A stretch of DNA of 64,000 bases, taken from assembly GCF_032842345.1 (NCBI RefSeq), contig NZ_WBKO01000002.1, positions 392,208 through 456,207 of the forward strand. Direction: 5' to 3'. This DNA is from Methanoculleus caldifontis (GTDB lineage: Archaea > Halobacteriota > Methanomicrobia > Methanomicrobiales > Methanoculleaceae). Made by a program: the position numbers and the translations under genes. A model generated the notes under the pieces. The model searched no databases. It had not been told where the DNA came from and worked only from the letters and a program-made list of their open reading frames with translations. This document shows positions 1 through 64,000 of this stretch, in pieces (the first letter of the stretch is position 1; the number at the start of each line of letters is the position of its first letter).

Positions 1-2
1 AG

Positions 3-1208
3 GACATCCTCTACGGCATCCCCCGCCCGCACCCGATGCGGGTCGACCTTGGGGTGCTCGACCCCGACTACGTCAACATCCTCCCGAACGGCCACGAACC
101 CTTCCTCGGGTTTGCCCTCATCGACCTCGCCCGCACCGGCGAGTGGCAGCAGAAGGCGAAGGATGCGGGGGCGAAGGGCCTCCGGATCATCGCGAACATC
201 GAGACCGGGCAGGAGCTGATCCAGCGGAGGGAGATGGACGAGGTCTTCTACGGCTACACGGGGAACTGGATCATGCAGGAGGCGGTCCTCGCCACCGGGG
301 CGGTGGACGTCTTTGCCGCCGACATGAACTGCTCCCTCCCGCTCGACCCCATCTACGCCGAGAAGTACCACTTCAAGCTGATCCCGGTGAGCGAGGTCGT
401 GGTCTTCGAGGGCGGAACGGACCGGCTCGAGTACGTCCCCGAGGAGGCAAAGGAGCAGGCGGCGACTCTCCTCCGGATGGGGGTCGAGAACTTCAAGGAG
501 CGGCACAACACGATCGAACCGATCCGGGGCCTTCCCGTGCGGGAGGCGGTCGTCGGCTTTGCTCCCGAGAGCATCGTCGATGCGCTCGGCGGGAGCCTCG
601 ACCCGCTGCTCGGTGCTATCAAGGACGGGACGATCCGGGGAATCGTGGGGCTCGTCTCCTGCACCACGCTGCGTGATTCCGGGCAGGACGTCCACACCGT
701 TGCGGTCGCGGAGAACCTGATCGCCCGCGACGTCCTGGTGCTCGGGATGGGCTGCGGGGTCGCGGGCCTCCAGGTCGCCGGGCTCTGCTCCCCGGAGGCG
801 AAGGAGAAGGCCGGGCCGGGGCTGAAAGGCCTCTGCACGGCGCTCGGTGTTCCGCCGGTGCTCGGTTTCGGGACCTGCACCGATACCGGCAGGTGCGCCG
901 ACCTCCTCCTCTCGGTCTCCGAAGCCCTCGGCGGCGTCCCCCTCCCCGACCTCCCGGTCGCCGTCGCGGCTCCTGAGTACATGGAGCAGAAGGCGACGAT
1001 CGACGCTCTGTTTGCGCTCGCGCTCGGCCTCTACACCTACGTCAACCCGATCCCGACCGTGACCGGGGGGCCGGACCTGGTGAAACTCCTCACCGAGGAC
1101 CTGCCCGGCATCACGGGCGGGGTGCTCCACGTCGAAACGGACGCAAAGGCGGCGACGGACGGGATCCTCGCGCACATCGAGGGGAAGCGGGCAAAACTGG
1201 GGCTCTAA
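3..1208 (+). CDS. cooS: Anaerobic carbon monoxide dehydrogenase catalytic subunit CooS, 3' part (5' end outside window)
   Basis: Ni-Fe-S enzyme that interconverts CO and CO2 with ferredoxin-type electron carriers. The frame is open from base 3, ahead of the first ATG at 36, so the gene starts outside the window and its N-terminal B/D-cluster cysteines are not seen. Visible C-cluster-type motifs are NGHEP, DMNC, LVSCTT, GMGCGVAG and GFGTCTDTGRC. The C-terminus has the family signature PTVTGGPDLVKLLTED and ends EGKRAKLGL. About 400 residues are present, versus about 630 in the whole family. In a hydrogenotrophic methanogen without visible neighbouring acetyl-CoA synthase genes it may serve CO oxidation or redox balance; that role is inferred. 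Confidence 0.88.
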   Translation, partial: DILYGIPRPHPMRVDLGVLDPDYVNILPNGHEPFLGFALIDLARTGEWQQKAKDAGAKGLRIIANIETGQELIQRREMDEVFYGYTGNWIMQEAVLATGAVDVFAADMNCSLPLDPIYAEKYHFKLIPVSEVVVFEGGTDRLEYVPEEAKEQAATLLRMGVENFKERHNTIEPIRGLPVREAVVGFAPESIVDALGGSLDPLLGAIKDGTIRGIVGLVSCTTLRDSGQDVHTVAVAENLIARDVLVLGMGCGVAGLQVAGLCSPEAKEKAGPGLKGLCTALGVPPVLGFGTCTDTGRCADLLLSVSEALGGVPLPDLPVAVAAPEYMEQKATIDALFALALGLYTYVNPIPTVTGGPDLVKLLTEDLPGITGGVLHVETDAKAATDGILAHIEGKRAKLGL

Positions 1209-1285
1209 AATCTCACATCCCCTTTTATCAGAGACCCGGCGCGGAACGGAAAGCCTTTAAAGCCCGGCAGCCAAGGGAGACATAA

Positions 1286-1801
1286 ATGGGCTCCTCACAC
1301 CGCACGGGAGCGGACTTTCTCCTGATCAACCTCCTCCTCCTCGTCCTCACCCAGCCCGGCGCACTCGTCCTGGCCGGGTTCGATCCGCCGTTCGGCCTCG
1401 CGGTGAGCGCCACCACCTGGATGGCCGCGTTCGTCGGCGTCTCCCCCCTCGCCGTCCTCTACATCCTCATCAAAAGCGAGTCCCTCGGCAGGCGGTTCCT
1501 CCCGGCAGCGGCGGCGTACATCGTCCTGATACTCGCCGTCGCCTACGCGTCCTACCTCATGCAGCAGCCCCTCTTTGAGGGGTTCAGGGCGCCGGGCTAC
1601 GAGCAGTCATTTCCCATCTTCCTTGCCGCCTCCGTCCTGACCGCCGTCATCTCGTTGACGCTTCTCCCGGTCGGCCTCCTCGCCTACGCGGGAGACCCCG
1701 AAAACCTCCCCCTGCTCGCCGTGAATCTCGCGCTCCTCGCGGCGGCCGTGCTCCTCTGGCGCCTGCGCTCGCGGGGCGAAGGACCCTACAGGGAGCCCTG
1801 A
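1286..1801 (+). CDS. Hypothetical multi-pass membrane protein
   Basis: A 171-residue protein with about four to five hydrophobic segments, near residues 8-30, 38-60, 70-88, 108-132 and 140-160, so it should sit in the cytoplasmic membrane. I do not recognise a family or catalytic motif. The ATG at 1286 is preceded by AGGGAGA as ribosome-binding site, and a TATA-like CTTTAAAG lies near 1253, about 30 bases before the start, which supports expression from its own promoter. It follows cooS by 77 bases on the same strand; nothing in the sequence ties it functionally to CooS. Confidence 0.6.
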   Translation: MGSSHRTGADFLLINLLLLVLTQPGALVLAGFDPPFGLAVSATTWMAAFVGVSPLAVLYILIKSESLGRRFLPAAAAYIVLILAVAYASYLMQQPLFEGFRAPGYEQSFPIFLAASVLTAVISLTLLPVGLLAYAGDPENLPLLAVNLALLAAAVLLWRLRSRGEGPYREP

Positions 1802-1852
1802 ACGGGTGTACCTCGCAGGGTGACACCACGCATTTCCCCTCCTGAAAGACCG

Positions 1853-2683
1853 TTACGTGGAGGAGGGCCGCAGACCGGCCCCGGCCTCCGCCGGGCCGTC
1901 GATGCAGTCGGCGTTCGCGATCATCCGGTTGACGAACTGCCGCTGGACGCAGGAGATGAACGGCAGGGTGATCACGACGGCGTTACGGACCCCGTCTTCG
2001 CGGTAGACGATCATGCAGACCCGGTCGTCGGCGATGAAGATGTACTCGAGCAGGAACGCCGACCCGTCCACCGGGATCGGCCCGCAGTAGAGCTTCTCAA
2101 AGATGTTCTCCTGGAAGAAGGTGCAGAACGGCTTCGGGACGTAGAGGGAGGCATCTCCGAGCGGCTTTCGGATCCCGCGCTTGCCGTTCGGGAGGAGGAC
2201 GCTCACGGGGTGCTCCCGCGACGCACCGGCGATCAGCCGGGCGAACTCGCCGATCTCCCGGTAGTCCAGGCAGACGACCGCGAGGTCGCGGGTGACGCCG
2301 CTGGCGAGCGACTCCACGTGGCGCCGGATGCTCCACTCGCCCTGCACGTACCAGATCGGCGAGTTCTTCGACCGGGCGTCGAGCGAGAGGGCGTCGAGCG
2401 CCTGCACCGCCGCCGTCGCCGCGGCATCGGCGGCGGTCTTTAAGTGGTGGATGACGACGGCGGGCTCGGCGGGGATGTAGATGTGGGGGTTCCCGCGCCG
2501 GACGGTGATGAAACCCCTGCCGGCAAGCCCTTCGGCGATGTCGTAGACCCGCGGCCGGGGAACCCCGCTCGCCTCGTGTACCTGGCGGGCGCTCCCCTCC
2601 CCGATCCCCACAAGGGCCGCGTAGACCCGGGCCTCGTACTCCGTCAGCCCGAGCGTCATCAGGTTCCGGATCATCTCGTCCAT
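1853..2683 (-). CDS. TrmB-family transcriptional regulator
   Basis: A 276-residue predicted DNA-binding regulator. Residues about 1-70 form a winged helix typical of TrmB proteins (start MDEMIRNLMTLGLTEYEARV, then a recognition-helix region SGVPRPRVYDIAEGL), followed by a helix and a C-terminal effector-type domain. The frame is open far upstream to 3646, but the family N-terminus begins at the ATG at 2683; the longer reading would cross the oppositely oriented DUF2115 gene. A 17-base near-perfect palindrome lies 4 bases upstream of the start and may be its own operator. TrmB proteins usually respond to sugars or other metabolites; the effector here is unknown. Confidence 0.85.
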   Translation of the reverse strand: MDEMIRNLMTLGLTEYEARVYAALVGIGEGSARQVHEASGVPRPRVYDIAEGLAGRGFITVRRGNPHIYIPAEPAVVIHHLKTAADAAATAAVQALDALSLDARSKNSPIWYVQGEWSIRRHVESLASGVTRDLAVVCLDYREIGEFARLIAGASREHPVSVLLPNGKRGIRKPLGDASLYVPKPFCTFFQENIFEKLYCGPIPVDGSAFLLEYIFIADDRVCMIVYREDGVRNAVVITLPFISCVQRQFVNRMIANADCIDGPAEAGAGLRPSST

Positions 2684-2687
2684 TGTT

Positions 2688-2704
2688 GTTACTATGATAG
2701 TTAC
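2688..2704. promoter_or_regulatory. Palindromic operator candidate for the TrmB-type regulator
   Basis: The sequence GTTACTATGATAGTTAC equals its reverse complement except at the central base and two symmetrical T/T positions. It lies between the divergent starts of the regulator (2683, minus) and the DUF2115 gene (2759, plus). Its position suggests autoregulation, possibly with control of the divergent gene. No experimental binding is known to me. Confidence 0.5.
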
Positions 2705-2758
2705 ACGAGAGTTAAACCTTCGTGAGTCCCATCTGCTCTGAAGGATTCCGGTGAGACC

Positions 2759-3532
2759 ATGCGGCTCAATAGCATCCTGAACCGCCTGCTGCGGCTTATC
2801 GGCCGGGAAGGCCGGGACCGTTCCGGGGCAGGCTCCGACGACGCCTGCTCCCTCCTCATCGACCTCTTCGCCGGGGATAGCGGCGAGGCGGGACCGGGAG
2901 GAACGGTATCGGTGGAGGCGATCCGTGCGGCCTGCCGCCGGATGCAGGGCGCGAAGACGAAGGATGAACTCCTCCATATCATCGCCGACGAAGTGGCGGC
3001 GTTCGACCTGCACGACCTCGAGCAGATGAACGCCCGGTTCGAGCGGAAGGCCGCCCACCTCCCGGAGGGATACCGCGACCGTCTCCTCGCAAGCGTCAGG
3101 GAGGAGATCTTCGCGGCGCACCACCGGCTGGTCCTTCTCTCGCGCAACGGGGGCGGCTCCGACGAGCCCCCGGACCCGGCGCTCGGCGCCTACTGCTCGA
3201 TGGTGGCGGAGGCCTGCGCCGCAAAGGCGCGGGAGAAGGACCCGAAATATCTCTACCTGAAGTACCTCCTCTCCGCGTTCACCATCTTCATCCTCGAGGA
3301 GCCCGCCCACCCGGTCGGCACCCCCTTCCCCGGCGGCCAGATCGTCGACGAGTGGGAGGGGACCTACCTCTGCCCGGTCAGGGATAAGGCCGACGACGTT
3401 CCTTTTGCCCTCTGCCCCTTCTGCCCCGCGGTCCAGAGCGACGAGCCGACCTACCCGGAGATGCGGGCCCGCCGCGAGGAGCGGAGGCGGCGCGAGAACC
3501 TCGCGAATTACTGGACGAATTATAAGGGATGA
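2759..3532 (+). CDS. DUF2115 (UPF0305) family protein
   Basis: A 257-residue protein resembling the methanogen-specific DUF2115 family of unknown function. Recognisable parts are an alpha-helical N-terminal half and a C-terminal region with LCPVRDKADDVPFALCPFCPA, whose conserved cysteines could bind a metal. The ATG at 2759 follows a GGTGAG ribosome-binding site. It is divergent from the TrmB-type regulator and may share its operator. No catalytic role can be assigned from the sequence. Confidence 0.75.
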   Translation: MRLNSILNRLLRLIGREGRDRSGAGSDDACSLLIDLFAGDSGEAGPGGTVSVEAIRAACRRMQGAKTKDELLHIIADEVAAFDLHDLEQMNARFERKAAHLPEGYRDRLLASVREEIFAAHHRLVLLSRNGGGSDEPPDPALGAYCSMVAEACAAKAREKDPKYLYLKYLLSAFTIFILEEPAHPVGTPFPGGQIVDEWEGTYLCPVRDKADDVPFALCPFCPAVQSDEPTYPEMRARREERRRRENLANYWTNYKG

Positions 3533-3562
3533 ACACCATGAGCGTAACTGGAGATGAATGCA

Positions 3563-3901
3563 ATGAAGATTGTTGACGTAGCAGAGGAGCCGATCGGCGA
3601 GAACCCGCACCACGTCGACGCCCGGAAGGTCTACGACACCGAGCACGCGACGGCGGTGGTGATCACCCTCGCCCCCGGAGAGTCATTGAAGAAGCACATC
3701 ACCCCGGTGGACGTCTTCTTCTACGTCCTTGAAGGGACCGGGATCGTCGAGATCGGCGACGAACGCGCCGAGGTCTGGAAGGACCACCTGGTCGAGAGCC
3801 CGGCGAAGATCCCGCACCGCTGGACGAACGAGAGCGATCAAACCTTCAAGGTGCTCGTGGTGAAGGTCCCGCGTCCGACGACCGAGACGAGACTGCTGTA
3901 A
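3563..3901 (+). CDS. Cupin-domain protein (first copy)
   Basis: A 112-residue single-domain cupin. The beta-barrel motif 1 is seen as the stretch LAPGESLKKHITPVDVFFYVLEG and motif 2 around PAKIPHRWTNES, where His and Glu residues would hold a metal. I chose the ATG at 3563 because GGAG at 3550-3553 is then 9 bases upstream; the in-frame ATG at 3554 is too close to it. A second small cupin follows at 4129, so the locus has a cupin pair. Substrate unknown; such small cupins may be sensors, isomerases or dioxygenases. Confidence 0.78.
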   Translation: MKIVDVAEEPIGENPHHVDARKVYDTEHATAVVITLAPGESLKKHITPVDVFFYVLEGTGIVEIGDERAEVWKDHLVESPAKIPHRWTNESDQTFKVLVVKVPRPTTETRLL

Positions 3902-3955
3902 GCGTGGAATGGCCATCGAGTCGGTCCCGATGGTACAGGCCCCATCTACGATCTT

Positions 3956-4128
3956 ATGGCGTCCGGTACCCGGGCCGACGTCTCCGTCATCGTTGCCGCC
4001 GGTCCTGGGAAATGCTGCCTCTGCGGCCGGTGCATGGAGGTCTGCCCGGCGGACGGGGCGCCGGCGTGTGGAAAGAAGAGAAGAGTATATGCGAAGGGCA
4101 TCAGAATAAAAGAAGAGGTTGGCAAACA
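3956..4128 (+). pseudogene. Possible relic or very small gene with one ferredoxin-type 4Fe-4S motif
   Basis: In the frame read from the ATG at 3956, the sequence CCLCGRCMEVCP fits the 4Fe-4S pattern CxxCxxCxxxCP exactly. The frame is open upstream of the ATG and runs on to 4222, overlapping the following cupin by 94 bases, and no good ribosome-binding site precedes it. The cysteine motif is unlikely to arise by chance, but the surrounding residues do not look like a complete ferredoxin, so I read it as a decayed iron-sulfur gene. The coordinates are limited to the part before the cupin start. Confidence 0.35.
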
Positions 4129-4464
4129 ATGGCTAAAGAGAATCGTGCAGAGTTACAGGGGAAGGTCCTCCGGCTGGCGGACCTCGTCGCCTACCAGGAC
4201 GGGACCGTGGCAAGCAGGATGATCATCAACAACCGGTCGGGGAGCATCACCCTCTTCTCGTTCGACGAGGACGAGGGGCTCTCGGAACATACCGCGCCCT
4301 ACGATGCGGTCGTGACGATCCTCGACGGCGAGTGCGAGGTCTGGGTCGCGGGCGAGACATCCCGGATGCGCGAGGGCGAGACGATCATCTTCCCGGCGAA
4401 CGTCCCCCACGCCCTCTCGGCCATAACCCGGTTCAAGATGTCGCTCACGATGATACGGGAGTGA
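4129..4464 (+). CDS. Cupin-domain protein (second copy)
   Basis: A 111-residue small cupin. Motif 1 reads through GLSEHTAPYDAVVTILDGE and motif 2 through ETIIFPANVPHALSA, giving the His and Glu positions usual for metal binding. The frame is open back to 3904, but the ATG at 4129 begins the typical sequence and has GAGGT 10-14 bases upstream. The next gene starts 6 bases after its stop, so the two are probably co-translated. It is only distantly similar to the first cupin, so this is not a recent duplication. Confidence 0.8.
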   Translation: MAKENRAELQGKVLRLADLVAYQDGTVASRMIINNRSGSITLFSFDEDEGLSEHTAPYDAVVTILDGECEVWVAGETSRMREGETIIFPANVPHALSAITRFKMSLTMIRE

Positions 4465-4469
4465 AGTTC

Positions 4470-4745
4470 ATGACGAACGAGAAGGAAGGCGACTACTGCA
4501 CCATATGCGGCGGGGTCCGGCCGGACGCGATCAAGATCCGGACGGTCCTCGTGGACGGGAAGGAGACCGGCATCAACCAGCTCGACCTCATCGTCTCCGG
4601 CGTGCGGGACCTGAACCTCAAGGATGACGCCGCCGCCCGCGAAGAACTCCTCAAAAGGGCCGGGGCGTTCAACTTCATCCCGACAAAGAAGCGGGAAGCC
4701 TACGCCGATGCCCTGATGAAGGAATATAAGGCAGCTTTGAAGTGA
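4470..4745 (+). CDS. Small conserved methanogen protein with N-terminal CxxC motif
   Basis: A 91-residue acidic protein. Residues 9-12 are CTIC, a possible zinc or redox site, followed by a GGVRPDAIKIRTVLVDGKET stretch and a helical C-terminus. Similar Methanomicrobiales proteins are, as I recall, often annotated as NAC family transcription factor, but I see no feature that proves such a role. It begins 5 bases after the second cupin stop, with GGGAG as ribosome-binding site, so it belongs to the cupin operon. Confidence 0.68.
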   Translation: MTNEKEGDYCTICGGVRPDAIKIRTVLVDGKETGINQLDLIVSGVRDLNLKDDAAAREELLKRAGAFNFIPTKKREAYADALMKEYKAALK

Positions 4746-4912
4746 GCTCCCGGCAGAAGAGCGACGAGCGCGGGTTGCTTCCTCCCTCTGCCCGGCACAA
4801 CGGCCGGCAAGAGCGCAGGGCACCCCTTGTCAGTGCACCTCTCCCGGAACCCTTTTTTACCGGCACGTATCCCTGCCGGCCGGCAGGATGCGGGAATACC
4901 AGAGAGAGCGGC

Positions 4913-4920
4913 AAAAAAAA
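4913..4920 (-). terminator. U-rich transcription terminator after the large surface-protein gene
   Basis: On the minus strand a run of eight T follows the stop codon of the 4926-8039 gene by five bases. T-runs directly after a stop are the common archaeal intrinsic termination signal. There is no strong hairpin beside it, which is normal for archaea. Confidence 0.5.
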
Positions 4921-4925
4921 GAAAT

Positions 4926-7900
4926 TTAGGCGCTGATAGCGGCAAGTCTGCCGTCATCGCGCATGAAGATCCAGTAGCCCTCGGTCGGGAAGAGGTTCTG
5001 GTCTTCACCCTGTTCGCCCGTCTGGTTGTTGATGAGCGCCGGGTGGTAGTTCTGGTTCTCCGCGTCGAAGCCGATGACGGAGACCCAGTTATCCTCCACC
5101 GACTTGAGCGTCTCATCCGCAGTTCGCGGGGTCAGGTCGGAGTAGCCGATGGCGTTCCATCCCGGGCTGAGCGTCTTCGATGCAGGTGACCTCATCGGAT
5201 TGGTGCTGAGGTTCAGCTGCAGGGTCAGATCCTCGGTCGAATAGACCCAGTAGCCCTCAAGGACCTGCAGGGTCGTGTTCGCGCCCACAGGAGTGAAGCC
5301 GGTCGCCGGGGCAAAGGTGTAGACCGATCGCCCACCGGTGTCGACATCGCCAAAGACTGCCTCCACGGTGTTGTTACCAACAGAGAGCTGTCTCGGGATG
5401 GAGACGAAGTTCCAGCCGCCATACAGTTCGAGGTCTACAGTCTCCTCGGCCGGCGGGGCCGGCGGCAGCGTCGGCATCGGCGTCACGTTCGCCGTCGGAG
5501 TCGGAGTCGGCGTCACGTTCTCGTCCGGAGTCGGAGTCGGCGTCACGTTCTCGTCCGGAGTCGGAGTCGGCGTCACGTTCTCGTCCGGAGTCGGAGTCGG
5601 CGTCACGTTCTCGTCCGGAGTCGGGGTCGGTGTCACGTTCTCGTCCGGGGTCGGAGTCGGTGTCACGTTCTCGTCGGGCGTCGGAGTCGGTGTCACGTTC
5701 TCGTCGGGCGTCGGAATCGGTGTCACGTTCTCGTCGGGCGTCGGAGTCGGTGTCACGTTCTCGTCGGGTGTTGGAGTCGGGGTCGGGATCTGGGTGCCCG
5801 GTGGGACCAGGACACCGCCGATCACGTAGACGATGATGTTGTTCGTGATCTGGATCTGAGTCACGACGATGATGTTGTTGATGACCAGCTGGCCGCTGTC
5901 GGTGAGCGTGACGTTGACGTCCGTTCCCTCAACGGTCGGCAGTGAGATCTGGCCGTTTTCCGAGTTCTCGCACAGTGCCACAAGATCTGCGATCGTGTAG
6001 CTGCTCAGGATGATGTGGTAGCCGATGATGGTGTTCAGGAGCTCCGTGTCGTTCTGGATTGTCGAGAGCGTCTCATTGCCCAATCCCTCAAATGCCTCAT
6101 TGGTCGGAGCGCATATGGCGTAGCTCATGTTCTCATCGAGTTCCTCGTCAATTGTGGAGTTGTTCAGAACCATGATGAACGTCGTCAGGTTCTCCTCGCC
6201 TTCGAGCCCTTCGATGATCTGATCGGTGATATTCACCGCCGGCGTTGGAGTCGGCGTGACGTTCTCGTCCGGCGTCGGCATCGGGGTCACATTTTCGTCC
6301 GGTGTCGGCATCGGGGTCACGTTCTCATCCGGAGTCGGCATCGGCGTGACGTTCTCATCCGGAGTCGGCATCGGCGTGACGTTCTCATCCGGTGTCGGCA
6401 TCGGCGTGACGTTCTCATCCGGTGTCGGCATCGGCGTGACGTTCTCATCCGGTGTCGGCATCGGCGTGACATTCTCGTCCGGCGTCGGCATCGGTGTGAC
6501 GTTTTCGTCCGGAGTCGGCATCGGGGTCACATTCTCGTCAGGCAGCCCTCCGGTGACATTGAAGGCCTGCTGGACGGGTGTCCCGTTCACCAGAACCGGG
6601 ACGTCGGGACCCGGGAACTCATGGACGCCCTGCTCGCCCGCATCGATGTGGAGCATGGCATAGAGCACCGGCGTGGCGTTCTCCGTCTCGATCTCGACGG
6701 TCACGTTCTCGTTCACGCCCTCAGTGATCTGGCTGTAACCGATGATCGGTCCGGGTGTCCCGTTCAGGTCGGCGTGAATATCCGCCCAACCCGTCTGGTT
6801 CATCACGGCACGCTCAACGATCACCGTGTCGTTCTCGATCGGCTGGTCGGAGACGTTGACGGACGGCGTGACGTTCTCGTCCGGTGTCGGCATCGGCGTC
6901 ACGTTCTCGTCCGGTGTCGGCATCGGGGTCACATTCTCGTCCGGTGTCGGCATCGGCGTGACGTTCTCGTCCGGTGTCGGCATCGGCGTCACGTTTTCGT
7001 CCGGAGTCGGCATCGGGGTCACATTCTCGTCAGGCAGCCCTCCGGTGACATTGAAGGCCTGCTGGACGGGTGTCCCGTTCACCAGAACCGGGACGTCGGG
7101 ACCCGGGAACTCATGGACGCCCTGCTCGCCCGCATCGATGTGGAGCATGGCATAGAGCACCGGCGTGGCGTTCTCCGTCTCGATCTCGACGGTCACGTTC
7201 TCGTTCACGCCCTCAGTGATCTGGCTGTAACCGATGATCGGTCCGGGTGTCCCGTTCAGGTCGGCGTGAATATCCGCCCAACCCGTCTGGTTCATCACGG
7301 CGCGCTCAACGATCACCGTGTCGTTCTCGATCGGCTGGTCGGAGACGTTGACGGACGGCGTCATGTTCTCGTCCGGCGTCGGCATCGGCGTGACGTTCTC
7401 GTCCGGTGTCGGCATCGGCGTGACGTTCTCATCCGGCGTCGGCATCGGCGTGACATTCTCGTCCGGTGTCGGCATCGGCGTGACATTCTCATCCGGCGTC
7501 GGCATCGGTGTGACGTTCTCGTCCGGCGTCGGCATCGGTGTGACGTTCTCGTCCGGTGTCGGCATCGGAGTCACTCCGGTGACGTTCACGAGAACGGTCA
7601 GCGTGTACGAGGCGTTCTCGATGGTGTGAGGCGGCGGCCCATAGGAGTAGGTCACGTTGTCGCCGTCGGTCACATTCGCCAGCGCGGGTCCGATCGTCGC
7701 CCGCTCGCCGTTCACCCAGTAGGTCCAGGCGTACGGCGTCTGGTTTATCATCTCGTTCTCGATGTCAGTGATCGATACAATGCTGAGATTCCCCTGGTCG
7801 GGAGGCAATCCCTCGGCGACCTGGTACTCGAACGCTCCAAGCATCGAGGCCGCATCAAGTGCTCCAAGCACCGTCGTCTGCGGGATCTCGTAGGTCTCGG

Positions 7901-8039
7901 TACTGTTTACAGGTGTAATGTTCACTATCTCATCAGGGTTCAGTAAGACAGGCCCTCCTCCAATCGAGACCGCCATGCTTGCGGCAGAGATCGACAGGAG
8001 CAGAACAATGCACAGACCGAACAGTAAAGGTCGTTTCAT
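4926..8039 (-). CDS. Secreted modular surface protein: DUF4430-like, two DUF7282-like and one fasciclin domain on DENVTPxPTP stalks
   Basis: A 1037-residue predicted extracellular protein. It has a signal peptide (residues 1-25), a DUF4430-like domain (about 35-150, with TYWVNGE), then repeats, a domain that I match to archaeal DUF7282 (about 230-330), repeats, a nearly identical second copy of that domain, repeats, a fasciclin domain (about 590-740), repeats, and a C-terminal beta-rich domain of about 150 residues with two GWN motifs. The four repeat blocks hold 7, 6, 10 and 9 DEN-type units, nearly all with an N-V-T sequon, so they should form rigid N-glycosylated stalks. No C-terminal membrane anchor or sorting motif is seen. 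It probably acts in adhesion or the cell envelope. Confidence 0.8.
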   Translation of the reverse strand: MKRPLLFGLCIVLLLSISAASMAVSIGGGPVLLNPDEIVNITPVNSTETYEIPQTTVLGALDAASMLGAFEYQVAEGLPPDQGNLSIVSITDIENEMINQTPYAWTYWVNGERATIGPALANVTDGDNVTYSYGPPPHTIENASYTLTVLVNVTGVTPMPTPDENVTPMPTPDENVTPMPTPDENVTPMPTPDENVTPMPTPDENVTPMPTPDENVTPMPTPDENMTPSVNVSDQPIENDTVIVERAVMNQTGWADIHADLNGTPGPIIGYSQITEGVNENVTVEIETENATPVLYAMLHIDAGEQGVHEFPGPDVPVLVNGTPVQQAFNVTGGLPDENVTPMPTPDENVTPMPTPDENVTPMPTPDENVTPMPTPDENVTPMPTPDENVTPSVNVSDQPIENDTVIVERAVMNQTGWADIHADLNGTPGPIIGYSQITEGVNENVTVEIETENATPVLYAMLHIDAGEQGVHEFPGPDVPVLVNGTPVQQAFNVTGGLPDENVTPMPTPDENVTPMPTPDENVTPMPTPDENVTPMPTPDENVTPMPTPDENVTPMPTPDENVTPMPTPDENVTPMPTPDENVTPMPTPDENVTPTPTPAVNITDQIIEGLEGEENLTTFIMVLNNSTIDEELDENMSYAICAPTNEAFEGLGNETLSTIQNDTELLNTIIGYHIILSSYTIADLVALCENSENGQISLPTVEGTDVNVTLTDSGQLVINNIIVVTQIQITNNIIVYVIGGVLVPPGTQIPTPTPTPDENVTPTPTPDENVTPIPTPDENVTPTPTPDENVTPTPTPDENVTPTPTPDENVTPTPTPDENVTPTPTPDENVTPTPTPDENVTPTPTPTANVTPMPTLPPAPPAEETVDLELYGGWNFVSIPRQLSVGNNTVEAVFGDVDTGGRSVYTFAPATGFTPVGANTTLQVLEGYWVYSTEDLTLQLNLSTNPMRSPASKTLSPGWNAIGYSDLTPRTADETLKSVEDNWVSVIGFDAENQNYHPALINNQTGEQGEDQNLFPTEGYWIFMRDDGRLAAISA
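5521..5790 (-). repeat. 30-bp tandem repeats encoding DENVTPTPTP (nine units)
   Basis: Nine contiguous 30-base units inside the surface-protein gene. Third-position changes (for example tcgtccgg versus tcgtcggg) show that some units have diverged while the protein was conserved. One unit encodes I in place of T. Confidence 0.9.
6241..6540 (-). repeat. 30-bp tandem repeats encoding DENVTPMPTP (ten units)
   Basis: Ten contiguous 30-base units between the second DUF7282-like domain and the fasciclin domain. Several neighbouring units are identical, as expected from recent slippage or unequal recombination. Confidence 0.9.
6541..7368 (-). repeat. Near-identical 492-bp tandem duplication of domain plus stalk
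   Basis: The segment beginning at 6541 reappears at 7033. The 336 bases encoding the DUF7282-like domain differ visibly at only one silent position (ggcacgc near 6817 versus ggcgcgc near 7309). The intervening stalk block of six units is part of the duplicated unit. This points to a recent unequal crossover between the stalk repeats. Confidence 0.85.
7363..7572 (-). repeat. 30-bp tandem repeats encoding DENVTPMPTP (seven units, first one DENMT)
   Basis: Seven 30-base units closest to the N-terminus of the surface protein. The unit nearest the DUF7282-like domain has Met in place of Val and so keeps the N-x-T sequon. Confidence 0.88.
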
Positions 8040-8432
8040 ACATATCCCCCCTTGCGGGCAAGAGAATAATCGATGTTATATAAAAATATTGCTATAATTT
8101 TTATTTGTCGCCAAATGAAGCAAATAAGGACGTTAAACTCGAGTTTGTGCTCTGAGAAGTACCCCCTGCCCTTCACCGCAAACACCATCATCCGATTCCG
8201 GAGAACTGGCCCTTACCGGCCGGGCTCGATCCGAAACCGGTATCCGGCAGGAAGCATCAGGTGACAGAGACGGACTCCCGACAGAAGAGATTCAGCCGTG
8301 AAAAAAAGCAGGGTTTAGTCCCGGATCAATGTCCGGCGGCCACCCGGACGATGCCGGGGGCCGGCGGTGTTGGAGCCGCCCGCCCCGGCATGAATCCGCC
8401 CGCAACTGCACAAGCGTGGGTCTGTCCTCTGC
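8040..8432. other. Intergenic region between the two fasciclin-type genes, with the promoter of the large one
   Basis: About 390 bases without a convincing gene. Near the left end, on the minus strand, TATTTTTATATAA (about 8076-8088) is a strong TATA box for the 8039 gene, and GGGGGGAT just before its ATG is the ribosome-binding site. The rest is the 3' flank of the second gene; short plus-strand frames here have no start signals or recognisable protein features. Confidence 0.6.
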
Positions 8433-9245
8433 TCAAATCGGGACTCCCATCACCGGAGTCGCAGGCTCCTGACCTGGAGCAGCAGGCTCCTGTACTGGAG
8501 TAGCGGGCTCCTGTATCGGAGTCGCAGGCTCCTCTACTGGAGTAGCGGGCTCTTGCGGAGTAACGACCCCATCTGCCGTCTGGTTCTCCACTGCCGTCAG
8601 GTTCAGGCCGGGCGGCACCAGCACCTGGTCGATGATGTGGATCACGCCGTTGGTCGCATAGATGTCAGCCCGGGTGACGGTAGCGTTCTCGATCATGAGC
8701 GTCTCATTGTCTTCCATGGTCACGTTCAGGCTCTCGCCGGAGAGCGTGTCGAGTGCCGTCATGTTCTCTTCCTCCTCGCCACCGCCCAGAAGCCCGCCGA
8801 AGATATCCAGGATCCCGCCGTTCTCCTCTTCACCGGTCTCGTTCTGGGTCATGTTGGTGAGGTTCTCTGCGGTGTACTCACCGTCGACAACGTGGTACTG
8901 AAGGAGCATCGTCAGGTTCTCGGTGTCGGTCGCAAGCTGGTTGAAGGTATCGGTGCCGAGTGCATCGAACGCCTCGTTGCTCGGAGCAAAGACCGTGTAA
9001 GGCCCGGCGGTGTTCAACGTATCATAGAGATCCGCTACGATGATCGCCTCGTACAGCCTCGTCAGGTTCTGGTCCTGCGCGATGTACGCGGCAATCGTCA
9101 TGTTTGCGGTCTGCGGTCCCATCTGTCCGGTCTCGCCTGCTGGCGTTACCGTCTCATTCCCGTCCCCCACCACTGCTGCCGTCACGGCGAACGGCATCGC
9201 GAGAAGGACGAGGATGCATGCGCATAGAACTGTCCATCGTCTCAT
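8433..9245 (-). CDS. Secreted fasciclin-domain protein with C-terminal QEPATPV repeats
   Basis: A 270-residue predicted exported protein. It has a signal peptide (residues 1-23), one fasciclin (FAS1) domain from about 45 to 215 with the typical stretches YTVFAPSNEAFDAL and NGVIHIIDQVLVPP, an acidic Gly/Glu-rich insertion near 140-160, and a Pro-rich tail with about six QEPATPV-type units. Many N-x-T/S sites suggest glycosylation. FAS1 domains mediate cell adhesion. It sits directly upstream of the larger surface protein, on the same strand, and the promoters are alike, so the two may be co-regulated. Confidence 0.85.
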   Translation of the reverse strand: MRRWTVLCACILVLLAMPFAVTAAVVGDGNETVTPAGETGQMGPQTANMTIAAYIAQDQNLTRLYEAIIVADLYDTLNTAGPYTVFAPSNEAFDALGTDTFNQLATDTENLTMLLQYHVVDGEYTAENLTNMTQNETGEEENGGILDIFGGLLGGGEEEENMTALDTLSGESLNVTMEDNETLMIENATVTRADIYATNGVIHIIDQVLVPPGLNLTAVENQTADGVVTPQEPATPVEEPATPIQEPATPVQEPAAPGQEPATPVMGVPI

Positions 9246-9251
9246 ATTCCA

Positions 9252-9296
9252 TCCCCCCTAGGGAGGGGATAGAGATATCAACAAAAATATATAAAC
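9252..9296 (-). promoter_or_regulatory. Promoter and leader of the fasciclin gene
   Basis: On the minus strand GTTTATATATTTTT (about 9283-9296) is a clear TATA box, and GGGGGGAT at 9252-9259 is the ribosome-binding site. The leader also contains CCCCTCCCTAGGGGGG, a dyad that could hide the ribosome-binding site. Confidence 0.6.
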
Positions 9297-9458
9297 ATTC
9301 TTATAAAAAAGCAAAGCCGCCGGATTGCAGAAAAAGTGCCGCATACGGCATATCCGGCCGGGAAACCATGACGGAGGCAGACCCCGGTCCGGGTGTACCT
9401 CGATCGTGCGCGGACCGGAGACCGCGCTCCGGCAGCCCCGGTGCGGGGAGGATCCGGC

Positions 9459-10889
9459 TTACAGCCGGATCAGCACGGCCTTCTCCTCCGTATACTCCAG
9501 AAGTGCCCGGCTCCCGTTCTCCCTGCCGATGCCGCTCTCCTTCGTCCCCCCGAACGGCACCTCGGGCGGGATCCGCAGGTGCTGGTTGACCCAGACGATC
9601 CCCGCCTCGAGTTCCTCCGTCGCCCTCGCGATCACCTCCGCGTTCCGGGTCCAGACCGACGCACCGAGGCCGTAGCGACTGTTGTTCGCGAGATCGAGCG
9701 CCTCATCGAGCCCGGAGATGGTTGCCATCGGCAGCACCGGGCCGAAGACCTCCTCCGAGAAGAGGACCGAGTCGTGCGGGACCCCGGCGATCAGCGTCGG
9801 CAGGAAGAAGAGGCCGCGCCCGTATTCTTCTCCTTCAGGGGTCCGCCCGCCCGCGACGATCTCCCCCTCGTCGCGCTCGCGGGCGGCATCGACCAGACCT
9901 GTGACACGCGCAAAACCCGCACGGTTGTTCAGCGGCCCCATCCCGACGCCGCGGTCCATGCCGTTCCCGACCACGATCGCCTCGACCCTCGACTTCAGGC
10001 GGCGGACGAACTCGTCCGCGATCGAGTCGTAGACGTAGAGCCTCTTGACCGCCGTGCAGACCTGGCCGCAGTTGTAGAACCGCCCCCTGATGACCCCCTC
10101 GACGGCCGCCGGGATATCGGCGTCGTCACAGACGATCATCGGGTCGCTCCCCCCGAGCTCCAGCGTCAGCCGCTTGAGCGAGGGGGCGGCGTCCAGGGCG
10201 ACCTGCCGGCCGGTCCCGGCCTCGCCCGTGAACGAGACCTTCCGGATGCCCGGGTTCCTCGCGATCTCCCGGCCGACCGTCTCCCCCGGCCCGGTGACGA
10301 CGTTTAAGACCCCCGGCGGGAGCCCGGCACCCTCCAGGATCTCCGCGAGACGGATACAGGTCAGCGGGGCCGTCGTCGCGGGTTTCAGGACGATGGTGTT
10401 CCCCGCCGCGAGAGCCGCCCCGACCTTCCAGCCCATGATGATCGCCGGCATGTTCCAGGGGATGATCGCGCCGCAGATGCCGAGCGGGCGCCTCCGGACG
10501 ATCGTGTGGCCGTAGCCCCGGAGGTCCAGGTACTCTCCCCGCTCCCCGGCAGAGAGGGCGTAGTAGTACTCGAGGATGTTTGCAAACCCGTTGATCTCGT
10601 CGACCGCCTCGCGGATGGGCTTGCCCTGCTCGGCGGTCAGGAGCGTCCCGAGCTCGGTGTTCCTGCGGCGCACCTCTTCGGCGGCAAAGAAGAGGACCTT
10701 CGCCCGGTCCCTCGGGTTCTTTGCGGACCAGTCCCCGAACGCCTCCCCGGCAGCCTGCACGGCGGCCCTGACATCGTCCTCGCCGCCGAGCGGCGCTTCC
10801 CCGACGACCTCTCCCGTCGCCGGGTTATGCACCGGAAAGACCCTGCCGGAGACCGCGTCGCGCCCTTCACCGTTGATCAGCATCTTCAT
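9459..10889 (-). CDS. NAD(P)-dependent aldehyde dehydrogenase
   Basis: A 476-residue member of the aldehyde dehydrogenase superfamily, which oxidises aldehydes to acids with NAD or NADP in the cytoplasm. Visible motifs are IIPWNMPAI (oxyanion Asn), the general base Glu in LTLELGGSD near residue 250, and the nucleophile in FYNCGQVC near residue 280; the length is normal. In methanogens a lactaldehyde dehydrogenase (CofA) of this family takes part in F420 synthesis, and F420 genes occur in this window, but a succinate-semialdehyde type is equally possible. It follows the MFS gene on the same strand by about 40 bases. Confidence 0.85.
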   Translation of the reverse strand: MKMLINGEGRDAVSGRVFPVHNPATGEVVGEAPLGGEDDVRAAVQAAGEAFGDWSAKNPRDRAKVLFFAAEEVRRRNTELGTLLTAEQGKPIREAVDEINGFANILEYYYALSAGERGEYLDLRGYGHTIVRRRPLGICGAIIPWNMPAIIMGWKVGAALAAGNTIVLKPATTAPLTCIRLAEILEGAGLPPGVLNVVTGPGETVGREIARNPGIRKVSFTGEAGTGRQVALDAAPSLKRLTLELGGSDPMIVCDDADIPAAVEGVIRGRFYNCGQVCTAVKRLYVYDSIADEFVRRLKSRVEAIVVGNGMDRGVGMGPLNNRAGFARVTGLVDAARERDEGEIVAGGRTPEGEEYGRGLFFLPTLIAGVPHDSVLFSEEVFGPVLPMATISGLDEALDLANNSRYGLGASVWTRNAEVIARATEELEAGIVWVNQHLRIPPEVPFGGTKESGIGRENGSRALLEYTEEKAVLIRL

Positions 10890-10928
10890 GCGTTGATCCT
10901 ATGGACGAAGAGGGTTATATGCGCTCGG

Positions 10929-11996
10929 TCAGCCGGGGTGCCTGCACCGGCACCTGCCGATGGGAACGGCTATCGCCGCCGCTATCCCGGCAAGCAGGAG
11001 AAACGCAGGCAAAAAACCGGAGTATCCTGCAACCAGGCCCGCGAGGGCCGAGAGGAATGTGAACCCGGCATACGAAGCCGTATTGAAGAGCCCGACCATC
11101 ACGCCCTGCTCAAGCCTCGTCTCAGCAAGGAACGCGAGCGCCGCGACCATCACCATCCCCGCAAGGGCGCCGATGACGGGGAAGGCGTAGGGGGTGACGT
11201 AGCCCGCCACGACCGCCGCTCCCATGAGGAGCGAGGAGACCCGGATGGTGGGGATGGGGCGGAGGTTGAACCGGGGCGCCACGAGCACGACGACGATGGT
11301 CGCGATATTGACTGTCGCGAGCTGAAGCGCGAGCAGCGAGGGGTCGCCGCCGGTGTATTCGGGGTAAACGGCAGCTATCGCCCCGGTCATCCCTATGAGG
11401 ACGACCGTCGCAGCAAAGAGCCAGAAGTAGTCCCTGACGATCAGGGGAAGGTCGGCCCTCGCAAACCCCGCGTGATCGCCCTCCCGGAAGGCGACGCTCA
11501 TCACCGCCGCAGGGACGGCGAGCACCGTGAAGAAGGCGATTCCCGCGAGATGGCTCTCGAGGACCGCGTCGAGCCAGCCCGTGAGAAGGAGCCCCATGAC
11601 CAGGCCGATGTTCAGGGCCGCCATGAAGTAGCCGCTCAGCCTCGCCGACGATGCGTGCGAGTTCGTCCACGCAAGCGCCGCCGAAAGGAAGAGCCCGGCC
11701 CCGATCCCCTCGATCACGCGAAAGGCGAGGAGCGGCAGGCCTGAGGGGAAAAGGAAGATGAGGACCCCGCTCGCAAGGGTCAACAGAAGGCCGGCACGAA
11801 CGAGCGGGACGCGGCCGATACGGTCGCTTGCTATTCCCGCGGGGAGCACCGTGATGAACGCGCCCAAAAAGTATGCGGAGTAGACTGCACCCTGAACGGC
11901 CGCCCCCTCGCCGAAATCGGGGAGCACCGGGACGACGGCGTTTGAGAGCGCCATCACCACGAATACTCCCAGGAGGACCGTCAGTTTCTGCAGCAT
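10929..11996 (-). CDS. Major facilitator superfamily transporter
   Basis: A 355-residue integral membrane protein with about ten to eleven predicted transmembrane segments and the MFS motif A-like loop SDRIGRVPLVR near residue 60. It is shorter than the usual 400 residues, so one or two helices may be missing, but no frameshift is visible. Substrate unknown; drug-efflux-type members look most similar in layout. Its ATG directly abuts the stop of the aCPSF1 gene (11997), which suggests translational coupling. Confidence 0.8.
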   Translation of the reverse strand: MLQKLTVLLGVFVVMALSNAVVPVLPDFGEGAAVQGAVYSAYFLGAFITVLPAGIASDRIGRVPLVRAGLLLTLASGVLIFLFPSGLPLLAFRVIEGIGAGLFLSAALAWTNSHASSARLSGYFMAALNIGLVMGLLLTGWLDAVLESHLAGIAFFTVLAVPAAVMSVAFREGDHAGFARADLPLIVRDYFWLFAATVVLIGMTGAIAAVYPEYTGGDPSLLALQLATVNIATIVVVLVAPRFNLRPIPTIRVSSLLMGAAVVAGYVTPYAFPVIGALAGMVMVAALAFLAETRLEQGVMVGLFNTASYAGFTFLSALAGLVAGYSGFLPAFLLLAGIAAAIAVPIGRCRCRHPG

Positions 11997-13889
11997 CTAG
12001 ATCATGCGGTAGGTCTCGAGGTTCAGGGGGGAGTGGGTCTCGATGCGGTGCCGCTTGTAGATCGAGCTCGCAAGGTCGATCGTCTTGTTCTCGTCGCCGT
12101 GGATGGTGAAGATCTTCTCCGGGCGCGGCTGGAGGTGAGCGACGTAGCTCATCAGCTGCTTCCGATCAGAATGGCCGGAGAACCCGTCGCTCGTCGCGAT
12201 CTCAAGGTTGATCACGATCGTCTCGCGCCAGCCGAGCGGGATCTCGCGCCATCCCTTCTGGATACGCCGGCCGAGCGTCCCTTCCGCCTGGTAGCCGACG
12301 AAAACGAGCGCGTTGCGCTCGTCGGGGCCGAGGGCCTTGAGGTACTCCATCACCGGCCCGCCGTTCAGCATACCGCTCGTCGTGATGATGACGCAGGGGT
12401 CGCCCGAGATCACCTTCTCGCGGAGGTCCGGCGAGTCCACCTGGACGAACGCCTCGGAGAGGAAGGGGTTCAAGCCCTCGCGGAAGATCTGGTTCCGGAG
12501 ATCGCTGTTGAGATACTCCGGGTAGGTCGTGTGAATCGCCGTCGCTTCCTTGATCATGCCGTCGAGGTAGATCTTCACCGGCGGGATCTTCTGCCGGCGG
12601 ATACCCTCCTCGAGGGCGAGCATGACCTCCTGCGACCGGCCGACGGAGAACGCGGGGATGATCACCTTGCCGCCGCGCTGGATCGTCGCCGAGACCGTCT
12701 CGTAGAGTTTATCCTCGGCGTCTTTCCTCTGGGGCTGCATGTCGTTCGACCCGCCGTAGGTGCTCTCCATGAAGAGCGCCTCAAGGCGCGGGAAGGACGA
12801 TACCGCGGGAGAGAAGAGCCTCGTCTTCTGGTAGTTGAAGTCCCCGGTGAACGCGATGTTGTAGAGCCCTTCCCCGATGTGGAAGTGCGCGATGGCCGAC
12901 CCGAGGATATGCCCCGCGTTGTGGAAGGTGAGTTTGACGTCGGGAGCGATATCGGTCACGCTGCCGTAATTGAGCGTGATGGAGTGCTTCATGTAGGCCT
13001 TCACCTCGTTTGAGGTGTAGGGGATCTTGTCCGTCTCCTTCCGGACGACGTCCAGGTAGTCGAGCTGGAGCATCGCCGAGAGGTCTCTCGTCGGGGGAGT
13101 CGAGTAGACAGGCCCATCGTAGCCGTACTTGAAGAGGAGCGGGACGAGAGCGCAGTGATCGAGGTGCGCGTGGGTGAGCACCACCGCGTCGAGCGAGTCG
13201 AGAGGATAGATCTCGGGCACGTAGAGGTAGGGCGTCCCGTTCGTGGTGCTGCCCGGTTTCTCCCCGCAGTCCAGCAGGATCTTGCTCTCCGGTGTCGAGA
13301 TCAGGAACGCAGCACGGCCGACCTCCCGGCAGCAGCCGAGCGTCGTGACCCGCAGCCACTGGTCTTTGCTCGTGACCTCCCGGTGGATGCGGCGGCCGAT
13401 CGTCCGCAGGAACGCTTTGCGCTCGTCCTTCACCGACCGGAGGTAGGTGCGGACCTGCTTCACCGTCGAACTCTCGATGGGCGGCGTCCGGACTACTTTC
13501 GGCGTCCAGCCGATCTGCTTCGTGATCTCGCGGAGCGTTATCCCATTCTTTCCGATGACCACGCCGGGCTTCTCCGCCTCGATCAGGACCTCGCCCGTCT
13601 CCGGGTCGAAGAAGAGGTCGGAGATCCCCGCGCCCTCCGGTACGACGGCCCTGATCTCCAGGGCCGCCCGTTCGGGGTCCTCGAGGATATTCGGGCGCAC
13701 GACGATGCGTTTCCGGAGATCGCGTGCCAGTATCTTGATCAGGTCCGCCTGGTCGGCAAACAGTTTCGGATCATCGGTATAGATCACGAGCTCGGGCCCC
13801 TCAAACTCAACGTCCGAGATCGTGATCCCGCTGGGAACAATCTTATTGATCTGCTCCTTTAATTCCCGAAGTTTCTCTTCAATCACCAT
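11997..13889 (-). CDS. fttA: aCPSF1/FttA, archaeal transcription termination factor (KH-MBL-beta-CASP nuclease)
   Basis: A 630-residue protein of the CPSF73 family that cleaves nascent RNA at U-rich sites and terminates archaeal transcription. Two N-terminal KH-type domains span about 1-145, with VIGKNG as the GxxG loop. The metallo-beta-lactamase core carries LTHAHLDHC near residue 240, and the beta-CASP domain includes [19 protein letters not shown] and [10 protein letters not shown], ending with FSGHSDR and FTIHGD metal-site motifs. All catalytic motifs appear intact. It follows psmB by 20 bases, a pairing also seen in other euryarchaea. Confidence 0.95.
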
Positions 13890-13909
13890 TAAAATCGTCC
13901 TAAAAAATG

Positions 13910-14551
13910 TTAGGTTGTCGGGCGGGCTGCAGAGGGTCTCTGCAACCCGCGCTCTATGTGTTCTTCGTATTTGTCTTTCGTTATGACGACCACCATGATG
14001 TCCTCCCCGGATGCGGAGTCACGGCGCATCGCCGACCGGACGGCGCGAACGGCAAGATCCTTCGCCTCGTCCTCCTTCATGTCGGCACGGTACTGGTCCT
14101 CGAGCACGCCGTAGGCGAACGGAGAGCCGGAGCCCGTAGCGACGATATCCTCTTCCTTGGTCGCCCCGCCCATGGCGTCGACGGAGTAGACGCTCGGTCC
14201 CTCCTCATCGAATCCGCCCATCAGGAGCTGGACATAGTAGGGATAGTAGCGGTTCTGGTTCAAGTAGTTCGAGAGCAGGGTCGACGCGGCACCGACAGAC
14301 ATGGTCTTGCCGCGGCGCATCTCAAAGAGGTTGCACTCGACCTGCAGGATCCGGACCAGCTGCTGCGCATCGCCGACGCCGCCGGCAGTGGTGAGACCGA
14401 TCCTCGGCGTGATCTGGTAGATCTTCTTGGCGCGCTTGCTTGCGATGAGGTTTCCCATCGTCGCCCGCATCTCCGTCGCAAGGACGACCCCACCTTCAAA
14501 GATCAGCCCTACCGTGGTTGTACCTTTCATAACCTGTTGGGAAATATCCAT
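13910..14551 (-). CDS. psmB: 20S proteasome beta subunit
   Basis: A 213-residue beta subunit of the archaeal 20S proteasome, the cytoplasmic ATP-dependent protease core. The propeptide [10 protein letters not shown] is removed to expose the catalytic Thr11 of TTTVG. The conserved GVGDAQ and [12 protein letters not shown] stretches and the [10 protein letters not shown] segment fit the family, and the length is normal. An AGGGGTG ribosome-binding site precedes the ATG. It is the first gene of a minus-strand run with aCPSF1, an MFS transporter and an aldehyde dehydrogenase. Confidence 0.95.
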
Positions 14552-14624
14552 TGAAGCACCCCTAAAACCATTAAAACGCTTTACTTCGCGTAGAAGCGGT
14601 TAAGCGTATAGCGATACCATAAAA

Positions 14625-14636
14625 CATAAATTTATC
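14625..14636 (-). promoter_or_regulatory. TATA box for the psmB operon
   Basis: The minus strand reads CGATAAATTTATG, an AT-rich archaeal TATA element in a GC-rich setting. It lies about 80 bases before the psmB start, leaving a leader of about 50 bases. Confidence 0.5.
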
Positions 14637-14695
14637 GTCGTACCGGCTTCCGGCACGACATGATGAGCATCTGTATATTATATGAATGTTGCCCC

Positions 14696-15556
14696 TTAAC
14701 TCTTTCGTAAGCCCTGCTGCTGGTCAGGCAGCAGGACTTTGATCAGTTCCCGGTCAAAGAGCATCGCGATGAGCCGCTTGTTCCCATTGACCACCGGGAG
14801 CTGGTCGACCCGGGCCCGCCGCATCTTCAGGGCGCACTCGCCGACCTCCGCGTTGATGGGAACAGCGAGGACGTTCTTGACCATCGCGTTCTTGACGGGG
14901 ATCGGGAGGAGCTGGATTCTGGAGATTCCGTAGCTGATGGTGTGCATATCCCGGATGCTCTCCCAGGTCCACTCGTCGTCGTCCGTGCCGTTCGAGAAGT
15001 CGCTGACCTCGACACCGTCCTCGATGCGGGTGTTCCTGATGAGGTCGCGCTCCGAGATGATGCCGGTGAGCGTGCCGTCCTCCATCAGGATGGGGATGGC
15101 GTCGTAGCCGGAGATCTCGAGAATCCTCCCGACGAGCGAGAGGGGCGTGTCCTCCCAGAGGGCATAGGTCTTGCTGATGCAGTCCTTGATGGGCAGGTTG
15201 GGACGCAGCTGGGCGATGGCACCGATGAGGTCGGCCACGCTGATGAGCCCGATCATGGACCCGCCTTCCACGACGGGGAGCCTTCTGATGTTATGCCGTA
15301 CCATCAGCTGGGCAGCCTCCTGGATAGGAGCGTCCGGCCTGATGACGACCGGGTCGGGTGTCATCAGGAGGCCGAGCTGAGTCTCTTCCGCCTTGCGGAG
15401 GAGGTCTTTGCGGGTGATGATCCCGACGAGTTCACCGTCCTTGAGGACAGGAACGCCGCTTATACCCGTGCGTTTTAAGATGCGCAGAACGTCGTCGCGG
15501 TTTCCGGGAATCTCGACGCAGACGACATCGGTCACCATGAAGTCCCGGACGATCAT
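14696..15556 (-). CDS. Four-CBS-domain protein
   Basis: A 286-residue cytoplasmic protein made of four CBS motifs (about 1-55, 65-120, 125-180 and 220-280), the usual two Bateman modules that bind adenine nucleotides such as AMP, ATP or SAM and sense energy state. Each shows the hallmark PVV/PVL ... GIIT pattern, for example GVPVLKDGELVGIITRKDL. No enzyme domain is attached. It follows uspA by 14 bases, so two nucleotide-sensing proteins are probably made together. Confidence 0.88.
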   Translation of the reverse strand: MIVRDFMVTDVVCVEIPGNRDDVLRILKRTGISGVPVLKDGELVGIITRKDLLRKAEETQLGLLMTPDPVVIRPDAPIQEAAQLMVRHNIRRLPVVEGGSMIGLISVADLIGAIAQLRPNLPIKDCISKTYALWEDTPLSLVGRILEISGYDAIPILMEDGTLTGIISERDLIRNTRIEDGVEVSDFSNGTDDDEWTWESIRDMHTISYGISRIQLLPIPVKNAMVKNVLAVPINAEVGECALKMRRARVDQLPVVNGNKRLIAMLFDRELIKVLLPDQQQGLRKS

Positions 15557-15570
15557 CTGCTGGAGAGAGA

Positions 15571-15999
15571 CTATGATCTCACCACCGTGGTCGTGATGGG
15601 GCTGTTCTGCACGACGTAATCGGTCACGCTCCCGAGCAGGAGGCGATCGACGCCGCTCTTCCCGTAGGAGCCGAGCAGGATGAGGTCGGCCCCGAGCTCT
15701 TCGGCGAGGGAGACGATCTGAGATCCCGCGTGGCCCTGCCGGAGATGGGTGGTGATCGGAATCCCCGCGGCATCTCCCTTCTTGCGAGCACCCTCGAGAA
15801 TATCCTCGCCCTCTTTCTGCAGGACGCTGTAGATGATCTCGAGCGTGTTGTCCAGGGGAAGGGACGCGAAAAGCCCGGATTCGACGATGTAAACGACATG
15901 AATTTCGGCGTTCCAGACGCCCGCCTCACGGATGGCCGTCTCCAGAGCCCGGTTTGCGGGTTCGGAACCATCTATACCTACAAGTATCTTACGGAACAT
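15571..15999 (-). CDS. Universal stress protein, UspA family
   Basis: A 142-residue Usp-fold protein. The N-terminal FRKILVGIDGSEPA and the C-terminal GSYGKSGVDRLLLGSVTDYV carry the G-x2-G-x9-G-S/T loop of ATP-binding members. I chose the ATG at 15999 because it starts just before the first beta strand; a GTG at 16008 would add three residues. It lies between the amidohydrolase and the CBS gene in one minus-strand run. Confidence 0.88.
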   Translation of the reverse strand: MFRKILVGIDGSEPANRALETAIREAGVWNAEIHVVYIVESGLFASLPLDNTLEIIYSVLQKEGEDILEGARKKGDAAGIPITTHLRQGHAGSQIVSLAEELGADLILLGSYGKSGVDRLLLGSVTDYVVQNSPITTTVVRS

Positions 16000-16033
16000 G
16001 CACACCACAGAACAGATATTTCTTATCTGGTCT

Positions 16034-17077
16034 CTACTGCAAGGTTAAAATATTTCGGCTTACACCTGAAGAATCCAGCCGCTTCACGATGGTTGCCCGG
16101 ATGTCGTTGCTGAATGAGAGATTGGATTTCCGCGGGTCTATGGCCAGAAGATGCGCTTCCTGACCTTCCTCGATAAACCCGCTCCTCCCGGCCAGCGCCG
16201 CCCCGCTGATCGCGGCACGCAGGATCTCGACGGGGGGCGCGCGATAAACGGCAGCGGTAAAGGCCATCTCCTGGAGGAGATCCGGCTGTACAAACATCGC
16301 GTTGTCCGTCCCGAGGAAGAACCTGCCGCCGAGTTCGAGGATGCGCGTGATGGGCGGGTGGGCAGGCGATGCGGCAACGCCGAGGAGCCAGTTCGATCTC
16401 GGGCAGACGACAATGGGGATCTCCATATCGACGATCCGGCAGAGTTGCGTCTCGGTCGCATGGGTGCAGTGCACGAGGAGATCCGGCTCGAACTCAAGCG
16501 CCTCGTCGATGTCGTCCGGGTTCTTCTCCCCGGCGTGGAAAGCGACGAGCTTCCCCGCACCCCGCGCCTCCCTGACGGTCTCCTCGGCGCCCGCCACGTC
16601 ATGGACGCTGCTGATCCCCGCCCCGTCGCTCACCCGCTCGCCGCCCTGGCGGCCGAGGATGACCGGCCGGCAGTCGAGCCCGGCCGCCGCCTCGCGGAGC
16701 GCCGCAACGCCGTCGGGCCCGCCTTCCCTGAAGTCGGCAAACCCCGCCGTCCCGGTCGCGACCATCGCGGCGATGCTTGCGCGCATCCCCCGGACCAGTT
16801 CGGTGCGGGGGGTTGCCGCGAGGATCCTGTGTTTTAGGCCGTTCGGGGGTTTCACGAGCTCGGCGAGGCTGCCCCGGACAGGGAGGTCCATCGCGACGGT
16901 ATCGCCGAGGTGGGTGTGGGCGTTGAAGAACGCCGGCACGATCCACCGGTCTGAGCTGCCGGAGCAGGGCTCTATCGAGGTGATAACGCCTCCGGAGACC
17001 ACGATGGTCACGTGCTCTTCCCTGAGATCCTCGCCGAGGAGTGCCCGGCCGGTGACGGCGTACGATCCATCCTGCAT
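16034..17077 (-). CDS. Amidohydrolase-superfamily deaminase/hydrolase
   Basis: A 347-residue metal-dependent hydrolase related to the TRZ/ATZ and cytosine-deaminase branch. Metal-site motifs are FFNAHTHLGD near residue 53, VAFHAGE near residue 200 and FLGTDNAM near residue 260. The family deaminates or dechlorinates aminated ring compounds; in methanogens some members act on S-adenosylhomocysteine or 5'-deoxyadenosine, but this one is shorter and the substrate cannot be fixed. It is divergent from Sec61 beta, only 45 bases away, so their promoters overlap. Confidence 0.8.
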   Translation of the reverse strand: MQDGSYAVTGRALLGEDLREEHVTIVVSGGVITSIEPCSGSSDRWIVPAFFNAHTHLGDTVAMDLPVRGSLAELVKPPNGLKHRILAATPRTELVRGMRASIAAMVATGTAGFADFREGGPDGVAALREAAAGLDCRPVILGRQGGERVSDGAGISSVHDVAGAEETVREARGAGKLVAFHAGEKNPDDIDEALEFEPDLLVHCTHATETQLCRIVDMEIPIVVCPRSNWLLGVAASPAHPPITRILELGGRFFLGTDNAMFVQPDLLQEMAFTAAVYRAPPVEILRAAISGAALAGRSGFIEEGQEAHLLAIDPRKSNLSFSNDIRATIVKRLDSSGVSRNILTLQ

Positions 17078-17092
17078 TCAAAAGACCTTTGT

Positions 17093-17100
17093 TTTATATA
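17093..17100 (+). promoter_or_regulatory. TATA box of the Sec61 beta gene
   Basis: TTTATATA is centred about 26 bases before the ATG at 17123. That spacing places the transcription start at or very near the start codon, so the message is probably leaderless or nearly so. Confidence 0.6.
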
Positions 17101-17122
17101 TCGCAAGGGAGAATATTTGTGT

Positions 17123-17281
17123 ATGGCGAAAAAATCCGGCGGGAGACTGGTATCCTCTGCCGGCCTGGTCAACTATTATGACAGCGAGGATCACCGGGCC
17201 ATTCATATCAGCCCGATGACCGTGATCATCGCGACCATCGTGACCGGGGCGGCAGTCTTTATCCTCAATGCTCTCCTCTAA
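17123..17281 (+). CDS. secG: Preprotein translocase subunit Sec61 beta
   Basis: A 52-residue tail-anchored membrane protein, the small beta subunit of the archaeal SecYE-beta channel. It shows the family pattern SGGRLVSSAGLVNYYDSEDH, then one transmembrane helix (about residues 32-50). The frame is open upstream to 17012, but the Met of MAKKSGGR is the family start and is 26 bases from a TATA box. Its stop overlaps the stop of the convergent cofE by three to four bases, and a six-T run follows as terminator. Confidence 0.92.
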   Translation: MAKKSGGRLVSSAGLVNYYDSEDHRAIHISPMTVIIATIVTGAAVFILNALL

Positions 17282-18024
17282 TCTTTTTTGCTCTTCAGGG
17301 CGGTCCTGATGACGTCCTGCTCCGGCGTGAAGTAGACCATATCGTGCCCTTTCCAGGCCCTGCAGTTCCGGAAGACCACGGCGGGAACGCCCTGGTGGCT
17401 CTCGCCCATGATGAAGTTCGCGAACGCCGCGATCTCGTCGACCACCGCTTCCTCGGTGATCTCAAGGACGTGGCCGAAGAGGTCGGTGTCGCCCCGGTAG
17501 TCGTCGATCGCCGTCATCCCGGCCCACCCGATGGCGATGCCGGTCTGTCCGCGCCGGAACGACCGCCCGCAGGTGTCGGTGATGATCACCCTGACGTCTT
17601 TTCCCGCGATCCGGCGGACCGCGCTCCGGACCTCGGCGGCGGCTCCCATGGGGTCGGGGGGAAGGATGATGATCCGGCCGTCTTCGACGTTGCTGTGGTC
17701 GACGCCCGCCCGCACGCCGATGTGGCCGGAGGGCAGTTCCGAGAGGATGAAGGGATACTCGAGCAGGATATCGGTGGACGAGTCCAGCACTGCCTGGACG
17801 AAACGGGGGTCTTCCTTTGTCTTTGCCGCGATCCGCACGGCGTCCGCGCCGGGGGTGATGGCGGCGAGATCGCGGGTGAAGCCTCTGGCCTTCGAGTAGA
17901 CCGACGAGGCGATGACGAGGATGTCTCCGTCTTCGAACGTGACCCGGTCGCAGATCATGGCGGGCAGGTCGTCGCCCTGCTGGATCAGGGGGAGACCCAA
18001 AACACCGGTTACCTGGATATCCAT
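17278..18024 (-). CDS. cofE: Coenzyme F420:L-glutamate ligase (first CofE copy)
   Basis: A 248-residue GTP-dependent ligase that adds gamma-linked glutamates to F420-0, the last steps of making the deazaflavin hydride carrier of methanogenesis. Conserved stretches are GVRAGVDHSN, IITDTCGRSFRRGQTG (metal and GTP site with D-T), and FIMGESHQGVPAVV. The ATG at 18024 starts the family N-terminus MDIQVTGVLGLPLI; the upstream open frame is low-complexity and rejected. A second CofE (38096) and a third divergent relative (40982) lie in the same window. Confidence 0.92.
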   Translation of the reverse strand: MDIQVTGVLGLPLIQQGDDLPAMICDRVTFEDGDILVIASSVYSKARGFTRDLAAITPGADAVRIAAKTKEDPRFVQAVLDSSTDILLEYPFILSELPSGHIGVRAGVDHSNVEDGRIIILPPDPMGAAAEVRSAVRRIAGKDVRVIITDTCGRSFRRGQTGIAIGWAGMTAIDDYRGDTDLFGHVLEITEEAVVDEIAAFANFIMGESHQGVPAVVFRNCRAWKGHDMVYFTPEQDVIRTALKSKKD

Positions 18025-18300
18025 GGAACTCACAATGAGTGATCGTCTCCGATTGCAGAAAAAGGCTCGGATACGCTGCACCCCGATACCGCCGGACTTC
18101 TGTAATTTCGACTCCGGCCGGGCCTGCGGCGCGCGGCCTGCCCCCGGCCGCCGCGCCCGGCGCCGACGCCGCAGGGGCGATGGACCGTAACCTCTGCGCC
18201 CCCTCTCGCGGTGCGGCTGGTCCGGACAATTATCGAGAAAATAATATATTTTGTTTCCAATCCGCATAGGGCCCCTGATCATTAGATATCATTATATACA
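18025..18300. other. Upstream region of cofE with a GC-rich, possibly structured RNA segment and AT-rich promoter
   Basis: No convincing protein gene is present. On the minus strand a TATA-like ATATATTATTTT near 18240-18252 is about 215 bases before the cofE start. Between them lies a very GC-rich tract (about 18115-18235) with several complementary blocks, including GTCCGG and CCGGAC at its two ends. This could be a long structured leader of cofE or a separate non-coding RNA. Confidence 0.35.
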
Positions 18301-18318
18301 AGAATGCCAAAGACTCGG

Positions 18319-18497
18319 CCGGCATCCGTAAGGAGTCCGCGCCCGGTCTGGGGGGAAGGGGCAGACACCCTGTAAACGAGGATGCCGGGCTGCATGAGCA
18401 GCCGGGCTCACTCTGGTCTACGAATACTCCGTCTCGGGAGAGCCGGCGCTCCGGTCAGGTCGGAGGCCGGGATGCCGCCGACACCAGAATGAGGTGA
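18319..18497 (+). promoter_or_regulatory. Long structured 5' leader of the secreted-protein gene
   Basis: A TATA-like TTATATAC near 18292-18299 would start transcription near 18322, leaving a leader of about 180 bases before the GTG at 18504. CCGGCATCC (18319-18327) can pair with GGATGCCGG (18380-18388) or, alternatively, with GGATGCCG (18470-18477), which is 13 bases before the ribosome-binding site GAGGTGA (18491-18497). Confidence 0.4.
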
Positions 18498-18503
18498 CGT
18501 TAC

Positions 18504-18950
18504 GTGCGAAAATACCTTATATTCGGATTGATCATCGCCCTCTGCGTATGTACCGCCCCGGCGGCCGCGTGCGATCCTTACGATCCGCACACGCAGGGCT
18601 ACTGGAAGAACCACCCGGAGAACTGGCCCGTTCCTCCTCACTACGTGCAGGGTCTCAAGTACGAGGATAACTTCCACCTCTCCGGCCAGAACTGGATGGC
18701 GCTTCTGCAGACACCGCCCAGAGGCGGCAACGCCTACTACACGCTGGCCCACCAGTACATCGCGGCCGTGCTGAACATGTACAGCGGCAACTGGGCGCCA
18801 TACGCGAAGATCGACGAAGCCGAAGCGCTCTTCGCAGACTACAAACCGGAAGAGATCGGAAAGTTAAAGGGTAACGACCCGCTCCGGCAGCAGTTCATCA
18901 GCCTTGCGGAGTACCTCGACGACTACAACAACGGAAGACTGAAAGGGTAA
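18504..18950 (+). CDS. Secreted protein with TQGYWKNHPENW motif
   Basis: A 148-residue predicted exported protein. It has a signal peptide (about 1-23, ending APAAA), then CDPYDPHTQGYWKNHPENWP, a motif found at the start of many small archaeal and bacterial extracellular domains of unknown function, and a helical remainder. The start is GTG at 18504 because GAGGTGA lies six bases upstream. Alone on its strand between cofE and treT; it may be a cell-surface or envelope protein. No catalytic residues are recognisable. Confidence 0.75.
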   Translation: MRKYLIFGLIIALCVCTAPAAACDPYDPHTQGYWKNHPENWPVPPHYVQGLKYEDNFHLSGQNWMALLQTPPRGGNAYYTLAHQYIAAVLNMYSGNWAPYAKIDEAEALFADYKPEEIGKLKGNDPLRQQFISLAEYLDDYNNGRLKG

Positions 18951-18999
18951 GAGAGGGGCGGATGGCCGGCCGCCATCCCGGCCCAATCCATTCTCAAAA

Positions 19000-20232
19000 T
19001 CACCGGCAGGACGGCTCGATCTCCCGCCTCAGCCGGTACTCCGGTTCGAACGCGCCGATGAGATCGAGGTACTGCTCGAGGGTCCGGGTGAAGAGGAAGC
19101 ATTCCCGCACCTTCTCCCGCGCCGCACGTCCCATCCGCTCCGCGAGGTCGGGGTCGGCGAGCAGCCGGACGATCCGTTCCGCCGCCTCGTCGACGGAGGA
19201 GACCAGGAACCCGTTCACCCCGTCCTCGATCTGGTAGCGGATACCCCCGACGTTCCCGCCGATCACCGCAGCACCTTTCCACATCGCTTCCGCCACCGTC
19301 AGCCCGAACCCCTCCCGGATCGACTTCTGCAGGACGACCGCCGCCCGCCGCTGGAGAGCGTTCACGAGCGCCCCGTCCTGAACGCTCAGCACGATGATCC
19401 GCTCGTTTTTGTGGGCAAGGAGCGACCGGTAGACCTCCGCGCCCTCCGGGTCGTCGGTCGCCACGTTCCCGACGAGGACCAGGGTACACTCCTCCTCCTT
19501 TCGCGCCTTCTGGAATGCCCGGATAACCCCTTCTGGATCCTTCCAGTGGTCGAACCGGGAGACCTGCACGACCAGGGGGAGGTCGGTCGGAATGCCGTAG
19601 TGCGCGAGGCGCTCGTCGATGGCGGCTTCAGAGAGCTCCCGGTTCACGATGGAGAAGGGATCGATGCCGGGCGTGAAGAAGACCTGCGGTGTCCTGAGGT
19701 TCTGCCGGTAGTCCCTGCTCGAGAGGACGACGGCGTCGTACCGCTCGATGAACGGGAGGAGGTAGTTCCAGACCTCGTGGTTCGGCGCGGTGAGGTCGAC
19801 GTGGCAGCGCCAGACCCAGGGGCTCTTCTTCCGGTAATGGGTGATCAGCGGGAGCGGCTGCGGGTCGTGGACGAAGACCAGATCGTGGTCGAGATGGTTC
19901 CGCACGGCGTTCTCGTGGATGACGTGCTCGTAGAGTTCCTTCTTCCGGCCGGAGAGGTTGATCTCCGCACCCTGGAGGGCGTTGTGGAACTTCTTGGTCA
20001 CGCTGAAGAAGTCCGGCGGCCCATGCACGACGCGCCACCCGGTCTGGATGCCGAGACTGTTCATCAGGAGCGTCAGGGACGAAAGGATCTGCGAGACCCC
20101 GCCGCCGTAGTAGGTGGAGTTCATGTGCATGACGTGGAGGTCGCGGAGCGGCCGGGCTTTCGCCTCGATGCGGCGTATGCCCTCTTTTCCGGCGTAACGC
20201 TCGTAGTCCCCGATTACGTGGATCTCGCTCAT
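19000..20232 (-). CDS. treT: Trehalose synthase TreT-like glycosyltransferase (GT4)
   Basis: A 410-residue retaining glycosyltransferase of family GT4. TreT joins NDP-glucose and glucose to trehalose, a compatible solute. Evidence is the glycine-rich STYYGGGVSQIL acceptor-side motif near residue 40, the central VVQVSRFDHWKDPEGVI, and the C-terminal EX7E-type region IREGFGLTVAEAMWKGAAVIGG. The length fits TreT. It stands alone on the minus strand. Another GT4 specificity cannot be excluded, but the N-terminal half matches TreT proteins well. Confidence 0.8.
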   Translation of the reverse strand: MSEIHVIGDYERYAGKEGIRRIEAKARPLRDLHVMHMNSTYYGGGVSQILSSLTLLMNSLGIQTGWRVVHGPPDFFSVTKKFHNALQGAEINLSGRKKELYEHVIHENAVRNHLDHDLVFVHDPQPLPLITHYRKKSPWVWRCHVDLTAPNHEVWNYLLPFIERYDAVVLSSRDYRQNLRTPQVFFTPGIDPFSIVNRELSEAAIDERLAHYGIPTDLPLVVQVSRFDHWKDPEGVIRAFQKARKEEECTLVLVGNVATDDPEGAEVYRSLLAHKNERIIVLSVQDGALVNALQRRAAVVLQKSIREGFGLTVAEAMWKGAAVIGGNVGGIRYQIEDGVNGFLVSSVDEAAERIVRLLADPDLAERMGRAAREKVRECFLFTRTLEQYLDLIGAFEPEYRLRREIEPSCR

Positions 20233-20329
20233 CCCGATCCCTCCTGCATTCTCGCGATCATGCTTATGCGTAGCGGCAGCAGTGCACCCTGCCTAACTGT
20301 TCGATACCAGGGCTCTCCCCGGACGAGGC
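20233..20329. other. Intergenic segment upstream of treT
   Basis: No gene seen. It contains the treT upstream sequence and the degraded front part of the Rieske relic. Together with the relic, MITE and repeats it makes up an 800-base stretch without an intact gene. Confidence 0.5.
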
Positions 20330-20472
20330 AGAGAGGCATGGGAGCGCCGCCGGGAACAACACCGGGGAGACCCGGGAACTGTCCCTGCCGCGGCTCGCGC
20401 TACGATACCGGCGGGAGGGTGATCGAGAGCCCGGCGGTATGGGACCCCACGAAGGAGGTCGTGCGGAAATGA
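20330..20472 (+). pseudogene. Decayed copy of a Rieske iron-sulfur domain C-terminus
   Basis: The plus frame ending at the TGA 20470-20472 encodes NCPCRGSRYDTGGRVIESPAV, matching DCPCHGSRYDASGKVIHGPAV of the intact FAD/Rieske protein at 21058. The preceding bases align with the region encoding its first cluster box but have deletions. The ligand His of CPCH is Arg here, so this piece could not hold a Rieske cluster. It is a remnant of a related gene or of a partial duplication. Confidence 0.65.
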
Positions 20473-20773
20473 CGAAATCTGGCTCTGTTGAAATGGTCTA
20501 CACCCTCTAGAGAACACTCAGTTACGTGGAGAGGGTACTGGTGTGACCTCACGCGAAGCCGCGAAGGCGCGAAGCCTGAAATGGGTGTTGACAGCCTCTT
20601 TCGCGTTCTTCGAAGCCTGAGGGCTTCTCATGCTCGCTTTGCTCGCACTTCGCACCTGACGGTGCTCAAGCTCGCTACGCTCGCACTTCGCGGCTTCGCG
20701 TGAGTCAAGATGTATGGATAATCCTGCAATGGACTCGATCTCAGGGAGAGGGTTTCAACAGAGCCCGAAATCT
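20473..20773. mobile_element. 285-bp MITE with 13-bp terminal inverted repeats and 8-bp target duplication
   Basis: GGCTCTGTTGAAA (20481-20493) and its exact reverse complement TTTCAACAGAGCC (20753-20765) bound a 285-base element without a transposase. The flanks are an exact 8-base direct repeat CGAAATCT (20473-20480 and 20766-20773), the signature of transposition. Terminal sequence and duplication length resemble the IS6 family, so mobilisation by such a transposase elsewhere is likely. It carries a GCGAAG hairpin repeat and lies just behind the Rieske relic. Confidence 0.78.
20548..20704. repeat. GCGAAG-type inverted repeat, copy 1 (inside the MITE)
   Basis: It begins CTCACGCGAAGCCGCGAAG and ends with CTTCGCGGCTTCGCGTGAG, so the ends can pair in a long stem. 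The middle has further GCTCGC/GCGAGC-type blocks. Related copies lie at 20771, 22673, 22773 and 56684. Confidence 0.75.
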
Positions 20774-20857
20774 CACGCGAAGCCACGAAGATCGCGAAGG
20801 GATGGTTTGCACCCGATAATAATCCTGATTTCGCGACTTCGCGCTCTTCGCGTGAGA
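20771..20857. repeat. GCGAAG-type inverted repeat, copy 2
   Basis: It begins TCTCACGCGAAGCCACGAAG and ends CTCTTCGCGTGAGA. The first three bases belong to the target duplication of the MITE, so the MITE inserted at the edge of this repeat. Confidence 0.75.
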
Positions 20858-20973
20858 CTTTTGTGTTGAGGAATTCCGGTCTATGAAGCCCCGGATCTAT
20901 AACCGTTCTGTGCTCGAGCTCCGTTTTACCGAATGTCGTAGTTCAAGTTCCCGGCTCACCATCGCCCCCACAC

Positions 20974-20982
20974 CTATATATG
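20974..20982 (+). promoter_or_regulatory. TATA box of the FAD/Rieske oxidoreductase gene
   Basis: CTATATATG stands out in GC-rich surroundings, 76 bases before the ATG. The predicted leader of about 55 bases contains GC-rich dyads around 21005-21035 and the ribosome-binding site GGAGG. Confidence 0.55.
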
Positions 20983-21057
20983 CCCCCGGCATAATGGTGA
21001 CCGCCCGCCGCCACCCTTTCCGGAGGAAGGGCAGGCGGGCGGAAGGAGGCAGAGCTT

Positions 21058-22608
21058 ATGGTTTACGGGCCGGGTGAAGGATACAGCCTGCCGGGCAGGC
21101 ACGGGTCGTTCTGGATGGAGACAACCGCGGGAGTACCGCATCCCCCGCTATCGGGAAACATTGAGACCGACGTGGCGGTCGTGGGCGGGGGCATCGCCGG
21201 GATCACCACCGCGTTCCTGCTCAAACAGGCCGGCTACGCGGTCGCCCTGATCGAGGCGGGCAGACTCAGCGCCGGCGTGACCGGTCACACGACGGCAAAA
21301 CTCACCGCGCTCCACCGGCTCATCTACGCGGACCTCATCGACCAGTTCGGGAGCGATCTCGCGCAGCAGTACGCCGACGCGAATCAGACCGCAGTCGAGC
21401 AGGTCGCGTCCCTCATCCGGGAGTACGAGATCCCGTGCGACTTCATCCGGAGACCCGCCTACACCTACGCGGAGTCGCCGGACTCGCGGGAGTCGGTCGC
21501 GGCCGAGGCGGACGCGGCACGGAGCCTCGGCCTTCCGGCAGCCTTCGTCGAGGAGGTCCCGCTGCCCGGGCGAACCTACGGGGCGGTGCGGTTCACCGAC
21601 CAGGCGCAGTTCCACCCGGTGAAGTACCTCCTCTCCCTCGCCTCCCTCATTCCCGGCGACGGGAGCCGGATCTACGAGAATACCCGGGCCGTCGAGGTCC
21701 GGGACGAGAAAGGCGCCCTCTGCGAGGTCAGGACGGAGAACGGGACCGTCACGGCCCGATCCGTCGTCCTCGCGACACACTACCCCTTCTACGACAGTCC
21801 CGGGTTCTACTACGCGCGGATGGAGCCGTCCTACTCCTACGTCCTCGGCGTCCGGCTCGACGAACCGTTCCCGGACGGGATGTTCATCAACGCCGAGAGC
21901 CCCGCCCACTCCTGGCGGTCGCAGCCCGCCGGAGACGGGGAACTGGTGCTCGTCGGCGGGATGGAGCACCGGACCGGGGAGGACGTGGACACGCGGGAGC
22001 ACTACCGCGCCCTCGAACGCTACGCCCGGACAATCTACCCGCTCCGGTCCGTCGACTACCGCTGGTCGACAGAGGACTACATCACCAACGACGGCGTTCC
22101 CTACATCGGCCCGCTCGCCGACGGCCACGAGAACGTCTACATCGCGACCGGCTTCCGCAAATGGGGGATGACCAACGGCACCGTGGCCGGGCTGATCATC
22201 ACCGACATGATCCGGGGCCGCGAGAACCCGTGGAGCGAGGTCTACGCCCCCGGCCGGTTCAAACCGGTGGCATCGGCCCGGAGGTTCCTCGTCCATAACA
22301 TCGAGGTGGCCGAGAAGTTCATCGGCGGGGCAATCTCCAGGCCGTCGGGGGAGATACGGGACGTCCGGCCCGGAGAAGGGAGGATCATGATGGTCGAAGG
22401 CGAGAAGACCGGGGTCTACCGGGACCGCGAGGGGCGGGTCCGCGCGGTCAACCCCACCTGCACGCACATGGGGTGTATCGCCGCGTGGAACAGCGCCGAA
22501 GAGACCTGGGACTGCCCCTGTCACGGTTCGCGCTACGACGCTTCGGGGAAGGTGATCCACGGGCCGGCAGTGAAGGATCTTGCGCCGCGGGGGGCGAGGG
22601 AGGAGTGA
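21058..22608 (+). CDS. FAD-dependent oxidoreductase (DAO type) with C-terminal Rieske [2Fe-2S] domain
   Basis: A 516-residue two-domain redox protein. The N-terminal FAD fold has VAVVGGGIAGITTAFLL (about 38-54) and the DAO-type C-terminal FAD contact around YIATGFRKWGMTNG. The Rieske domain (about 425-510) has both cluster boxes, CTH (C468, H470) and CPCH (C486, H489). Proteins of this layout (YhfW/DadA-like) are known in bacteria and archaea, but the substrate is unknown. GGAGG lies eight bases before the ATG. The gene is flanked on both sides by GCGAAG hairpin repeats and by a Rieske relic, suggesting a locus prone to rearrangement or gained by transfer. Confidence 0.85.
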   Translation: MVYGPGEGYSLPGRHGSFWMETTAGVPHPPLSGNIETDVAVVGGGIAGITTAFLLKQAGYAVALIEAGRLSAGVTGHTTAKLTALHRLIYADLIDQFGSDLAQQYADANQTAVEQVASLIREYEIPCDFIRRPAYTYAESPDSRESVAAEADAARSLGLPAAFVEEVPLPGRTYGAVRFTDQAQFHPVKYLLSLASLIPGDGSRIYENTRAVEVRDEKGALCEVRTENGTVTARSVVLATHYPFYDSPGFYYARMEPSYSYVLGVRLDEPFPDGMFINAESPAHSWRSQPAGDGELVLVGGMEHRTGEDVDTREHYRALERYARTIYPLRSVDYRWSTEDYITNDGVPYIGPLADGHENVYIATGFRKWGMTNGTVAGLIITDMIRGRENPWSEVYAPGRFKPVASARRFLVHNIEVAEKFIGGAISRPSGEIRDVRPGEGRIMMVEGEKTGVYRDREGRVRAVNPTCTHMGCIAAWNSAEETWDCPCHGSRYDASGKVIHGPAVKDLAPRGAREE

Positions 22609-22672
22609 AGAGGTCGGGGCGGCATTCCTCCAGTGCTCCTGCCCGCTACCTTCGCAATCTCCGGACACGCAG

Positions 22673-22747
22673 TCTCACGCGAAGGGGCGAAGGGAGGTTA
22701 CGACATCCCGGTGCTGATCTTCGCGTTCTTCGCGGCTTCGCGTGAGA
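22673..22747. repeat. GCGAAG-type inverted repeat, copy 3
   Basis: It begins TCTCACGCGAAGGGGCGAAG and ends TTCGCGGCTTCGCGTGAGA, so the 12-base ends pair as a stem around a loop of about 45 bases. Confidence 0.75.
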
Positions 22748-22772
22748 CATAATGCAGAAGCGACTACATAGC

Positions 22773-22834
22773 CTCACGCGAAGACGCGAAGGCGCGAAGG
22801 GAGGTTACGACATCTTGGTGCCGGACTTCGCGTT
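22773..22834. repeat. GCGAAG-type repeat, copy 4 (truncated right arm)
   Basis: It begins CTCACGCGAAGACGCGAAGG and shares GGGAGGTTACGACATC with copy 3. The right arm stops after GGACTTCGCG, so it is an incomplete element. Confidence 0.65.
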
Positions 22835-22933
22835 TCCCGCAACCCGCACCCACCCTCCTGGAACCAGCCCCAACCCCGGAATAAGGCCGTATAGATAACT
22901 ATAAATCCGCCCGCCCGCACATTCCCATTGATC

Positions 22934-23200
22934 ATGTATCTCGTCATCCGCTGTCCGGGCTGCAAGACCTTCACCTACGTGGACCGCTATCAGCGCTGGA
23001 GGCTCTGCCCGATGTGCGGGGAGGCGATCAACATCGAGAAGTCCCCGGTCTACCTGGACGCCGATGACTTCCTGGACGCAGAACAGGTGGTGGAGCAGCT
23101 CGAGTCGTACCTGCACCAGACCGGAAAGCGTGACCTCTCCGAGCAGGACGTCCGCCAATTACGCGCCCAGTACGCCCAATGGGTGAAGAACCGGGCCTGA
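22934..23200 (+). CDS. DUF1922-like zinc-ribbon protein
   Basis: An 88-residue protein starting MYLVIRCPGC, with a four-cysteine zinc ribbon (CPGC near residues 7-10 and CPMC near 27-30) followed by a helical C-terminus. This layout matches the small archaeal DUF1922 family of unknown function. The ATG at 22934 is preferred over the TTG at 22928, and a TATA box lies about 33 bases upstream. It converges with the small zinc-ribbon gene at the end of the eha-fwd run: the stops abut at 23200/23201. Confidence 0.75.
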   Translation: MYLVIRCPGCKTFTYVDRYQRWRLCPMCGEAINIEKSPVYLDADDFLDAEQVVEQLESYLHQTGKRDLSEQDVRQLRAQYAQWVKNRA

Positions 23201-23350
23201 TCACCAGAGACGCCCGCAGCCGGGGCAGAGGATGCTCACTCTTCTTCCGCAGTGCGGGCAGAACAGGCCCGTGCGTTCGTTGCTGTCCAGCGGTCTCCCG
23301 CACTTCTTGCAGTGAATCGGGGCCTCGAACCCACACTCGTGTCTGGCCAT
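23201..23350 (-). CDS. 49-residue zinc-ribbon protein at the end of the eha-fwd operon
   Basis: A short protein beginning MARHECGF with four CxxC/CxxxC-like pairs: CKKC, CPHC and CPGC are visible, enough for one or two zinc ribbons. Its ATG is one base after the stop of fwdC, so it should be translated as the last gene of that operon. The sequence is too short for family assignment. A role as rubredoxin-like or assembly factor is possible but unproven. Confidence 0.65.
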   Translation of the reverse strand: MARHECGFEAPIHCKKCGRPLDSNERTGLFCPHCGRRVSILCPGCGRLW

Positions 23351-23351
23351 C

Positions 23352-24122
23352 TCAATCCAGATATTCGTAGTCCTTCACAAAAAGATTTCCTTTCCCTCTG
23401 TTCGCAAGATCGCCCGTAAAATGGGTAAGCGTGCGTCCCTCGTGCTGAACGGTCCCGACTTTCCGGAACGTGGGGAGCATCCCGTGCGCGGTCCCATAGA
23501 CGTAGCAGGAGCCCTCCTTCATGTTCGCCGCCGGACGGCTGCAATCCCCGTGGACGACGAGCGTTCCGCCGTGCATCTCCACCCCGGCCATGTCCCCGGC
23601 ACTGCCGTGGACGACCACCGTGCCGCCGGCGATATGCTCGGCCAGGAAATCCCCGGCGTTCCCGAAGACCTCGACGCTGCCGCCCTTCATCCCTTTCCTG
23701 CCGCCGCGGTAGCCCGAAGCGCAGTAGTCGGCGGCGTCGCCCCGGCAGATGATTGTACCCCCCGTCATCTCCCGGCCGAGCCAGCCGTCGGCGTTGCCGT
23801 GGATCTCGATCGTCCCGCCGCTCATGAAGTTGCCGCAGTGCATACCGATACCGCCGAGGACGGTGATCTTCCCCGCGTCCATATACTCCCCGACCCTCTT
23901 CAACCGGGACGTCTCATCCCCGGAGAGGACGACCTCGACCTCCTCCGCCCGTTCGGCATGGCCCTCCACGGTGATCGTGAAGATCTCGTCGAGCCGGAGC
24001 TCCCGGTTTCCCCGCCAGACCGAGTACTCCGTGCCGGCAAGGAAACTCTTCGGGACGATCGACTCCGCCTCGATCGGGACGAACGATTTTGCCGCGGGTT
24101 TCATCGCGAGCGTGACCTTCAT
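23352..24122 (-). CDS. fwdC: Formylmethanofuran dehydrogenase subunit C
   Basis: A 256-residue subunit of the enzyme that reduces CO2 and fixes it on methanofuran, the first step of methanogenesis. It is made of glutamate-synthase-C-type beta-helix repeats of the GGxxxVxGxAGD kind, for example GGTIEIHGNADGWLG and GGTVVVHGSAGDMAG. In the complex it helps hold subunits A and B. The ATG at 24122 overlaps the fwdA stop by four bases; the longer upstream frame is only a shadow of fwdA. Confidence 0.92.
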   Translation of the reverse strand: MKVTLAMKPAAKSFVPIEAESIVPKSFLAGTEYSVWRGNRELRLDEIFTITVEGHAERAEEVEVVLSGDETSRLKRVGEYMDAGKITVLGGIGMHCGNFMSGGTIEIHGNADGWLGREMTGGTIICRGDAADYCASGYRGGRKGMKGGSVEVFGNAGDFLAEHIAGGTVVVHGSAGDMAGVEMHGGTLVVHGDCSRPAANMKEGSCYVYGTAHGMLPTFRKVGTVQHEGRTLTHFTGDLANRGKGNLFVKDYEYLD

Positions 24123-25819
24123 ATCCCCGCCTCCGTCTCGATGCACCGGTTCCGGTTCAGGTACTCCTCCTGGACCGGGTAGTTTCTCATCCGGACCGTG
24201 TAGTAGCGGTCGAACTTCTCGATGAAGTCGGGATCTTTGCCCATATCGTAGGCGTCGGAGATCTTCGGCTTCACCCAGAACGTCGCGTTGCTCCCGTCGA
24301 CCACGCACTCTCCTCTCCGGGCGACGACCCTGCCCCGCTTGATCGTGTACTCGGTCTGGCTGAGCGCCTCGATCACCTTCCGATAGTCGACCGACGGGTC
24401 GACCTCGTCGATCAGGATCGGGTAGATCGCGACATCCGCATCCGCTCCCGGGGCGAGATGGCCTTTGCCGAGGTCCTGGATCCCGAGCGCCTTCGCCGCG
24501 CCGGCCCGGGTCATCACCGCGATCTCGTACCAGTCCAGCTCCCGGTCGATCGCCGGGAGGGGGACCCGGGATTCGGTATCGGGGTGAACCGTGGCGAACT
24601 CGGCGTCGCGGTAGCGCTTGCTCATCAGGAGAGCAGCGATCTCCGGGTATTTGACGAACGGCGCGCCGTTCGGGTTATCCGTCGTGAGCAGGCACTGCCA
24701 GGGGCTCTTCGTCAGGAGGGCGAGCTCAAGGCCGATCGCCCACATGATCGAGTTGACCAGGTTCTTGCGCCGGTAGACGACCGGGATGATCCCCGAACCG
24801 GTCTCGAGCTCCACGTCGTGGTTGCTCCACTTGTCGTGGTGGAGGCGGTAGAGGTTGAACTCCATCGGGCCGTCGGCGGTCATCGTGGTCGTCCGGCCGA
24901 ACATCACCTGCCCCATATCCATGACGATCTGCGGCCGCATGTTGACGAAATTTGCTATCGGCTCGCTCTTCGAGCAGAAGTCCTTCCATCCCGACCCGCC
25001 GTAGGCGTGGAATTGGACGTGGGTGGCATACAGCGTCTGGCGCTTCTTGTTCAGGTCGGGAATGAGGCCGAAGGAACCGAGCGTGCAGGTGTAGTTCCCC
25101 GGCGTCCCCAGGTTGTTGCAGTGGAGGTGGACCGAGTGCGGGAGGCCGAGGAGCTCGTTCGCCTCGACGACCGACCGGATGATCTCGGCCGGCGTCACCT
25201 CGAAGTAGGGGACCGGGTCCCTGATGCAGGAGACGTTCTGTCCCCACTGCCAGGCCTCGGTGCCGCCGGGGTTCGTGAGCTTGACGCCGAACCCCTTCAC
25301 CGCCCGGAGCGTCCAGCCGATGATGGCGGCGACCCGCTTCGTATCGCCGTCACGGATCGCCTCCATGATCCCCCAGTTCCCGTCGAAGAGGGTGTTCGCC
25401 ATCGTGTCCTGGAGCGGCGTGTAGGTGAACTCCTCGTGAGTGTGGCGGGCCTCGAGCGGCGCCATCGCGCCCTCGAGCAGGGTGGTGTAGCCCATCACGC
25501 TGTAGCGGTAACTGTTCGCGTAGGTCGTCGGGACGCTGTAGCCGGAGGTGGCGTGCATCGGCCCGCGCCGGGGCGTTCTGCCCGCCCGCATATCCTCCGG
25601 GCTCATGTACCGCCCGAAGTTCACCTTCGTCCCGCAGATATGGGTGTGTGAGTCGACCCCGCCCGGCATCGTGAGCATGCCGCGGGCGTCGATCACCTCC
25701 GCCGCACCGCTCACCTCCTCGACGATCTTCCCGTCACGGATGGCGATATCCATCACCTCGGCGTTGATGCCCCGCAGGGGGTCGATCACGCGGGCGTTCT
25801 TCACCAGGAGTTCGCTCAT
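24119..25819 (-). CDS. fwdA: Formylmethanofuran dehydrogenase subunit A
   Basis: A 566-residue amidohydrolase-fold subunit with a binuclear metal site; it condenses formate, made by subunit B, with methanofuran. Metal-ligand motifs are GGVDSHTHICG near residue 57, the SVHLHCNN stretch near 230, and the late LLTTDNPNG. The length matches the family. It overlaps fwdB (25816) and fwdC (24122) by four bases each, the usual mark of translational coupling. Confidence 0.95.
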   Translation of the reverse strand: MSELLVKNARVIDPLRGINAEVMDIAIRDGKIVEEVSGAAEVIDARGMLTMPGGVDSHTHICGTKVNFGRYMSPEDMRAGRTPRRGPMHATSGYSVPTTYANSYRYSVMGYTTLLEGAMAPLEARHTHEEFTYTPLQDTMANTLFDGNWGIMEAIRDGDTKRVAAIIGWTLRAVKGFGVKLTNPGGTEAWQWGQNVSCIRDPVPYFEVTPAEIIRSVVEANELLGLPHSVHLHCNNLGTPGNYTCTLGSFGLIPDLNKKRQTLYATHVQFHAYGGSGWKDFCSKSEPIANFVNMRPQIVMDMGQVMFGRTTTMTADGPMEFNLYRLHHDKWSNHDVELETGSGIIPVVYRRKNLVNSIMWAIGLELALLTKSPWQCLLTTDNPNGAPFVKYPEIAALLMSKRYRDAEFATVHPDTESRVPLPAIDRELDWYEIAVMTRAGAAKALGIQDLGKGHLAPGADADVAIYPILIDEVDPSVDYRKVIEALSQTEYTIKRGRVVARRGECVVDGSNATFWVKPKISDAYDMGKDPDFIEKFDRYYTVRMRNYPVQEEYLNRNRCIETEAGI

Positions 25820-27105
25820 CGCCCCAGCGCCTCCCGCATCATTGTATACATCTTTGAGAGAACCTCCCGGTCAGAGGGGTAGTCGGAGGAGAGGACCTGC
25901 CGGGTCCGGATCGGTACCCCGTCCATCCGGTAAGCCGTCCCCTCCGCGTCGATCCCGGTCACCGCCACCGGGATCTGGACGTTGCAGAACGCGGTCGTGG
26001 CGTTCGGGTAGGGGTCGAGCTGGACGACCGGGATATCCGCGAGGTGCTCGATACACTTCCGCGGGAAGTGGGCGGCCGGGTCGCTTCCGACGACCAGGGC
26101 CGCGTCGCACTCTTTCCGGGCCAGGATATCCACCGCCGTCGTCTCGCCCGGGTTATAGAAGGCGATCCCCCGCGAGAAGTCGATCCCGAACGGGTAACCG
26201 GTCATCCAGGTGTTCACTTCGTTGGACCCATAGACGTTGTAGTGGCCCCGCATCGCCGAGATCGTGAACTTCGTGTGCCGGTTCAACTCCCCGACGAGCT
26301 CGATGGCGTTCCTGATGTTCTTGTACTTCCCCTGCGTCATCGTGAGGCCGAGCCCGAAGTAGACCGCCCCGAACTTTGCGCTCTTGCAGAGGTTCGCCAC
26401 CCGGATAAGCTGCTCGCGGGTAACGCCCGCGACCGTCCGGGGGATCGTCCCGGTCTTCCCCTGGACGATCGCCCGGAGCGCCGAGATGACCGCGTAGTCC
26501 CCGCCGGGCTTGATCTGGACGAACTCGTCGGCGATGTTCGCGGTCTCGGTCTTCCTGACGTCGATGACGATCACCTTCCGGTCGCGGAAGGCGTTCTCAA
26601 GGAAGAAACCCTCGGCATACCGCGTATACCGCGAGAGGTGCCGGGGGTGGGCGTCGATCGGGTTCGACCCCCAGTAGATCACGAGGTCCGCCCGGTTCTT
26701 CACCACCCCAAGCGTGCAGCCCGGGTGCCCTACCTCCTGAATGGCCAGGATCGACGGGCCGTGGCAGACCGAGGAGGTGTTGTCGGCGACCCCCCGGATG
26801 AGTTCGGCCATGTGCACCCCCACGCACTGGGCCTCCCCGTGAGTGCCGCTCCACCCGTACAGGAGCGGGCGCTCGGCGGAAAGAAGCATATCGACGGTAT
26901 ACTGGATCGCCTCGTCATACGTGGTCTCTTTCCACCGGTCCCCGTCGCGCAGGATCGGGTTCTTCAGCCTCTGCTCGCCCATGAACTTCGTCTTACCGAG
27001 CTCGCAGGCGTTCGTGACCGCGACCACCCTGTTCCCTTCGACCTCCACCTCGATATCGTCGCAGAGGCACCCGCAGAACGGGCAGACCGCGTCCTTAATG
27101 ATCAT
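25816..27105 (-). CDS. fwdB: Formylmethanofuran dehydrogenase subunit B (Mo/W-pterin)
   Basis: A 429-residue molybdopterin oxidoreductase-type subunit that reduces CO2 to formate. The N-terminal VCPFCGCLCDD plus a further Cys near residue 34 bind a [4Fe-4S] cluster. The metal-ligand Cys is in SSVCHGPS near residue 114, so this is a cysteine and not a selenocysteine type. ATG at 27105 is chosen because GGGAGGG lies seven bases before it; the TTG two codons upstream is poor. It overlaps the end of fwdD by 11 bases. Confidence 0.94.
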   Translation of the reverse strand: MIIKDAVCPFCGCLCDDIEVEVEGNRVVAVTNACELGKTKFMGEQRLKNPILRDGDRWKETTYDEAIQYTVDMLLSAERPLLYGWSGTHGEAQCVGVHMAELIRGVADNTSSVCHGPSILAIQEVGHPGCTLGVVKNRADLVIYWGSNPIDAHPRHLSRYTRYAEGFFLENAFRDRKVIVIDVRKTETANIADEFVQIKPGGDYAVISALRAIVQGKTGTIPRTVAGVTREQLIRVANLCKSAKFGAVYFGLGLTMTQGKYKNIRNAIELVGELNRHTKFTISAMRGHYNVYGSNEVNTWMTGYPFGIDFSRGIAFYNPGETTAVDILARKECDAALVVGSDPAAHFPRKCIEHLADIPVVQLDPYPNATTAFCNVQIPVAVTGIDAEGTAYRMDGVPIRTRQVLSSDYPSDREVLSKMYTMMREALGR

Positions 27106-27484
27106 AGGCAAGCCCTCCCAGGTCTTCCATCAGTCCGTGAACGGTCTTTGGTTCTTCGTCTGTCGGTTCGATCTCCACCTCGTGGGACTTGAAGTCCGGC
27201 ATCCCGGTGGAGTGGGTCCCGGCGGCGATGATGTGGTTCGCGTAGGGACCGTAGGGGACGAAAACGGTCCCCATCCCCACCTCCTCCGACGCGACCGCCC
27301 GCATGACGACCTCCCCGCAGGCCCCGGTCACCCGGACAGGGTCGTTGTCGGCGAGGCCGAGTTCCATCATATCGAACTCGTGCATGAAGCAGGTGGAGGT
27401 CTCCCTGGCGTAGGCGGCGGAGGTCTTGTTCTCGACCGTCACGCCCTGGTTCACCGTCCGCCCGGTGATCATGAGGAAACTCAT
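27095..27484 (-). CDS. fwdD: Formylmethanofuran dehydrogenase subunit D
   Basis: A 129-residue molydopterin-dinucleotide-binding subunit (the C-terminal fold of molybdopterin oxidoreductases), which completes the pterin site of FwdB. Typical stretches are VNQGVTVENK, MMELGLADNDPVRV and a final part with FVPYGPYANHII. The start at 27484 (MSFLMITGR) overlaps the polyferredoxin stop by four bases; the longer open frame only mirrors the gene before it. Confidence 0.9.
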   Translation of the reverse strand: MSFLMITGRTVNQGVTVENKTSAAYARETSTCFMHEFDMMELGLADNDPVRVTGACGEVVMRAVASEEVGMGTVFVPYGPYANHIIAAGTHSTGMPDFKSHEVEIEPTDEEPKTVHGLMEDLGGLAYDH

Positions 27485-28089
27485 GCCTCCGCCTCCCCGC
27501 CCTGCACCCCTTCCACCAGCCGGGCGACCCGGATCGCCCGGTTCGGGCAGTGGGTCTCGCAGGTCTTGCACCCCGTACACTTCTCCGGATGAAGGATCCG
27601 CACCCGGCCGCCCTCGACCCGCATGATCACCTCGTCGCTCGCCGACGTCCCGCTCCCCGCAAGCTGGGGGTCAATCTGCCGGTTGACCGGGCAGGAGACG
27701 CAGCAGTTCCCGCAGCGCATACAGAGGCTGTCGTCGACTTCGAGGTGATACGACGAGGCGAACGCCGTATTGTCGCGCCGGGTGACGTCGAGGATCCGCC
27801 CGCTCGTAAGGACATCCTCGGGGCATGCCTCGACGCAGAGGCCGCACCGGATACAGTGGCCGGGGTAGATCTCCGGTTCCCAGCCTTCCTTTCGCTGGAG
27901 GACCGCGATGGCGCCGGGTGCGGGGCAGATCATCATGCAGGAGAAGCATGCCGTACACTCCCGGCCGGTCAGGGACGGGTAGCCCTTGGAGTAGGAAGGG
28001 GTCTTTAGCGGTGCGGTCTTTACCGAGACGAACTTCCGGAGCCATTCGGGCCGGAGGAACTCCCGCACGTAGTAGACGATCGATCGCAT
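27481..28089 (-). CDS. Polyferredoxin subunit linking Eha hydrogenase and Fwd (four 4Fe-4S motifs)
   Basis: A 202-residue iron-sulfur protein. Four CxxCxxCxxxCP motifs are visible: CTACFSCMMICP, CIRCGLCVEACP, CMRCGNCCVSCP and CTGCKTCETHCP. The N-terminal part (WLRKFVSVKTAPLKTPS) resembles the NuoI/EchF-type subunit of energy-converting hydrogenases, here probably EhaP or EhaQ. It lies between the [NiFe] large subunit (4-base gap) and fwdD (4-base overlap) and may carry electrons from the hydrogenase to ferredoxin or directly towards FwdB. Confidence 0.85.
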   Translation of the reverse strand: MRSIVYYVREFLRPEWLRKFVSVKTAPLKTPSYSKGYPSLTGRECTACFSCMMICPAPGAIAVLQRKEGWEPEIYPGHCIRCGLCVEACPEDVLTSGRILDVTRRDNTAFASSYHLEVDDSLCMRCGNCCVSCPVNRQIDPQLAGSGTSASDEVIMRVEGGRVRILHPEKCTGCKTCETHCPNRAIRVARLVEGVQGGEAEA

Positions 28090-28093
28090 ATCC

Positions 28094-29182
28094 TCACCTC
28101 TCGTTACACGCGATGCAGGGATCGCTGCTGATGAACGTCGAGGTCACGTCCGCTATCGACGTCGCGTCGGTGATCATCGCGTGGGCGCAGGCCTCGATGT
28201 TCATGACCGAGGGCGTCCGTATCGTGATATCGAGCACCCTGCCGTATTCGTCGGTCCTGATGGTGTAGGTCAGCTCCCCGCGGGGGGCTTCGCCGGCATA
28301 CGAGGTCTCCCCCGCCTTGCAGAGGCCGCCGCCCCGGATAGGACCTTCCGGGAGGTTCTCCACGCACTTCCGGATCAGGTCGATGCTCTGGAAGACCTCC
28401 TGGAACCGTATCATCACCCGGGCAAAGTTGTCGCCCTCCGTCCGGGTGATCTGGGTGAAGCCGAGGTCCCGGTAGGTCGGGTGGCGGAGACGGAGGTCGC
28501 AATCCTCGACGCCGCTTGCCCGGGCCGTGGGGCCGACGGTGTGGGCGCGTATCGCCTCTTCCCGGCTCATGTACCCGATCCCTTTGCTCCGGAGAGCGAT
28601 CAGGGGCCCCGTCTCGAATATCCGGGTATACCGCCGCATCTCGTCCTCGACCTTATTGAGGTCCGCAAGCAGGGCCGTAGCGTCCTCCGGCAGGAGGTCG
28701 AACCGGACCCCGCCCGGGATCATGTAGGCGGTATTGATCCGTGAGCCCGTGATCCGCTCGAGGTTGTCAAGCACGGTCTCGCGGGTATTGAGGAGGTACA
28801 TCGCGAGCGTCTCGTGCTCGATCGTGTAGCAGTAGGAGAAGTTCGCGAGGATGTGGCTTGCTATCCGGTCGAGCTCGTTCACGACGACCCGGAGGTATGC
28901 CGCCCGCGGCGGGACCGCGATATCGCTGATCTTCTCCATCGCCTCGATGAAGACCATGTTGTGGACGACCGAGCAGATGCCGCAGACACGCTCGGCGAGG
29001 AACATCACCTCCTGCCAGGGCCGGCCCCGCATGATCCGCTCGATCCCTTTCTTCATGTACCCGAGCTCGACCTCGGTCCGGATCACCCGCTCGCCCGCCG
29101 TCTCGCACTTGATGCGGACGGGCTCCTTCCAGCAGGGGTGCATCGGGCCGAGGGGGATGGATACGTCGACGGTCTTCTTCAT
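28094..29182 (-). CDS. ehaO: Energy-converting hydrogenase [NiFe] large subunit (EhaO-like)
   Basis: A 362-residue catalytic subunit of a membrane-bound group 4 [NiFe] hydrogenase. Nickel ligands are in the N-terminal RVCGIC near residue 65 and the C-terminal DPCIAC, five residues before the end (CIACNER). No long C-terminal extension follows, so maturation by an endopeptidase may not be needed. The ATG at 29182 overlaps the small-subunit stop by four bases. The complex uses an ion gradient to drive ferredoxin reduction by H2. Confidence 0.92.
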   Translation of the reverse strand: MKKTVDVSIPLGPMHPCWKEPVRIKCETAGERVIRTEVELGYMKKGIERIMRGRPWQEVMFLAERVCGICSVVHNMVFIEAMEKISDIAVPPRAAYLRVVVNELDRIASHILANFSYCYTIEHETLAMYLLNTRETVLDNLERITGSRINTAYMIPGGVRFDLLPEDATALLADLNKVEDEMRRYTRIFETGPLIALRSKGIGYMSREEAIRAHTVGPTARASGVEDCDLRLRHPTYRDLGFTQITRTEGDNFARVMIRFQEVFQSIDLIRKCVENLPEGPIRGGGLCKAGETSYAGEAPRGELTYTIRTDEYGRVLDITIRTPSVMNIEACAHAMITDATSIADVTSTFISSDPCIACNER

Positions 29183-29637
29183 TGCTTCTTCTCCTCGTAG
29201 TCCTTGAATATCAGCGGCGCGACCGAGAGGATGGCGGAGAGGATCTCGGTCGGGCGGGGCGGGCAGCCCGGCACGCTTGCCGCGATGGGGATGTAATTCT
29301 CGACCGGGGGGGTGGTCAGGCTGCCCTTCCGGGCGTAGACGCACCCCGAGATCGGGCAGTTCCCGATGGCGACGGCCACCTTCGGCTCCGGGATCTTCTC
29401 CCAGATATCGCGGAGCTTGTCGACCCACTGCGGGGTGACGGAACCGATCACCAGGAGGACGTCGGCCTCCCGGGGGTTGTTATGGACGTAGATGCCGTAC
29501 TGCTCGATGTCGTAGCGCGGCGCAAGGCAGGCGAGCACCTCGATGTCGCAGCCGTTGCACGACCCGACGTCGACGTAACTGACGTGGATCGACCGCGAAC
29601 GCACGGCGTTCTTGATCTCCTGGAGGATATTCCTCAT
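29179..29637 (-). CDS. ehaN: Energy-converting hydrogenase [NiFe] small subunit (EhaN-like)
   Basis: A 152-residue NuoB-like subunit carrying the proximal [4Fe-4S] cluster: GSCNGCDIE near residues 26-34, GNCPISGCVY near 93-102 and VPGCPPRP near 124-131. It passes electrons from the nickel site to the ferredoxin-like subunits. It overlaps both neighbours by four bases. Confidence 0.92.
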   Translation of the reverse strand: MRNILQEIKNAVRSRSIHVSYVDVGSCNGCDIEVLACLAPRYDIEQYGIYVHNNPREADVLLVIGSVTPQWVDKLRDIWEKIPEPKVAVAIGNCPISGCVYARKGSLTTPPVENYIPIAASVPGCPPRPTEILSAILSVAPLIFKDYEEKKQ

Positions 29638-30020
29638 GCGAGGGCCGCCTCCCGGATACGCGCTCTACCCTTCGCGAGCGCCTCGTCTCTCGACGAACCG
29701 TCTCCTATCATTCTTCCAGTCTCATCGCATATCGACCGCATCACGTCCGGGTCCACGAGGGGTATGAACCGGGTGAAGAGCTCGCAGCCGAGTTCTTGTG
29801 CCACCTGATCGTTCTGGTCCGCATGCTCCCGCCCCATCTGCCACCGGGATTCGAGGTTCTCGAGCAGGGACATGTCGAGCCGGCGGATCAGGATCATCCG
29901 GAGTTTCGCATCGGGCATCTCGAGGCGTCGGGCGATCGCCCGGACGGTCTCGTCGTGCCGGGTGCTCGTCAGTATGGTGTACTTCATCTGGCGAAGGTCC
30001 TTTTCATAGAGATACTTCAT
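29634..30020 (-). CDS. ehaM: Soluble Eha subunit, DUF1959/EhaM-like
   Basis: A 128-residue helical, charged protein without membrane segments or cysteine clusters, apart from two separate Cys. Its place before the small subunit and its size fit EhaM (DUF1959). An internal Met at residue 12 is an alternative start. The function within the complex is unknown. Confidence 0.65.
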   Translation of the reverse strand: MKYLYEKDLRQMKYTILTSTRHDETVRAIARRLEMPDAKLRMILIRRLDMSLLENLESRWQMGREHADQNDQVAQELGCELFTRFIPLVDPDVMRSICDETGRMIGDGSSRDEALAKGRARIREAALA

Positions 30021-30271
30021 GCGAACACCCCCAGGGCGCGTGCCGCGGCGTAGGCGAGGAACCCGAGCACCATCACCCAGAGCAGCGCGGTCTCGTAGCG
30101 TCTCAGGGTGAGTTCGTCGCGCATCCAGGTGAGGCCCGCGACGGCGGCGAGCAGGACGACGCCCGCGAGCGCCTGATCGGCAACGCTCCCGTCCCGGGCG
30201 ACCTGGGCAAGGAATACGGCCACATAGAAGGCCGCTCCCGCCGTAATCAGAAGACGTAACGCGTTCATCAC
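30017..30271 (-). CDS. Small membrane subunit of the Eha complex (EhaK/EhaL position)
   Basis: An 84-residue protein with about three transmembrane helices (residues 5-24, 34-50, 62-80). Its place between the NuoH-like subunit and the EhaM-like gene, with four-base overlaps on both sides, marks it as a hydrogenase subunit. I cannot tell EhaK from EhaL by sequence. Confidence 0.7.
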   Translation of the reverse strand: MMNALRLLITAGAAFYVAVFLAQVARDGSVADQALAGVVLLAAVAGLTWMRDELTLRRYETALLWVMVLGFLAYAAARALGVFA

Positions 30272-31110
30272 ATGACCACCGCCAGGATGACGATGTAGAC
30301 GACGAGCGCGCCCGTCACCAGGCTCTGGATCGTCACGGTGTCGTAGGGGGAGAGCATGGGCGTGACCGCGCAGACGAACGAGAGCGAGACTAAGACGAGC
30401 AGCATCAGGAGCAGCGTCAGAGCAAGCGGGAGCGAGCCGATGAAGAGGAGGACGAACGCGTAGAGGAGGACGTAGGTCTTGAGGGCGAACCCCACCTCGA
30501 GCCCGGCGCGCCAGACCCCGAAGTGCTCGGTCATGTTCCCGCTCACGATCTCCTTGGCCTCGATGATCGAGAACGGCCCGTAGTGCATCTTGGAGAGGAT
30601 CACAAGGTACATCGCCGCGGCCGCAGGGAACGCGAGGATCAGGAGCGGGCCGTGCACCTGCTGGTATGCCGCGATATCCGCGATCGAGAGCGATCCCGTG
30701 AAGAAGTAGATCACGCCGACGGTGGCGAGGAGCGGCAGCTCCGACGCCGCCGATATGACCGACCGGATGGCCCCGAACTTCCCGTAGGGGGAGCCCGACG
30801 AGAGCCCCATCCCGTGCTCCACGATCTTGTGGAGGAGGTAGATCCCGAAGAGGAGGAGGAGGCTCCCCCCCGAGAGGAGGATGACGAGCGCTCCGCTCCA
30901 GATGCCGATCGCGACGAAGACGACCGCGACGAAGAGCGTCTGGCTGGCCGTCTTCGGGATCCAGGTCTGCTTGAAGGAGAACTTCAGGGTATGCAGGATC
31001 TCCTGCCAGACCGGCGGCCCGGGCCGTCCCTGGACTCTCGCGATGACTTTCCGGTGGATGCCGTGGAAGAGCAGGCCGACGAAGGTGGCAAAGAGCAGGT
31101 ATTCGATCAT
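30268..31110 (-). CDS. ehaJ: NuoH-like membrane subunit of Eha hydrogenase (EhaJ-like)
   Basis: A 280-residue integral membrane protein with about seven to eight helices, related to NuoH/ND1, the subunit that joins the hydrogenase module to the ion-pumping module. Recognisable stretches are RKVIARVQGRPGPP near residue 20, GSPYGKFGAIRS near 105 and SIIEAKEIVSGN near 180, with the conserved loop Glu. The preceding gene ends one base upstream. Confidence 0.9.
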   Translation of the reverse strand: MIEYLLFATFVGLLFHGIHRKVIARVQGRPGPPVWQEILHTLKFSFKQTWIPKTASQTLFVAVVFVAIGIWSGALVILLSGGSLLLLFGIYLLHKIVEHGMGLSSGSPYGKFGAIRSVISAASELPLLATVGVIYFFTGSLSIADIAAYQQVHGPLLILAFPAAAAMYLVILSKMHYGPFSIIEAKEIVSGNMTEHFGVWRAGLEVGFALKTYVLLYAFVLLFIGSLPLALTLLLMLLVLVSLSFVCAVTPMLSPYDTVTIQSLVTGALVVYIVILAVVM

Positions 31111-31111
31111 G

Positions 31112-31315
31112 TCAGTATCCTATGAACGGGATGTCCTCTTCTCCGGACTTTGCGTTCCACCACAGTGCGATGAAGATGACGAAGGCGGGGAACGCGACGA
31201 CCGCAAGGAGTTCCGCGGCCAGGGCCGGGATGTAGCCGAGGGCGGCGAGGATTCCGGCCGCTGCCGCGATGCCGCCCGCGAAGAGCCCGATGACCAGTGC
31301 AGTCTGTTTCTTCAT
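31112..31315 (-). CDS. ehaI: Small membrane subunit, EhaI-like
   Basis: A 67-residue protein with two transmembrane helices (about 5-27 and 33-53) and a short polar tail. Position and size fit EhaI. It starts six bases after the EhaH-like stop and ends one base before ehaJ. Confidence 0.68.
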   Translation of the reverse strand: MKKQTALVIGLFAGGIAAAAGILAALGYIPALAAELLAVVAFPAFVIFIALWWNAKSGEEDIPFIGY

Positions 31316-31321
31316 GGCCTA

Positions 31322-31990
31322 TCACATCGATATGACGATCTCCGTTACGCGCAGGAAGAGGAGGAGCGAGCTGACGTGAACCATCAGGATGAACGGCGCT
31401 CCCTGCGCCCTCGTGATCTCCGCCTTCGCGACGTAGAACGGCGCCATGCCCTCCCCCATGACGCCGAGGACCAGGAACGCCTTCGCGATGAGGGGGACCG
31501 TCACCGCAGCGGTGAAGAGTTCCCACATGCTCAGCGTCCCGGTGCTGGCGAGGATGATCGCCGCGCCGCCGAAGAGCGGGACGGTGGCGAGCATCGCGAC
31601 GATGCCGTACTGGAACGCGGCGTTCAAGACGTGCCGGTTCCGGTAGGCCGCGACGATGCCGATGTTCGTGATCCCCACCATCGACGCGAAGAGGGTGAAG
31701 TTGAAGACGTCCCCGGTCACCATCGCGCCGAGCGTGGCAAGGCCGCAGGCGATCGCCATGAAGCGCTGGAACCGCATCAGGTTCGGGTCGACCTCTTTTG
31801 CGTAGTAGGCGTCGCCCCCGAACGCGATGTCCATCTGCTTCTCGGGCCGGCTCACGATGGCGAGGGCCGTGAAGATGAGGGCGAAGACGAAGAGCGCCGT
31901 GGTGTAGGGGCTGAAGTAGGCGACGATGTCGCCGAACTCCAGGACGAAGAGCTCCTGCCCGCCGATGTTTCCCGTGGGGAGGTTAAACAT
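31322..31990 (-). CDS. ehaH: NuoL/M/N-type ion-pumping subunit, EhaH-like
   Basis: A 222-residue integral membrane protein with about six helices, a short relative of the antiporter-type subunits of complex I. The conserved Lys-bearing segment VPLIAKAFLVLGVMGEGMAPF supports an ion-pumping role, and GDVFNFTLFASMVGITNIG matches the family core. I chose the ATG at 31990 (MFNLPTGN), which overlaps the preceding gene by eight bases and has GGGGTGG upstream. Confidence 0.85.
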   Translation of the reverse strand: MFNLPTGNIGGQELFVLEFGDIVAYFSPYTTALFVFALIFTALAIVSRPEKQMDIAFGGDAYYAKEVDPNLMRFQRFMAIACGLATLGAMVTGDVFNFTLFASMVGITNIGIVAAYRNRHVLNAAFQYGIVAMLATVPLFGGAAIILASTGTLSMWELFTAAVTVPLIAKAFLVLGVMGEGMAPFYVAKAEITRAQGAPFILMVHVSSLLLFLRVTEIVISM

Positions 31991-32591
31991 CCGGACCACC
32001 CCGCCGCATCGTCCCGACAAGGGACATCTTTGCCATCACCTTGATGAGGATCGCTCCTCCCGCCATCATCACCGCGAAGAACCAGTACGCGGGGAGGAGC
32101 ATGAAGATGAAGAACGCTCCTATCCAGATCGCCCACGCGTAGCCGCTCACGGTCTCGATCAGCTCGAACTGCTCGACGTGCCCCCGGCACATGAAGTAGA
32201 AGACCGCACCGACCGCGGCGATCGCTCCGCCGGTGAACCCGGAGAGGACGATGCCGTAAGCGACGAGGATCAGGGCGAGGATACCGGGCGCGCTCTCCAT
32301 CACCTCGATCCTGAACGCAGGCTCCGCCGGCGGTGCCCGGAGGCCTTCTTTCGCGATGTAGACCTCCGAGACCGCCATCAGTTCCGAGATCCCGACGACG
32401 AGCCCCGGCAGGATGAGCGCCTCCGCGAGGTCGGTCGCGACGAGCGCGATCAAAACGAGCGCGAGGATCTCCGCGAGGTCGGTGAGGAGGATCCGGTGCA
32501 GGTCGTCCTTCTCGCGGACGATGGCCGCAAACCCGATGATGATCGCTGCCGCGACCACGATGAGGCCGACGGGGTAGGCGATCTCCATCAC
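31983..32591 (-). CDS. ehaG: Membrane subunit, EhaG-like (DUF2105)
   Basis: A 202-residue protein with about six transmembrane helices and acidic residues inside helices (VATDLAEALILPGLVVGISEL), as expected for a channel or pump subunit. Size and order fit EhaG. It overlaps the EhaF-like gene by four bases. Confidence 0.75.
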   Translation of the reverse strand: MMEIAYPVGLIVVAAAIIIGFAAIVREKDDLHRILLTDLAEILALVLIALVATDLAEALILPGLVVGISELMAVSEVYIAKEGLRAPPAEPAFRIEVMESAPGILALILVAYGIVLSGFTGGAIAAVGAVFYFMCRGHVEQFELIETVSGYAWAIWIGAFFIFMLLPAYWFFAVMMAGGAILIKVMAKMSLVGTMRRGGPDV

Positions 32592-33052
32592 TCATCCCTC
32601 CGGAAGAGGTAACTCGCGATCGCAAACGCGACAAAGAGGATGCTCGTCTCGACGACGGTGTCAAAGCCCCGGGTGTTGTAGAGGATCTCGTCGATGATCC
32701 CGCCCGGGTGCGCGACGATCGTCGTCCCCAGGTGGTGGGTGGTATCGGCGAGCCACTGGCTGAACGGGGTTAAGTAGGCGGTCACGTAGCCGGCGTAGGG
32801 CGAGTTCTCCGGGTACTGGGCCTTCACCACGGTGGTCTCGAACGGCACGCCGCCCCGGTCGTAGGGGTGGAGGGTGCTTGCCGGGTCGAGAACCTTCGGG
32901 TAGAGCTGGTCGTCGTGGTAGGCGATGAACGGGAGGCTGGCGAGGCCGAGGACGACGACGACGATCGTGAGGAGCGCGTAGAGACCGGTGAGGTTCTCGA
33001 CCCGCGAGATCGTCGCCGATATCCGGGTGATGATCGACCGGTTCGGCGTCAT
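32588..33052 (-). CDS. ehaF: Membrane subunit, EhaF-like (DUF2106)
   Basis: A 154-residue protein with one N-terminal helix (about 25-46), a polar outer loop of about 80 residues and a C-terminal helix (about 133-148), a layout like MnhB/MbhE-type antiporter subunits. Order and size fit EhaF. Four-base overlaps on both sides. Confidence 0.75.
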   Translation of the reverse strand: MTPNRSIITRISATISRVENLTGLYALLTIVVVVLGLASLPFIAYHDDQLYPKVLDPASTLHPYDRGGVPFETTVVKAQYPENSPYAGYVTAYLTPFSQWLADTTHHLGTTIVAHPGGIIDEILYNTRGFDTVVETSILFVAFAIASYLFRRDE

Positions 33053-33288
33053 CGTGCTGCCTCCTTGCGTTCGATGGCCCGCACGAGGACGAAGGTCGAT
33101 ATCGCCGTGACGCCGACGAACGTCATCAGGGCGAGCATCTCGTCGTAAGCGAGCATGATGAGAAGGAGCCCGAACGCGGGGATCTCAAGGTGGATCAGCC
33201 TCGCGAGGTAGGTCTTCTCGCGCGGAAACCCGGCGGCGATCGCCCCGATGATGAGGATGATGCAGCCGAGGACGAACTCAGGCGTCAT
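33049..33288 (-). CDS. ehaE: Small membrane subunit, EhaE-like (DUF2107)
   Basis: A 79-residue protein with two to three helices and a conserved-looking IHLEIPAFGLLL with a membrane Glu, similar to small MrpC/NuoK-type subunits. It overlaps its neighbours by 11 and 4 bases. Confidence 0.72.
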   Translation of the reverse strand: MTPEFVLGCIILIIGAIAAGFPREKTYLARLIHLEIPAFGLLLIMLAYDEMLALMTFVGVTAISTFVLVRAIERKEAAR

Positions 33289-33526
33289 GGGCGTCCCTCC
33301 TCCTGCAGAGCAGCAGTATGATGATCGTCGTGATCGGGACGATCAGGCTGACGACGATGGCGACGTCCAGGTAGCCGCGGGCGACGATGAACGGCACGAT
33401 GCCGCCGAAGGTGATCCCGACGGCGATCAGTTTGTTGAACCGGTCCCGCTGGAAGTAGGTGCCCGCCGCGCCGATGAGGGCCACGGCCGCAAAGAGGACG
33501 ACGAGGATCTCATCCACGCCGCTCAC
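33278..33526 (-). CDS. ehaD: Small membrane subunit, EhaD-like (DUF2108)
   Basis: An 82-residue protein with three helices (about 4-22, 32-50, 52-72) and a short basic tail. It resembles MrpF/G-type small subunits. It overlaps the EhaC-like gene by 17 bases and the EhaE-like gene by 11. Confidence 0.72.
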   Translation of the reverse strand: MSGVDEILVVLFAAVALIGAAGTYFQRDRFNKLIAVGITFGGIVPFIVARGYLDVAIVVSLIVPITTIIILLLCRRRDAHDA

Positions 33527-33752
33527 CCCCCGCGTAGGTGCTCGCGATCGCGTTCGCCTCGAGCGTCGAACCGACGAAGTAGGCCGCCGCGGCGGCGAGT
33601 GCGAGCGGGTGGTCGAGCAGCAGGACGAGGGCGCCTGCGACGGCGAAGTTCATGACGTTCACGTAGGGGAGTTTCCGGCCGGTGTTCTTCTCAAGTGTGG
33701 CCCGAATGGCCGCAAAGACCGCAATAACGGCGACGAGGTAGAGCGCGATCAC
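33510..33752 (-). CDS. ehaC: Small membrane subunit, EhaC-like (DUF2109)
   Basis: An 80-residue protein with about three hydrophobic segments and the stretch GRKLPYVNVMNF, similar to MrpC-type small subunits. It overlaps the first gene of the operon by four bases. Confidence 0.72.
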   Translation of the reverse strand: MIALYLVAVIAVFAAIRATLEKNTGRKLPYVNVMNFAVAGALVLLLDHPLALAAAAAYFVGSTLEANAIASTYAGGERRG

Positions 33753-34234
33753 TGCCGGAGCCTCCAGAGCCGGGCGAGGAGCCGGCTCGCGTGGGCGTGG
33801 GAGAGTCCCTGGATGGTGAGGATGGCGATCACCATGCCCGCGATGAAGTCGGTGGCGGCAAACCCGACGAGGGTGAAGGCGTAGACGACGAACGTGGCAA
33901 GGACCGCGCCGGTGGTCCCGGCGTAGCCGGGGTCGTGGCAGATGCGGTTGCCGACGAAGACGAGGGCCGCCGCGGCGAGCCCGCCGGGGATGCCGGCGAC
34001 GTAGACGCCGCAGGCGGCAAGGAGCGTCCCCGCCGAGGCGTCGGGGGAGCAGACGATGTTCCCCATCATGGTGCCGCCGGCAAGCGCACCGCCGCCCGCC
34101 TCGATATCGCGCGCGACGGCCGACGCTCCGCTGACACCCCCCGCTTCCGGCAATCTGAAGAGAATATCGACGGTTACGAAGAGTACCCAGCTGACAGCGG
34201 CCGCCGCCAGGATATGGAGGAACTCACCCAGCAT
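33749..34234 (-). CDS. ehaB: First gene of the eha operon, EhaB-like membrane subunit
   Basis: A 161-residue integral membrane protein with about four to five helices and the stretch MMGNIVCSPDASAGTLLAACG, typical of EhaB. An ehaA homologue is not seen upstream, where the next 360 bases hold no gene before a tRNA. Transcription of the whole run eha-fwd should start in the AT-rich stretch just upstream. Confidence 0.72.
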   Translation of the reverse strand: MLGEFLHILAAAAVSWVLFVTVDILFRLPEAGGVSGASAVARDIEAGGGALAGGTMMGNIVCSPDASAGTLLAACGVYVAGIPGGLAAAALVFVGNRICHDPGYAGTTGAVLATFVVYAFTLVGFAATDFIAGMVIAILTIQGLSHAHASRLLARLWRLRQ

Positions 34235-34596
34235 TTTAACTCAACTACTGGAAAATACAGTCGATCAATCGAATAAAGGTTTTGTTATTACCATTCCGGG
34301 CACGCTTCGGCCGGAATGCGGCGCCGGCGCACCTCCGGGATGACTGCCCCCGGTTAATTTTGTATGTAAAGTAATGTATTTTATATACAATATATGTTTC
34401 CACAGATATTCACGGGGCAGCCGGGTGCCGTTGTCGTCGGATCCGGGGCCGACGGACGGGGTAGACGGATCGGCCGGAGAACCATGCGATACCACAGGGC
34501 TGTAAACGGCGACGGGGTTACCGGCGCTCTCTCCGGGGCCGGGGGGGGCGCCGCCGGGAACAAGTATAATGCTCCCGGCGCCAACATATATGGCAC
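34235..34596. other. AT-rich regulatory region between the eha-fwd operon and tRNA-Leu
   Basis: No supported gene. Next to the eha start the minus strand has CCTTTATTCG, a weak TATA candidate at about 34269-34278. A very AT-rich tract at 34363-34398 contains TTATATAC on the plus strand and GTATATAAAATAC on the minus strand, so it could fire in either direction. The short frames across it have no ribosome-binding site and run into the tRNA. Confidence 0.45.
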
Positions 34597-34681
34597 GCGG
34601 GGGTTGCCGAGCCAGGTCAAAGGCGCTGGATTTAGGGTCCAGTCTTGAAGGAGTTCAAGGGTTCGAATCCCTTCCCCCGCA
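34597..34681 (+). tRNA. tRNA-Leu (anticodon TAG)
   Basis: The acceptor stem GCGGGGG pairs with CCCCCGC and leaves discriminator A. The anticodon stem CTGGA/TCCAG closes a loop TTTAGGG with anticodon TAG, which reads CTA/CTG codons. The T arm has GTTCGAATC, and the long variable arm (TCTTGAAGGAGTTCA) is the class II feature of leucine tRNAs. CCA is not encoded, and no intron is seen. A TATA-like AAGTATAATG lies 26-36 bases upstream. Confidence 0.95.
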
Positions 34682-34849
34682 TTGCCGTCCGGGATTAGAG
34701 CGATCTCACGAAGATCGGACCCTCCTGAAGGGGCAATTGCTTTTCATCGTCATCGCCCGGATAGCGCCTGCGCACGCACGTAGCGCTATTGTTATCACCC
34801 CTTATGGGAAACTCACTGGTACTGCTTTAAATAGGAGTTATCGATCCGG

Positions 34850-36487
34850 ATGCCAGCGCTCCCAGGAACCAGAAAGAGATCCGATCCCGCCAGAGAGGAC
34901 GAAGGGGCACGGGATCTCTCCGCCAGCGTCGAAGAGCTTCAAGCGGAGATTGCTGCACTCCGGCGGGAGAATGCGGAACTGAGACTGGCTGATAGTGAAC
35001 GTAAGCAGGTAAAAGAGGCCCTCCAGCAGAGTGAGGCACGATTCCGTGCAGCACAGGAACTCTCCCCGGATGGGTTTACCATCCTCCGGCCGGTGCGAGA
35101 CACAGCCGGAAACGTTGTGGACTTCACCTGGGTGTACGAGAACGATGCCGTCGCCCGCATGAATGGGACCGATCCCAAAGCAGTCGTCGGTAAAAGCCTC
35201 CTTGCGCTCTTCCCCGGCCACCAGGGCTCGAAGTTCTTCGAGATGTATGTACGTACGGCGGTGACCGGGGAGATGAGTATCTTTGAAGAGGTGTATCGGG
35301 GAGAGACGATCACGAACTCCACGTGGTTCCGGATCGTGGTCGTGAGGATCGATGGGGATATCGCCATCCTTGCGCAGGACGTCACCGATCGCAAGCGGGC
35401 CGAGGAGGCGCAGCTGGAGAGCGAGAGGAAGTACCGACAGCTCTTCGAGTCGATGGGCGAAGGGTTCGTGCTCCATGAGATGGTCTATGATGATGAGGGA
35501 CGGCCGGTCGATTATCTCGTCCTCGACGTCAACCCTGCATATGAGAAGATCACAGGTCTCCGGCGTGAGGATGTCGTAGGAAAAGGCATCACCGAGCTCA
35601 TCCCCGTTATCGAGCCGGCCTGGTTTGAACAGTACGACGGAGTCGTACGTTTCGGCAGAGCGATGCGGTTTGAGGACTACAACGCGGGATTTGATCGGTG
35701 GTACAGCATCTATGCATTCCCGACGCCAGGGGAGAACCAGTTCGCCGTGATCTTTACCGACATCACCGAGCGCAAGCGGGCGGAAGAAGCGCTCCGGCGG
35801 CACGCCGAAGACCTGGCCCGACTCCAGAGCGAACTGGAGGCCTCAAACAGGGAGGCGAACCTCTACCTTGACATCCTCACCCACGACATCGGCAACACCG
35901 AGAACGTCTCGAACCTCTACGCCGAACTGCTCGCCGACACGCTGGAGGGAGAGGCTGCCGGATACATGGAGAACCTCCAGCGGAGTATCAGGAAGAGTAT
36001 CGAGATTTTGAGTACCGTCTCCACCATCCGCCGGATACATCAGACCTCGTCCGAGCTCATGCCGATCGATCTCGACGCAGTGGTTCAGGGGGTGCTTGAG
36101 GACTATCCGGGCAGCACCATCTGCTACAACGGGGCTCACCATCAGGTCCGGGCGGATAATCTCCTCTCCGTGATCTTCAACAACCTGATCGGCAACGCCG
36201 TGAAGCACGGCGGTCCCGACACCGAGATCGCCGTCCGGGTCGAGGAGGAGGACGGATCTGTCCGGGTTTCAATCGAGGATACCGGACCGGGTGTGCCGGA
36301 CGATGAGAAGCACGAGATCTTCCACCGGTACGAGAAGAAGAAGCGAGGCGTCGGCGAGGGGCTCGGCCTGTACCTCGTGCAGATCCTGGTCGAGCGCTAC
36401 GGCGGGAGGGTCTGGGCCGAGGACCGGGTGCCGGGTTATCCCGAACACGGGGCGGCGTTCCGGTTTACGCTCAGAAAAGTTGCGTAA
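34850..36487 (+). CDS. PAS-domain sensor histidine kinase
   Basis: A 545-residue cytoplasmic sensor without membrane helices. It has an N-terminal coiled coil (about 20-55), two PAS domains (about 60-185 and 190-315, each ending DVTDRKRAEE/DITERKRAEE), a second coil, a dimerisation domain with LDILTHDIGN (phospho-acceptor His near 346) and a HATPase domain with NLIGNAVKHG (N box), EDTGPGVPDD (G1) and GEGLGLYL (G2). All kinase boxes are present. No response regulator is adjacent. AGGAG lies 12 bases before the ATG. Confidence 0.88.
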   Translation: MPALPGTRKRSDPAREDEGARDLSASVEELQAEIAALRRENAELRLADSERKQVKEALQQSEARFRAAQELSPDGFTILRPVRDTAGNVVDFTWVYENDAVARMNGTDPKAVVGKSLLALFPGHQGSKFFEMYVRTAVTGEMSIFEEVYRGETITNSTWFRIVVVRIDGDIAILAQDVTDRKRAEEAQLESERKYRQLFESMGEGFVLHEMVYDDEGRPVDYLVLDVNPAYEKITGLRREDVVGKGITELIPVIEPAWFEQYDGVVRFGRAMRFEDYNAGFDRWYSIYAFPTPGENQFAVIFTDITERKRAEEALRRHAEDLARLQSELEASNREANLYLDILTHDIGNTENVSNLYAELLADTLEGEAAGYMENLQRSIRKSIEILSTVSTIRRIHQTSSELMPIDLDAVVQGVLEDYPGSTICYNGAHHQVRADNLLSVIFNNLIGNAVKHGGPDTEIAVRVEEEDGSVRVSIEDTGPGVPDDEKHEIFHRYEKKKRGVGEGLGLYLVQILVERYGGRVWAEDRVPGYPEHGAAFRFTLRKVA

Positions 36488-36583
36488 AGGGGGCAGGATC
36501 TACTCAGGCGGGTGGTAGTGCAACTGTCAATAGGGGGCCGTTGTGGATGCATACCCATTATCTCCGTGATGGTCGGGCGTTTT

Positions 36584-36601
36584 GGAAATTTTGATATTTC
36601 C
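36584..36601. promoter_or_regulatory. Operator candidate of the toxin-antitoxin module
   Basis: GGAAAT (36584-36589) and ATTTCC (36596-36601) form a perfect inverted repeat around TTTGAT, 20 bases before the antitoxin start. RHH antitoxins typically bind such sites. It also overlaps the AT-rich stretch that probably serves as TATA box. Confidence 0.45.
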
Positions 36602-36620
36602 TTGCAGTGTATTGTAGTGT

Positions 36621-36863
36621 ATGCCGGTGGAAGCAACGATCAAGGTGGCCCCGGAAGTGAAGGGGAGACTGGATAAGCTGAAGAAATACCCCCGGGAAAC
36701 CTACAATGACGTGATCGACCGCCTCACCAGGGACGCCCTGAAGGAAGCTGCCGAAGAACTGACGGATGAAGATATCCGCGATATCGAGGAGGCAGTTGCG
36801 GATATCAAGGCCGGAAGGGTCTACACGACGAGAGAACTGATGAGGGAACTCGGGATTGATTGA
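36621..36863 (+). CDS. Ribbon-helix-helix antitoxin
   Basis: An 80-residue protein with an N-terminal RHH DNA-binding fold (EATIKVAPEVKGRLDKLKKY, then ETYNDVIDRL) and an acidic C-terminus that would wrap the toxin. It starts a two-gene module: its stop TGA at 36861-36863 is followed directly by the toxin ATG. Antitoxins of this kind repress their own operon through a nearby palindrome. Confidence 0.85.
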   Translation: MPVEATIKVAPEVKGRLDKLKKYPRETYNDVIDRLTRDALKEAAEELTDEDIRDIEEAVADIKAGRVYTTRELMRELGID

Positions 36864-37121
36864 ATGCCCTACACGGTGATCTGGACAGAAAAAGCCCTTA
36901 AAAACCTGAAACAACTCCCTCGGGAGACCGCTGCGAGGATTATCGCAGCCGTCGAGAGAACCCGCGACGACCCCCAGGACCACCTGCAACAGCTGCAGGG
37001 GTCCCCGTTTTTCAAGTTACGGGTGGGAAAATATCGTGTCATCGTGGATTTGAGAAGGAAAACGATGATCATATACGTCATCAAGGTCGGGAAGCGAGGG
37101 AATGTCTACAACAATGCATGA
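36864..37121 (+). CDS. RelE/ParE-type toxin
   Basis: An 85-residue RelE-fold toxin. Typical parts are YTVIWTEKALKNLKQLPRE, a helical hairpin, LQGSPFFKLRVGKYRVIVDL and the final strand MIIYVIKVGKRGNVY. The Arg and Lys positions usual for mRNA interferases are kept (RVGKYRV, KRGNVY), so it is probably an active ribosome-dependent mRNA endonuclease. Translation is coupled to the antitoxin. Confidence 0.88.
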   Translation: MPYTVIWTEKALKNLKQLPRETAARIIAAVERTRDDPQDHLQQLQGSPFFKLRVGKYRVIVDLRRKTMIIYVIKVGKRGNVYNNA

Positions 37122-37562
37122 GGCCTCCTCCCGATTGCCGGGGTCGGCGGAGGCTCGTTCCTGCCATCATCTGCCGTCGATGGACGGCTGCACCTGAGAT
37201 CGCGCACGAATCCCTCCGCATGGCGCACCATAATATCAGATCGCCCTCGCGGACCCGGAGATTCTCGCCTCCAGCGACTCTGGCCGCGGCGCCTGCCCGC
37301 CCGGACCCCATCGCTGACGGCGAACTCCGGCGGACCGGCCCCCGGTGTAGTCTCGGATCATGTCCCGCGAGCCCTGCCCACACGCCCCCGGACATCGAAA
37401 GCCGTAGGAGCGGGTTGCGGGGGGGATGCGGCAACTGTTGAAGCCGAGCAGGCGATTGTCCTGAAATATCGCATTCCCGATCACATGCCGGTTGTATACC
37501 CGGCATGTAAGATCTCGGGCATATATCGGACATTTCTCTGACGTTCAAGGGATACTCTGGTT
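37122..37562. other. Intergenic region with a 26-bp palindrome
   Basis: About 440 bases between the toxin gene and a convergent hypothetical gene. Frames in it lack start signals and have unnatural composition, so no gene is called. It holds the palindrome at 37483-37508. Confidence 0.5.
37483..37508. promoter_or_regulatory. Perfect 9-bp inverted repeat (protein-binding site or terminator candidate)
   Basis: ACATGCCGG (37483-37491) and CCGGCATGT (37500-37508) are exact reverse complements around TTGTATAC. GATC occurs a few bases outside both arms. It does not lie before a gene start that I can see. Confidence 0.4.
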
Positions 37563-38027
37563 CTACAAATCGTCGCCCGCTGCTTCATCGAGATCCCGGT
37601 CGAGCCGGCCGAGAATGTCGTGCAGCTCCCCGGCGATACTTTCGAGTTCCGCCGTCATCCCCCCGGAAACCTCGCCATACGCCCGCACGTGCTTCGGCCG
37701 CAGTTCTTCCGCCGCGATATCGATCGCGATGAGCGAACCTCTGATGGCGCGCGACGCCGGAACGGCCGGCCGGTCCCGGGCGATGCCCTGGTCGTCCAGG
37801 ATGCGGACGAGCCGGGCACGAAGACGCGCGATAAAATCCTCGATCGTTTCACGCTGCAGGGGCGTGAGATCGGCGGAGTAGCGCGGGAAGACACTTCCCG
37901 ACGCCGAAGTGTTCAGAACGCCTTCGATATCGGTCAGGAGCCGGTCGATATACTCGCAGGTGCTCCGGATATACCGCGCCTGGTGTTCGTTCGGGGACGG
38001 CGTCCCCGATTCGGTGCCCTCGTCCAT
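37563..38027 (-). CDS. Hypothetical helical protein
   Basis: A 154-residue soluble, mostly helical and acidic protein without cysteines or known motifs. The long C-terminal helix (about 110-150, ELESIAGELHDILGRLDRDL) could form a coiled coil. Composition is natural, and it starts 69 bases from the divergent second cofE, so both may share a promoter region. I do not recognise the family. Confidence 0.55.
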   Translation of the reverse strand: MDEGTESGTPSPNEHQARYIRSTCEYIDRLLTDIEGVLNTSASGSVFPRYSADLTPLQRETIEDFIARLRARLVRILDDQGIARDRPAVPASRAIRGSLIAIDIAAEELRPKHVRAYGEVSGGMTAELESIAGELHDILGRLDRDLDEAAGDDL

Positions 38028-38095
38028 TCTCGTCCCTCTGCTACGTGCTACGGTCCCCGGCGACCCTTATCACCACCGGCGTCGACTACCTGACG

Positions 38096-38860
38096 ATGAC
38101 AATCCAGGTCATGGGTATTCACGGCCTTCCGATCATCCACGCCGGCGACGATCTTGCCGCACTCATCTGTGAACGGACCGCGTTCGAGGACGGCGACATC
38201 CTCTGCATCGCCTCGTCGGTCTCGGCGAAAGCGAACGGACAGACCCGCAACCTCACGGAGATCGAGCCGACCGAACGGGCGAAAGCCATCGCGGCAACCG
38301 CCGGCGAGGATCCGCGGTTCATCCAGGTCATCCTCGACGCCTCCGTCGACGTGCTCCTCGAGAGCCCGTTCATCCTCGCGGCCGTCCCCTGCGGGCATAT
38401 CGGCGTCCGGGCGGGCGTCGACCGGAGCAACGTGGAGGACGATACCGCCACGCTCCTGCCGCCCGATCCGATGGCCGCCGCCGCCGGGATCCGGGAGGAT
38501 ATCCAGAGGATCGCCGCCAGATCGGTCGCGGTCATCCTCACCGACACCTGCGGGCGGGCGTTCCGCCGGGGGCAGACCGGCCACGCCGTCGGCTGGAGCG
38601 GGGTGCCGGCGATCCGCGACTTCCGGGGCGATACGGACCTCTTCGGCCACCCCCTCACCATCACCGAGGAGGCGGTCGTCGACGAGGTTGCCGGGTTCGC
38701 GAACATCGTCATGGGGGAGAGCAACAACGGCGTCCCGGCCGTCGTCGTCCGGGGCCTTCCCGCCTGGCAGGGGCACGACCGGCTCTACTTCCGCCCTGAA
38801 GAGGACGTCATGCGGCAGGCGCTGCGAACGTTCCGGCAGAACCCGGAATCAGCCCCATAG
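38096..38860 (+). CDS. cofE2: Second coenzyme F420:L-glutamate ligase homologue (CofE paralogue)
   Basis: A 254-residue protein closely related to the CofE at 17278. It keeps GVRAGVDRSN, ILTDTCGRAFRRGQTG and IVMGESNNGVPAVV, so the GTP and metal sites look complete. The ATG at 38096 begins the family N-terminus MTIQVMGIHGLPII; the frame is open to 38045 but without good start signals. It may lengthen the glutamate tail of F420 or act on a related substrate; having two full copies is unusual. Confidence 0.85.
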   Translation: MTIQVMGIHGLPIIHAGDDLAALICERTAFEDGDILCIASSVSAKANGQTRNLTEIEPTERAKAIAATAGEDPRFIQVILDASVDVLLESPFILAAVPCGHIGVRAGVDRSNVEDDTATLLPPDPMAAAAGIREDIQRIAARSVAVILTDTCGRAFRRGQTGHAVGWSGVPAIRDFRGDTDLFGHPLTITEEAVVDEVAGFANIVMGESNNGVPAVVVRGLPAWQGHDRLYFRPEEDVMRQALRTFRQNPESAP

Positions 38861-39013
38861 GAGATCGGTCGGGCAGTTCTCCCGGCATACCCCCTGCCAC
38901 CGGCAGTACGGGCAGCAGAGGACGGTCTCGGTCCGGACTCTCTCTTTATCTCCAAAGACGGCGACCCGCTCGTAGCCGGTCAATTCCGCCCCGCAGCATG
39001 GACATGCAGCCAT
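38849..39013 (-). CDS. 54-residue double-CxxC zinc-binding protein
   Basis: A short protein starting MAACPCCGAEL with CPCC near residue 4 and CPYC near residue 34, plus two more Cys near the C-terminus (VCRENC). This should form a zinc ribbon. GAGAAG precedes the ATG at 39013. It begins seven bases after the dynamin-like gene stop on the same strand, and its end overlaps the end of the second cofE by 12 bases. Confidence 0.65.
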   Translation of the reverse strand: MAACPCCGAELTGYERVAVFGDKERVRTETVLCCPYCRWQGVCRENCPTDLLWG

Positions 39014-39020
39014 CTTCTCT

Positions 39021-40784
39021 TCACTCCTGCTCAAGGCTCGATATGGCGGACGCAACCTCTCCCGATGCCTGCTGCAGCCGGGCGAGGTCGTCCGCCGTCT
39101 CGCTCGCGTGCTCTCTCCTCTTTGTGTATGCGGCGGTTATGGCACCTTCGGTGGCGTCGACCGCCTCCGCGAGATCTGCATCCAGTTCGCGGCCGAACTG
39201 CCGGAACGTCGCGTCGACGTTCTGGATCGTCGCCCACCGGAGATTCTCGGTGTTCCGGACCACAAGGTAGGAGATCTGCTTCTCCAGCCGTGCCCGGATC
39301 CGCCTCGCCCGCATCGAGCGCGGCAGCGCCCGGTCGACGAGACCGTTCGTGACCGGGCTGAAGGTGCTCTCCCAGCCCTTCCGCGAGACCCAGTACGGCT
39401 CCTGCCGCATCGAGAGCATCCGGTCGTTCTCCTGGGCGTGGTAGGGGATCTCGAAGAGGTCCGCGGCGACGGTCCGGATGGACCCGATGAGGTCGGCGGC
39501 CCGCTGCTGGTGGGTCTGCAGGAGCGCGGTCACCTCCCGCTCGACCGCCGTGGTCGTTTCGCCGAGTTCGTGCTCGTAGAACGGCGGGATAGCGGCGGCC
39601 ACGGCGTTCTGCGCCGCCATCTCGTCCGGCCCCGCCGGGCCGGCGAGCGCGCCTTCCGCGACCCCCATGAGGTGCGCGAGCGATCGCTCCCGGAGCCCCC
39701 GCATCTCCTCTTCGAGCGAGATCGCTATCCTCCTGTGATCGCCTTCCAGGATATCGGCGGCATGCCGCCGCTGGAGTTCCGCCTCGCGGATCTTCACCTC
39801 GAACGTCCGCATCCGGTCTTCGAGGTCGTCAAGCGGCATCTCCAGCGCCCGCCGGGAGAGATCAAGCCGGAGCGCGACGGCGCCCAGCACGGCCCGGGCC
39901 TTCCTCCGGACCGCATCGCGGAGCACGGCGTTCTTCTCGCCGGCGAGGAACCCGACCAGGTGGTCCGAGACCTTCGCCATCCCGCTCGACTGCCAGAGGG
40001 CGGCATCCTCGGCCGTTGCAGTGGCAAGCCCCCGTTTCGCCGAGACCGGGAAGATGGTGACCGATCCCTGGATACCCGCCCGCTCGCGGAGCACCGTCTC
40101 GAAGAACGCGAGCGCAGTCTTTTGCTCGTCATCGGTGAGGTAATCGACCTTGTTGAGGACGAAGAAGACCTTCGTGACCGCGTCGCGGATCGTCCGAAGG
40201 AACTCCACCTCGACCTCGGTGATCGGCGGGTCGGCGGAGACCAGGAAGAGCGCCGCATCGCATTGTGCGAGGAAGTTCAAGGTCATCTCGGTGTTGTGCT
40301 GGTGGACGGACCCGATCCCGGGCGTATCGATCAGGACGACACCCTCAGCAAGGATCGGGGAAGGGTGGGTCACCTCCACCTGCAGCACGCCCCGCTCGTT
40401 CTTCGGGTTGAACTCCTCCGAGACCGAGTGGAGGAGTGAGCGGTACAGGTCCTGGGATGTGCCGCCCTCGACGACCTCGTCGTCGCGGTTGCCCTGGAAC
40501 CGGATACGGACGCTCCGCCGGTCGCCGTAGGTCATCAGCGTGGGGATGGCGGTCAGCGGGATCACCGAGCTCGGGAGGAGCGACTCACCGAGGAGCGCGT
40601 TGATCAGGGTGCTCTTGCCCCGCTTGAACTGGCCGAGCACGGCGAGGTGGAACCGGCCGGAGTCGAGCCGGCCCGCCAGCTCCCGGAGCTGGTCGGCGTA
40701 GGGGGCATACTCAGGACCGAACGATTGGACACGGTCGGCTTCGCAGGCAAGGATTTCGGGCAGGTGCCGGGCGTGGCTGGTCAT
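39021..40784 (-). CDS. Dynamin-like GTPase
   Basis: A 587-residue dynamin-family protein. The GTPase domain (about 35-260) has the P-loop GQFKRGKSTLINALLG, switch region VIPLTAIPT, DTPGIGS (G3) and NKVD (G4). Long helices follow, with strong coiled-coil character, as in bacterial dynamin-like proteins that remodel membranes. No transmembrane segment is clear. The ATG at 40784 is chosen because AAGGAGAG lies seven bases upstream; the upstream frame is non-coding. Its leader contains a conserved element also found before the gene at 43098. Confidence 0.87.
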   Translation of the reverse strand: MTSHARHLPEILACEADRVQSFGPEYAPYADQLRELAGRLDSGRFHLAVLGQFKRGKSTLINALLGESLLPSSVIPLTAIPTLMTYGDRRSVRIRFQGNRDDEVVEGGTSQDLYRSLLHSVSEEFNPKNERGVLQVEVTHPSPILAEGVVLIDTPGIGSVHQHNTEMTLNFLAQCDAALFLVSADPPITEVEVEFLRTIRDAVTKVFFVLNKVDYLTDDEQKTALAFFETVLRERAGIQGSVTIFPVSAKRGLATATAEDAALWQSSGMAKVSDHLVGFLAGEKNAVLRDAVRRKARAVLGAVALRLDLSRRALEMPLDDLEDRMRTFEVKIREAELQRRHAADILEGDHRRIAISLEEEMRGLRERSLAHLMGVAEGALAGPAGPDEMAAQNAVAAAIPPFYEHELGETTTAVEREVTALLQTHQQRAADLIGSIRTVAADLFEIPYHAQENDRMLSMRQEPYWVSRKGWESTFSPVTNGLVDRALPRSMRARRIRARLEKQISYLVVRNTENLRWATIQNVDATFRQFGRELDADLAEAVDATEGAITAAYTKRREHASETADDLARLQQASGEVASAISSLEQE

Positions 40785-40838
40785 GGGATCTCTCCTTGAC
40801 AAATGGGTCTGGATCGTGCGGGCACTGGCCGCATGATG

Positions 40839-40893
40839 GTAGGAGTTATCAGCCACAAAAGCGGTTAGAGGTGAACTCCATCACCTGAATCTG
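40839..40893 (-). promoter_or_regulatory. Conserved leader element, copy A (before the dynamin-like gene)
   Basis: About 55 bases that match 43968-44021 at roughly 70 percent of positions. It contains a hairpin: arms 40869-40874 (AGGTGA) and 40881-40886 (TCACCT). A minus-strand TATA-like TTAATTAT at 40918-40925 would start the transcript about at the edge of the element. Confidence 0.55.
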
Positions 40894-40981
40894 TAACTCT
40901 GTATCTTGCTCTGCAGATAATTAATGCTTTGTTCTCCGATACCTCCGCTCTCCTGATACCTTCCGCCTTCCGGCGTCCCGC

Positions 40982-41635
40982 TCATGGTCCGCGCCACCGG
41001 ACGATCGCCGCCGGGATACCCTCGCCGGCCTCGCCCATGACGAGTTCTGCGGCGGATGCAATATTGTCCGCCACCGCCCGGCCGTCCCTGACCGCCGCGA
41101 GCCCTGCGCAGCCGAGAGCGATCCCGGCACAGCCCGGGCGCATGGGGTGAGGGCGGCTGTCGGCGACGATCACGGCGACCTCAACCCCGGCGGATGCCCG
41201 GATGGCGTCCCGGATCCCGGCGGCGCTCGCCTCCGGGTCGGCGGGGAGGAGGACCACGCATCCCGGCGGGGCGTTGGACGCGTCCACGCCGGCGTTGGGC
41301 AGAAGCGTGCCGTGAGCCCGGCAGAGGAGGAAACCCGGCATGCCGCCGACGACGGCATCGCTCTCCTGCAGGATGATCTCGACCATCCGCGGGTCCATCG
41401 TGTACCGGCCGGCGAGGTCGCGGGCTGCCGGGGTGGGTTTAACACCGTCGAGCCCGACGATCCGGCCTTCGGCGGTGGCCACCGCCGACTCGGCGACGAC
41501 GATGCAGTCTCCGCCGCACATACCGCCCGGCCGGGGCGCCGCCGCGATGAGTAGGTCGGCGATCGCATCCCCCGGCCGGATAAGGCCGGTTGCGAGGCCG
41601 GAAACGGAGAACCACCGGTCCACGCTGCTCACCAC
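40982..41635 (-). CDS. Divergent CofE-family protein (F420 ligase-like, third member)
   Basis: A 217-residue protein whose second half aligns with CofE: AGVDASN, IVADSRPHPMRPGCAGIALG (in place of TDTCGRSFRRGQTGIAIG) and ELVMGEAGEGIPAAIVRW. The metal-site Asp is kept but Thr is Ser, and the basic RRG loop is changed, so substrate or activity probably differs. It also has a short Cys pair in GGMCGGDC. The start is a GTG at 41635 that overlaps the preceding small gene by seven bases. Last gene of the enolase run. Confidence 0.7.
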   Translation of the reverse strand: MVSSVDRWFSVSGLATGLIRPGDAIADLLIAAAPRPGGMCGGDCIVVAESAVATAEGRIVGLDGVKPTPAARDLAGRYTMDPRMVEIILQESDAVVGGMPGFLLCRAHGTLLPNAGVDASNAPPGCVVLLPADPEASAAGIRDAIRASAGVEVAVIVADSRPHPMRPGCAGIALGCAGLAAVRDGRAVADNIASAAELVMGEAGEGIPAAIVRWRGP

Positions 41636-41808
41636 ATCGAGCAGACAGCGTCGCGGTAGAGCCGGTCGGTTCCGTCGCAGAGCGCTTCGATATCCGCTGT
41701 CGCGCGGGTGAGTTCCTCTTCCGGGTCGCCGCCGGCCGCGATGGCGGCACGGGCACGTTCCAGCCGCCCCATGACGGCCAGTTTGAGGTCCTCGATCATC
41801 GATGCCAT
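41629..41808 (-). CDS. Small conserved helical protein between enolase and the CofE-like gene
   Basis: A 59-residue mostly helical protein ending DGTDRLYRDAVCSMW. It starts 10 bases after the enolase stop (ATG 41808, or 41799 as alternative) and overlaps the next gene by seven bases, so it is part of the operon. No family is recognised; the Trp/Cys-containing C-terminus looks specific and not like a shadow frame. Confidence 0.62.
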   Translation of the reverse strand: MASMIEDLKLAVMGRLERARAAIAAGGDPEEELTRATADIEALCDGTDRLYRDAVCSMW

Positions 41809-41818
41809 GCCGCGAGCC

Positions 41819-43111
41819 CTACCGGACGAACCCGGCCCGTCCGGCGTAGCGGACAGCACCTCCCGCCGCCTCTTCGATCCGGAGGAGCTGGTTGTACTTC
41901 TCCACCCTCTCGCCCCGGGCCGGCGCTCCCGTCTTGAGGTGGCCGGTCCGCATGGCGACGGTGAAGTCGGCGATGAACGTATCGACCGTCTCGCCGCTCC
42001 GATGGGAGACCATCGCGCCCCAGCCGTTCTGCTGCGCCAATCTGACGGCGGCGATCGTCTCGGTGACGGTGCCGATCTGGTTGGGCTTGATCAGGACGGC
42101 GTTCGCCACGCCCTCCCGGATCCCGCGCTCGATCCGCGTAACATTCGTCACGAAGAGGTCGTCGCCGACGAGTTCCACCCGGTCGCCGATCGCTTCGGTC
42201 AGCAGCCGCCAGCCGTCCCAGTCGTCCTCGGCAAGCCCGTCCTCGATGACGACGATCGGGTAGGCGCCGGCGAGGTCGCGGTAGCGGTCGACCATCTCCG
42301 CGGCAGTCAGGGTCAGGCCTTCGGTCCGGAGTTCGTAGGCGCCGTCGTGATAGAAGCTGCTCGACGCCGGGTCGAGGGCGATGCCGATCTGGGTACCGGG
42401 GGTGTAGCCCGCCCGTTCGATCGCTTCCACGATCAGGTCGAGCGGCTCGGTGTTCGAGGAGACCGCGGGCGCAAACCCGCCTTCGTCGCCGACGCCGGTG
42501 CTGTAACCCTTCTCTTTGAGGAAGGCTTTGAGGGCGTGGTAGATCTCGGCGCCCCACCGGAGCGCCTCGGCAAACGTCGGGGCGCCGTAGGGGGCGATCA
42601 GGTACTCCTGGAAATCAGGACCCTGCCAGTTCGCGTGCACGCCCCCGTTGAGGATGTTCATCATCGGGACCGGGAGGAGCGGTTCTGCCGGGTCGCCCAG
42701 GTATTCCCAGAGCCGGCGGCCCTCCGCCGTGGCGGCTGCCCGGGCAACCGCCATCGAGACGGCAAGCGTCGTGTTGGCGCCGAGGTTCTGCTTGTTCGCC
42801 GTTCCGTCGAGATCGATGAGCGCCCGGTCCACCGCCTGCTGGTCGCGGGCGTCAAAACCGGTCAGGCGGTCGCCGATGCCGTGGTTGATCAGGTTGACGG
42901 GCCGCTGCACGCCCTTGCCGTTGTAGCGACCGGGTGTGCCGTCCCGGAGTTCGAGCGCCTCGTGAACGCCGGTGGATGCCCCGGAGGGGGATGCGGCGCG
43001 TGCGTGCGCCCCACAGGCGAGGGTAACTTCCGCTTCGACGGTCGGGTTGCCCCGGGAGTCGAGGATCTCCCGGGCGCGGATCGACTGTATGGTTGTATCA
43101 ATCTCGGTCAT
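41819..43111 (-). CDS. eno: Enolase
   Basis: A 430-residue enolase, which interconverts 2-phosphoglycerate and phosphoenolpyruvate in gluconeogenesis. Evidence is [14 protein letters not shown] at the N-terminus, [10 protein letters not shown] with the mobile-loop His, GDEGGFAP with the catalytic Glu near 205, [10 protein letters not shown] and LIKPNQIGT with the catalytic Lys, and MVSHRSGET. The length is standard. Its start overlaps the end of the preceding gene by 14 bases. Confidence 0.96.
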
Positions 43112-43955
43112 GCTGGTCTCTCCTATGTTCGATCTGGTTTATGAGGGCGAGTGTCCGGATCGCCAGGCGGGTGTTCTCGAGCGTTGATATCCCGCCGTAG
43201 ATCGAGCGGGAGTAGCCGCCGTTGGCGTTCCGGCACTCGTCGACGAACGTCCGGCACCTCTCCGGGAACCGAAGGGGGCGGCCGGTGAGGGCGGCGCACT
43301 CCACGCCGGCGGCGAGGTGCTCGAGGTACGCGGGCGTCGCTCCGGGTGAGTTCAGGTACCCGAACACCGCATCCTCGCACCGCCGGAGGAACCGTTCAGC
43401 CCCGAACGTGCCGTGAGGCTCTCCAACCATAGCAAGGATCGCCACGGCGTGAGCGGTCTCGATGAGCGACGAGCGCGGGCGGCCGAACCCGCCGTCAGGG
43501 TTGTGGTATGCGGTCAGGTGACGGAGCACGGCGTCCCGGAGCAGCTCGTCCGGGTGGGTCCCGAGGGTCCGGCAGAGGTCGAGGTGCGTGCAGGTCCGTT
43601 CGAAGACAGAGGCCGACTCGACTGGACGCTCGCCGGAGCCCTGGAGGGGGTCGAATGACCGGAGCCAGGGGCAGGGGTCGGCGGCCGGCCCTTTCCCGAT
43701 CAGCGCAAGGCTTCGGAGCGCGTAGGCACCTGCATAGAACGTAGGGTATCTCCCGTCCGGGTGCTGCATCCGGAGCAGAAGTTCGTCGGTGACCGGGTCG
43801 GGTGCGAGGGCGCCCAGAAGCCGGAGGGTGTCGAGTGCGAAGAAGGTGTCGGCGGCGTTGGGTTCGTCCAGCCGGTAGTGGCAGTAGCCGCCGCTTGCGC
43901 ACCGGCGGTCGGCGATAAACCGGATCGTTTGGTTCCGTTCGACGTCTGAGATCAT
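43098..43955 (-). CDS. Prenyltransferase/squalene-oxidase-repeat protein
   Basis: A 285-residue alpha/alpha-barrel protein of the protein-prenyltransferase beta/terpene-cyclase fold. Repeats with QW-type signatures are seen at [29 protein letters not shown] and [20 protein letters not shown]. The cyclase DxDD motif is not visible, and the metal-site residues of farnesyltransferase are only partly matched, so the substrate is unknown. It is the first gene of the run with enolase, and a conserved leader element lies directly before it. Confidence 0.75.
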
Positions 43956-43967
43956 AGAGGGCAGGGG

Positions 43968-44021
43968 TAGAAGTCATCAGCCGTGTCGGCGGTTGGAGGC
44001 GGACTTCATCGCCTGCATCTG
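43968..44021 (-). promoter_or_regulatory. Conserved leader element, copy B (before the prenyltransferase-fold gene)
   Basis: Match to copy A at 40839-40893. The hairpin arms are AGGCG (43997-44001) and CGCCT (44010-44014). Compared with copy A, one base pair changed on both sides (T-A to C-G), which keeps pairing. A minus-strand TATA-like CTTTTAATCC at 44056-44065 would start transcription just before the element. Confidence 0.55.
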
Positions 44022-44231
44022 ATCGTACGACGTTCGGAGAGTGTATGCAAGGATTGGATTAAAAGAGTTGTGTCGGGGCGTACGGGATGGGTTTTCTCCA
44101 TTCAGGGTGCCTGGGGGGGCGATCATTGTTATACCGCGTCCGGCGGCATATCAGGGCCGTTCATTGAGCCCGGGGGGCGTTGCTCAAACCGGTGAGCCCT
44201 CTCACCCTGACTTAGTCGCACCCGGGCGGGA

Positions 44232-44396
44232 TCAGGCCCCCGCCTCCGCCAGGCGATCCTCAACCCAGGTCTGGACGATCGGCTTGAGGTCCCGGCCGTG
44301 GAGGCCCTTTTCGCGGGCGATGCCCTGGAGGTAGGCCTCGAGCTTCCCGAGAACCTCGAAGACGACCGCATCGAGCTCGTCCTCCGTCGGCTGCAT
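44232..44396 (-). CDS. Small helical protein of unknown function
   Basis: A 54-residue acidic, helical protein starting MQPTEDELDAVV, with an amphipathic helix and C-terminal WVEDRLAEAGA. The frame is open upstream to 44417 with another Met; I prefer the inner ATG at 44396. The composition is protein-like and has no repeats, so I think it is real, but there is no family match that I recognise. Confidence 0.5.
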   Translation of the reverse strand: MQPTEDELDAVVFEVLGKLEAYLQGIAREKGLHGRDLKPIVQTWVEDRLAEAGA

Positions 44397-44622
44397 CTGC
44401 CCGCGGGCGATCAGCATCGTACGTCAGACCGAAGGCCTTCGAGCAAGGATGTTGAGGCCCGGTTCCTCGTGATCGACCGGGCTCACGATACATCCCCCAG
44501 TCCCACCTCAACCTCCTCGATGGTGGGGAGGCTGCCCTTCAGCGTGCGCTGCACAGATTCCCTATCAGGCCGGGACCCGGAAAGGGCTTGAAGAGAAACC
44601 GTATAAAAAGACGATACCCGGG

Positions 44623-45087
44623 TTATCTCCCGACAATCCGGTGTTCGGCGGTCAGCTCCCCGACCTCTGCAAACATCGCGGCAATCGGGCAGAAGCGGGT
44701 TGTCGTCTGATCGATGATCCCCGAGATCACCTCGTCGTCCACGGCGGCGCGGAGAGTGATCGTCAGGTGGACGCGATCGAAGAGCGCGGGCATGGTCTGT
44801 CTCCGTGTCGCATGGATCGCAATGGTCATCTCGTCGGGGACGATATCGTGGTCCGAGAGGGCAAGAAGGATCTTGATACCCACGCATCCCCCGAGCGAAG
44901 CGAAAAGATAGTCGATGGGATTGGGCGTCTTCCCGCCTCCGCCCAGGTGGCGGTGCGCATCTATCCGGATGCTCTCGCCGGACGGGAGGGCGGCGGAGAA
45001 CCGCATTCCGCCGTCGTACGATACCGTCATATCGACCGGGTTGAACTCCATCCGGGACCTGTCCCAGGGGATCTCACTATTCATCAT
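44623..45087 (-). CDS. OsmC/Ohr-family protein
   Basis: A 154-residue OsmC-fold protein, a family of thiol peroxidases that reduce organic hydroperoxides. The two catalytic Cys are visible: ASLGGCVGIK near residue 69 and TTTRFCPIAAMF near 133. The fold motif GGGGKTPNPIDYLFASLGGC is complete. It would act in the cytoplasm in oxidative-stress defence. It is divergent from the 4Fe-4S protein at 45260. Confidence 0.88.
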   Translation of the reverse strand: MMNSEIPWDRSRMEFNPVDMTVSYDGGMRFSAALPSGESIRIDAHRHLGGGGKTPNPIDYLFASLGGCVGIKILLALSDHDIVPDEMTIAIHATRRQTMPALFDRVHLTITLRAAVDDEVISGIIDQTTTRFCPIAAMFAEVGELTAEHRIVGR

Positions 45088-45259
45088 ATCTCCATTGCAT
45101 CCCGGTCGTTATAATACGGGAAGCCCGGCAGCCGCACCTCCGCGTCGTGCAGGGCGCACTTCCCCGAACGCGAGGAAGCACCCCGGAGGCGGCCCCTCAA
45201 GTCCCCTCACCGATACCCTGATGGCGCATTCGCACCCACGCATGCCAGGAAGTACCGGG

Positions 45260-46015
45260 ATGGATCTTACGACCTTCTTTAACGATGAGGGAGTCGACCT
45301 CTTCGCCTGGGTAGACATCGAGCACCTCCCCGACGCAGACAGGAGAGCGGTGCTGGAGTTTCTCCCGGCCGCCCGGTCCGTGATCGTCTTCGGAAAGGAG
45401 ATCCCGACCCCCGTCTACCGGATGCCGCAGAGAGAGAAGACCCGGGAGATGCTCCGGATCGCCCAGAGCCTCGACAGCGCCGCCGTGCGGCTCGCCGGCC
45501 GCCTGGATACGGAAGGTTTCCCGGCCCGCCCGGTCCCGCTCTACCTGCCCGTGCAGGTCGTCGACGGGAAGGTGCAGGGCGTCGTCCGGCTGAAGCATGT
45601 CGCAGCGGCCGGAGGGCTCGGGGAGATCGGAAGGAACACCGTTCTCCTCACCCCCCGCTTCGGCCCGCGGCAGTTCCTCAGCGGTGTCGTGACCGGCTCG
45701 CCGGTCGGGGGGCCTGGCATCGGTGATGGAGCCGCGAGTGACCGTGCGCCGCTCTGCACGGGGTGCGGGGCCTGCATCCGGGCATGCCCGAACGGAGCGG
45801 TAGGGCCGGACGGCGTCGATGCGTTCCGGTGCCGGACCGTGCGGGCATGGGTCCCGCCCCCGGTCGTCCCGGCCGTGAAGTGGCTGCTCCGGCGGCAGTT
45901 GCTGATCAGGAGTATCGCCCCGCTTGCGCCGTTCATCGCCGGGACGGCAACGATCCGGTGCAGCCTCTGCGTCACCGAATGCCCGAAGTTTCCCGGGGAA
46001 GAGCGAAGGAGTTAA
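45260..46015 (+). CDS. 4Fe-4S protein related to epoxyqueuosine reductase/reductive-dehalogenase-type ferredoxins
   Basis: A 251-residue iron-sulfur protein. The N-terminal half resembles the QueG-type region (RSVIVFGKEIPTPVY, GLGEIGRNTVLLTPRFGPRQ), followed by one 4Fe-4S motif CTGCGACIRACP near residue 172 and a further Cys cluster RCSLCVTECPKFPG at the C-terminus. It lacks the full QueG length, so the substrate is uncertain; it may be a redox partner. The ATG at 45260 follows AGGA by nine bases; upstream Met codons at 45242 and 45224 are possible. Confidence 0.72.
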   Translation: MDLTTFFNDEGVDLFAWVDIEHLPDADRRAVLEFLPAARSVIVFGKEIPTPVYRMPQREKTREMLRIAQSLDSAAVRLAGRLDTEGFPARPVPLYLPVQVVDGKVQGVVRLKHVAAAGGLGEIGRNTVLLTPRFGPRQFLSGVVTGSPVGGPGIGDGAASDRAPLCTGCGACIRACPNGAVGPDGVDAFRCRTVRAWVPPPVVPAVKWLLRRQLLIRSIAPLAPFIAGTATIRCSLCVTECPKFPGEERRS

Positions 46016-46091
46016 GACCCAATCTATCTGCCGGACCTGCGACGCCGAATCTTTCCGGGGGTTTTTATCGTCCCCGGACCCAACATAATGC

Positions 46092-46682
46092 ATGGATATC
46101 TTCGATTCGGTCTACCAGGGCACGCCCCCCTGGGACATCGGCCGGCCCCAGAAGGAGTTCGTCGACCTGGCGAGGAGAGGGGAGATCACGGGCTCCGTCC
46201 TGGACGTGGGGTGCGGAACCGGGGAGCACGTCCTCTTCTTTGCAGCAGAAGGGCATGAAGCGTGGGGGATCGACGCCGCCCCCCTTGCGATTCGGAAGGC
46301 AGAGGAGAAGGCTGCGGAGAGAGGACTCCCGGCGCACTTTCTCGTCGGCAACGTGCTTGACCTCTCCGCACTCGGCAGGACGTTTCAGACCGTCATCGAC
46401 TCCGGGCTCTTCCACACCCTCTCCGACGAAGACCGGCCGATCTTCGCGGAGAGCCTCGCGACCGTTCTCGCGCCCGGCGGGAGCTACTTCATGCTCTGCT
46501 TCAACGAGCAGAATCCCGGCGAGTACCCTCTGCCGAGGAGGATCACGCAGAAGGAGATCCGGGAGAACTTCCGGGACGGGTGGTCCGTCAACTACATCAG
46601 GCCGGCGGTCTTCGAGAACAGTATCCTGGCCGAAGGGCACCGGGCCTGGCTCGCGTCGATATCAAAAATAGCCCGGGATTGA
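46092..46682 (+). CDS. Class I SAM-dependent methyltransferase (thiopurine/TehB-like)
   Basis: A 196-residue methyltransferase with the SAM-binding motif I VLDVGCGTGEHVLFFAAEG near residues 36-54, the acidic GIDAAP loop and the post-motif FQTVIDSGLFHTLSDEDR. The N-terminal PPWDIGRPQKEF is typical of thiopurine and tellurite-type methyltransferases. A TATA box TTTTTATCG at 46062-46070 lies about 26 bases before the ATG, so the transcript is probably leaderless. Confidence 0.85.
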   Translation: MDIFDSVYQGTPPWDIGRPQKEFVDLARRGEITGSVLDVGCGTGEHVLFFAAEGHEAWGIDAAPLAIRKAEEKAAERGLPAHFLVGNVLDLSALGRTFQTVIDSGLFHTLSDEDRPIFAESLATVLAPGGSYFMLCFNEQNPGEYPLPRRITQKEIRENFRDGWSVNYIRPAVFENSILAEGHRAWLASISKIARD

Positions 46683-46711
46683 GGGCCGGGACCGCCGGTG
46701 AACCCCGGCGG

Positions 46712-48508
46712 TTAACCGCGGTCTCTCCAGGCTCCCTCCTCTCCTGCAAACCGGTACTCCCCCTCCGGGACGAAGATCTCAAAGCGCACCCCCTCGCCCT
46801 CAAGGCCGGTCTCCCGGATGGTGATGCCCGTGATCGCGAGGATCTCACGGGTGAGAAAGAGGCCGAGTCCCGTGTTCTTCCCGAAACCCTTCCGGAAGAT
46901 CTTCTCCTTATCGGCAGCGGGGATGCCAGTTCCGTCATCGGTATAGACGATCGCAAGACCGCCCGGGGCCCCGGAAGAGGAGACGGATATCCGGGATATC
47001 TCTCCCCCGTGCCGGACCGAGTTCTCCATAAGGTTGTAAAAGACCTTCCCGATCAGGGGGTCGGCATAGACCCGGAGCCCCGCGACCCCGATCTCCACCC
47101 TGACCCCATCCAGCGGGAGTTCGTCTGCCACCTGCCGGATCAGGGCCGCCGCATCGTGCCATGCCGCCTCGTTCACGCCGATATCCTGGTAGAAACGGGT
47201 GAACTCGACCTGCCGCTGGATCGTTCTCGCAGCCTGGAGCTCGTTAGCCACGTAGCGGATAAGCGTCGGGTCCGCGGGCAGGCGTCCCGACTCGAGATCC
47301 ATCTGCGTGATCTCAAGATACCCCAGCAACCCCGCCAGCTGGTTCAGGATATCGTGCCGGGTGATGGACGAGAGGGTGTTGAGCTTCTTGTTCGCCTCCC
47401 TGAGCGCCTTCTCCGCCCGCATTCGTTCCCCGATCTCCGCGTCGCGCTCATGCACGACCTCCTGGACCCTCCGGTACGTCCGGGCGTTCTTCATGGCGAG
47501 CCCGCAGACCTCCGCTATGAACCGGCTGATGTCGATATACTCCTCCATCCGCTCCGGCACGGGGACCCCTTCGAGCAGGAGGATACCGAGACGGGAGGTC
47601 CCGTGCCGGACCTCGATGGAGAACCCGTCCTCGCCGTGCCGTCCGGCGGGCAGGCTCCCCTCCGTAAAAAGTCCCTCTCCCTGCTCCCCGGCCTCGTAGC
47701 AGCCGGGCGGACGGCTGACGATCCTGCCCGCCACCCCTTCGTCGACGGGCGCAAAACCGATCCTTGCCGGGCCGAAGAGGATGGTGAAGAGGTTGAGCAT
47801 CTCCTCTACCACCGTCTCCTCGCTCCGGAGCTCCGTGATCCTGCCGAGTATATCGATGGTCATCGCATAGTCGGCGGATCTCCGGTTCGCCGCGGCGATG
47901 GCGTCCCGGAAGGCCCGGTTTGCGGCATCCAGCCGCCACTCGAGATACAGATGGCTGATATACCGGCGGAGCGGCTCGATGCCGACGGGGATCCGTACGG
48001 CAGGTATCCCGAGCTCCTCACCGAGGACTGCGAGGAGCCGGGGACTCTCGGGGTCGATGCCCGTATCGATCAGCACGACCTTCCGGACCGACCCGCCGGA
48101 GAACTCCTCCGGCGCTCCACCGAGGAGTCCGAGGGCTGCGATGTGGTCCTTCCACCGTGACAGGATGCCCGGGACGACCATGAGCGCCCCCTCCGCGACG
48201 CAGGCGTCGAAGAGGGGTTCGGGCAGGAGGACACCCCGCATGAGGTCGGGTGCCGTCACGGCGGGGCCGGCTCCCGGCCGGTCGGGGGGTTCGAACCTCT
48301 CCCCGCACCTGAGGATGCAGATCCGGTCGCAGGTCTTTTGCATCTCCTGGAACGGGCCCTCGATCTCGTCTCCCCACCGTACCCGCCTCCCACCGCAGCC
48401 GATACAGGACGTCCCCGTGACAAGATCCGGAAACTCCCCGGCGGCAACGACCGCCGCCATCTCGCGGGCCAGGTTCTCGCAACAGAGAACCCCGAACTTC
48501 CGGGTCAT
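46712..48508 (-). CDS. Histidine kinase with N-terminal DUF1638-like, Cys-rich domain
   Basis: A 598-residue soluble kinase. Residues about 1-190 resemble DUF1638, a domain often found near corrinoid methyltransferases: several Cys (CCENL, SCIGCGG, CILRCGE) and VVLIDTGIDPES. A GAF-like segment follows (about 215-345), then a coil, the dimerisation domain SITRHDILNQLAGLLGYLEI (phospho-acceptor His near 387) and the HATPase with NLMENSVRHGG, YTDDGTGIP and GKNTGLGLFL. It overlaps the MtaA/UroD-like gene by four bases, so it is the last gene of a corrinoid-linked operon and may report the state of a methyl donor or cofactor. Confidence 0.78.
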   Translation of the reverse strand: MTRKFGVLCCENLAREMAAVVAAGEFPDLVTGTSCIGCGGRRVRWGDEIEGPFQEMQKTCDRICILRCGERFEPPDRPGAGPAVTAPDLMRGVLLPEPLFDACVAEGALMVVPGILSRWKDHIAALGLLGGAPEEFSGGSVRKVVLIDTGIDPESPRLLAVLGEELGIPAVRIPVGIEPLRRYISHLYLEWRLDAANRAFRDAIAAANRRSADYAMTIDILGRITELRSEETVVEEMLNLFTILFGPARIGFAPVDEGVAGRIVSRPPGCYEAGEQGEGLFTEGSLPAGRHGEDGFSIEVRHGTSRLGILLLEGVPVPERMEEYIDISRFIAEVCGLAMKNARTYRRVQEVVHERDAEIGERMRAEKALREANKKLNTLSSITRHDILNQLAGLLGYLEITQMDLESGRLPADPTLIRYVANELQAARTIQRQVEFTRFYQDIGVNEAAWHDAAALIRQVADELPLDGVRVEIGVAGLRVYADPLIGKVFYNLMENSVRHGGEISRISVSSSGAPGGLAIVYTDDGTGIPAADKEKIFRKGFGKNTGLGLFLTREILAITGITIRETGLEGEGVRFEIFVPEGEYRFAGEEGAWRDRG

Positions 48509-49554
48509 AGAGAGGCCTCCTCAAGCGGATAAGCTCCCCACTTCCGCACCGCAGCAGAGATCGCGAGAAGGACGCTCCCGGGCACCTGCCAGGGGATCTC
48601 GCCGTGGTTGTCCGAGAGGATGAATCCCCCGCCCGGACCGGCGGCGGCGATCGCCCTCTTCACCTCCGTCTCCGCACGGGCAGGCGTCCACCGGCACATC
48701 TCGATCGCGTTGAGGTTCCCGATCACCGCGAGCCTCCCCGCAGACTGCCGTTTCAGGGCGGCGAGATCGTCGAACGTGCTGACACCGACACCGACACTGC
48801 CGGTCCCGGCCAGGTCGTCGATGACGGGGAGGGCCCGTGCGGAGGCGAGGCCGGTCGCAACGTCGCCCCGGATCCGGGGTATGGTCCGCTTTGCCACGAC
48901 AAGACCCGTCCGGCGGTAGAGGTCGAGGGGCGTCATATCCGTCGAGGCAAGGGGATCGGCGTAGGTGACGGCGGTGGCGCCGGCCTCGAACTGGGCGTTT
49001 GCCCACCTGACGCAGAACTCCTCGTTCTTCGCCATCAGTTTCCAGAAGAGGTCCGGCTCACCGTAGAGAAGGTCGATGTACGCGTCAAACCCCATCTGTA
49101 TCACCGGGAGGGAGAAGGGGGATACCACCGAGCCTATGATGGGCACGTCGTCGCCGACCTCCCGCTTCAGCAGTTCGATCGTCCGGAGTCCGAAGAGCAG
49201 GGACGGGCTCTCCTCGACGGTCGGCACCTCGAGGGCTTCGATCTCGTCGGCCTCCCGGATCGGCGGCCGGCCGGCGTTGGGCGGACCGTCGTCGCGGAAG
49301 ATGACCTCTCCTCCCCAGGCCTCGACCTCGGAGGCCGCGTAGCAGAATGAGGTGACGCAGTCGCCGCCGAACTTCTTTAAGAGCCGGAGCTGGCCCGCGG
49401 CGACGTACTCCGGCCGGGAGAAGTACTCCCGGATGGAGAGCCCCAGCTCCTTCGCCCCGTACATGGTGAAGAAGAGGAAGAGCGGGACACGGTCGGGCTC
49501 CTCGAACCTCAGGGCAGCGGCGGTCCTCTCCGCCGGCGTCATCTCTCCGGCCAT
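48505..49554 (-). CDS. MtaA/uroporphyrinogen-decarboxylase-fold protein
   Basis: A 349-residue UroD/MtaA-superfamily protein. Members with zinc ligands move methyl groups from corrinoid proteins to coenzyme M. The fold is clear (TPAERTAAALRFEEPDRVP, VIQMGFDAYIDLL, AVIGNLNAIEM), but the usual HxC zinc motif is absent: the region reads IRGDVATG, and the late Cys is replaced by SDNHGEIP. A normal methylcobalamin:coenzyme M role is therefore doubtful. It overlaps the corrinoid protein gene by 16 bases and the kinase by four. Confidence 0.8.
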   Translation of the reverse strand: MAGEMTPAERTAAALRFEEPDRVPLFLFFTMYGAKELGLSIREYFSRPEYVAAGQLRLLKKFGGDCVTSFCYAASEVEAWGGEVIFRDDGPPNAGRPPIREADEIEALEVPTVEESPSLLFGLRTIELLKREVGDDVPIIGSVVSPFSLPVIQMGFDAYIDLLYGEPDLFWKLMAKNEEFCVRWANAQFEAGATAVTYADPLASTDMTPLDLYRRTGLVVAKRTIPRIRGDVATGLASARALPVIDDLAGTGSVGVGVSTFDDLAALKRQSAGRLAVIGNLNAIEMCRWTPARAETEVKRAIAAAGPGGGFILSDNHGEIPWQVPGSVLLAISAAVRKWGAYPLEEASL

Positions 49555-50225
49555 ACGGCTCCCCCCATCATCCGGACGGCCTCGAGGGTCTCCGACGCCG
49601 AGCAGCCGAAGGCATCGGCTCCCGTCTCTCTCCAGAGAGCCGGGTCGAACCTGAACGGCGCGCCCCCGACGATCACCCGGACTTCCGGCATCGCTTCCCT
49701 GATGCGGGCGATCGCCTCCCTGGCCCTGAGCGCGGCGGGGAGCATCAGCGTGGATATGAGCAGGATCTCGATCCGGTCCCGGATCACGCTCTCCACGAGC
49801 GAATCGACCGTCACTCCCGAGCCGTAATCGATCACCTCGTAACCGCCCGCCCGGAGCACGGCGAGGATGATCTGCTTGCCCAGGGTGTGGTGGTCCTCAA
49901 GAACTGCTATCGCAATCTTCGGCCGGTGCCTGCGGCTGGGACTGCCCGGCGGGAGCATCGTATTGACAACCTCCTCGCAGATCCGCCCGCTGATGTAGAC
50001 CTGCGAGAGAGCAACCTGCCCCTGCTCCCAGTCTCTCCCGATCTCTTCGAGAACAGGGATGATCAGGCCCTCGATACAGTCGACGGGGGAACCCGCGGCG
50101 CAGGCGTCCCGTATGATCTTCCCTGCCCGCATCCGGTCCACACCCAGCAGTGCCTCCTTGAGTTCATCGCCAGAGGAGGAGAGGGGTGCGGCCCGGCCCG
50201 GGAGATCCTGGAACTCCGGTCCCAT
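49539..50225 (-). CDS. Corrinoid (B12-binding) protein, MtaC/MtbC-like
   Basis: A 228-residue two-domain protein. The helical cap domain spans about 18-95 (ELKEALLGVDRMRAGKII, then IPVLEEIGRDWEQGQVAL), and the Rossmann B12 domain about 100-225. The cobalt-ligand motif DxHxxG is present as EDHHTLG near residue 111, with GVTVDSLVESVIRDR and GGAPFRFDP as further parts. It should shuttle methyl groups or act as a B12-dependent sensor. The frame is open upstream to the PAS gene stop (51 codons) but contains no ATG, GTG or TTG there. Confidence 0.87.
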   Translation of the reverse strand: MGPEFQDLPGRAAPLSSSGDELKEALLGVDRMRAGKIIRDACAAGSPVDCIEGLIIPVLEEIGRDWEQGQVALSQVYISGRICEEVVNTMLPPGSPSRRHRPKIAIAVLEDHHTLGKQIILAVLRAGGYEVIDYGSGVTVDSLVESVIRDRIEILLISTLMLPAALRAREAIARIREAMPEVRVIVGGAPFRFDPALWRETGADAFGCSASETLEAVRMMGGAVWPER

Positions 50226-50381
50226 GCAGTAGAGGTGTTCTGCCGTGAGGATAAATGAATCGGAAGAGAACCGGAGACGGTAGACGATATTGTCGGATTC
50301 CGGGCCGTAGTCGATGTTATGGGGGCGGAAGAACAGGCGTCCGGGTGAGGACGCCGGGGCCCGATAGAGGACCGGCCCTCC

Positions 50382-52622
50382 TCACGCCAGCTCGTGCTTC
50401 CGGAGGAACTCCCTGACCTGCCTCGACTCGATCCAGCCCCGGTCGAGATCCGTGATGTAACCGTTGATCCGGTCGACCTGTTCACGGATCCTCCCCGTGA
50501 TCCTCTCTTCGTCGAACAGTTCGCTCATGCCGAGGATCACCTGGAGGGGCTGGCGGATGTGGTCGCCGAGGATGGCGAACTGTTCGATGTTCCGCTCGAT
50601 CTGCTCGAAGGCCTGCTGCCGGAGCTGCTCGTTCTGCTTCCGCTCGGTGACGTCCCTGCCGACCACGTGAACCCCGATCACCGACCGCTCGCGGACGATC
50701 GGGGACTCGTTCAGTTCAAGGAACGCCACGGACCCGTCTTTACGGCGGAACTCGATCTCGAGCCCCTCGACCGGTTCGCCCCGGACCACCTTCTTGCGCC
50801 CCTCCTCCCAGACAGGGAGGGACGACGGGGCGACGTAATCGCGGCACTTGCGGCCGGTCAGTTCGCCCGGGGTGTAGCCGAGGATCCGTATCACCGCCGG
50901 GGAGATGTAGGCGATCCCCCCGTCGTGGTAGCAGGTGTAGATCATGTCGAAGCTCTGCTGCGTGATCTCCCGGAACTGCGACTCGGTCTTCTCGAGGTGC
51001 TCACGGGCCTGGAAGAGTTCGATCGTCCGGCCGAGGCGCCCGGCGACCGTATCGACGAGCGCCCGCTCTTCACGGAGGAACGGCCCCTCGTCCGCTTCCG
51101 GCATCTCGCGGATATAGCAGACCTCAACCGCCCCGACCATCTCCCCGTGGACGACGACCGGCGACGCCTGCCGCCAGGGCGTCTCCCGGAACCCCTCCGT
51201 TTCAAACCCGCGCCCGCGTATCGTGATCCGGGCGGCGGCATCCTCCGGGTACTGCCAGCCGGAGGGAAGCACCAGGGCGGCTTCACGGAAGATCTCATCG
51301 AGCGAGATCCCCGGCCGTTCGACTATCCGGGAGATCCCGTAGAGGCACGAGAGTTCTTTCACCCGCTCGTTCAGGTCATGCGTCAGACTCCGCAGGGCAT
51401 CCTCCACCCGCCTCCTGTCGGTGATATCCCGTGAAGTGACCGCGATCCGGGTGACGGTGCCGTCCGCACCCCGGACTGGATAGAGCACGGTATCGTACAG
51501 GCGTCCCTCCCACATATCTTCGAACCGTGCCGGCTTGCCCGAGACGGCGACTTCGTGGAGGCGGGCCGCGTACATCCCTGCCACATCCGGCGGGAAGAGG
51601 TCGGATAGGCTCGTGCCGATAAGGCTCTCCCGGGAGAGACCGAACCGCCGGATCGATGTCTCGTTAGCGTCGATGAGCCGGCCCTCCGGATCGAGGAGGA
51701 CGATCAGCTCTTCGGGAGCGTCGAGGAGAGCACGGGCGGTCACTTCGCCCGCGCGGCGTTCATCCTCGGCACGTTTCCTGTCGGTGATGTCGTAGAGCTG
51801 TTCGATGACGAAGACGACCTCCCCCCGCTCGTCGAGGATGGGGCTGGAGCGACACTCCAGGTGGCGGCCGAGCTCGGGTACGAACTTCTCGACGACCGCG
51901 AGCCTCCTGCTCGCGAGCGCCCGGTCCGTCGCGCAGACCGTGCAGGGTCCGGCCCGCCCGATCAGCTTGTAACATTTCCGTCCCTTCGCCTCCTCCGGCG
52001 TCACCCCGAGGATCTCGTAGCCGGCCCGGTTATACCGGAGGATGGTATGGTCAGGGAACTGGATGCCGACGATATCGCCGAGGTTCTCGAAGAGGCCCGA
52101 AAACAGAGGATCGATCTCCTCGCCGGTGACGTCCTGCCAGGTGACGGCGGCACCGGAGATCGCACCGGACGTGACGACGGGCGAGGCGGATACGGCGAGC
52201 CGGACGATCCTCCCTGAGCGGTCGCGGACGGTCAGCCGGCAGGACCGGAGATCCTCTCCTGCAAGGGCCCGGTCTCCGGGAAGGTCTCCGGGCTCGACCG
52301 GTCTCCCATCTGGATAGGAGACCGATACGTCCCCAGCCGTCTCCCCATTCCCTGAGAGCGCCCGGGCTATCCCGGTTTCCTCATCCGAGCGCGCCGCAAT
52401 AACCCGGCCGTCGCGATCGTAGACGGCGCCCTGCCGGCCGATGGCGGCAAGGAGCGCGTCGCGCTCCGCTTCGGCCCGGACGGCGCGGGCGGCAAGGCTC
52501 CGGTTCTCATCAACCAGGGTCTCGATGCCGTCTCTCAGCCTCTCCCGTGACCGGGGGTCGAGGGCTTCGTCTCGCAGCATCTGCAGGAGTTCTGCCGCGG
52601 ACGGATCGGGCTCGCTCTCCAT
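50382..52622 (-). CDS. Multi-PAS/GAF signalling protein with a short kinase-like C-terminal module
   Basis: A 746-residue soluble sensor. It has an N-terminal coil, PAS domains at about 65-165, 175-285 (with a Cys-rich loop CYKLIGRAGPCTVC), 300-405 and 560-670, and a GAF domain at about 425-550. The C-terminal 75 residues hold an H-box-like GDHIRQPLQVILGM and the conserved ending RGWIESRQVREFLRKHEL, but no HATPase domain follows. The same module ends the protein at 60024. It lies 156 bases before the corrinoid gene on the same strand, so it may be the sensor for that operon. Confidence 0.82.
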   Translation of the reverse strand: MESEPDPSAAELLQMLRDEALDPRSRERLRDGIETLVDENRSLAARAVRAEAERDALLAAIGRQGAVYDRDGRVIAARSDEETGIARALSGNGETAGDVSVSYPDGRPVEPGDLPGDRALAGEDLRSCRLTVRDRSGRIVRLAVSASPVVTSGAISGAAVTWQDVTGEEIDPLFSGLFENLGDIVGIQFPDHTILRYNRAGYEILGVTPEEAKGRKCYKLIGRAGPCTVCATDRALASRRLAVVEKFVPELGRHLECRSSPILDERGEVVFVIEQLYDITDRKRAEDERRAGEVTARALLDAPEELIVLLDPEGRLIDANETSIRRFGLSRESLIGTSLSDLFPPDVAGMYAARLHEVAVSGKPARFEDMWEGRLYDTVLYPVRGADGTVTRIAVTSRDITDRRRVEDALRSLTHDLNERVKELSCLYGISRIVERPGISLDEIFREAALVLPSGWQYPEDAAARITIRGRGFETEGFRETPWRQASPVVVHGEMVGAVEVCYIREMPEADEGPFLREERALVDTVAGRLGRTIELFQAREHLEKTESQFREITQQSFDMIYTCYHDGGIAYISPAVIRILGYTPGELTGRKCRDYVAPSSLPVWEEGRKKVVRGEPVEGLEIEFRRKDGSVAFLELNESPIVRERSVIGVHVVGRDVTERKQNEQLRQQAFEQIERNIEQFAILGDHIRQPLQVILGMSELFDEERITGRIREQVDRINGYITDLDRGWIESRQVREFLRKHELA

Positions 52623-53074
52623 CTACCACCTCGTTCTCAGGGATACGGCACGGGCCCGCATACGTGCGGCGGCATCCGCACCTGCGGCCCTCTCTTCGAT
52701 GAGGCAGCGGTCCGGCAGGCGCACCCAAAAACCCAGGTTGACTGAGGAGGATTCTCCACCCGGCCTGCCGGGATGCCGGCGGAACACCGCCGTCTCAGCG
52801 GGTATGGGATGGACAGATGCCGGCATACGATCATCCACTCTGGGGAGCAACATAGTCTGTACAACAGGTATACGGTTGATCGAATAAAACTGGCTGGCAT
52901 TTGAATTGTGGTTCCAATAATAAAGTCCGGGAATCCCCGGTCCAGTCGGCCGGGAGAGGGCTGTCGCATGCTGTTTCCGTGAATCACCGGGAATTCAGGC
53001 CTCAATCAGGCTGCCGGGCATTCCCGACCACGGCACGTTCGCCCATGAGGTCCTGAGATCGCAGCCCGGCCAGA
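52623..53074. other. Intergenic region upstream of the PAS gene
   Basis: I see no gene here. It contains the 5' flank of the PAS gene and AT-rich words near 52865-52925 (for example TCGAATAAAACT and CAATAATAAAG) that could serve as promoter elements. Open frames have low-complexity Arg-rich composition. Confidence 0.5.
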
Positions 53075-53235
53075 ACACTTCGGTCGTCTCTGCCGCGTCA
53101 AACGTCGGGATCAGCACCGGGTTCGCGAACCCCGGCATGAGTCCGGCAGCAAAATGCCCTTCATCGCCGCCATGTGGGCTGGGCGAGATCGTGCCCGTCA
53201 TCGCCCTCGCGATCGGGGTGCGGCGGAGGCTTTGA
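53075..53235 (+). pseudogene. Relic of a TrkH/KtrB-type potassium-transporter C-terminus
   Basis: One frame gives VVSAASNVGISTGFANPGMSPAAK, a typical last-pore-loop region of TrkH. After a one-base shift the next frame gives MPFIAAMWAGR, and shifting back gives LGEIVPVIALAIGV followed by a stop at 53233. These pieces in order match the end of TrkH proteins, with frameshifts, and the rest of the gene is missing, so this is a degraded remnant. Confidence 0.55.
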
Positions 53236-53414
53236 CTCGCGATGAGCCTTACAGGCCATGTCCTGGCCGGGACTTCCTGGCCGGATGAGAGACGCCGTCC
53301 GGTCTCGTGACCGAACCGTAACGGAAGGCATGCAGGCCACAATGACTGCGACCGGAGGAAGGACAGGTAGCCGGATCGCTGACCGGCGAAAAAGAGGATG
53401 TGAAGGTGAGAGGC

Positions 53415-53507
53415 TTAGTTCTTCTTTCCCTTTGCCGGAGCCTTTGCCGGGGCCTTTTCCGGAGCCTTCTCCTGCATTTTATCCTGGGACTTCTTATCCT
53501 TTGCCAT
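53415..53507 (-). CDS. 30-residue lysine/alanine/proline-rich small protein
   Basis: The frame from the ATG at 53507 encodes MAKDKKSQDKMQEKAPEKAP, an EKAP/AKAP repeat, and a final GKKN. It has a good ribosome-binding site (GGGAGGTG) and a strong minus-strand TATA (AAATTTATAA at 53561-53570), so it looks like a real, well-expressed gene. The very basic, repeat-like tail resembles small nucleic-acid-binding or stress peptides; no family is known to me. Confidence 0.6.
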   Translation of the reverse strand: MAKDKKSQDKMQEKAPEKAPAKAPAKGKKN

Positions 53508-53560
53508 AAATGACACACCTCCCTCCCGAGGTGGGATATATCTGATATCACCCGGTCCGG

Positions 53561-53570
53561 TTATAAATTT
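53561..53570 (-). promoter_or_regulatory. TATA box of the lysine-rich small protein
   Basis: AAATTTATAA on the minus strand, about 58 bases before the ATG. The predicted leader of about 30 bases contains the ribosome-binding site. Confidence 0.55.
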
Positions 53571-53714
53571 TATGCTCGATCAGCCGGGCTATCCGGAATC
53601 AACGCAGAATATGACGTTATTTTTCGCCCCTTCGCCACGAGGGCGGCGGGGGCCGCACCAGGGAGTCGTTCTGGTGAGAGATCGCAAAAATGGGGTGTGG
53701 GCGGGGGGCAGGGC

Positions 53715-54074
53715 CTACCCGTTTCTCCTGGCGCTGGAGAGCATGTAGAGGACGATGATGGAGAGCGCCCCGACCACCTCGACGACGAAGACGAGGGCCA
53801 TGGTCGGGATCGTCCCGAGGCCGACCGGCATCCCGGCCGGCGCCGACCCCGTTCCCGCGAGCCAGTCGCAGAAGAGGGCGGCGCCGACCGCCAGCATGAC
53901 GGCAGCCATGAGGACGAAGATGAGCAGCCCGATGACCTCGGTCTTCCGTAACGTCTTTCCCCCAAAGCGCATCGACTTTACCCCCGCTCCCGGTCTGAAG
54001 GCAGGCGGGACGACTCCGGCCGCCAGGGCGAGGACGATCCCGAGGGCAACGGGGATCCTGCTGCTCTCACGCAT
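53715..54074 (-). CDS. Hypothetical membrane protein with three helices
   Basis: A 119-residue protein with hydrophobic segments near 8-26, 45-67 and 88-112. It starts MRESSRIPVALGIVLALAAG. The ATG at 54074 has GAGGTGA five bases upstream; a GTG three codons earlier is possible. No family recognised. It lies alone on the minus strand. Confidence 0.6.
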   Translation of the reverse strand: MRESSRIPVALGIVLALAAGVVPPAFRPGAGVKSMRFGGKTLRKTEVIGLLIFVLMAAVMLAVGAALFCDWLAGTGSAPAGMPVGLGTIPTMALVFVVEVVGALSIIVLYMLSSARRNG

Positions 54075-54591
54075 ACGCCTCACCTCGCCGGTCCGGTCCG
54101 GGGATCAGGAGCAAACCGGCACGCGGGAACCGCCGGCCGGTGGCGAAGGTTCTCGCCGGGACTTGATAGTCTATCGCCATGACAGGGAGGCCTGGTGCTG
54201 TATCTGCGGTCGGCAGGCGGGGAGTCATCGAATCACCCGGAACATATGGAATCTCTCCTTTCATCAGCGTAGAATCGTCGATGCGTCAACTCCGTGGCCG
54301 CGAGACGGATTCTACATGATTGAACATTATAATACTGTGAGACAGATGATCTATTTAATGATTTTCATGCCTCTTCCGGCAGACCCGGAGGAACGGGCTC
54401 TGCGGCAACAGAGCGGGCACCAGAGATTTTATTCGCCGACGCCCATGAGGAGAGAACGTCGGGCGCCGCAGGCGCAGACCCTGGAGAACACCGGAACGGC
54501 CCTGGAAAAAACGCCCATTTCCAGGAGGGCAATAGAGGAAAAATTCGGAATATACCAAGATTTTTATCCGCCTCCCCCCAACGGATATTGA
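54075..54591. other. Intergenic region before the PAPS-reductase-family gene
   Basis: About 515 bases with no supported gene. A plus-strand frame ending at 54591 lacks a ribosome-binding site. AT-rich words near 54325-54360 (CATTATAATACTG) and TTTTTATCC near 54559-54567 are promoter candidates, the second about 28 bases before the next start. Confidence 0.5.
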
Positions 54592-56001
54592 ATGCCCCGC
54601 ATCTATCTCGGAAAGATCCTCCTACACTGGTGCGACGCCTGCCACGCCCCGGTGCTCTCCGGGGCCTGCGCCTGCGGCGCCCCGACCCGCCCGGTGGCCG
54701 TCACACCGCCGGGGGACGCCCGGCCCGCGTTCCCCGACGACATCGAACGGGTCAACCGTATATTCAGCGAGCACTTCGGAGCGCCGCTGATACCGGAAGG
54801 CCATATCGCGCTCCTCAACAAAGTCCCCGCGGAGGACCGGATGGACGAGATCGTCCTCGGCGGCGCGGTCGTGGGCGCGGTTCGCTACTTTCCCGATGAA
54901 CGGCGCTGGGAACCCCTTCCGCGGCCCGCCGCCGCGGCATACCTGCGACCGGCAAAGCGTTACGTCGTCGTCGACGACGGCGCGGTCCCGTTCATCCGTG
55001 ACGAAGGGGCAAGCGTCCTCGCACCGGGCCTCGTCTCGATCGACCCTGCCGTCGCCGAGGGCGACGAGGTCTTCATCCTGACGCGGACGGGCGAGTGCAT
55101 CGGTGTCGGCAGGGCAAAAGTCGACGCCGCCACCGCGGAGACGATGGAGCGGGGGCTTATCGTCCGGACCAGGAAGAACATCGCGTCGGTCTCGCTCCCC
55201 GGTGCGGCGACGTGGGAGGACGCCGTCGCGGCGAACAAGCAGATCCTCGCAGACTATGAGGCCGCGAGCGTCAAGTTCGTCCGGGAAGTCGCGGAGAAGA
55301 ATACGCAACAGCCCACGGTCTCCTACTCCGGCGGGAAGGACAGCCTCGCGACGCTGCTCGTCGTTCAAAAAGCGCTCGGCCCGGTGCCGCTCCTCTTTGC
55401 CGACACGGGGCTTGAGTTCCCGGAGACCTGCGAGAACGTCGACGCGGTCGCTGAGCGCTACGGGCTTACCGTTCTGCGGGTCTGCGACGAGGAGACGTTC
55501 TGGCAGGAGTTCGAGAAGAGCGGCCCGCCGGCCGTCGACAACCGCTGGTGCTGCAAGGTCTGCAAGCTCCACCCGATCGGCCGCCTGATCGGCGAGAACT
55601 GGGGCGAGTGCCTCTCGTTCATCGGGCAGCGGAAGTACGAGTCGGTGAAGCGGATGCAGAGCAGGCGGGTCTGGCGGAACTCCCACGTCCCGCAGCAGCT
55701 CTCGGCGGCCCCGATCCAGCAGTGGACGGCGATGCACGTCTGGCTCTACATCCTCCGGGAGAAGGCCCCCTACAACCCCCTCTACGAGCGGGGGCTCGAC
55801 CGCATCGGGTGTTTCATGTGTCCGGCAAGCGATCTGGCCACGCTTGAGATCATCAGGGAGTCCTGCCCCGACCTCTGGGCGATGTGGCTGGAAAAACTCT
55901 CGGCCTGGCAGGAGAAGCAGGGCCTCTCCCACGACTGGATCGAGCGCGGACTATGGCGGAAGCGGGGAGACGCGGATGAAGAAGAAGATAGTTATAATTG
56001 A
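54592..56001 (+). CDS. PAPS-reductase-family protein with zinc finger and PUA domain
   Basis: A 469-residue protein. It has an N-terminal zinc finger (CDACHAPVLSGACACG, about 14-29), a PUA RNA-binding-like domain (about 115-200, with GDEVFILTRTGECIGVGRA), the adenylate-binding PP-loop VSYSGGKDS near 243 and C-terminal Cys motifs CCKVCKL and GCFMCPASD that may bind an iron-sulfur cluster. Family members include sulfur-transfer and tRNA-modification enzymes; PUA suggests an RNA substrate. A TATA lies about 28 bases upstream. It overlaps hisH by 26 bases. Confidence 0.82.
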   Translation: MPRIYLGKILLHWCDACHAPVLSGACACGAPTRPVAVTPPGDARPAFPDDIERVNRIFSEHFGAPLIPEGHIALLNKVPAEDRMDEIVLGGAVVGAVRYFPDERRWEPLPRPAAAAYLRPAKRYVVVDDGAVPFIRDEGASVLAPGLVSIDPAVAEGDEVFILTRTGECIGVGRAKVDAATAETMERGLIVRTRKNIASVSLPGAATWEDAVAANKQILADYEAASVKFVREVAEKNTQQPTVSYSGGKDSLATLLVVQKALGPVPLLFADTGLEFPETCENVDAVAERYGLTVLRVCDEETFWQEFEKSGPPAVDNRWCCKVCKLHPIGRLIGENWGECLSFIGQRKYESVKRMQSRRVWRNSHVPQQLSAAPIQQWTAMHVWLYILREKAPYNPLYERGLDRIGCFMCPASDLATLEIIRESCPDLWAMWLEKLSAWQEKQGLSHDWIERGLWRKRGDADEEEDSYN

Positions 56002-56584
56002 TTACGGGGTCGGCAACCTCCGGAGCGTTCTCCGGGGCCTGGAGCGGGCCGGAGCAGCGGTGACGATCACGGCGGACCCGGAGACGATCGCCTCGGCCGA
56101 CGGGATCGTCCTCCCCGGCGTGGGGGCGTTCCGGGACGGGATGGAGATGCTCGGCGGTCTCGGAGAGACGGTCCGCACCGCTGCCAGGGGGACGCCGCTT
56201 ATCGGGATCTGCCTTGGGATGCAGATGCTGATGGACAGGAGCGAAGAGCACGGCATCCACCGGGGGCTCGGCCTCGTGCCGGGAGACGTGAAACGCTTCG
56301 CCCCCGTTGCCGGGGAGAAGGTCCCCCACATGGGATGGAACACCATCCGCTTCGAGGGGCAGGACCCGCTCTTTGAGGGACTCCGCGAGGAGGAGTACGT
56401 CTACTTCGTCCACTCCTACTACGCGGCGGCCGCACCGGAGCATACCCTCACGAGCACCCCCTATATCCGCCCCTTCGCCTCCTCAGTCAAATGCGGGCTC
56501 ACCTACGGCGTCCAGTTCCACCCCGAGAAGAGCGGGGCGGTCGGGCTCAAGATCCTCGAGAACTTCATCGAGCGGGTCTGCTGA
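55976..56584 (+). CDS. hisH: Imidazole glycerol phosphate synthase, glutaminase subunit
   Basis: A 202-residue class I glutamine amidotransferase of histidine biosynthesis that supplies ammonia to HisF. Evidence is IIDYGVGNLRSV at the N-terminus, the nucleophile Cys in IGICLGMQML near residue 80, the FVHSYY stretch and QFHPEKSG with the catalytic His and Glu. ATG at 55976 starts MKKKIVIIDYG inside the end of the preceding gene. Confidence 0.95.
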   Translation: MKKKIVIIDYGVGNLRSVLRGLERAGAAVTITADPETIASADGIVLPGVGAFRDGMEMLGGLGETVRTAARGTPLIGICLGMQMLMDRSEEHGIHRGLGLVPGDVKRFAPVAGEKVPHMGWNTIRFEGQDPLFEGLREEEYVYFVHSYYAAAAPEHTLTSTPYIRPFASSVKCGLTYGVQFHPEKSGAVGLKILENFIERVC

Positions 56585-56810
56585 ACGGTGGGGGCCGGGC
56601 GGACACCCTTCCTTTAGCCCACGGGAAGGCCTGCACTCTCTCTAACGATTTTTACTCCGAGGCACACCTTCATGCCGGCTCGATCTCACGCGAAGCGCCG
56701 AGCGTGAGCACCGAAGGTGCGAGCCGCGAAGGGTGGGAACCATCGATGACCGTGCAGACCTCGCGGCGACACTGCGCCGCCAGGCTGCCTGCGCAAAAAA
56801 TAGAGGGGGA
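56585..56810. other. Convergent intergenic region with hairpin repeat copy 5
   Basis: About 225 bases between hisH and the acyl-CoA synthetase gene, with stops facing each other. It has no gene; it holds a GCGAAG repeat at 56684-56732. Confidence 0.55.
56684..56732. repeat. GCGAAG-type repeat, copy 5
   Basis: It begins TCTCACGCGAAGCGCCGAGC and continues GTGAGCACCGAAGGTGCGAGC, matching the left part and inner blocks of copy 1 inside the MITE. It shows that the repeat family is dispersed in the chromosome. Confidence 0.65.
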
Positions 56811-58664
56811 TCAGTTCCCGTTGCCCTGGCTGCGCATCTCCTGGTCCCGGAGGACGCCCCGCTGGATCTTCCCCGAGAGGGTCTTTGGAAGATCGGAAAC
56901 AAACTCGATCGTCCTCGGGTACTTGTAGGGGGCGGTGGTGTTCCTGACATGCGCCTGGATCTCCTTGACGAGCGATTCGGAGGGCTGGTAGCCGGGCTTC
57001 AAGACGATGAAGGCCTTGACGACCATTCCCCGGATCAGGTCGGGCGACCCGACCACCGCCGACTCCTGGACGGCGGGGTGCTCCATGAGCGCGCTCTCGA
57101 CCTCGAACGGCCCGATCCGGTAGCCGGAGGACTTGATGACGTCGTCGTCCCGCCCGATGAACCAGAAATAGCCGTCCTCGTCCTTGAGTGCCTTGTCGCC
57201 GGTGTAGTAGAACCCGTTCTGGAACGACTCCCGGTTCGCTTCGGGGTTGTCCAGGTACTCGACGAAGAGCCCGACGGGCCGCGGGTCGAGTTTGACGGCG
57301 ATCCGTCCTTCCTCGCCGTCGGGAACCGGGCGTCCGTCGTCGTCGTGGAGCTCGACGTGCCAGCCGGGGACGGGTTTTCCCATGGAGCCGGGCTTATACT
57401 TCATGCAGGGGAAGGTAGCGATGCAGCAGACGGTCTCCGTCTGGCCGTAGCCCTCGTAGATGGGCTGCCCGGTGCCTTCCTGCCAGACACGGATCACCTC
57501 GGGGTTGAGGGGCTCGCCGGCGCTGCAGCAGTGCCGGAGGTCCCGGAAGTCGAACTTGTCGAGGTCGGCGAGGATCAGCATCCGGTAGACCGTCGGGGGG
57601 GCGCAGAAAGTGGTCACCTCGTACTTCTCGATCAGCGGGAGGAGCTCGGTCGCACCGAATCGCCCCCGGACATCGTAGACGAAGACGCAGGCTCCGGCGA
57701 TCCACTGGCCGAAGATCTTGCCCCACGCGCACTTCGCCCACCCGGTATCCGAGAAGGTCAGGTGCACGTCGTTCGGGTGCAGGTCCTGCCAGAGCGAGGC
57801 GGTGATGATGTGCCCAAGCGGGTAGCCCTGGTTGTGCAGCACCATCTTCGGCTCGCCGGTGGTGCCCGAAGTGAAGTAGATCAGCATCGGGTCGGTCGAT
57901 CTCGTCTTCTTCGCGACGGGCATGCTGACCTTGTGGTGCGAGACCGGTGCAGGATACTCGAGCTCGTGCGGGTAGCTCGCCCACCCCTCCCGCTCTCCGT
58001 CGGCGAGGAAGAGGGTATCGAGCAGCGGGCAGGCGTCGGCGATCTCGTCGACCTTCTCGGCGTTCTCGCTGTTGGTGATGATCATCCGGAACTTCCCCGC
58101 CCGGATGCGGTATTTGATGTCCTTCGGGGTCAGCATCGTCGGGCAGGGGCAGAAGACCGCGCCGAGTTTGATGAGCGCGATGACGAAGATCCACCACTCG
58201 GGGATCCGCGGCAGCATCAGCATCACCCGGTCGCCCCTCTTGATGCCGTATTTCAGGAGGATGTTTGCGGCGCCGTTTGAGAGGTTCCGGAGGTCGCGGA
58301 AGGAGTACTTCCTCTCGTGCCCCTGCTGGTCCACCCAGATCATGGCGAGCTTGTTCCGGTCGGTCTCGGACCACCGGTCGATCACGTCGTAGCCGAAGTT
58401 GAAGTGTTCGGGAACATCGATCGTGAAACCGGCGCAGGCGGCCTCGTAATCGGTCATGTTGTGCTCCCGCCTGACGGCAGGCGGAGTTCCTGCCGTGGCC
58501 GCAGCCTCGACGCCGCTGCCGGAGACGCCGTTGCCGTCCAGATGCGTCGTGCAGAGTTCGTTGAGCCATTCCGACCGCGACTTGCCGAGGGAGTCGCAGA
58601 TTGTATCGATCTTTTTCACCAGGTCATCCTGCATCGTGACCGAGTATCGCACCATGCTTACCAT
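56811..58664 (-). CDS. AMP-forming acyl-CoA synthetase fused to an N-terminal ribbon-helix-helix domain
   Basis: A 617-residue protein. Residues about 1-45 (MVSMVRYSVTMQDDLVKKID, then SRSEWLNEL) look like a NikR/CopG-type RHH DNA-binding unit. After a Gly/Ala linker, a full acyl-CoA synthetase of the medium-chain type follows: P-loop-like YFTSGTTGEPKMV near residue 260, YEGYGQTE near 395, YYTGDKALKDEDGYFWFIGRDDD near 470 and the Lys motif PKTLSGKIQRGVLR near 600. It should activate a carboxylic acid with ATP and CoA. Start choice among ATGs at 58679, 58664 and 58655 is open. A palindrome TGGTGCACCA lies at 58669-58678. Confidence 0.82.
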   Translation of the reverse strand: MVSMVRYSVTMQDDLVKKIDTICDSLGKSRSEWLNELCTTHLDGNGVSGSGVEAAATAGTPPAVRREHNMTDYEAACAGFTIDVPEHFNFGYDVIDRWSETDRNKLAMIWVDQQGHERKYSFRDLRNLSNGAANILLKYGIKRGDRVMLMLPRIPEWWIFVIALIKLGAVFCPCPTMLTPKDIKYRIRAGKFRMIITNSENAEKVDEIADACPLLDTLFLADGEREGWASYPHELEYPAPVSHHKVSMPVAKKTRSTDPMLIYFTSGTTGEPKMVLHNQGYPLGHIITASLWQDLHPNDVHLTFSDTGWAKCAWGKIFGQWIAGACVFVYDVRGRFGATELLPLIEKYEVTTFCAPPTVYRMLILADLDKFDFRDLRHCCSAGEPLNPEVIRVWQEGTGQPIYEGYGQTETVCCIATFPCMKYKPGSMGKPVPGWHVELHDDDGRPVPDGEEGRIAVKLDPRPVGLFVEYLDNPEANRESFQNGFYYTGDKALKDEDGYFWFIGRDDDVIKSSGYRIGPFEVESALMEHPAVQESAVVGSPDLIRGMVVKAFIVLKPGYQPSESLVKEIQAHVRNTTAPYKYPRTIEFVSDLPKTLSGKIQRGVLRDQEMRSQGNGN

Positions 58665-58668
58665 TTTG

Positions 58669-58678
58669 TGGTGCACCA
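58669..58678. promoter_or_regulatory. Palindrome at the start of the RHH-acyl-CoA synthetase gene
   Basis: TGGTGCACCA is a perfect 10-base palindrome. On the minus strand it is followed by two more ATGGT words at nearly regular spacing, a pattern like RHH-binding sites. It may allow the fused protein to control its own gene. Confidence 0.35.
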
Positions 58679-58797
58679 TATCACCTTTTTGATTTGTTCC
58701 GCACCAGATCGCAGAACCAGCACCCCCTTCCGGTGCGTGAGGGGCCGGCCCCCGCCGGGCGCCACGTTCAAATAGGGACGGCGCGATCCGGTTGCAC

Positions 58798-59649
58798 ATG
58801 GCCGGGCAGACAATCCTCGTTACGGGCTCGACGGACGGCATCGGAAGAGCGGCGGCCCGCATCCTTGCCGGGCAGGGCCACCGCGTGCTGCTCCACGGCA
58901 GGAGCAGGGAGAAGGGCCGGAGAGTTCTCGACGAACTGGAGGAGGAGACCGGTTCCGACCGGCTGAGCCTCTTCATCGCCGACCTTGCGGTGCAGGAGCA
59001 GGTGCGGGCCCTCGCTGGGGAGATCGGCGACGCGTACGGGAGGCTGGACGTGCTCGTCAACAACGCCGGGGTCTTCATGCCGGAGCGGAAAACCGCATCC
59101 GACGGTATCGAGATGACATTCGCCGTGAACTACCTCGGCGGGTTCCTGCTCACCCACGAACTCCTCCCGCTCCTCTCGGCGAGCGCTCCCGCGAGGATCG
59201 TCAACGTCGCGTCGATCACCCACCGGAGCGTGCAGGCACCCGACCTGGCGAACCTGCCGGGTTTCGAAAATTACGACGGCTACAAAGCCTACGCCGTATC
59301 GAAGCTCGGGGTCGTCGCCTTCACCGCCCGCCTCGCCCGCATCCTTGAGGGGACGGGGGTGACGGCGAACTGCCTCCACCCGGGAGCGATCGATACCAAA
59401 CTCCTCAGGGCCTACTGGGGGGAGCGGGGTGGCGGCGCCCCCCCGGAGAGGGGAGCGAAGGTGGTGGTGCATCTCGTTGTCTCGCCGGAAGCCGGCAGGA
59501 TGAACGGCAGGTACTTCGAGGAGACACGGTGGACCAGCCCGTCGGCCCTGGCTCTCGCTCCGGAGATCCAGGAGCAGTTCTGGGGGATGGGGCTCAAACT
59601 TACCAGCAGCGAGGAGTGGCGACTCCGGGGGAAAGCATATGCCGGATGA
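58798..59649 (+). CDS. Short-chain dehydrogenase/reductase
   Basis: A 283-residue SDR enzyme that uses NAD(P). Motifs are TGSTDGIGRAAA for the cofactor, DVLVNNAGV, the catalytic Ser in NVASITHRS and YKAYAVSKLG with the catalytic Tyr and Lys, and the later NCLHPGAIDTKL. It resembles retinol-dehydrogenase/WWOX-like SDRs; the substrate is unknown. The ATG at 58798 lies 26 bases after a TATA-like TTCAAATAGG, so it is probably leaderless; TTG at 58792 is a weaker start. Confidence 0.87.
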   Translation: MAGQTILVTGSTDGIGRAAARILAGQGHRVLLHGRSREKGRRVLDELEEETGSDRLSLFIADLAVQEQVRALAGEIGDAYGRLDVLVNNAGVFMPERKTASDGIEMTFAVNYLGGFLLTHELLPLLSASAPARIVNVASITHRSVQAPDLANLPGFENYDGYKAYAVSKLGVVAFTARLARILEGTGVTANCLHPGAIDTKLLRAYWGERGGGAPPERGAKVVVHLVVSPEAGRMNGRYFEETRWTSPSALALAPEIQEQFWGMGLKLTSSEEWRLRGKAYAG

Positions 59650-59704
59650 AGGAGAGCGATAGCCTGCCCGGTGGACGGGCAGTGAGCACGCGGAGGGAGA
59701 ATGC

Positions 59705-59878
59705 ATGAAACGTGACCTGAAAGGTGAAGGGAAAGCGGAGACGAAGGAGTACTGGTGCGAGATCTGCGGAGCGGCCTGCGACGAGATCACCGAAGAGACT
59801 TACCCGGATCTGAGAAAGGCCCGGACGCTCTGCCCGGACTGCAAAAAGTCCTACGAGGAGTCCTGCAGGCTGCAGTGA
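59705..59878 (+). CDS. 57-residue zinc-ribbon protein
   Basis: A short protein starting MKRDLKGEGKAE with CEICGAAC near residues 18-25 and CPDC near 44-47, so a treble-clef or ribbon zinc site is likely. The acidic middle (DEITEETYPDL) is protein-like. GGAGG lies 11-15 bases before the ATG at 59705. No family recognised. It lies between the SDR gene and the large PAS protein on the same strand. Confidence 0.6.
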   Translation: MKRDLKGEGKAETKEYWCEICGAACDEITEETYPDLRKARTLCPDCKKSYEESCRLQ

Positions 59879-60023
59879 CAGAGAGAGCGGCGATGCACGG
59901 CGGAAGGCCGGGCGCGCACCGGCATCCGTCTCCGGGATGACGCCGGAGGGAACGATTTATAGGGCCGGATGGATATCCTTCCTGCGGAGGAGACCCCGGT
60001 CAAGCCGCGCATCCGTATCAGTC

Positions 60024-62492
60024 ATGACACCGACGACGCGCTCCGGCGGACGTACGGCCACGCTCCCCGCCCGGGCACAGGGCGACGGGATCCTCATCGT
60101 CGACGCCGATCAGAAGATTGTGCATGTCAACGCACCGCTGCAGGATCTTCTCTGCGTTGACGAGGAGGAACTCCCGGGAGCGGATGCTCTCTTTGCCGTC
60201 GAAAAGCACCTCTTTCCCCTCCTGGAAGAGGGCGGTTCCGGCGAGGAGGTCATCGCCCTCCTCCGGGGCGAGCCGCGCCCGTCACCGGTCATCCTGAGCG
60301 TCCGGGCACCCGGGACAGGCGTCCGGAGACTCTCCGTCACGTCGAGCACCATCGATACCGTTACGCCCGCGATCCGGCTCCTCGTCTTTCACGATACGGG
60401 CGAGGCAGGGGGCGCGGAGACCCCGAGCGTTCCCGGGGAGTTTCCCCCGATCTTCTTCGTCCAGGACCGCGACCTCCGGTACAGCTGGTTCTGCACCACC
60501 GGTGAACCGGAGCCCCCCCCAGACCTCGCCGCGGGGAGTACGGACGCCGATCTCTTCTGCCCGGGAGACGCCGCACGGTTGACCGAACTCAAGCGCCGGG
60601 CCCTGGAAACCGGGGAAATGGTGAGGGAAGAGGTCCTCCTCACCGTCAACGGGGTCACCCATACCTTCGACACGACGCTGGTGGCGGTGAAGGACGGCAG
60701 GGGGAAGGCGACGGGGGTCATGGGGACCCTGCTCGACGTCACGGCCCGGCAGCGGGCGATCGAGGCGCTTGTAAAGAGCAGGAGGCAGCTCGCCACCCTG
60801 CTGAGCAACCTCCCGGGTATGGCCTACCAGTGCAGGGCAGACAGCAAATGGACGATGGAGTTCGTGAGCGAAGGGGCGGAGAGGATCACGGGTTACCCCC
60901 CGGACGACCTCATCGGCAACCGGCGGGTCGCTTACGGCGACCTCATCCATCCCGGAGACCGGGTGCGCGTCGCAGAGGAGGTCGCCGCCGGGCTCGACGA
61001 AAAGAGGCCCTTCCAGACGACCTACCGCCTTGTCACCGCCTCGGGCGAGGAGAAGTGGGTCTGGGAGCAGGGCAGGGGCATCCCCGGCTCAGCGGACGGC
61101 ATCGTGCGGGTTGAAGGATACATCAACGACATCACCGACCGTATCAGGGTCCAGATTGCCCTCGCAGAGAGCGAGGCGCGGTTCCGCAACATCTTCGAGG
61201 AGGCCGGGATCGGCATTCTCCTGACCGACACCCGCGGGAGGATCGTAAAAGCGAACCCGGCATTCCAGCAGATCCTCGGCTATAGCGCCGACGAACTCCA
61301 GGAGATGACGGTTGCCGGGATCACCTACCCGGACGATCTGGAGGCGAGCAGGAAGTGCCTTGTGGAACTCGTGGCAGGAAAGCGCGAACGCTACCGGCTG
61401 CAGAAGCGTTACGTCACCCGTTCGGGAGAGGTCGTCTGGGCACGGCTGACCGTGACGGCTCTTCGCGACACCGACGGCACCGTCCGGTACACGCTCGGGA
61501 TGATGGAGGACATCACCGCCCGGAAGCAGGCCGAGGAGGAACTCGCCGAGAGCGAGGAGCGATTCAGGAGCATCTTTAACACCAGCCATGCGGTCATGCT
61601 GATCATCGATCCTGAGACCGGGGCCATCGTCGACGCGAACCCCGCGGCAAGCGCCTACTACGGCCACCCGCACGAGGTCCTCGTCACGATGCGGATCGAC
61701 GAGATCAACACCCTCACGCAGGAGGAGATACTCCAGAAGATCAGGAGGGCGGAGGCCGGCGACGAGTGGCATTTCTCGTTCCGGCACCGGCTGGCGGACG
61801 GCCGGATCCGCGATGTGGACGTCTTCAGCGGCCGGGTGATCATCCACGGACGGGTCCTCCTGCACTCCATAGTCCACGATGTCACCGAGCGGAGACAGGC
61901 AGAAGAACAGTTCCGGGCGCTTCTTGACGCCATGCCCGATGCAGCCATGCTGATCGACCGTGACGGGAGCATCCTCGCCTTGAACGAGATGATGGCAGGG
62001 CGGTTCGAAAAAAGCGTCGGCGAACTCATCGGGGCATGCACCTACGATCTCGTCCCGCCGGAACTGGCCGCGAAACGGCAGGTCCTGGTCGAGCAGGCCT
62101 TCGCGTCGGGAAGACCGCTCAGGCTCGTCGACGAGCAGGCGGGAATGATCCTCGAGAGCATCTTCTTCCCGATCCCCGGCAGCCGGGGCGATGTCGGACG
62201 GCTGGCAATCATATCCCGCGACATCACCCGCCAGCAGGACCTCGAGCGGGCCAGGAAGGAGGCATTCTCCCAGATCGAGCAGAACATCGAGCAGTTTGCG
62301 ATCCTCGCCGACCACATCCGCCAGCCGCTCCAAGTGATCCTCGGCATGGCGTGCCTGATCGAGGACGATAAGGTGGCCGCGATCCTCCGGGGCGAGGTCG
62401 ATCGGATCAACGGGTACATCCGGCAGCTTGACCAGGGCTGGATCGAGTCGAGGAAGATCCGGGAGTTCCTCCGCCGGCACGAGATGGTGTAG
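60024..62492 (+). CDS. Multi-PAS signalling protein with a short kinase-like C-terminal module
   Basis: An 822-residue soluble sensor with six PAS-type domains, at about 15-130, 140-245, 255-375, 385-500, 510-625 and 635-740, the later ones ending in DITARKQAEEE-like linkers. The last 75 residues (ADHIRQPLQVILGM, then INGYIRQLDQGWIESRKIREF) match the end of the protein at 50382 and lack a HATPase domain. I chose ATG 60024 because a TATA-like TTTATAGGG at 59955-59963 would start the transcript after the earlier ATG at 59937. No membrane segments. Confidence 0.8.
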   Translation: MTPTTRSGGRTATLPARAQGDGILIVDADQKIVHVNAPLQDLLCVDEEELPGADALFAVEKHLFPLLEEGGSGEEVIALLRGEPRPSPVILSVRAPGTGVRRLSVTSSTIDTVTPAIRLLVFHDTGEAGGAETPSVPGEFPPIFFVQDRDLRYSWFCTTGEPEPPPDLAAGSTDADLFCPGDAARLTELKRRALETGEMVREEVLLTVNGVTHTFDTTLVAVKDGRGKATGVMGTLLDVTARQRAIEALVKSRRQLATLLSNLPGMAYQCRADSKWTMEFVSEGAERITGYPPDDLIGNRRVAYGDLIHPGDRVRVAEEVAAGLDEKRPFQTTYRLVTASGEEKWVWEQGRGIPGSADGIVRVEGYINDITDRIRVQIALAESEARFRNIFEEAGIGILLTDTRGRIVKANPAFQQILGYSADELQEMTVAGITYPDDLEASRKCLVELVAGKRERYRLQKRYVTRSGEVVWARLTVTALRDTDGTVRYTLGMMEDITARKQAEEELAESEERFRSIFNTSHAVMLIIDPETGAIVDANPAASAYYGHPHEVLVTMRIDEINTLTQEEILQKIRRAEAGDEWHFSFRHRLADGRIRDVDVFSGRVIIHGRVLLHSIVHDVTERRQAEEQFRALLDAMPDAAMLIDRDGSILALNEMMAGRFEKSVGELIGACTYDLVPPELAAKRQVLVEQAFASGRPLRLVDEQAGMILESIFFPIPGSRGDVGRLAIISRDITRQQDLERARKEAFSQIEQNIEQFAILADHIRQPLQVILGMACLIEDDKVAAILRGEVDRINGYIRQLDQGWIESRKIREFLRRHEMV

Positions 62493-62504
62493 AGATCGCG
62501 CTGC

Positions 62505-64000
62505 CTACCGGCTCCCTTCGGTACGCTCGCGGATCTTTTTCACCGCATCCTCCGCAGCTTTCCGGACGTACCAGTCCTCATCGCTCCGGACGCGCTGCAG
62601 AGGCTCGATCGCCTGTCGGTCCCCGATCTCGGCGAGTATATCCGCCGCACGTTTTCTGACGTCGCTGTCGGGATCGCCGAGCGCGGATATGACCGGCTCC
62701 AGGGCCGGAACCCCTGCGGCGGCGAGCGCCATCGCGGCCTCTCTCCGGATGCTGTAGTAGTCGTCGTGGAGGAGCGTCATGAGAGGCGGGATCGTGCGGG
62801 GATCGCGCACCCCGGCAAGGACCCGTGCGGCCCGCCGCCGGATGTTGTCGTCGCGATCGCCGAGGACCGCGACGAGCGGCCCGACCACAGGCGCGCCCAT
62901 TCGGGCGAGTTCGCTCCACCGCTCCTTCGCGATCAGGTAACGGATCGTCTCCTCCCCCGGCCCGGGCGACCAGGCGAGGCGATCGAGGGCGTCTGCGGCC
63001 CCGGCGCGGACACGGAAGTCCTCGTCGGCAAGCGCACCGGGGAGCAGCGCCGCCGCCGGCTCGCCGATCAGCACGAGAGCCGCCACCACCCCTCGCCGGG
63101 CTTCATCGCTCCCCTCCCGCAGGGCTCGCAGGAGCGGATTGACCGCCGCCTCGCCCATCATGCCGAGCGCCCGCACCGCAACGCGCCCCACACGCTGGTC
63201 ATCCTGCAGAAGCGTATCTATGAGCGGTGCGATGGCGGCCGGACTCCCGATCTTGCCGAGCGTCGCGGCCGCACCCATCCGGACCGTCGGGGGACCGTTC
63301 CGGAGAGCCTGGATGAGGTGCTCGACGGCGGCATCCCCGATCCCGACAAGCGCCCGCGCCGCGCCGAGACGGGTGTGCCAGTCGCGGTCCTGGAGGGCAT
63401 CGATGAGCGGCACCACTGCCGGCTCCCCGACCATCTTGAGCGCCTCGACCGCCTTTCTCTGCCTGCCGTCCTGCTCGGTCCCGAGTTCACCGATCAGCCT
63501 CGCGACCGCGGGTCCCCCGATCACGCCGAGCGCCCGCGCCGCGCCCATCTGGATGGCGCTATCGGGATCGTTGAGTGTCCGGACCAGCGGTTCGACGGCA
63601 CCGGCCCCGATCTCCGCGACCGAGGCCCACTGCTCCTTGGCGATGAGGTACCGGATCTTCTCGCCTTCGGTTCCGGGCACCCATCCGGCCCTCCCGAGGA
63701 CCTCCGCAGCGCCCAGGCGCACGAGGTAGCGCTCGTCCTCCAGCGCCCCGGTGAGAACAGGGACGGCCGGTCTGCCGACCCGGGCGAGCGTCTCGACCGC
63801 CCCCAGCCGGGCAGCGGCGTCGGGATGGCCCAGTGCCTCGACGAGCGGGCCGACAGCCGTCTCCCCGAGCTCAAGGAGCACATCCCCGGCTCTCTGCCGG
63901 ATAGAAGCGTCATCGCTCCCGAACGCCTCGATGAGCGCATCGAGAGACGATGCCCCCATCGTCTGCAGGATCTCCGCCGCAGCCTGCCCGGTGCCGGGGC
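62505..64000 (-). CDS. HEAT-repeat (PBS-lyase-type) protein, 5' end outside the window
   Basis: About 498 residues of tandem HEAT repeats of roughly 31 residues, for example EHLIQALRNGPPTVRMGAAA and PLIDALQDRDWHTRLGAARAL, about fifteen in total. They form a solenoid for protein binding; no catalytic domain is seen. An ATG at 63959 exists, but the frame stays open to the window edge and reads AAAEILQT before it, continuing the repeat pattern, so the gene is cut by the window. It converges with the PAS gene, 12 bases between the stops. Confidence 0.85.
   Translation of the reverse strand, partial: PGTGQAAAEILQTMGASSLDALIEAFGSDDASIRQRAGDVLLELGETAVGPLVEALGHPDAAARLGAVETLARVGRPAVPVLTGALEDERYLVRLGAAEVLGRAGWVPGTEGEKIRYLIAKEQWASVAEIGAGAVEPLVRTLNDPDSAIQMGAARALGVIGGPAVARLIGELGTEQDGRQRKAVEALKMVGEPAVVPLIDALQDRDWHTRLGAARALVGIGDAAVEHLIQALRNGPPTVRMGAAATLGKIGSPAAIAPLIDTLLQDDQRVGRVAVRALGMMGEAAVNPLLRALREGSDEARRGVVAALVLIGEPAAALLPGALADEDFRVRAGAADALDRLAWSPGPGEETIRYLIAKERWSELARMGAPVVGPLVAVLGDRDDNIRRRAARVLAGVRDPRTIPPLMTLLHDDYYSIRREAAMALAAAGVPALEPVISALGDPDSDVRKRAADILAEIGDRQAIEPLQRVRSDEDWYVRKAAEDAVKKIRERTEGSR

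Follow-up and report, generated by a model that had tools for sequence, protein, structure and literature searches.

The genes studied here lie in Methanoculleus caldifontis (RefSeq assembly GCF_032842345.1) on contig NZ_WBKO01000002.1, within a 64,000-nt window covering forward-strand positions 392,208-456,207. All coordinates given are those of the window. Re-derivation of the gene positions confirmed the four minus-strand genes described in an earlier note on this DNA: a sensor kinase gene (P0001, 46712..48508), a UroD/MtaA-fold gene (P0002, 48505..49554), a corrinoid gene (P0003, 49539..50225), and a PAS gene (50382..52622), encoding proteins of 598, 349, 228, and 746 aa, respectively. The overlaps of 4-16 bases described there hold for the first three genes; the kinase and UroD-fold genes overlap by 4 bases, and the UroD-fold and corrinoid genes overlap by 16. 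The PAS gene has no overlap; a gap of 156 bases separates its end from the corrinoid gene. An archaeal TATA-like sequence, TTTATC (50250..50255, minus strand), is located approximately 25-30 bases 5' of the corrinoid ATG, was identical in 5 aligned upstream regions from the genus, and is likely the promoter of a three-gene unit. A hairpin in the PAS/corrinoid intergenic region (50336..50355, minus strand) gave a terminator-like match in a scan, weakly suggesting that it could be the end of the PAS transcript.

Three genes make up the core of the set: those for the corrinoid protein, the MtaA/UroD-fold protein, and the histidine kinase with its DUF1638-like and GAF domains. The PAS sensor had been counted as a member of the linked set, and this part of the claim did not stand. 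Its C-terminus is a HisKA-like domain without a HATPase domain, a feature that the earlier note had overlooked, and an orthologue was found upstream of 4 of the 5 other cassettes in the genus. Outside the genus, other sensor or response-regulator genes, or nothing, occupied its place, and the PAS protein was rejected as a fourth core part. It is a genus-level neighbor and, in the best explanation, an additional lineage-specific sensor.

P0003 consists of a cap domain (aa 20-88) and a B12-binding domain (aa 105-217), with matches to Pfam PF02607 and PF02310. The DxHxxG ligand motif noted earlier was verified (D111, H113, G116) and is accompanied by SxL and GG motifs; the full DxHxxG-SxL-GG motif was complete in 77 of 77 corrinoid family members. 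These domains and the DxHxxG motif are shared with MtaC/MttC-type corrinoid proteins; however, P0003 scored 83.8 bits against TIGR02370 (MtaC/MttC-type), below the cut-off of 215.3, and, unlike those proteins, has a kinase gene as its companion and no substrate methyltransferase partner that we could find. Searches of the host's own genome turned up no other MtaC-type corrinoid protein. The cap motif of CarH-type proteins is Wx9EH. CarH-like sensing of AdoCbl by P0003 was considered and rejected, as this motif is absent (W66 is followed by Q75-V76-Y77). The CarH model gave 41 vs 400 bits.

P0002 matched PF01208 (E 2e-50) and shares the UroD TIM-barrel fold with the MtaA/MtbA/CmuA methylcobamide:CoM methyltransferases. 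Its score against the corresponding model, TIGR01463, was 96.8 bits, below the curated cut-off of 235.4. The zinc ligands of the known enzymes are an HxC motif and a late Cys, and the absence of both from P0002, as had been claimed, was borne out, with G235-L-A237 and H317 in their place. When zinc positions were compared with those of 31 Methanosarcinaceae UroD-family proteins, the latter retained HxC in 29/31 and the late Cys in 31/31. In contrast, the Cys of HxC was replaced by Ala in 78/81 members of the cassette family and the late Cys by His in 81/81. The HxA motif thus typical of the family has lost its remaining His as well within the genus (GLA), and enzymatic turnover by P0002 is therefore doubtful. 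The fold itself is strongly conserved, and the family has its own invariant motif, [S/A]DNHGEIP. The nearest solved structure to a fused member of the family was MtaA (4ay7; Foldseek, TM 0.87 by target length). P0002 is the only UroD-family protein in the host genome.

The third protein, P0001, is composed of a DUF1638-like domain (aa 1-175; 47984..48508, minus strand), a GAF domain (aa 230-345; 47474..47821, minus strand), and a histidine kinase core with HisKA-like and HATPase_c parts (aa 385-582, from H385 to the end of HATPase_c; 46763..47356, minus strand; PF02518 E 1e-13). The first of these was seen as an alpha/beta domain in the AF2 model and by hhalign to DUF1638. Its naming as DUF1638-like was upheld at the family level, where 54/64 relatives matched PF07796, but P0001 alone had no Pfam DUF1638 match at E<10. 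The third-gene family profile aligned to the true DUF1638 profile with Prob 87 and E 4e-6 (hhalign). Both have the C10 and C68 regions along with PGxLxxW and LxDTG motifs. They differ in that DUF1638 (PF07796) is free-standing, whereas the third-gene domain is joined to GAF and a signaling output, has an extra conserved Cys38, and in P0001 lacks the third Cys of DUF1638. Conservation of the cysteines was 57/58 for Cys10, 53/58 for Cys38, and 55/58 for Cys68. No solved structural homologue of this domain stood out; sequence search was unhelpful, and Foldseek matched the GAF part. DUF1638 has a genetic tie to B12-dependent methyl transfer, and a role in B12 reactivation has been proposed for it (PMC5764234). 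DUF1638 (PF07796) is also a proposed B12-reactivation partner of RamA-like proteins.

The GAF domain, which the earlier note had not mentioned, was identified by AF2 and by Foldseek matches to the GAF domains of DosS and KdpD. No other part of the third gene was as constant, and it was kept where the DUF1638-like part was missing. The kinase was found to be complete, as described previously, with the phospho-acceptor H385, an N-box, and G-boxes; H385, N496, D524, and G526 were invariant among 11 close kinase homologues. Output domains of the third protein were HATPase_c in 51/64 and GGDEF in 7/64. P0001 has the ordinary HisKA/HATPase core and GAF domain of methanogen GAF/PAS sensor kinases but differs from them in that its input has two B12-type proteins in the same operon. 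No response regulator gene was found beside the kinase gene within the 64-kb window.

We performed a search of 84,980 species genomes with the UroD-fold protein as the sole query and examined 80 named loci. The corrinoid gene was directly upstream of the UroD gene in 78 of the 80 loci. A DUF1638-like third gene was directly downstream in 65 and behind a second UroD-family gene in another 2 (total 67); 10 more had a third gene with the GAF part only. Adjacent cassette genes overlapped or were at most 30 bases apart in most loci. The 80 loci cover 13 phylum-level groups, and the cassette was found in methanogens, Chloroflexi, sulfate reducers, and methanotrophs. Among further archaeal loci, the trio was present in 20/20 and the DUF1638-like part in 18. 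The trio thus extends well beyond methanogens and genomes resembling Methanoculleus, into many bacterial phyla; within the genus, it was present in 6 of 35 genomes, with dN/dS of approximately 0.1-0.4. Co-inheritance was evident from distance correlations of 0.62-0.78, compared to a permutation maximum of 0.22. The earlier note had made its sensory reading depend on conservation of this neighborhood, and the corrinoid and kinase genes were strictly kept together. Counting against the explanation favored below, a few DUF1638-GAF kinases had no corrinoid-UroD pair nearby, and some cassettes had no DUF1638-like part. Many cassette operon neighbors elsewhere were response regulators and kinases. 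Two natural corrinoid-UroD fusions were identified, one in locus L132 and a divergent one in locus L152. The AF2 model of the L132 fusion, whose alignment contained trimmed copies of the fusion itself that kept both halves in register, had its domains folded as expected with their mutual arrangement not fixed (pTM 0.60).

The host had been described as belonging to a lineage not expected to grow on methylamines or methanol, and own-genome searches agreed with this, finding no MtaB, MttB, RamA, RACo, other UroD-family protein, or true DUF1638. Host methylotrophy was accordingly rejected for the families tested. The substrate methyltransferase whose presence nearby in the genome was to be checked was not found in a search of two families (MtaB and MttB). 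Within that scope, neither of the two outcomes that the earlier note had named as refuting its reading was observed. A methyl-transfer cycle normally requires Co(I) and a reductive activator. Because no RACo was found in the host, any catalytic cycle there would have to draw on a different reductant or stop after one turnover. The cassette of Azoarcus KH32C is embedded in a methylotrophy island that also carries genes for methanol dehydrogenase, fae, and fhc. None of the Azoarcus C1 genes was near any of the 80 loci except for one folE match; the Azoarcus context is therefore a weak lead, and C1 metabolism was rejected as a general clue.

That the cassette acts in signaling is well supported by these data. 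The sensory interpretation given earlier holds in that the set resembles a sensory module, though with the PAS gene outside its core. On balance, we favor a corrinoid-based signal-input module in which the UroD-fold partner changes the cobalt state and the kinase reads it. P0003 would carry a B12-type cofactor, and P0002, its zinc site for thiol activation lost, would dock on P0003 and most likely let a small ligand, methylated or otherwise reactive toward Co, alter the cobalt state. The DUF1638-like and GAF region of P0001 would then read that state, which would set autophosphorylation of the kinase core. We infer that P0002 docks on P0003, that the cobalt state is the signal, that this state most probably changes by methylation, and that phosphate is the output. 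The computations themselves establish the gene set, the domains, strict co-conservation, zinc-site loss, the lack of the methylotrophic proteins tested, and frequent two-component neighbors elsewhere. A broader proposal, which we put forward tentatively, is that the cassette represents a new sensory class with the pair, recruited in bacteria and archaea alike, as a methyl- or cobalt-ligand-sensing front end, DUF1638-GAF as the reader, and kinases or diguanylate cyclases as outputs.

Alternatively, the corrinoid could be a direct sensor of a ligand (redox, NO, O2, or light) with no methyl transfer, and the UroD-fold protein a structural cap. Loss of the zinc site family-wide and of the remaining His in the genus is consistent with this, as are the failure to find a reductive activator in the host genome and the appearance among the matches of CarH and photocobilins, known B12 sensors binding light or adenosyl ligands. 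However, light sensing is unlikely for anaerobic methanogens, and the corrinoid family has W66 followed by Q75-[V/I]76-Y77 instead of Wx9EH. A conserved UroD fold with an invariant [S/A]DNHGEIP also exceeds the needs of a mere cap, and we regard direct sensing as unlikely. It is improbable that the module looks inward, tracking corrinoid supply or methyl status within the cell (for instance, methyl-corrinoid chemistry in methanogenesis) instead of a compound from outside. The very different diets of the host organisms and the absence of a conserved transporter among scanned neighbors would fit such a monitor; B12 uptake or synthesis genes were not prominent among those neighbors, however, and patchy presence in the genus is unlike a housekeeping monitor.

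Slightly less probable again is that the corrinoid-UroD pair is the enzyme of an unknown methyl-transfer pathway that the kinase regulates only locally. Methyltransferase systems have the same folds and B12 motif, the Azoarcus KH32C island offers one such setting, and a kinase accompanies the enzymes of the dichloromethane mec cassette (PMC9768040). Nevertheless, the third gene, which adjoins or overlaps the pair, is almost as constant as the pair itself, the Azoarcus C1 genes do not recur beyond the single folE match, and no MtaA-type, MtaB, or MttB enzyme or activator was found in the host. A chance or lineage-specific neighborhood with no functional link is exceedingly improbable, and chance grouping was excluded because the set is conserved across two domains of life, with 13 phylum-level groups, overlapping genes, and two fusions.

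Returning to the signal-input module, its nearest known counterparts each share only part of it. CarH and photocobilins sense through a cap and B12-binding domain, both present in the cassette corrinoid protein, but do not have the separate UroD-fold partner and kinase output. The mec cassette (MecA kinase, MecB corrinoid, MecC/E/I UroD-type, MecD regulator, and MecGH) likewise places a kinase beside corrinoid and UroD-fold proteins; it differs in its catabolic role, in its several methyltransferases, and in the PocR domain described for MecA (PMC9768040). MecC is probably outside the cassette UroD-fold family, judged by published identities, because its relatives in databases share <40.4% identity (PMC10344839).

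No description of the cassette was found in the open-access literature searched. The trio ties B12-type proteins to two-component and c-di-GMP-type signaling, and its recurrence suggests a widespread, undescribed use of B12 chemistry for sensing. Should corrinoid state prove to be the signal, cells would be using borrowed enzyme parts to detect methylated compounds or corrinoid chemistry, and a role open to testing would follow for DUF1638, a family with a genetic B12 phenotype that lacks a specific function; the new sensory class, if true, would suggest DUF1638 as a general reader of corrinoid state. A UroD-family match in such a genome does not necessarily indicate heme synthesis or methylotrophy. 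In one annotated record, the proteins are labeled generically as cobalamin-dependent protein, uroporphyrinogen decarboxylase family protein, and ATP-binding protein.

The four genes lie on the minus strand, with the PAS protein gene first (5') at 52622-50382, followed by the genes for the corrinoid protein (50225-49539; cap and B12-binding domains by Pfam), the MtaA/UroD-fold protein (P0002, 49554-48505; URO-D, E 2e-50) and the kinase (P0001, 48508-46712; HATPase_c). As the earlier note had read from the sequence, the last three overlap, by 16 bases between the corrinoid and UroD-fold genes and by 4 bases between the UroD-fold and kinase genes; 156 bases separate the PAS gene from the corrinoid gene. 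TTTATC about 25-30 bases 5' of the corrinoid start, kept across five aligned upstream regions of the genus, together with a hairpin 3' of the PAS gene, suggests that this trio (the cassette) is probably its own transcription unit. Pfam found several PAS folds and HisKA, without an ATPase domain, in the PAS protein. This protein (window 50382-52622) has a HisKA-like domain, DHIRQPLQVILG, at its C-terminal end, which may be phosphorylated in trans or have a dimerisation role only.

With a UroD alignment as the sole query, a search of 84,980 genomes, one per species, found at least 327 relatives; the scan detects a protein only if it carries either of two conserved peptide patterns, and therefore counts are lower bounds. 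The best-scoring 80 loci were kept (54-83% identity; more distant members may differ). Gene calls there were our own simple calls, checked with profiles, and several loci come from metagenome bins that may carry wrong organism names. The trio is strictly united and its conservation extends well beyond relatives of Methanoculleus: neither partner was part of the query, yet the corrinoid gene was immediately upstream of the UroD gene in 78/80 loci and a DUF1638-like third gene, homologous to P0001, immediately downstream in 65/80, with 2 more having it after a second UroD-family gene. In the host's phylum, 28 of 393 genomes searched had the UroD protein; the 20 loci taken from these all carried the corrinoid gene together with a third gene containing GAF, the DUF1638-like part being present in 18. 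Cassette UroD members, spanning 13 phylum-level groups, all fell on one branch apart from MtaA, with phyla partly mixed, in a tree built quickly, with long branches to the outgroup and little support for its deep nodes. Distance correlations among the three proteins were 0.62-0.78 versus a permutation maximum of 0.22, which argues that the set was largely inherited together.

The cassette has a patchy distribution in the genus (6/35 genomes) and is under purifying selection there. The PAS sensor, which the earlier note included in the set, is a conserved neighbour in the genus (kept in 4/5 other cassettes), but elsewhere its position holds other sensors or no gene. In one Methanoculleus genome, G061, the cassette has decayed as a whole (L033:8217-13032): the corrinoid gene and UroD start are deleted, the PAS gene end adjoins UroD codon 109, and a stop codon interrupts the kinase.

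Methylation of coenzyme M depends on thiol activation by zinc. Of 31 Methanosarcinaceae UroD-family proteins, 29 carry HxC and all have the late Cys. The site is lost in the cassette family (n = 81): Ala replaces the HxC Cys in 78 members, and His replaces the late Cys in all 81, within an invariant block [S/A]DNHGEIP. The window's protein lacks the HxC His too (G235-L-A237), in agreement with the missing motif first noticed, and by these residues would not be expected to activate a thiol through zinc. It scored 96.8 bits against the NCBIfam MtaA/CmuA model, below the curated cut-off of 235.4, and so fails both the zinc-ligand and cut-off tests for MtaA. The corrinoid protein likewise scored 83.8 bits against a cut-off of 215.3 for the NCBIfam corrinoid model, and is without the Wx9EH motif of CarH.

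P0002 is the only UroD-family protein in the window's genome, which has one MtaC-type corrinoid protein and two other, weak B12-binding matches. The host lacks the corrinoid methyl-transfer components tested: no RACo/RamA, true DUF1638, MttB or MtaB was found. The control, Methanosarcina acetivorans, was positive in each of these searches. The search for a substrate methyltransferase, which could have spoken for methylotrophy, covered MtaB and MttB.

P0001 alone did not match the DUF1638 model; its probable reading as a DUF1638-like fusion comes from its homologues. PF07796 was found in 54 of 64 third proteins, and a profile of their N-terminal region aligned (E 4e-6) with one built from true DUF1638 proteins. 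Cys10, Cys38 and Cys68 of this part are kept in 57/58, 53/58 and 55/58. Besides an alpha/beta domain and a long helix, an AF2 model of the third protein (pLDDT 85.9) has a domain identified as GAF by Foldseek. Other domains among the 64 were HATPase_c (51), HisKA (40), receiver (12) and GGDEF (7). Ten loci, mostly in Desulfobacterota and Nitrospirota, retain the GAF part without the DUF1638-like part.

The neighbourhood is one of signalling, with receiver domains in 17/35 downstream and 13/27 upstream operon neighbours and HATPase_c in 13/35 and 13/27. In Azoarcus sp. KH32C (plasmid pAZKH, L190:21289-24756) the cassette sits within a methylotrophy island of methanol dehydrogenase, fae, fhc and H4MPT genes, and RuBisCO is encoded close by. 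This hints at a C1 signal; the context was not repeated at other loci, apart from one folE match.

The cassette resembles the MtaABC and mec systems in parts and B12 photoreceptors in logic. MecC, judged by published identities (PMC10344839) and not by sequence comparison, appears to lie outside the cassette UroD family. Since the MtaA and CarH tests failed, we class the cassette as a variant form of two-component signal input, of which the open-access papers searched gave no description; that it is a new sensory class is a stronger reading, which we put forward tentatively. All evidence on the cassette is computational, and makes a function in signalling very likely. In Phaeobacter, a DUF1638 protein is needed along with B12-dependent methionine synthase and a RamA-like protein; a B12-reactivation role was proposed, although the authors assign no specific function (PMC5764234). 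The DUF1638-like domain may recognise one particular cobalt state of the corrinoid protein, the UroD-fold protein would control ligand or methyl-group access to cobalt, and GAF and kinase would turn corrinoid state into phosphorylation. Methylation as the switch is possible, if somewhat doubtful.

Variant arrangements were also seen. Third genes with GAF and neither DUF1638-like part nor kinase (L096:11062-11793, L098:11096-11791, L110:3385-4173, L144:11076-11813) end in a short, Cys-rich LPICxxCKxxRDDxGYW...HSxAxFSHxIC. The roughly 20 kb around each of the P0001-homologous DUF1638-like-GAF-kinase genes at L043:9496-11277 and L044:9407-11173 contained neither a corrinoid gene nor a UroD-family gene. 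Tandem UroD-family genes with one or two corrinoid genes and a single kinase gene after them occur at L149:9349-12831 and L154:2442-5613. Corrinoid and UroD are fused in Candidatus Brocadia (L132). In Hyphomicrobiales fen_921, the main cassette has a divergent second cassette immediately upstream of it (L152:4156-6788). This one encodes a fusion of corrinoid and UroD parts, about 663 aa long, with YxCG present and the DNHGEIP block absent from its UroD part, and then a separate DUF1638-like protein.
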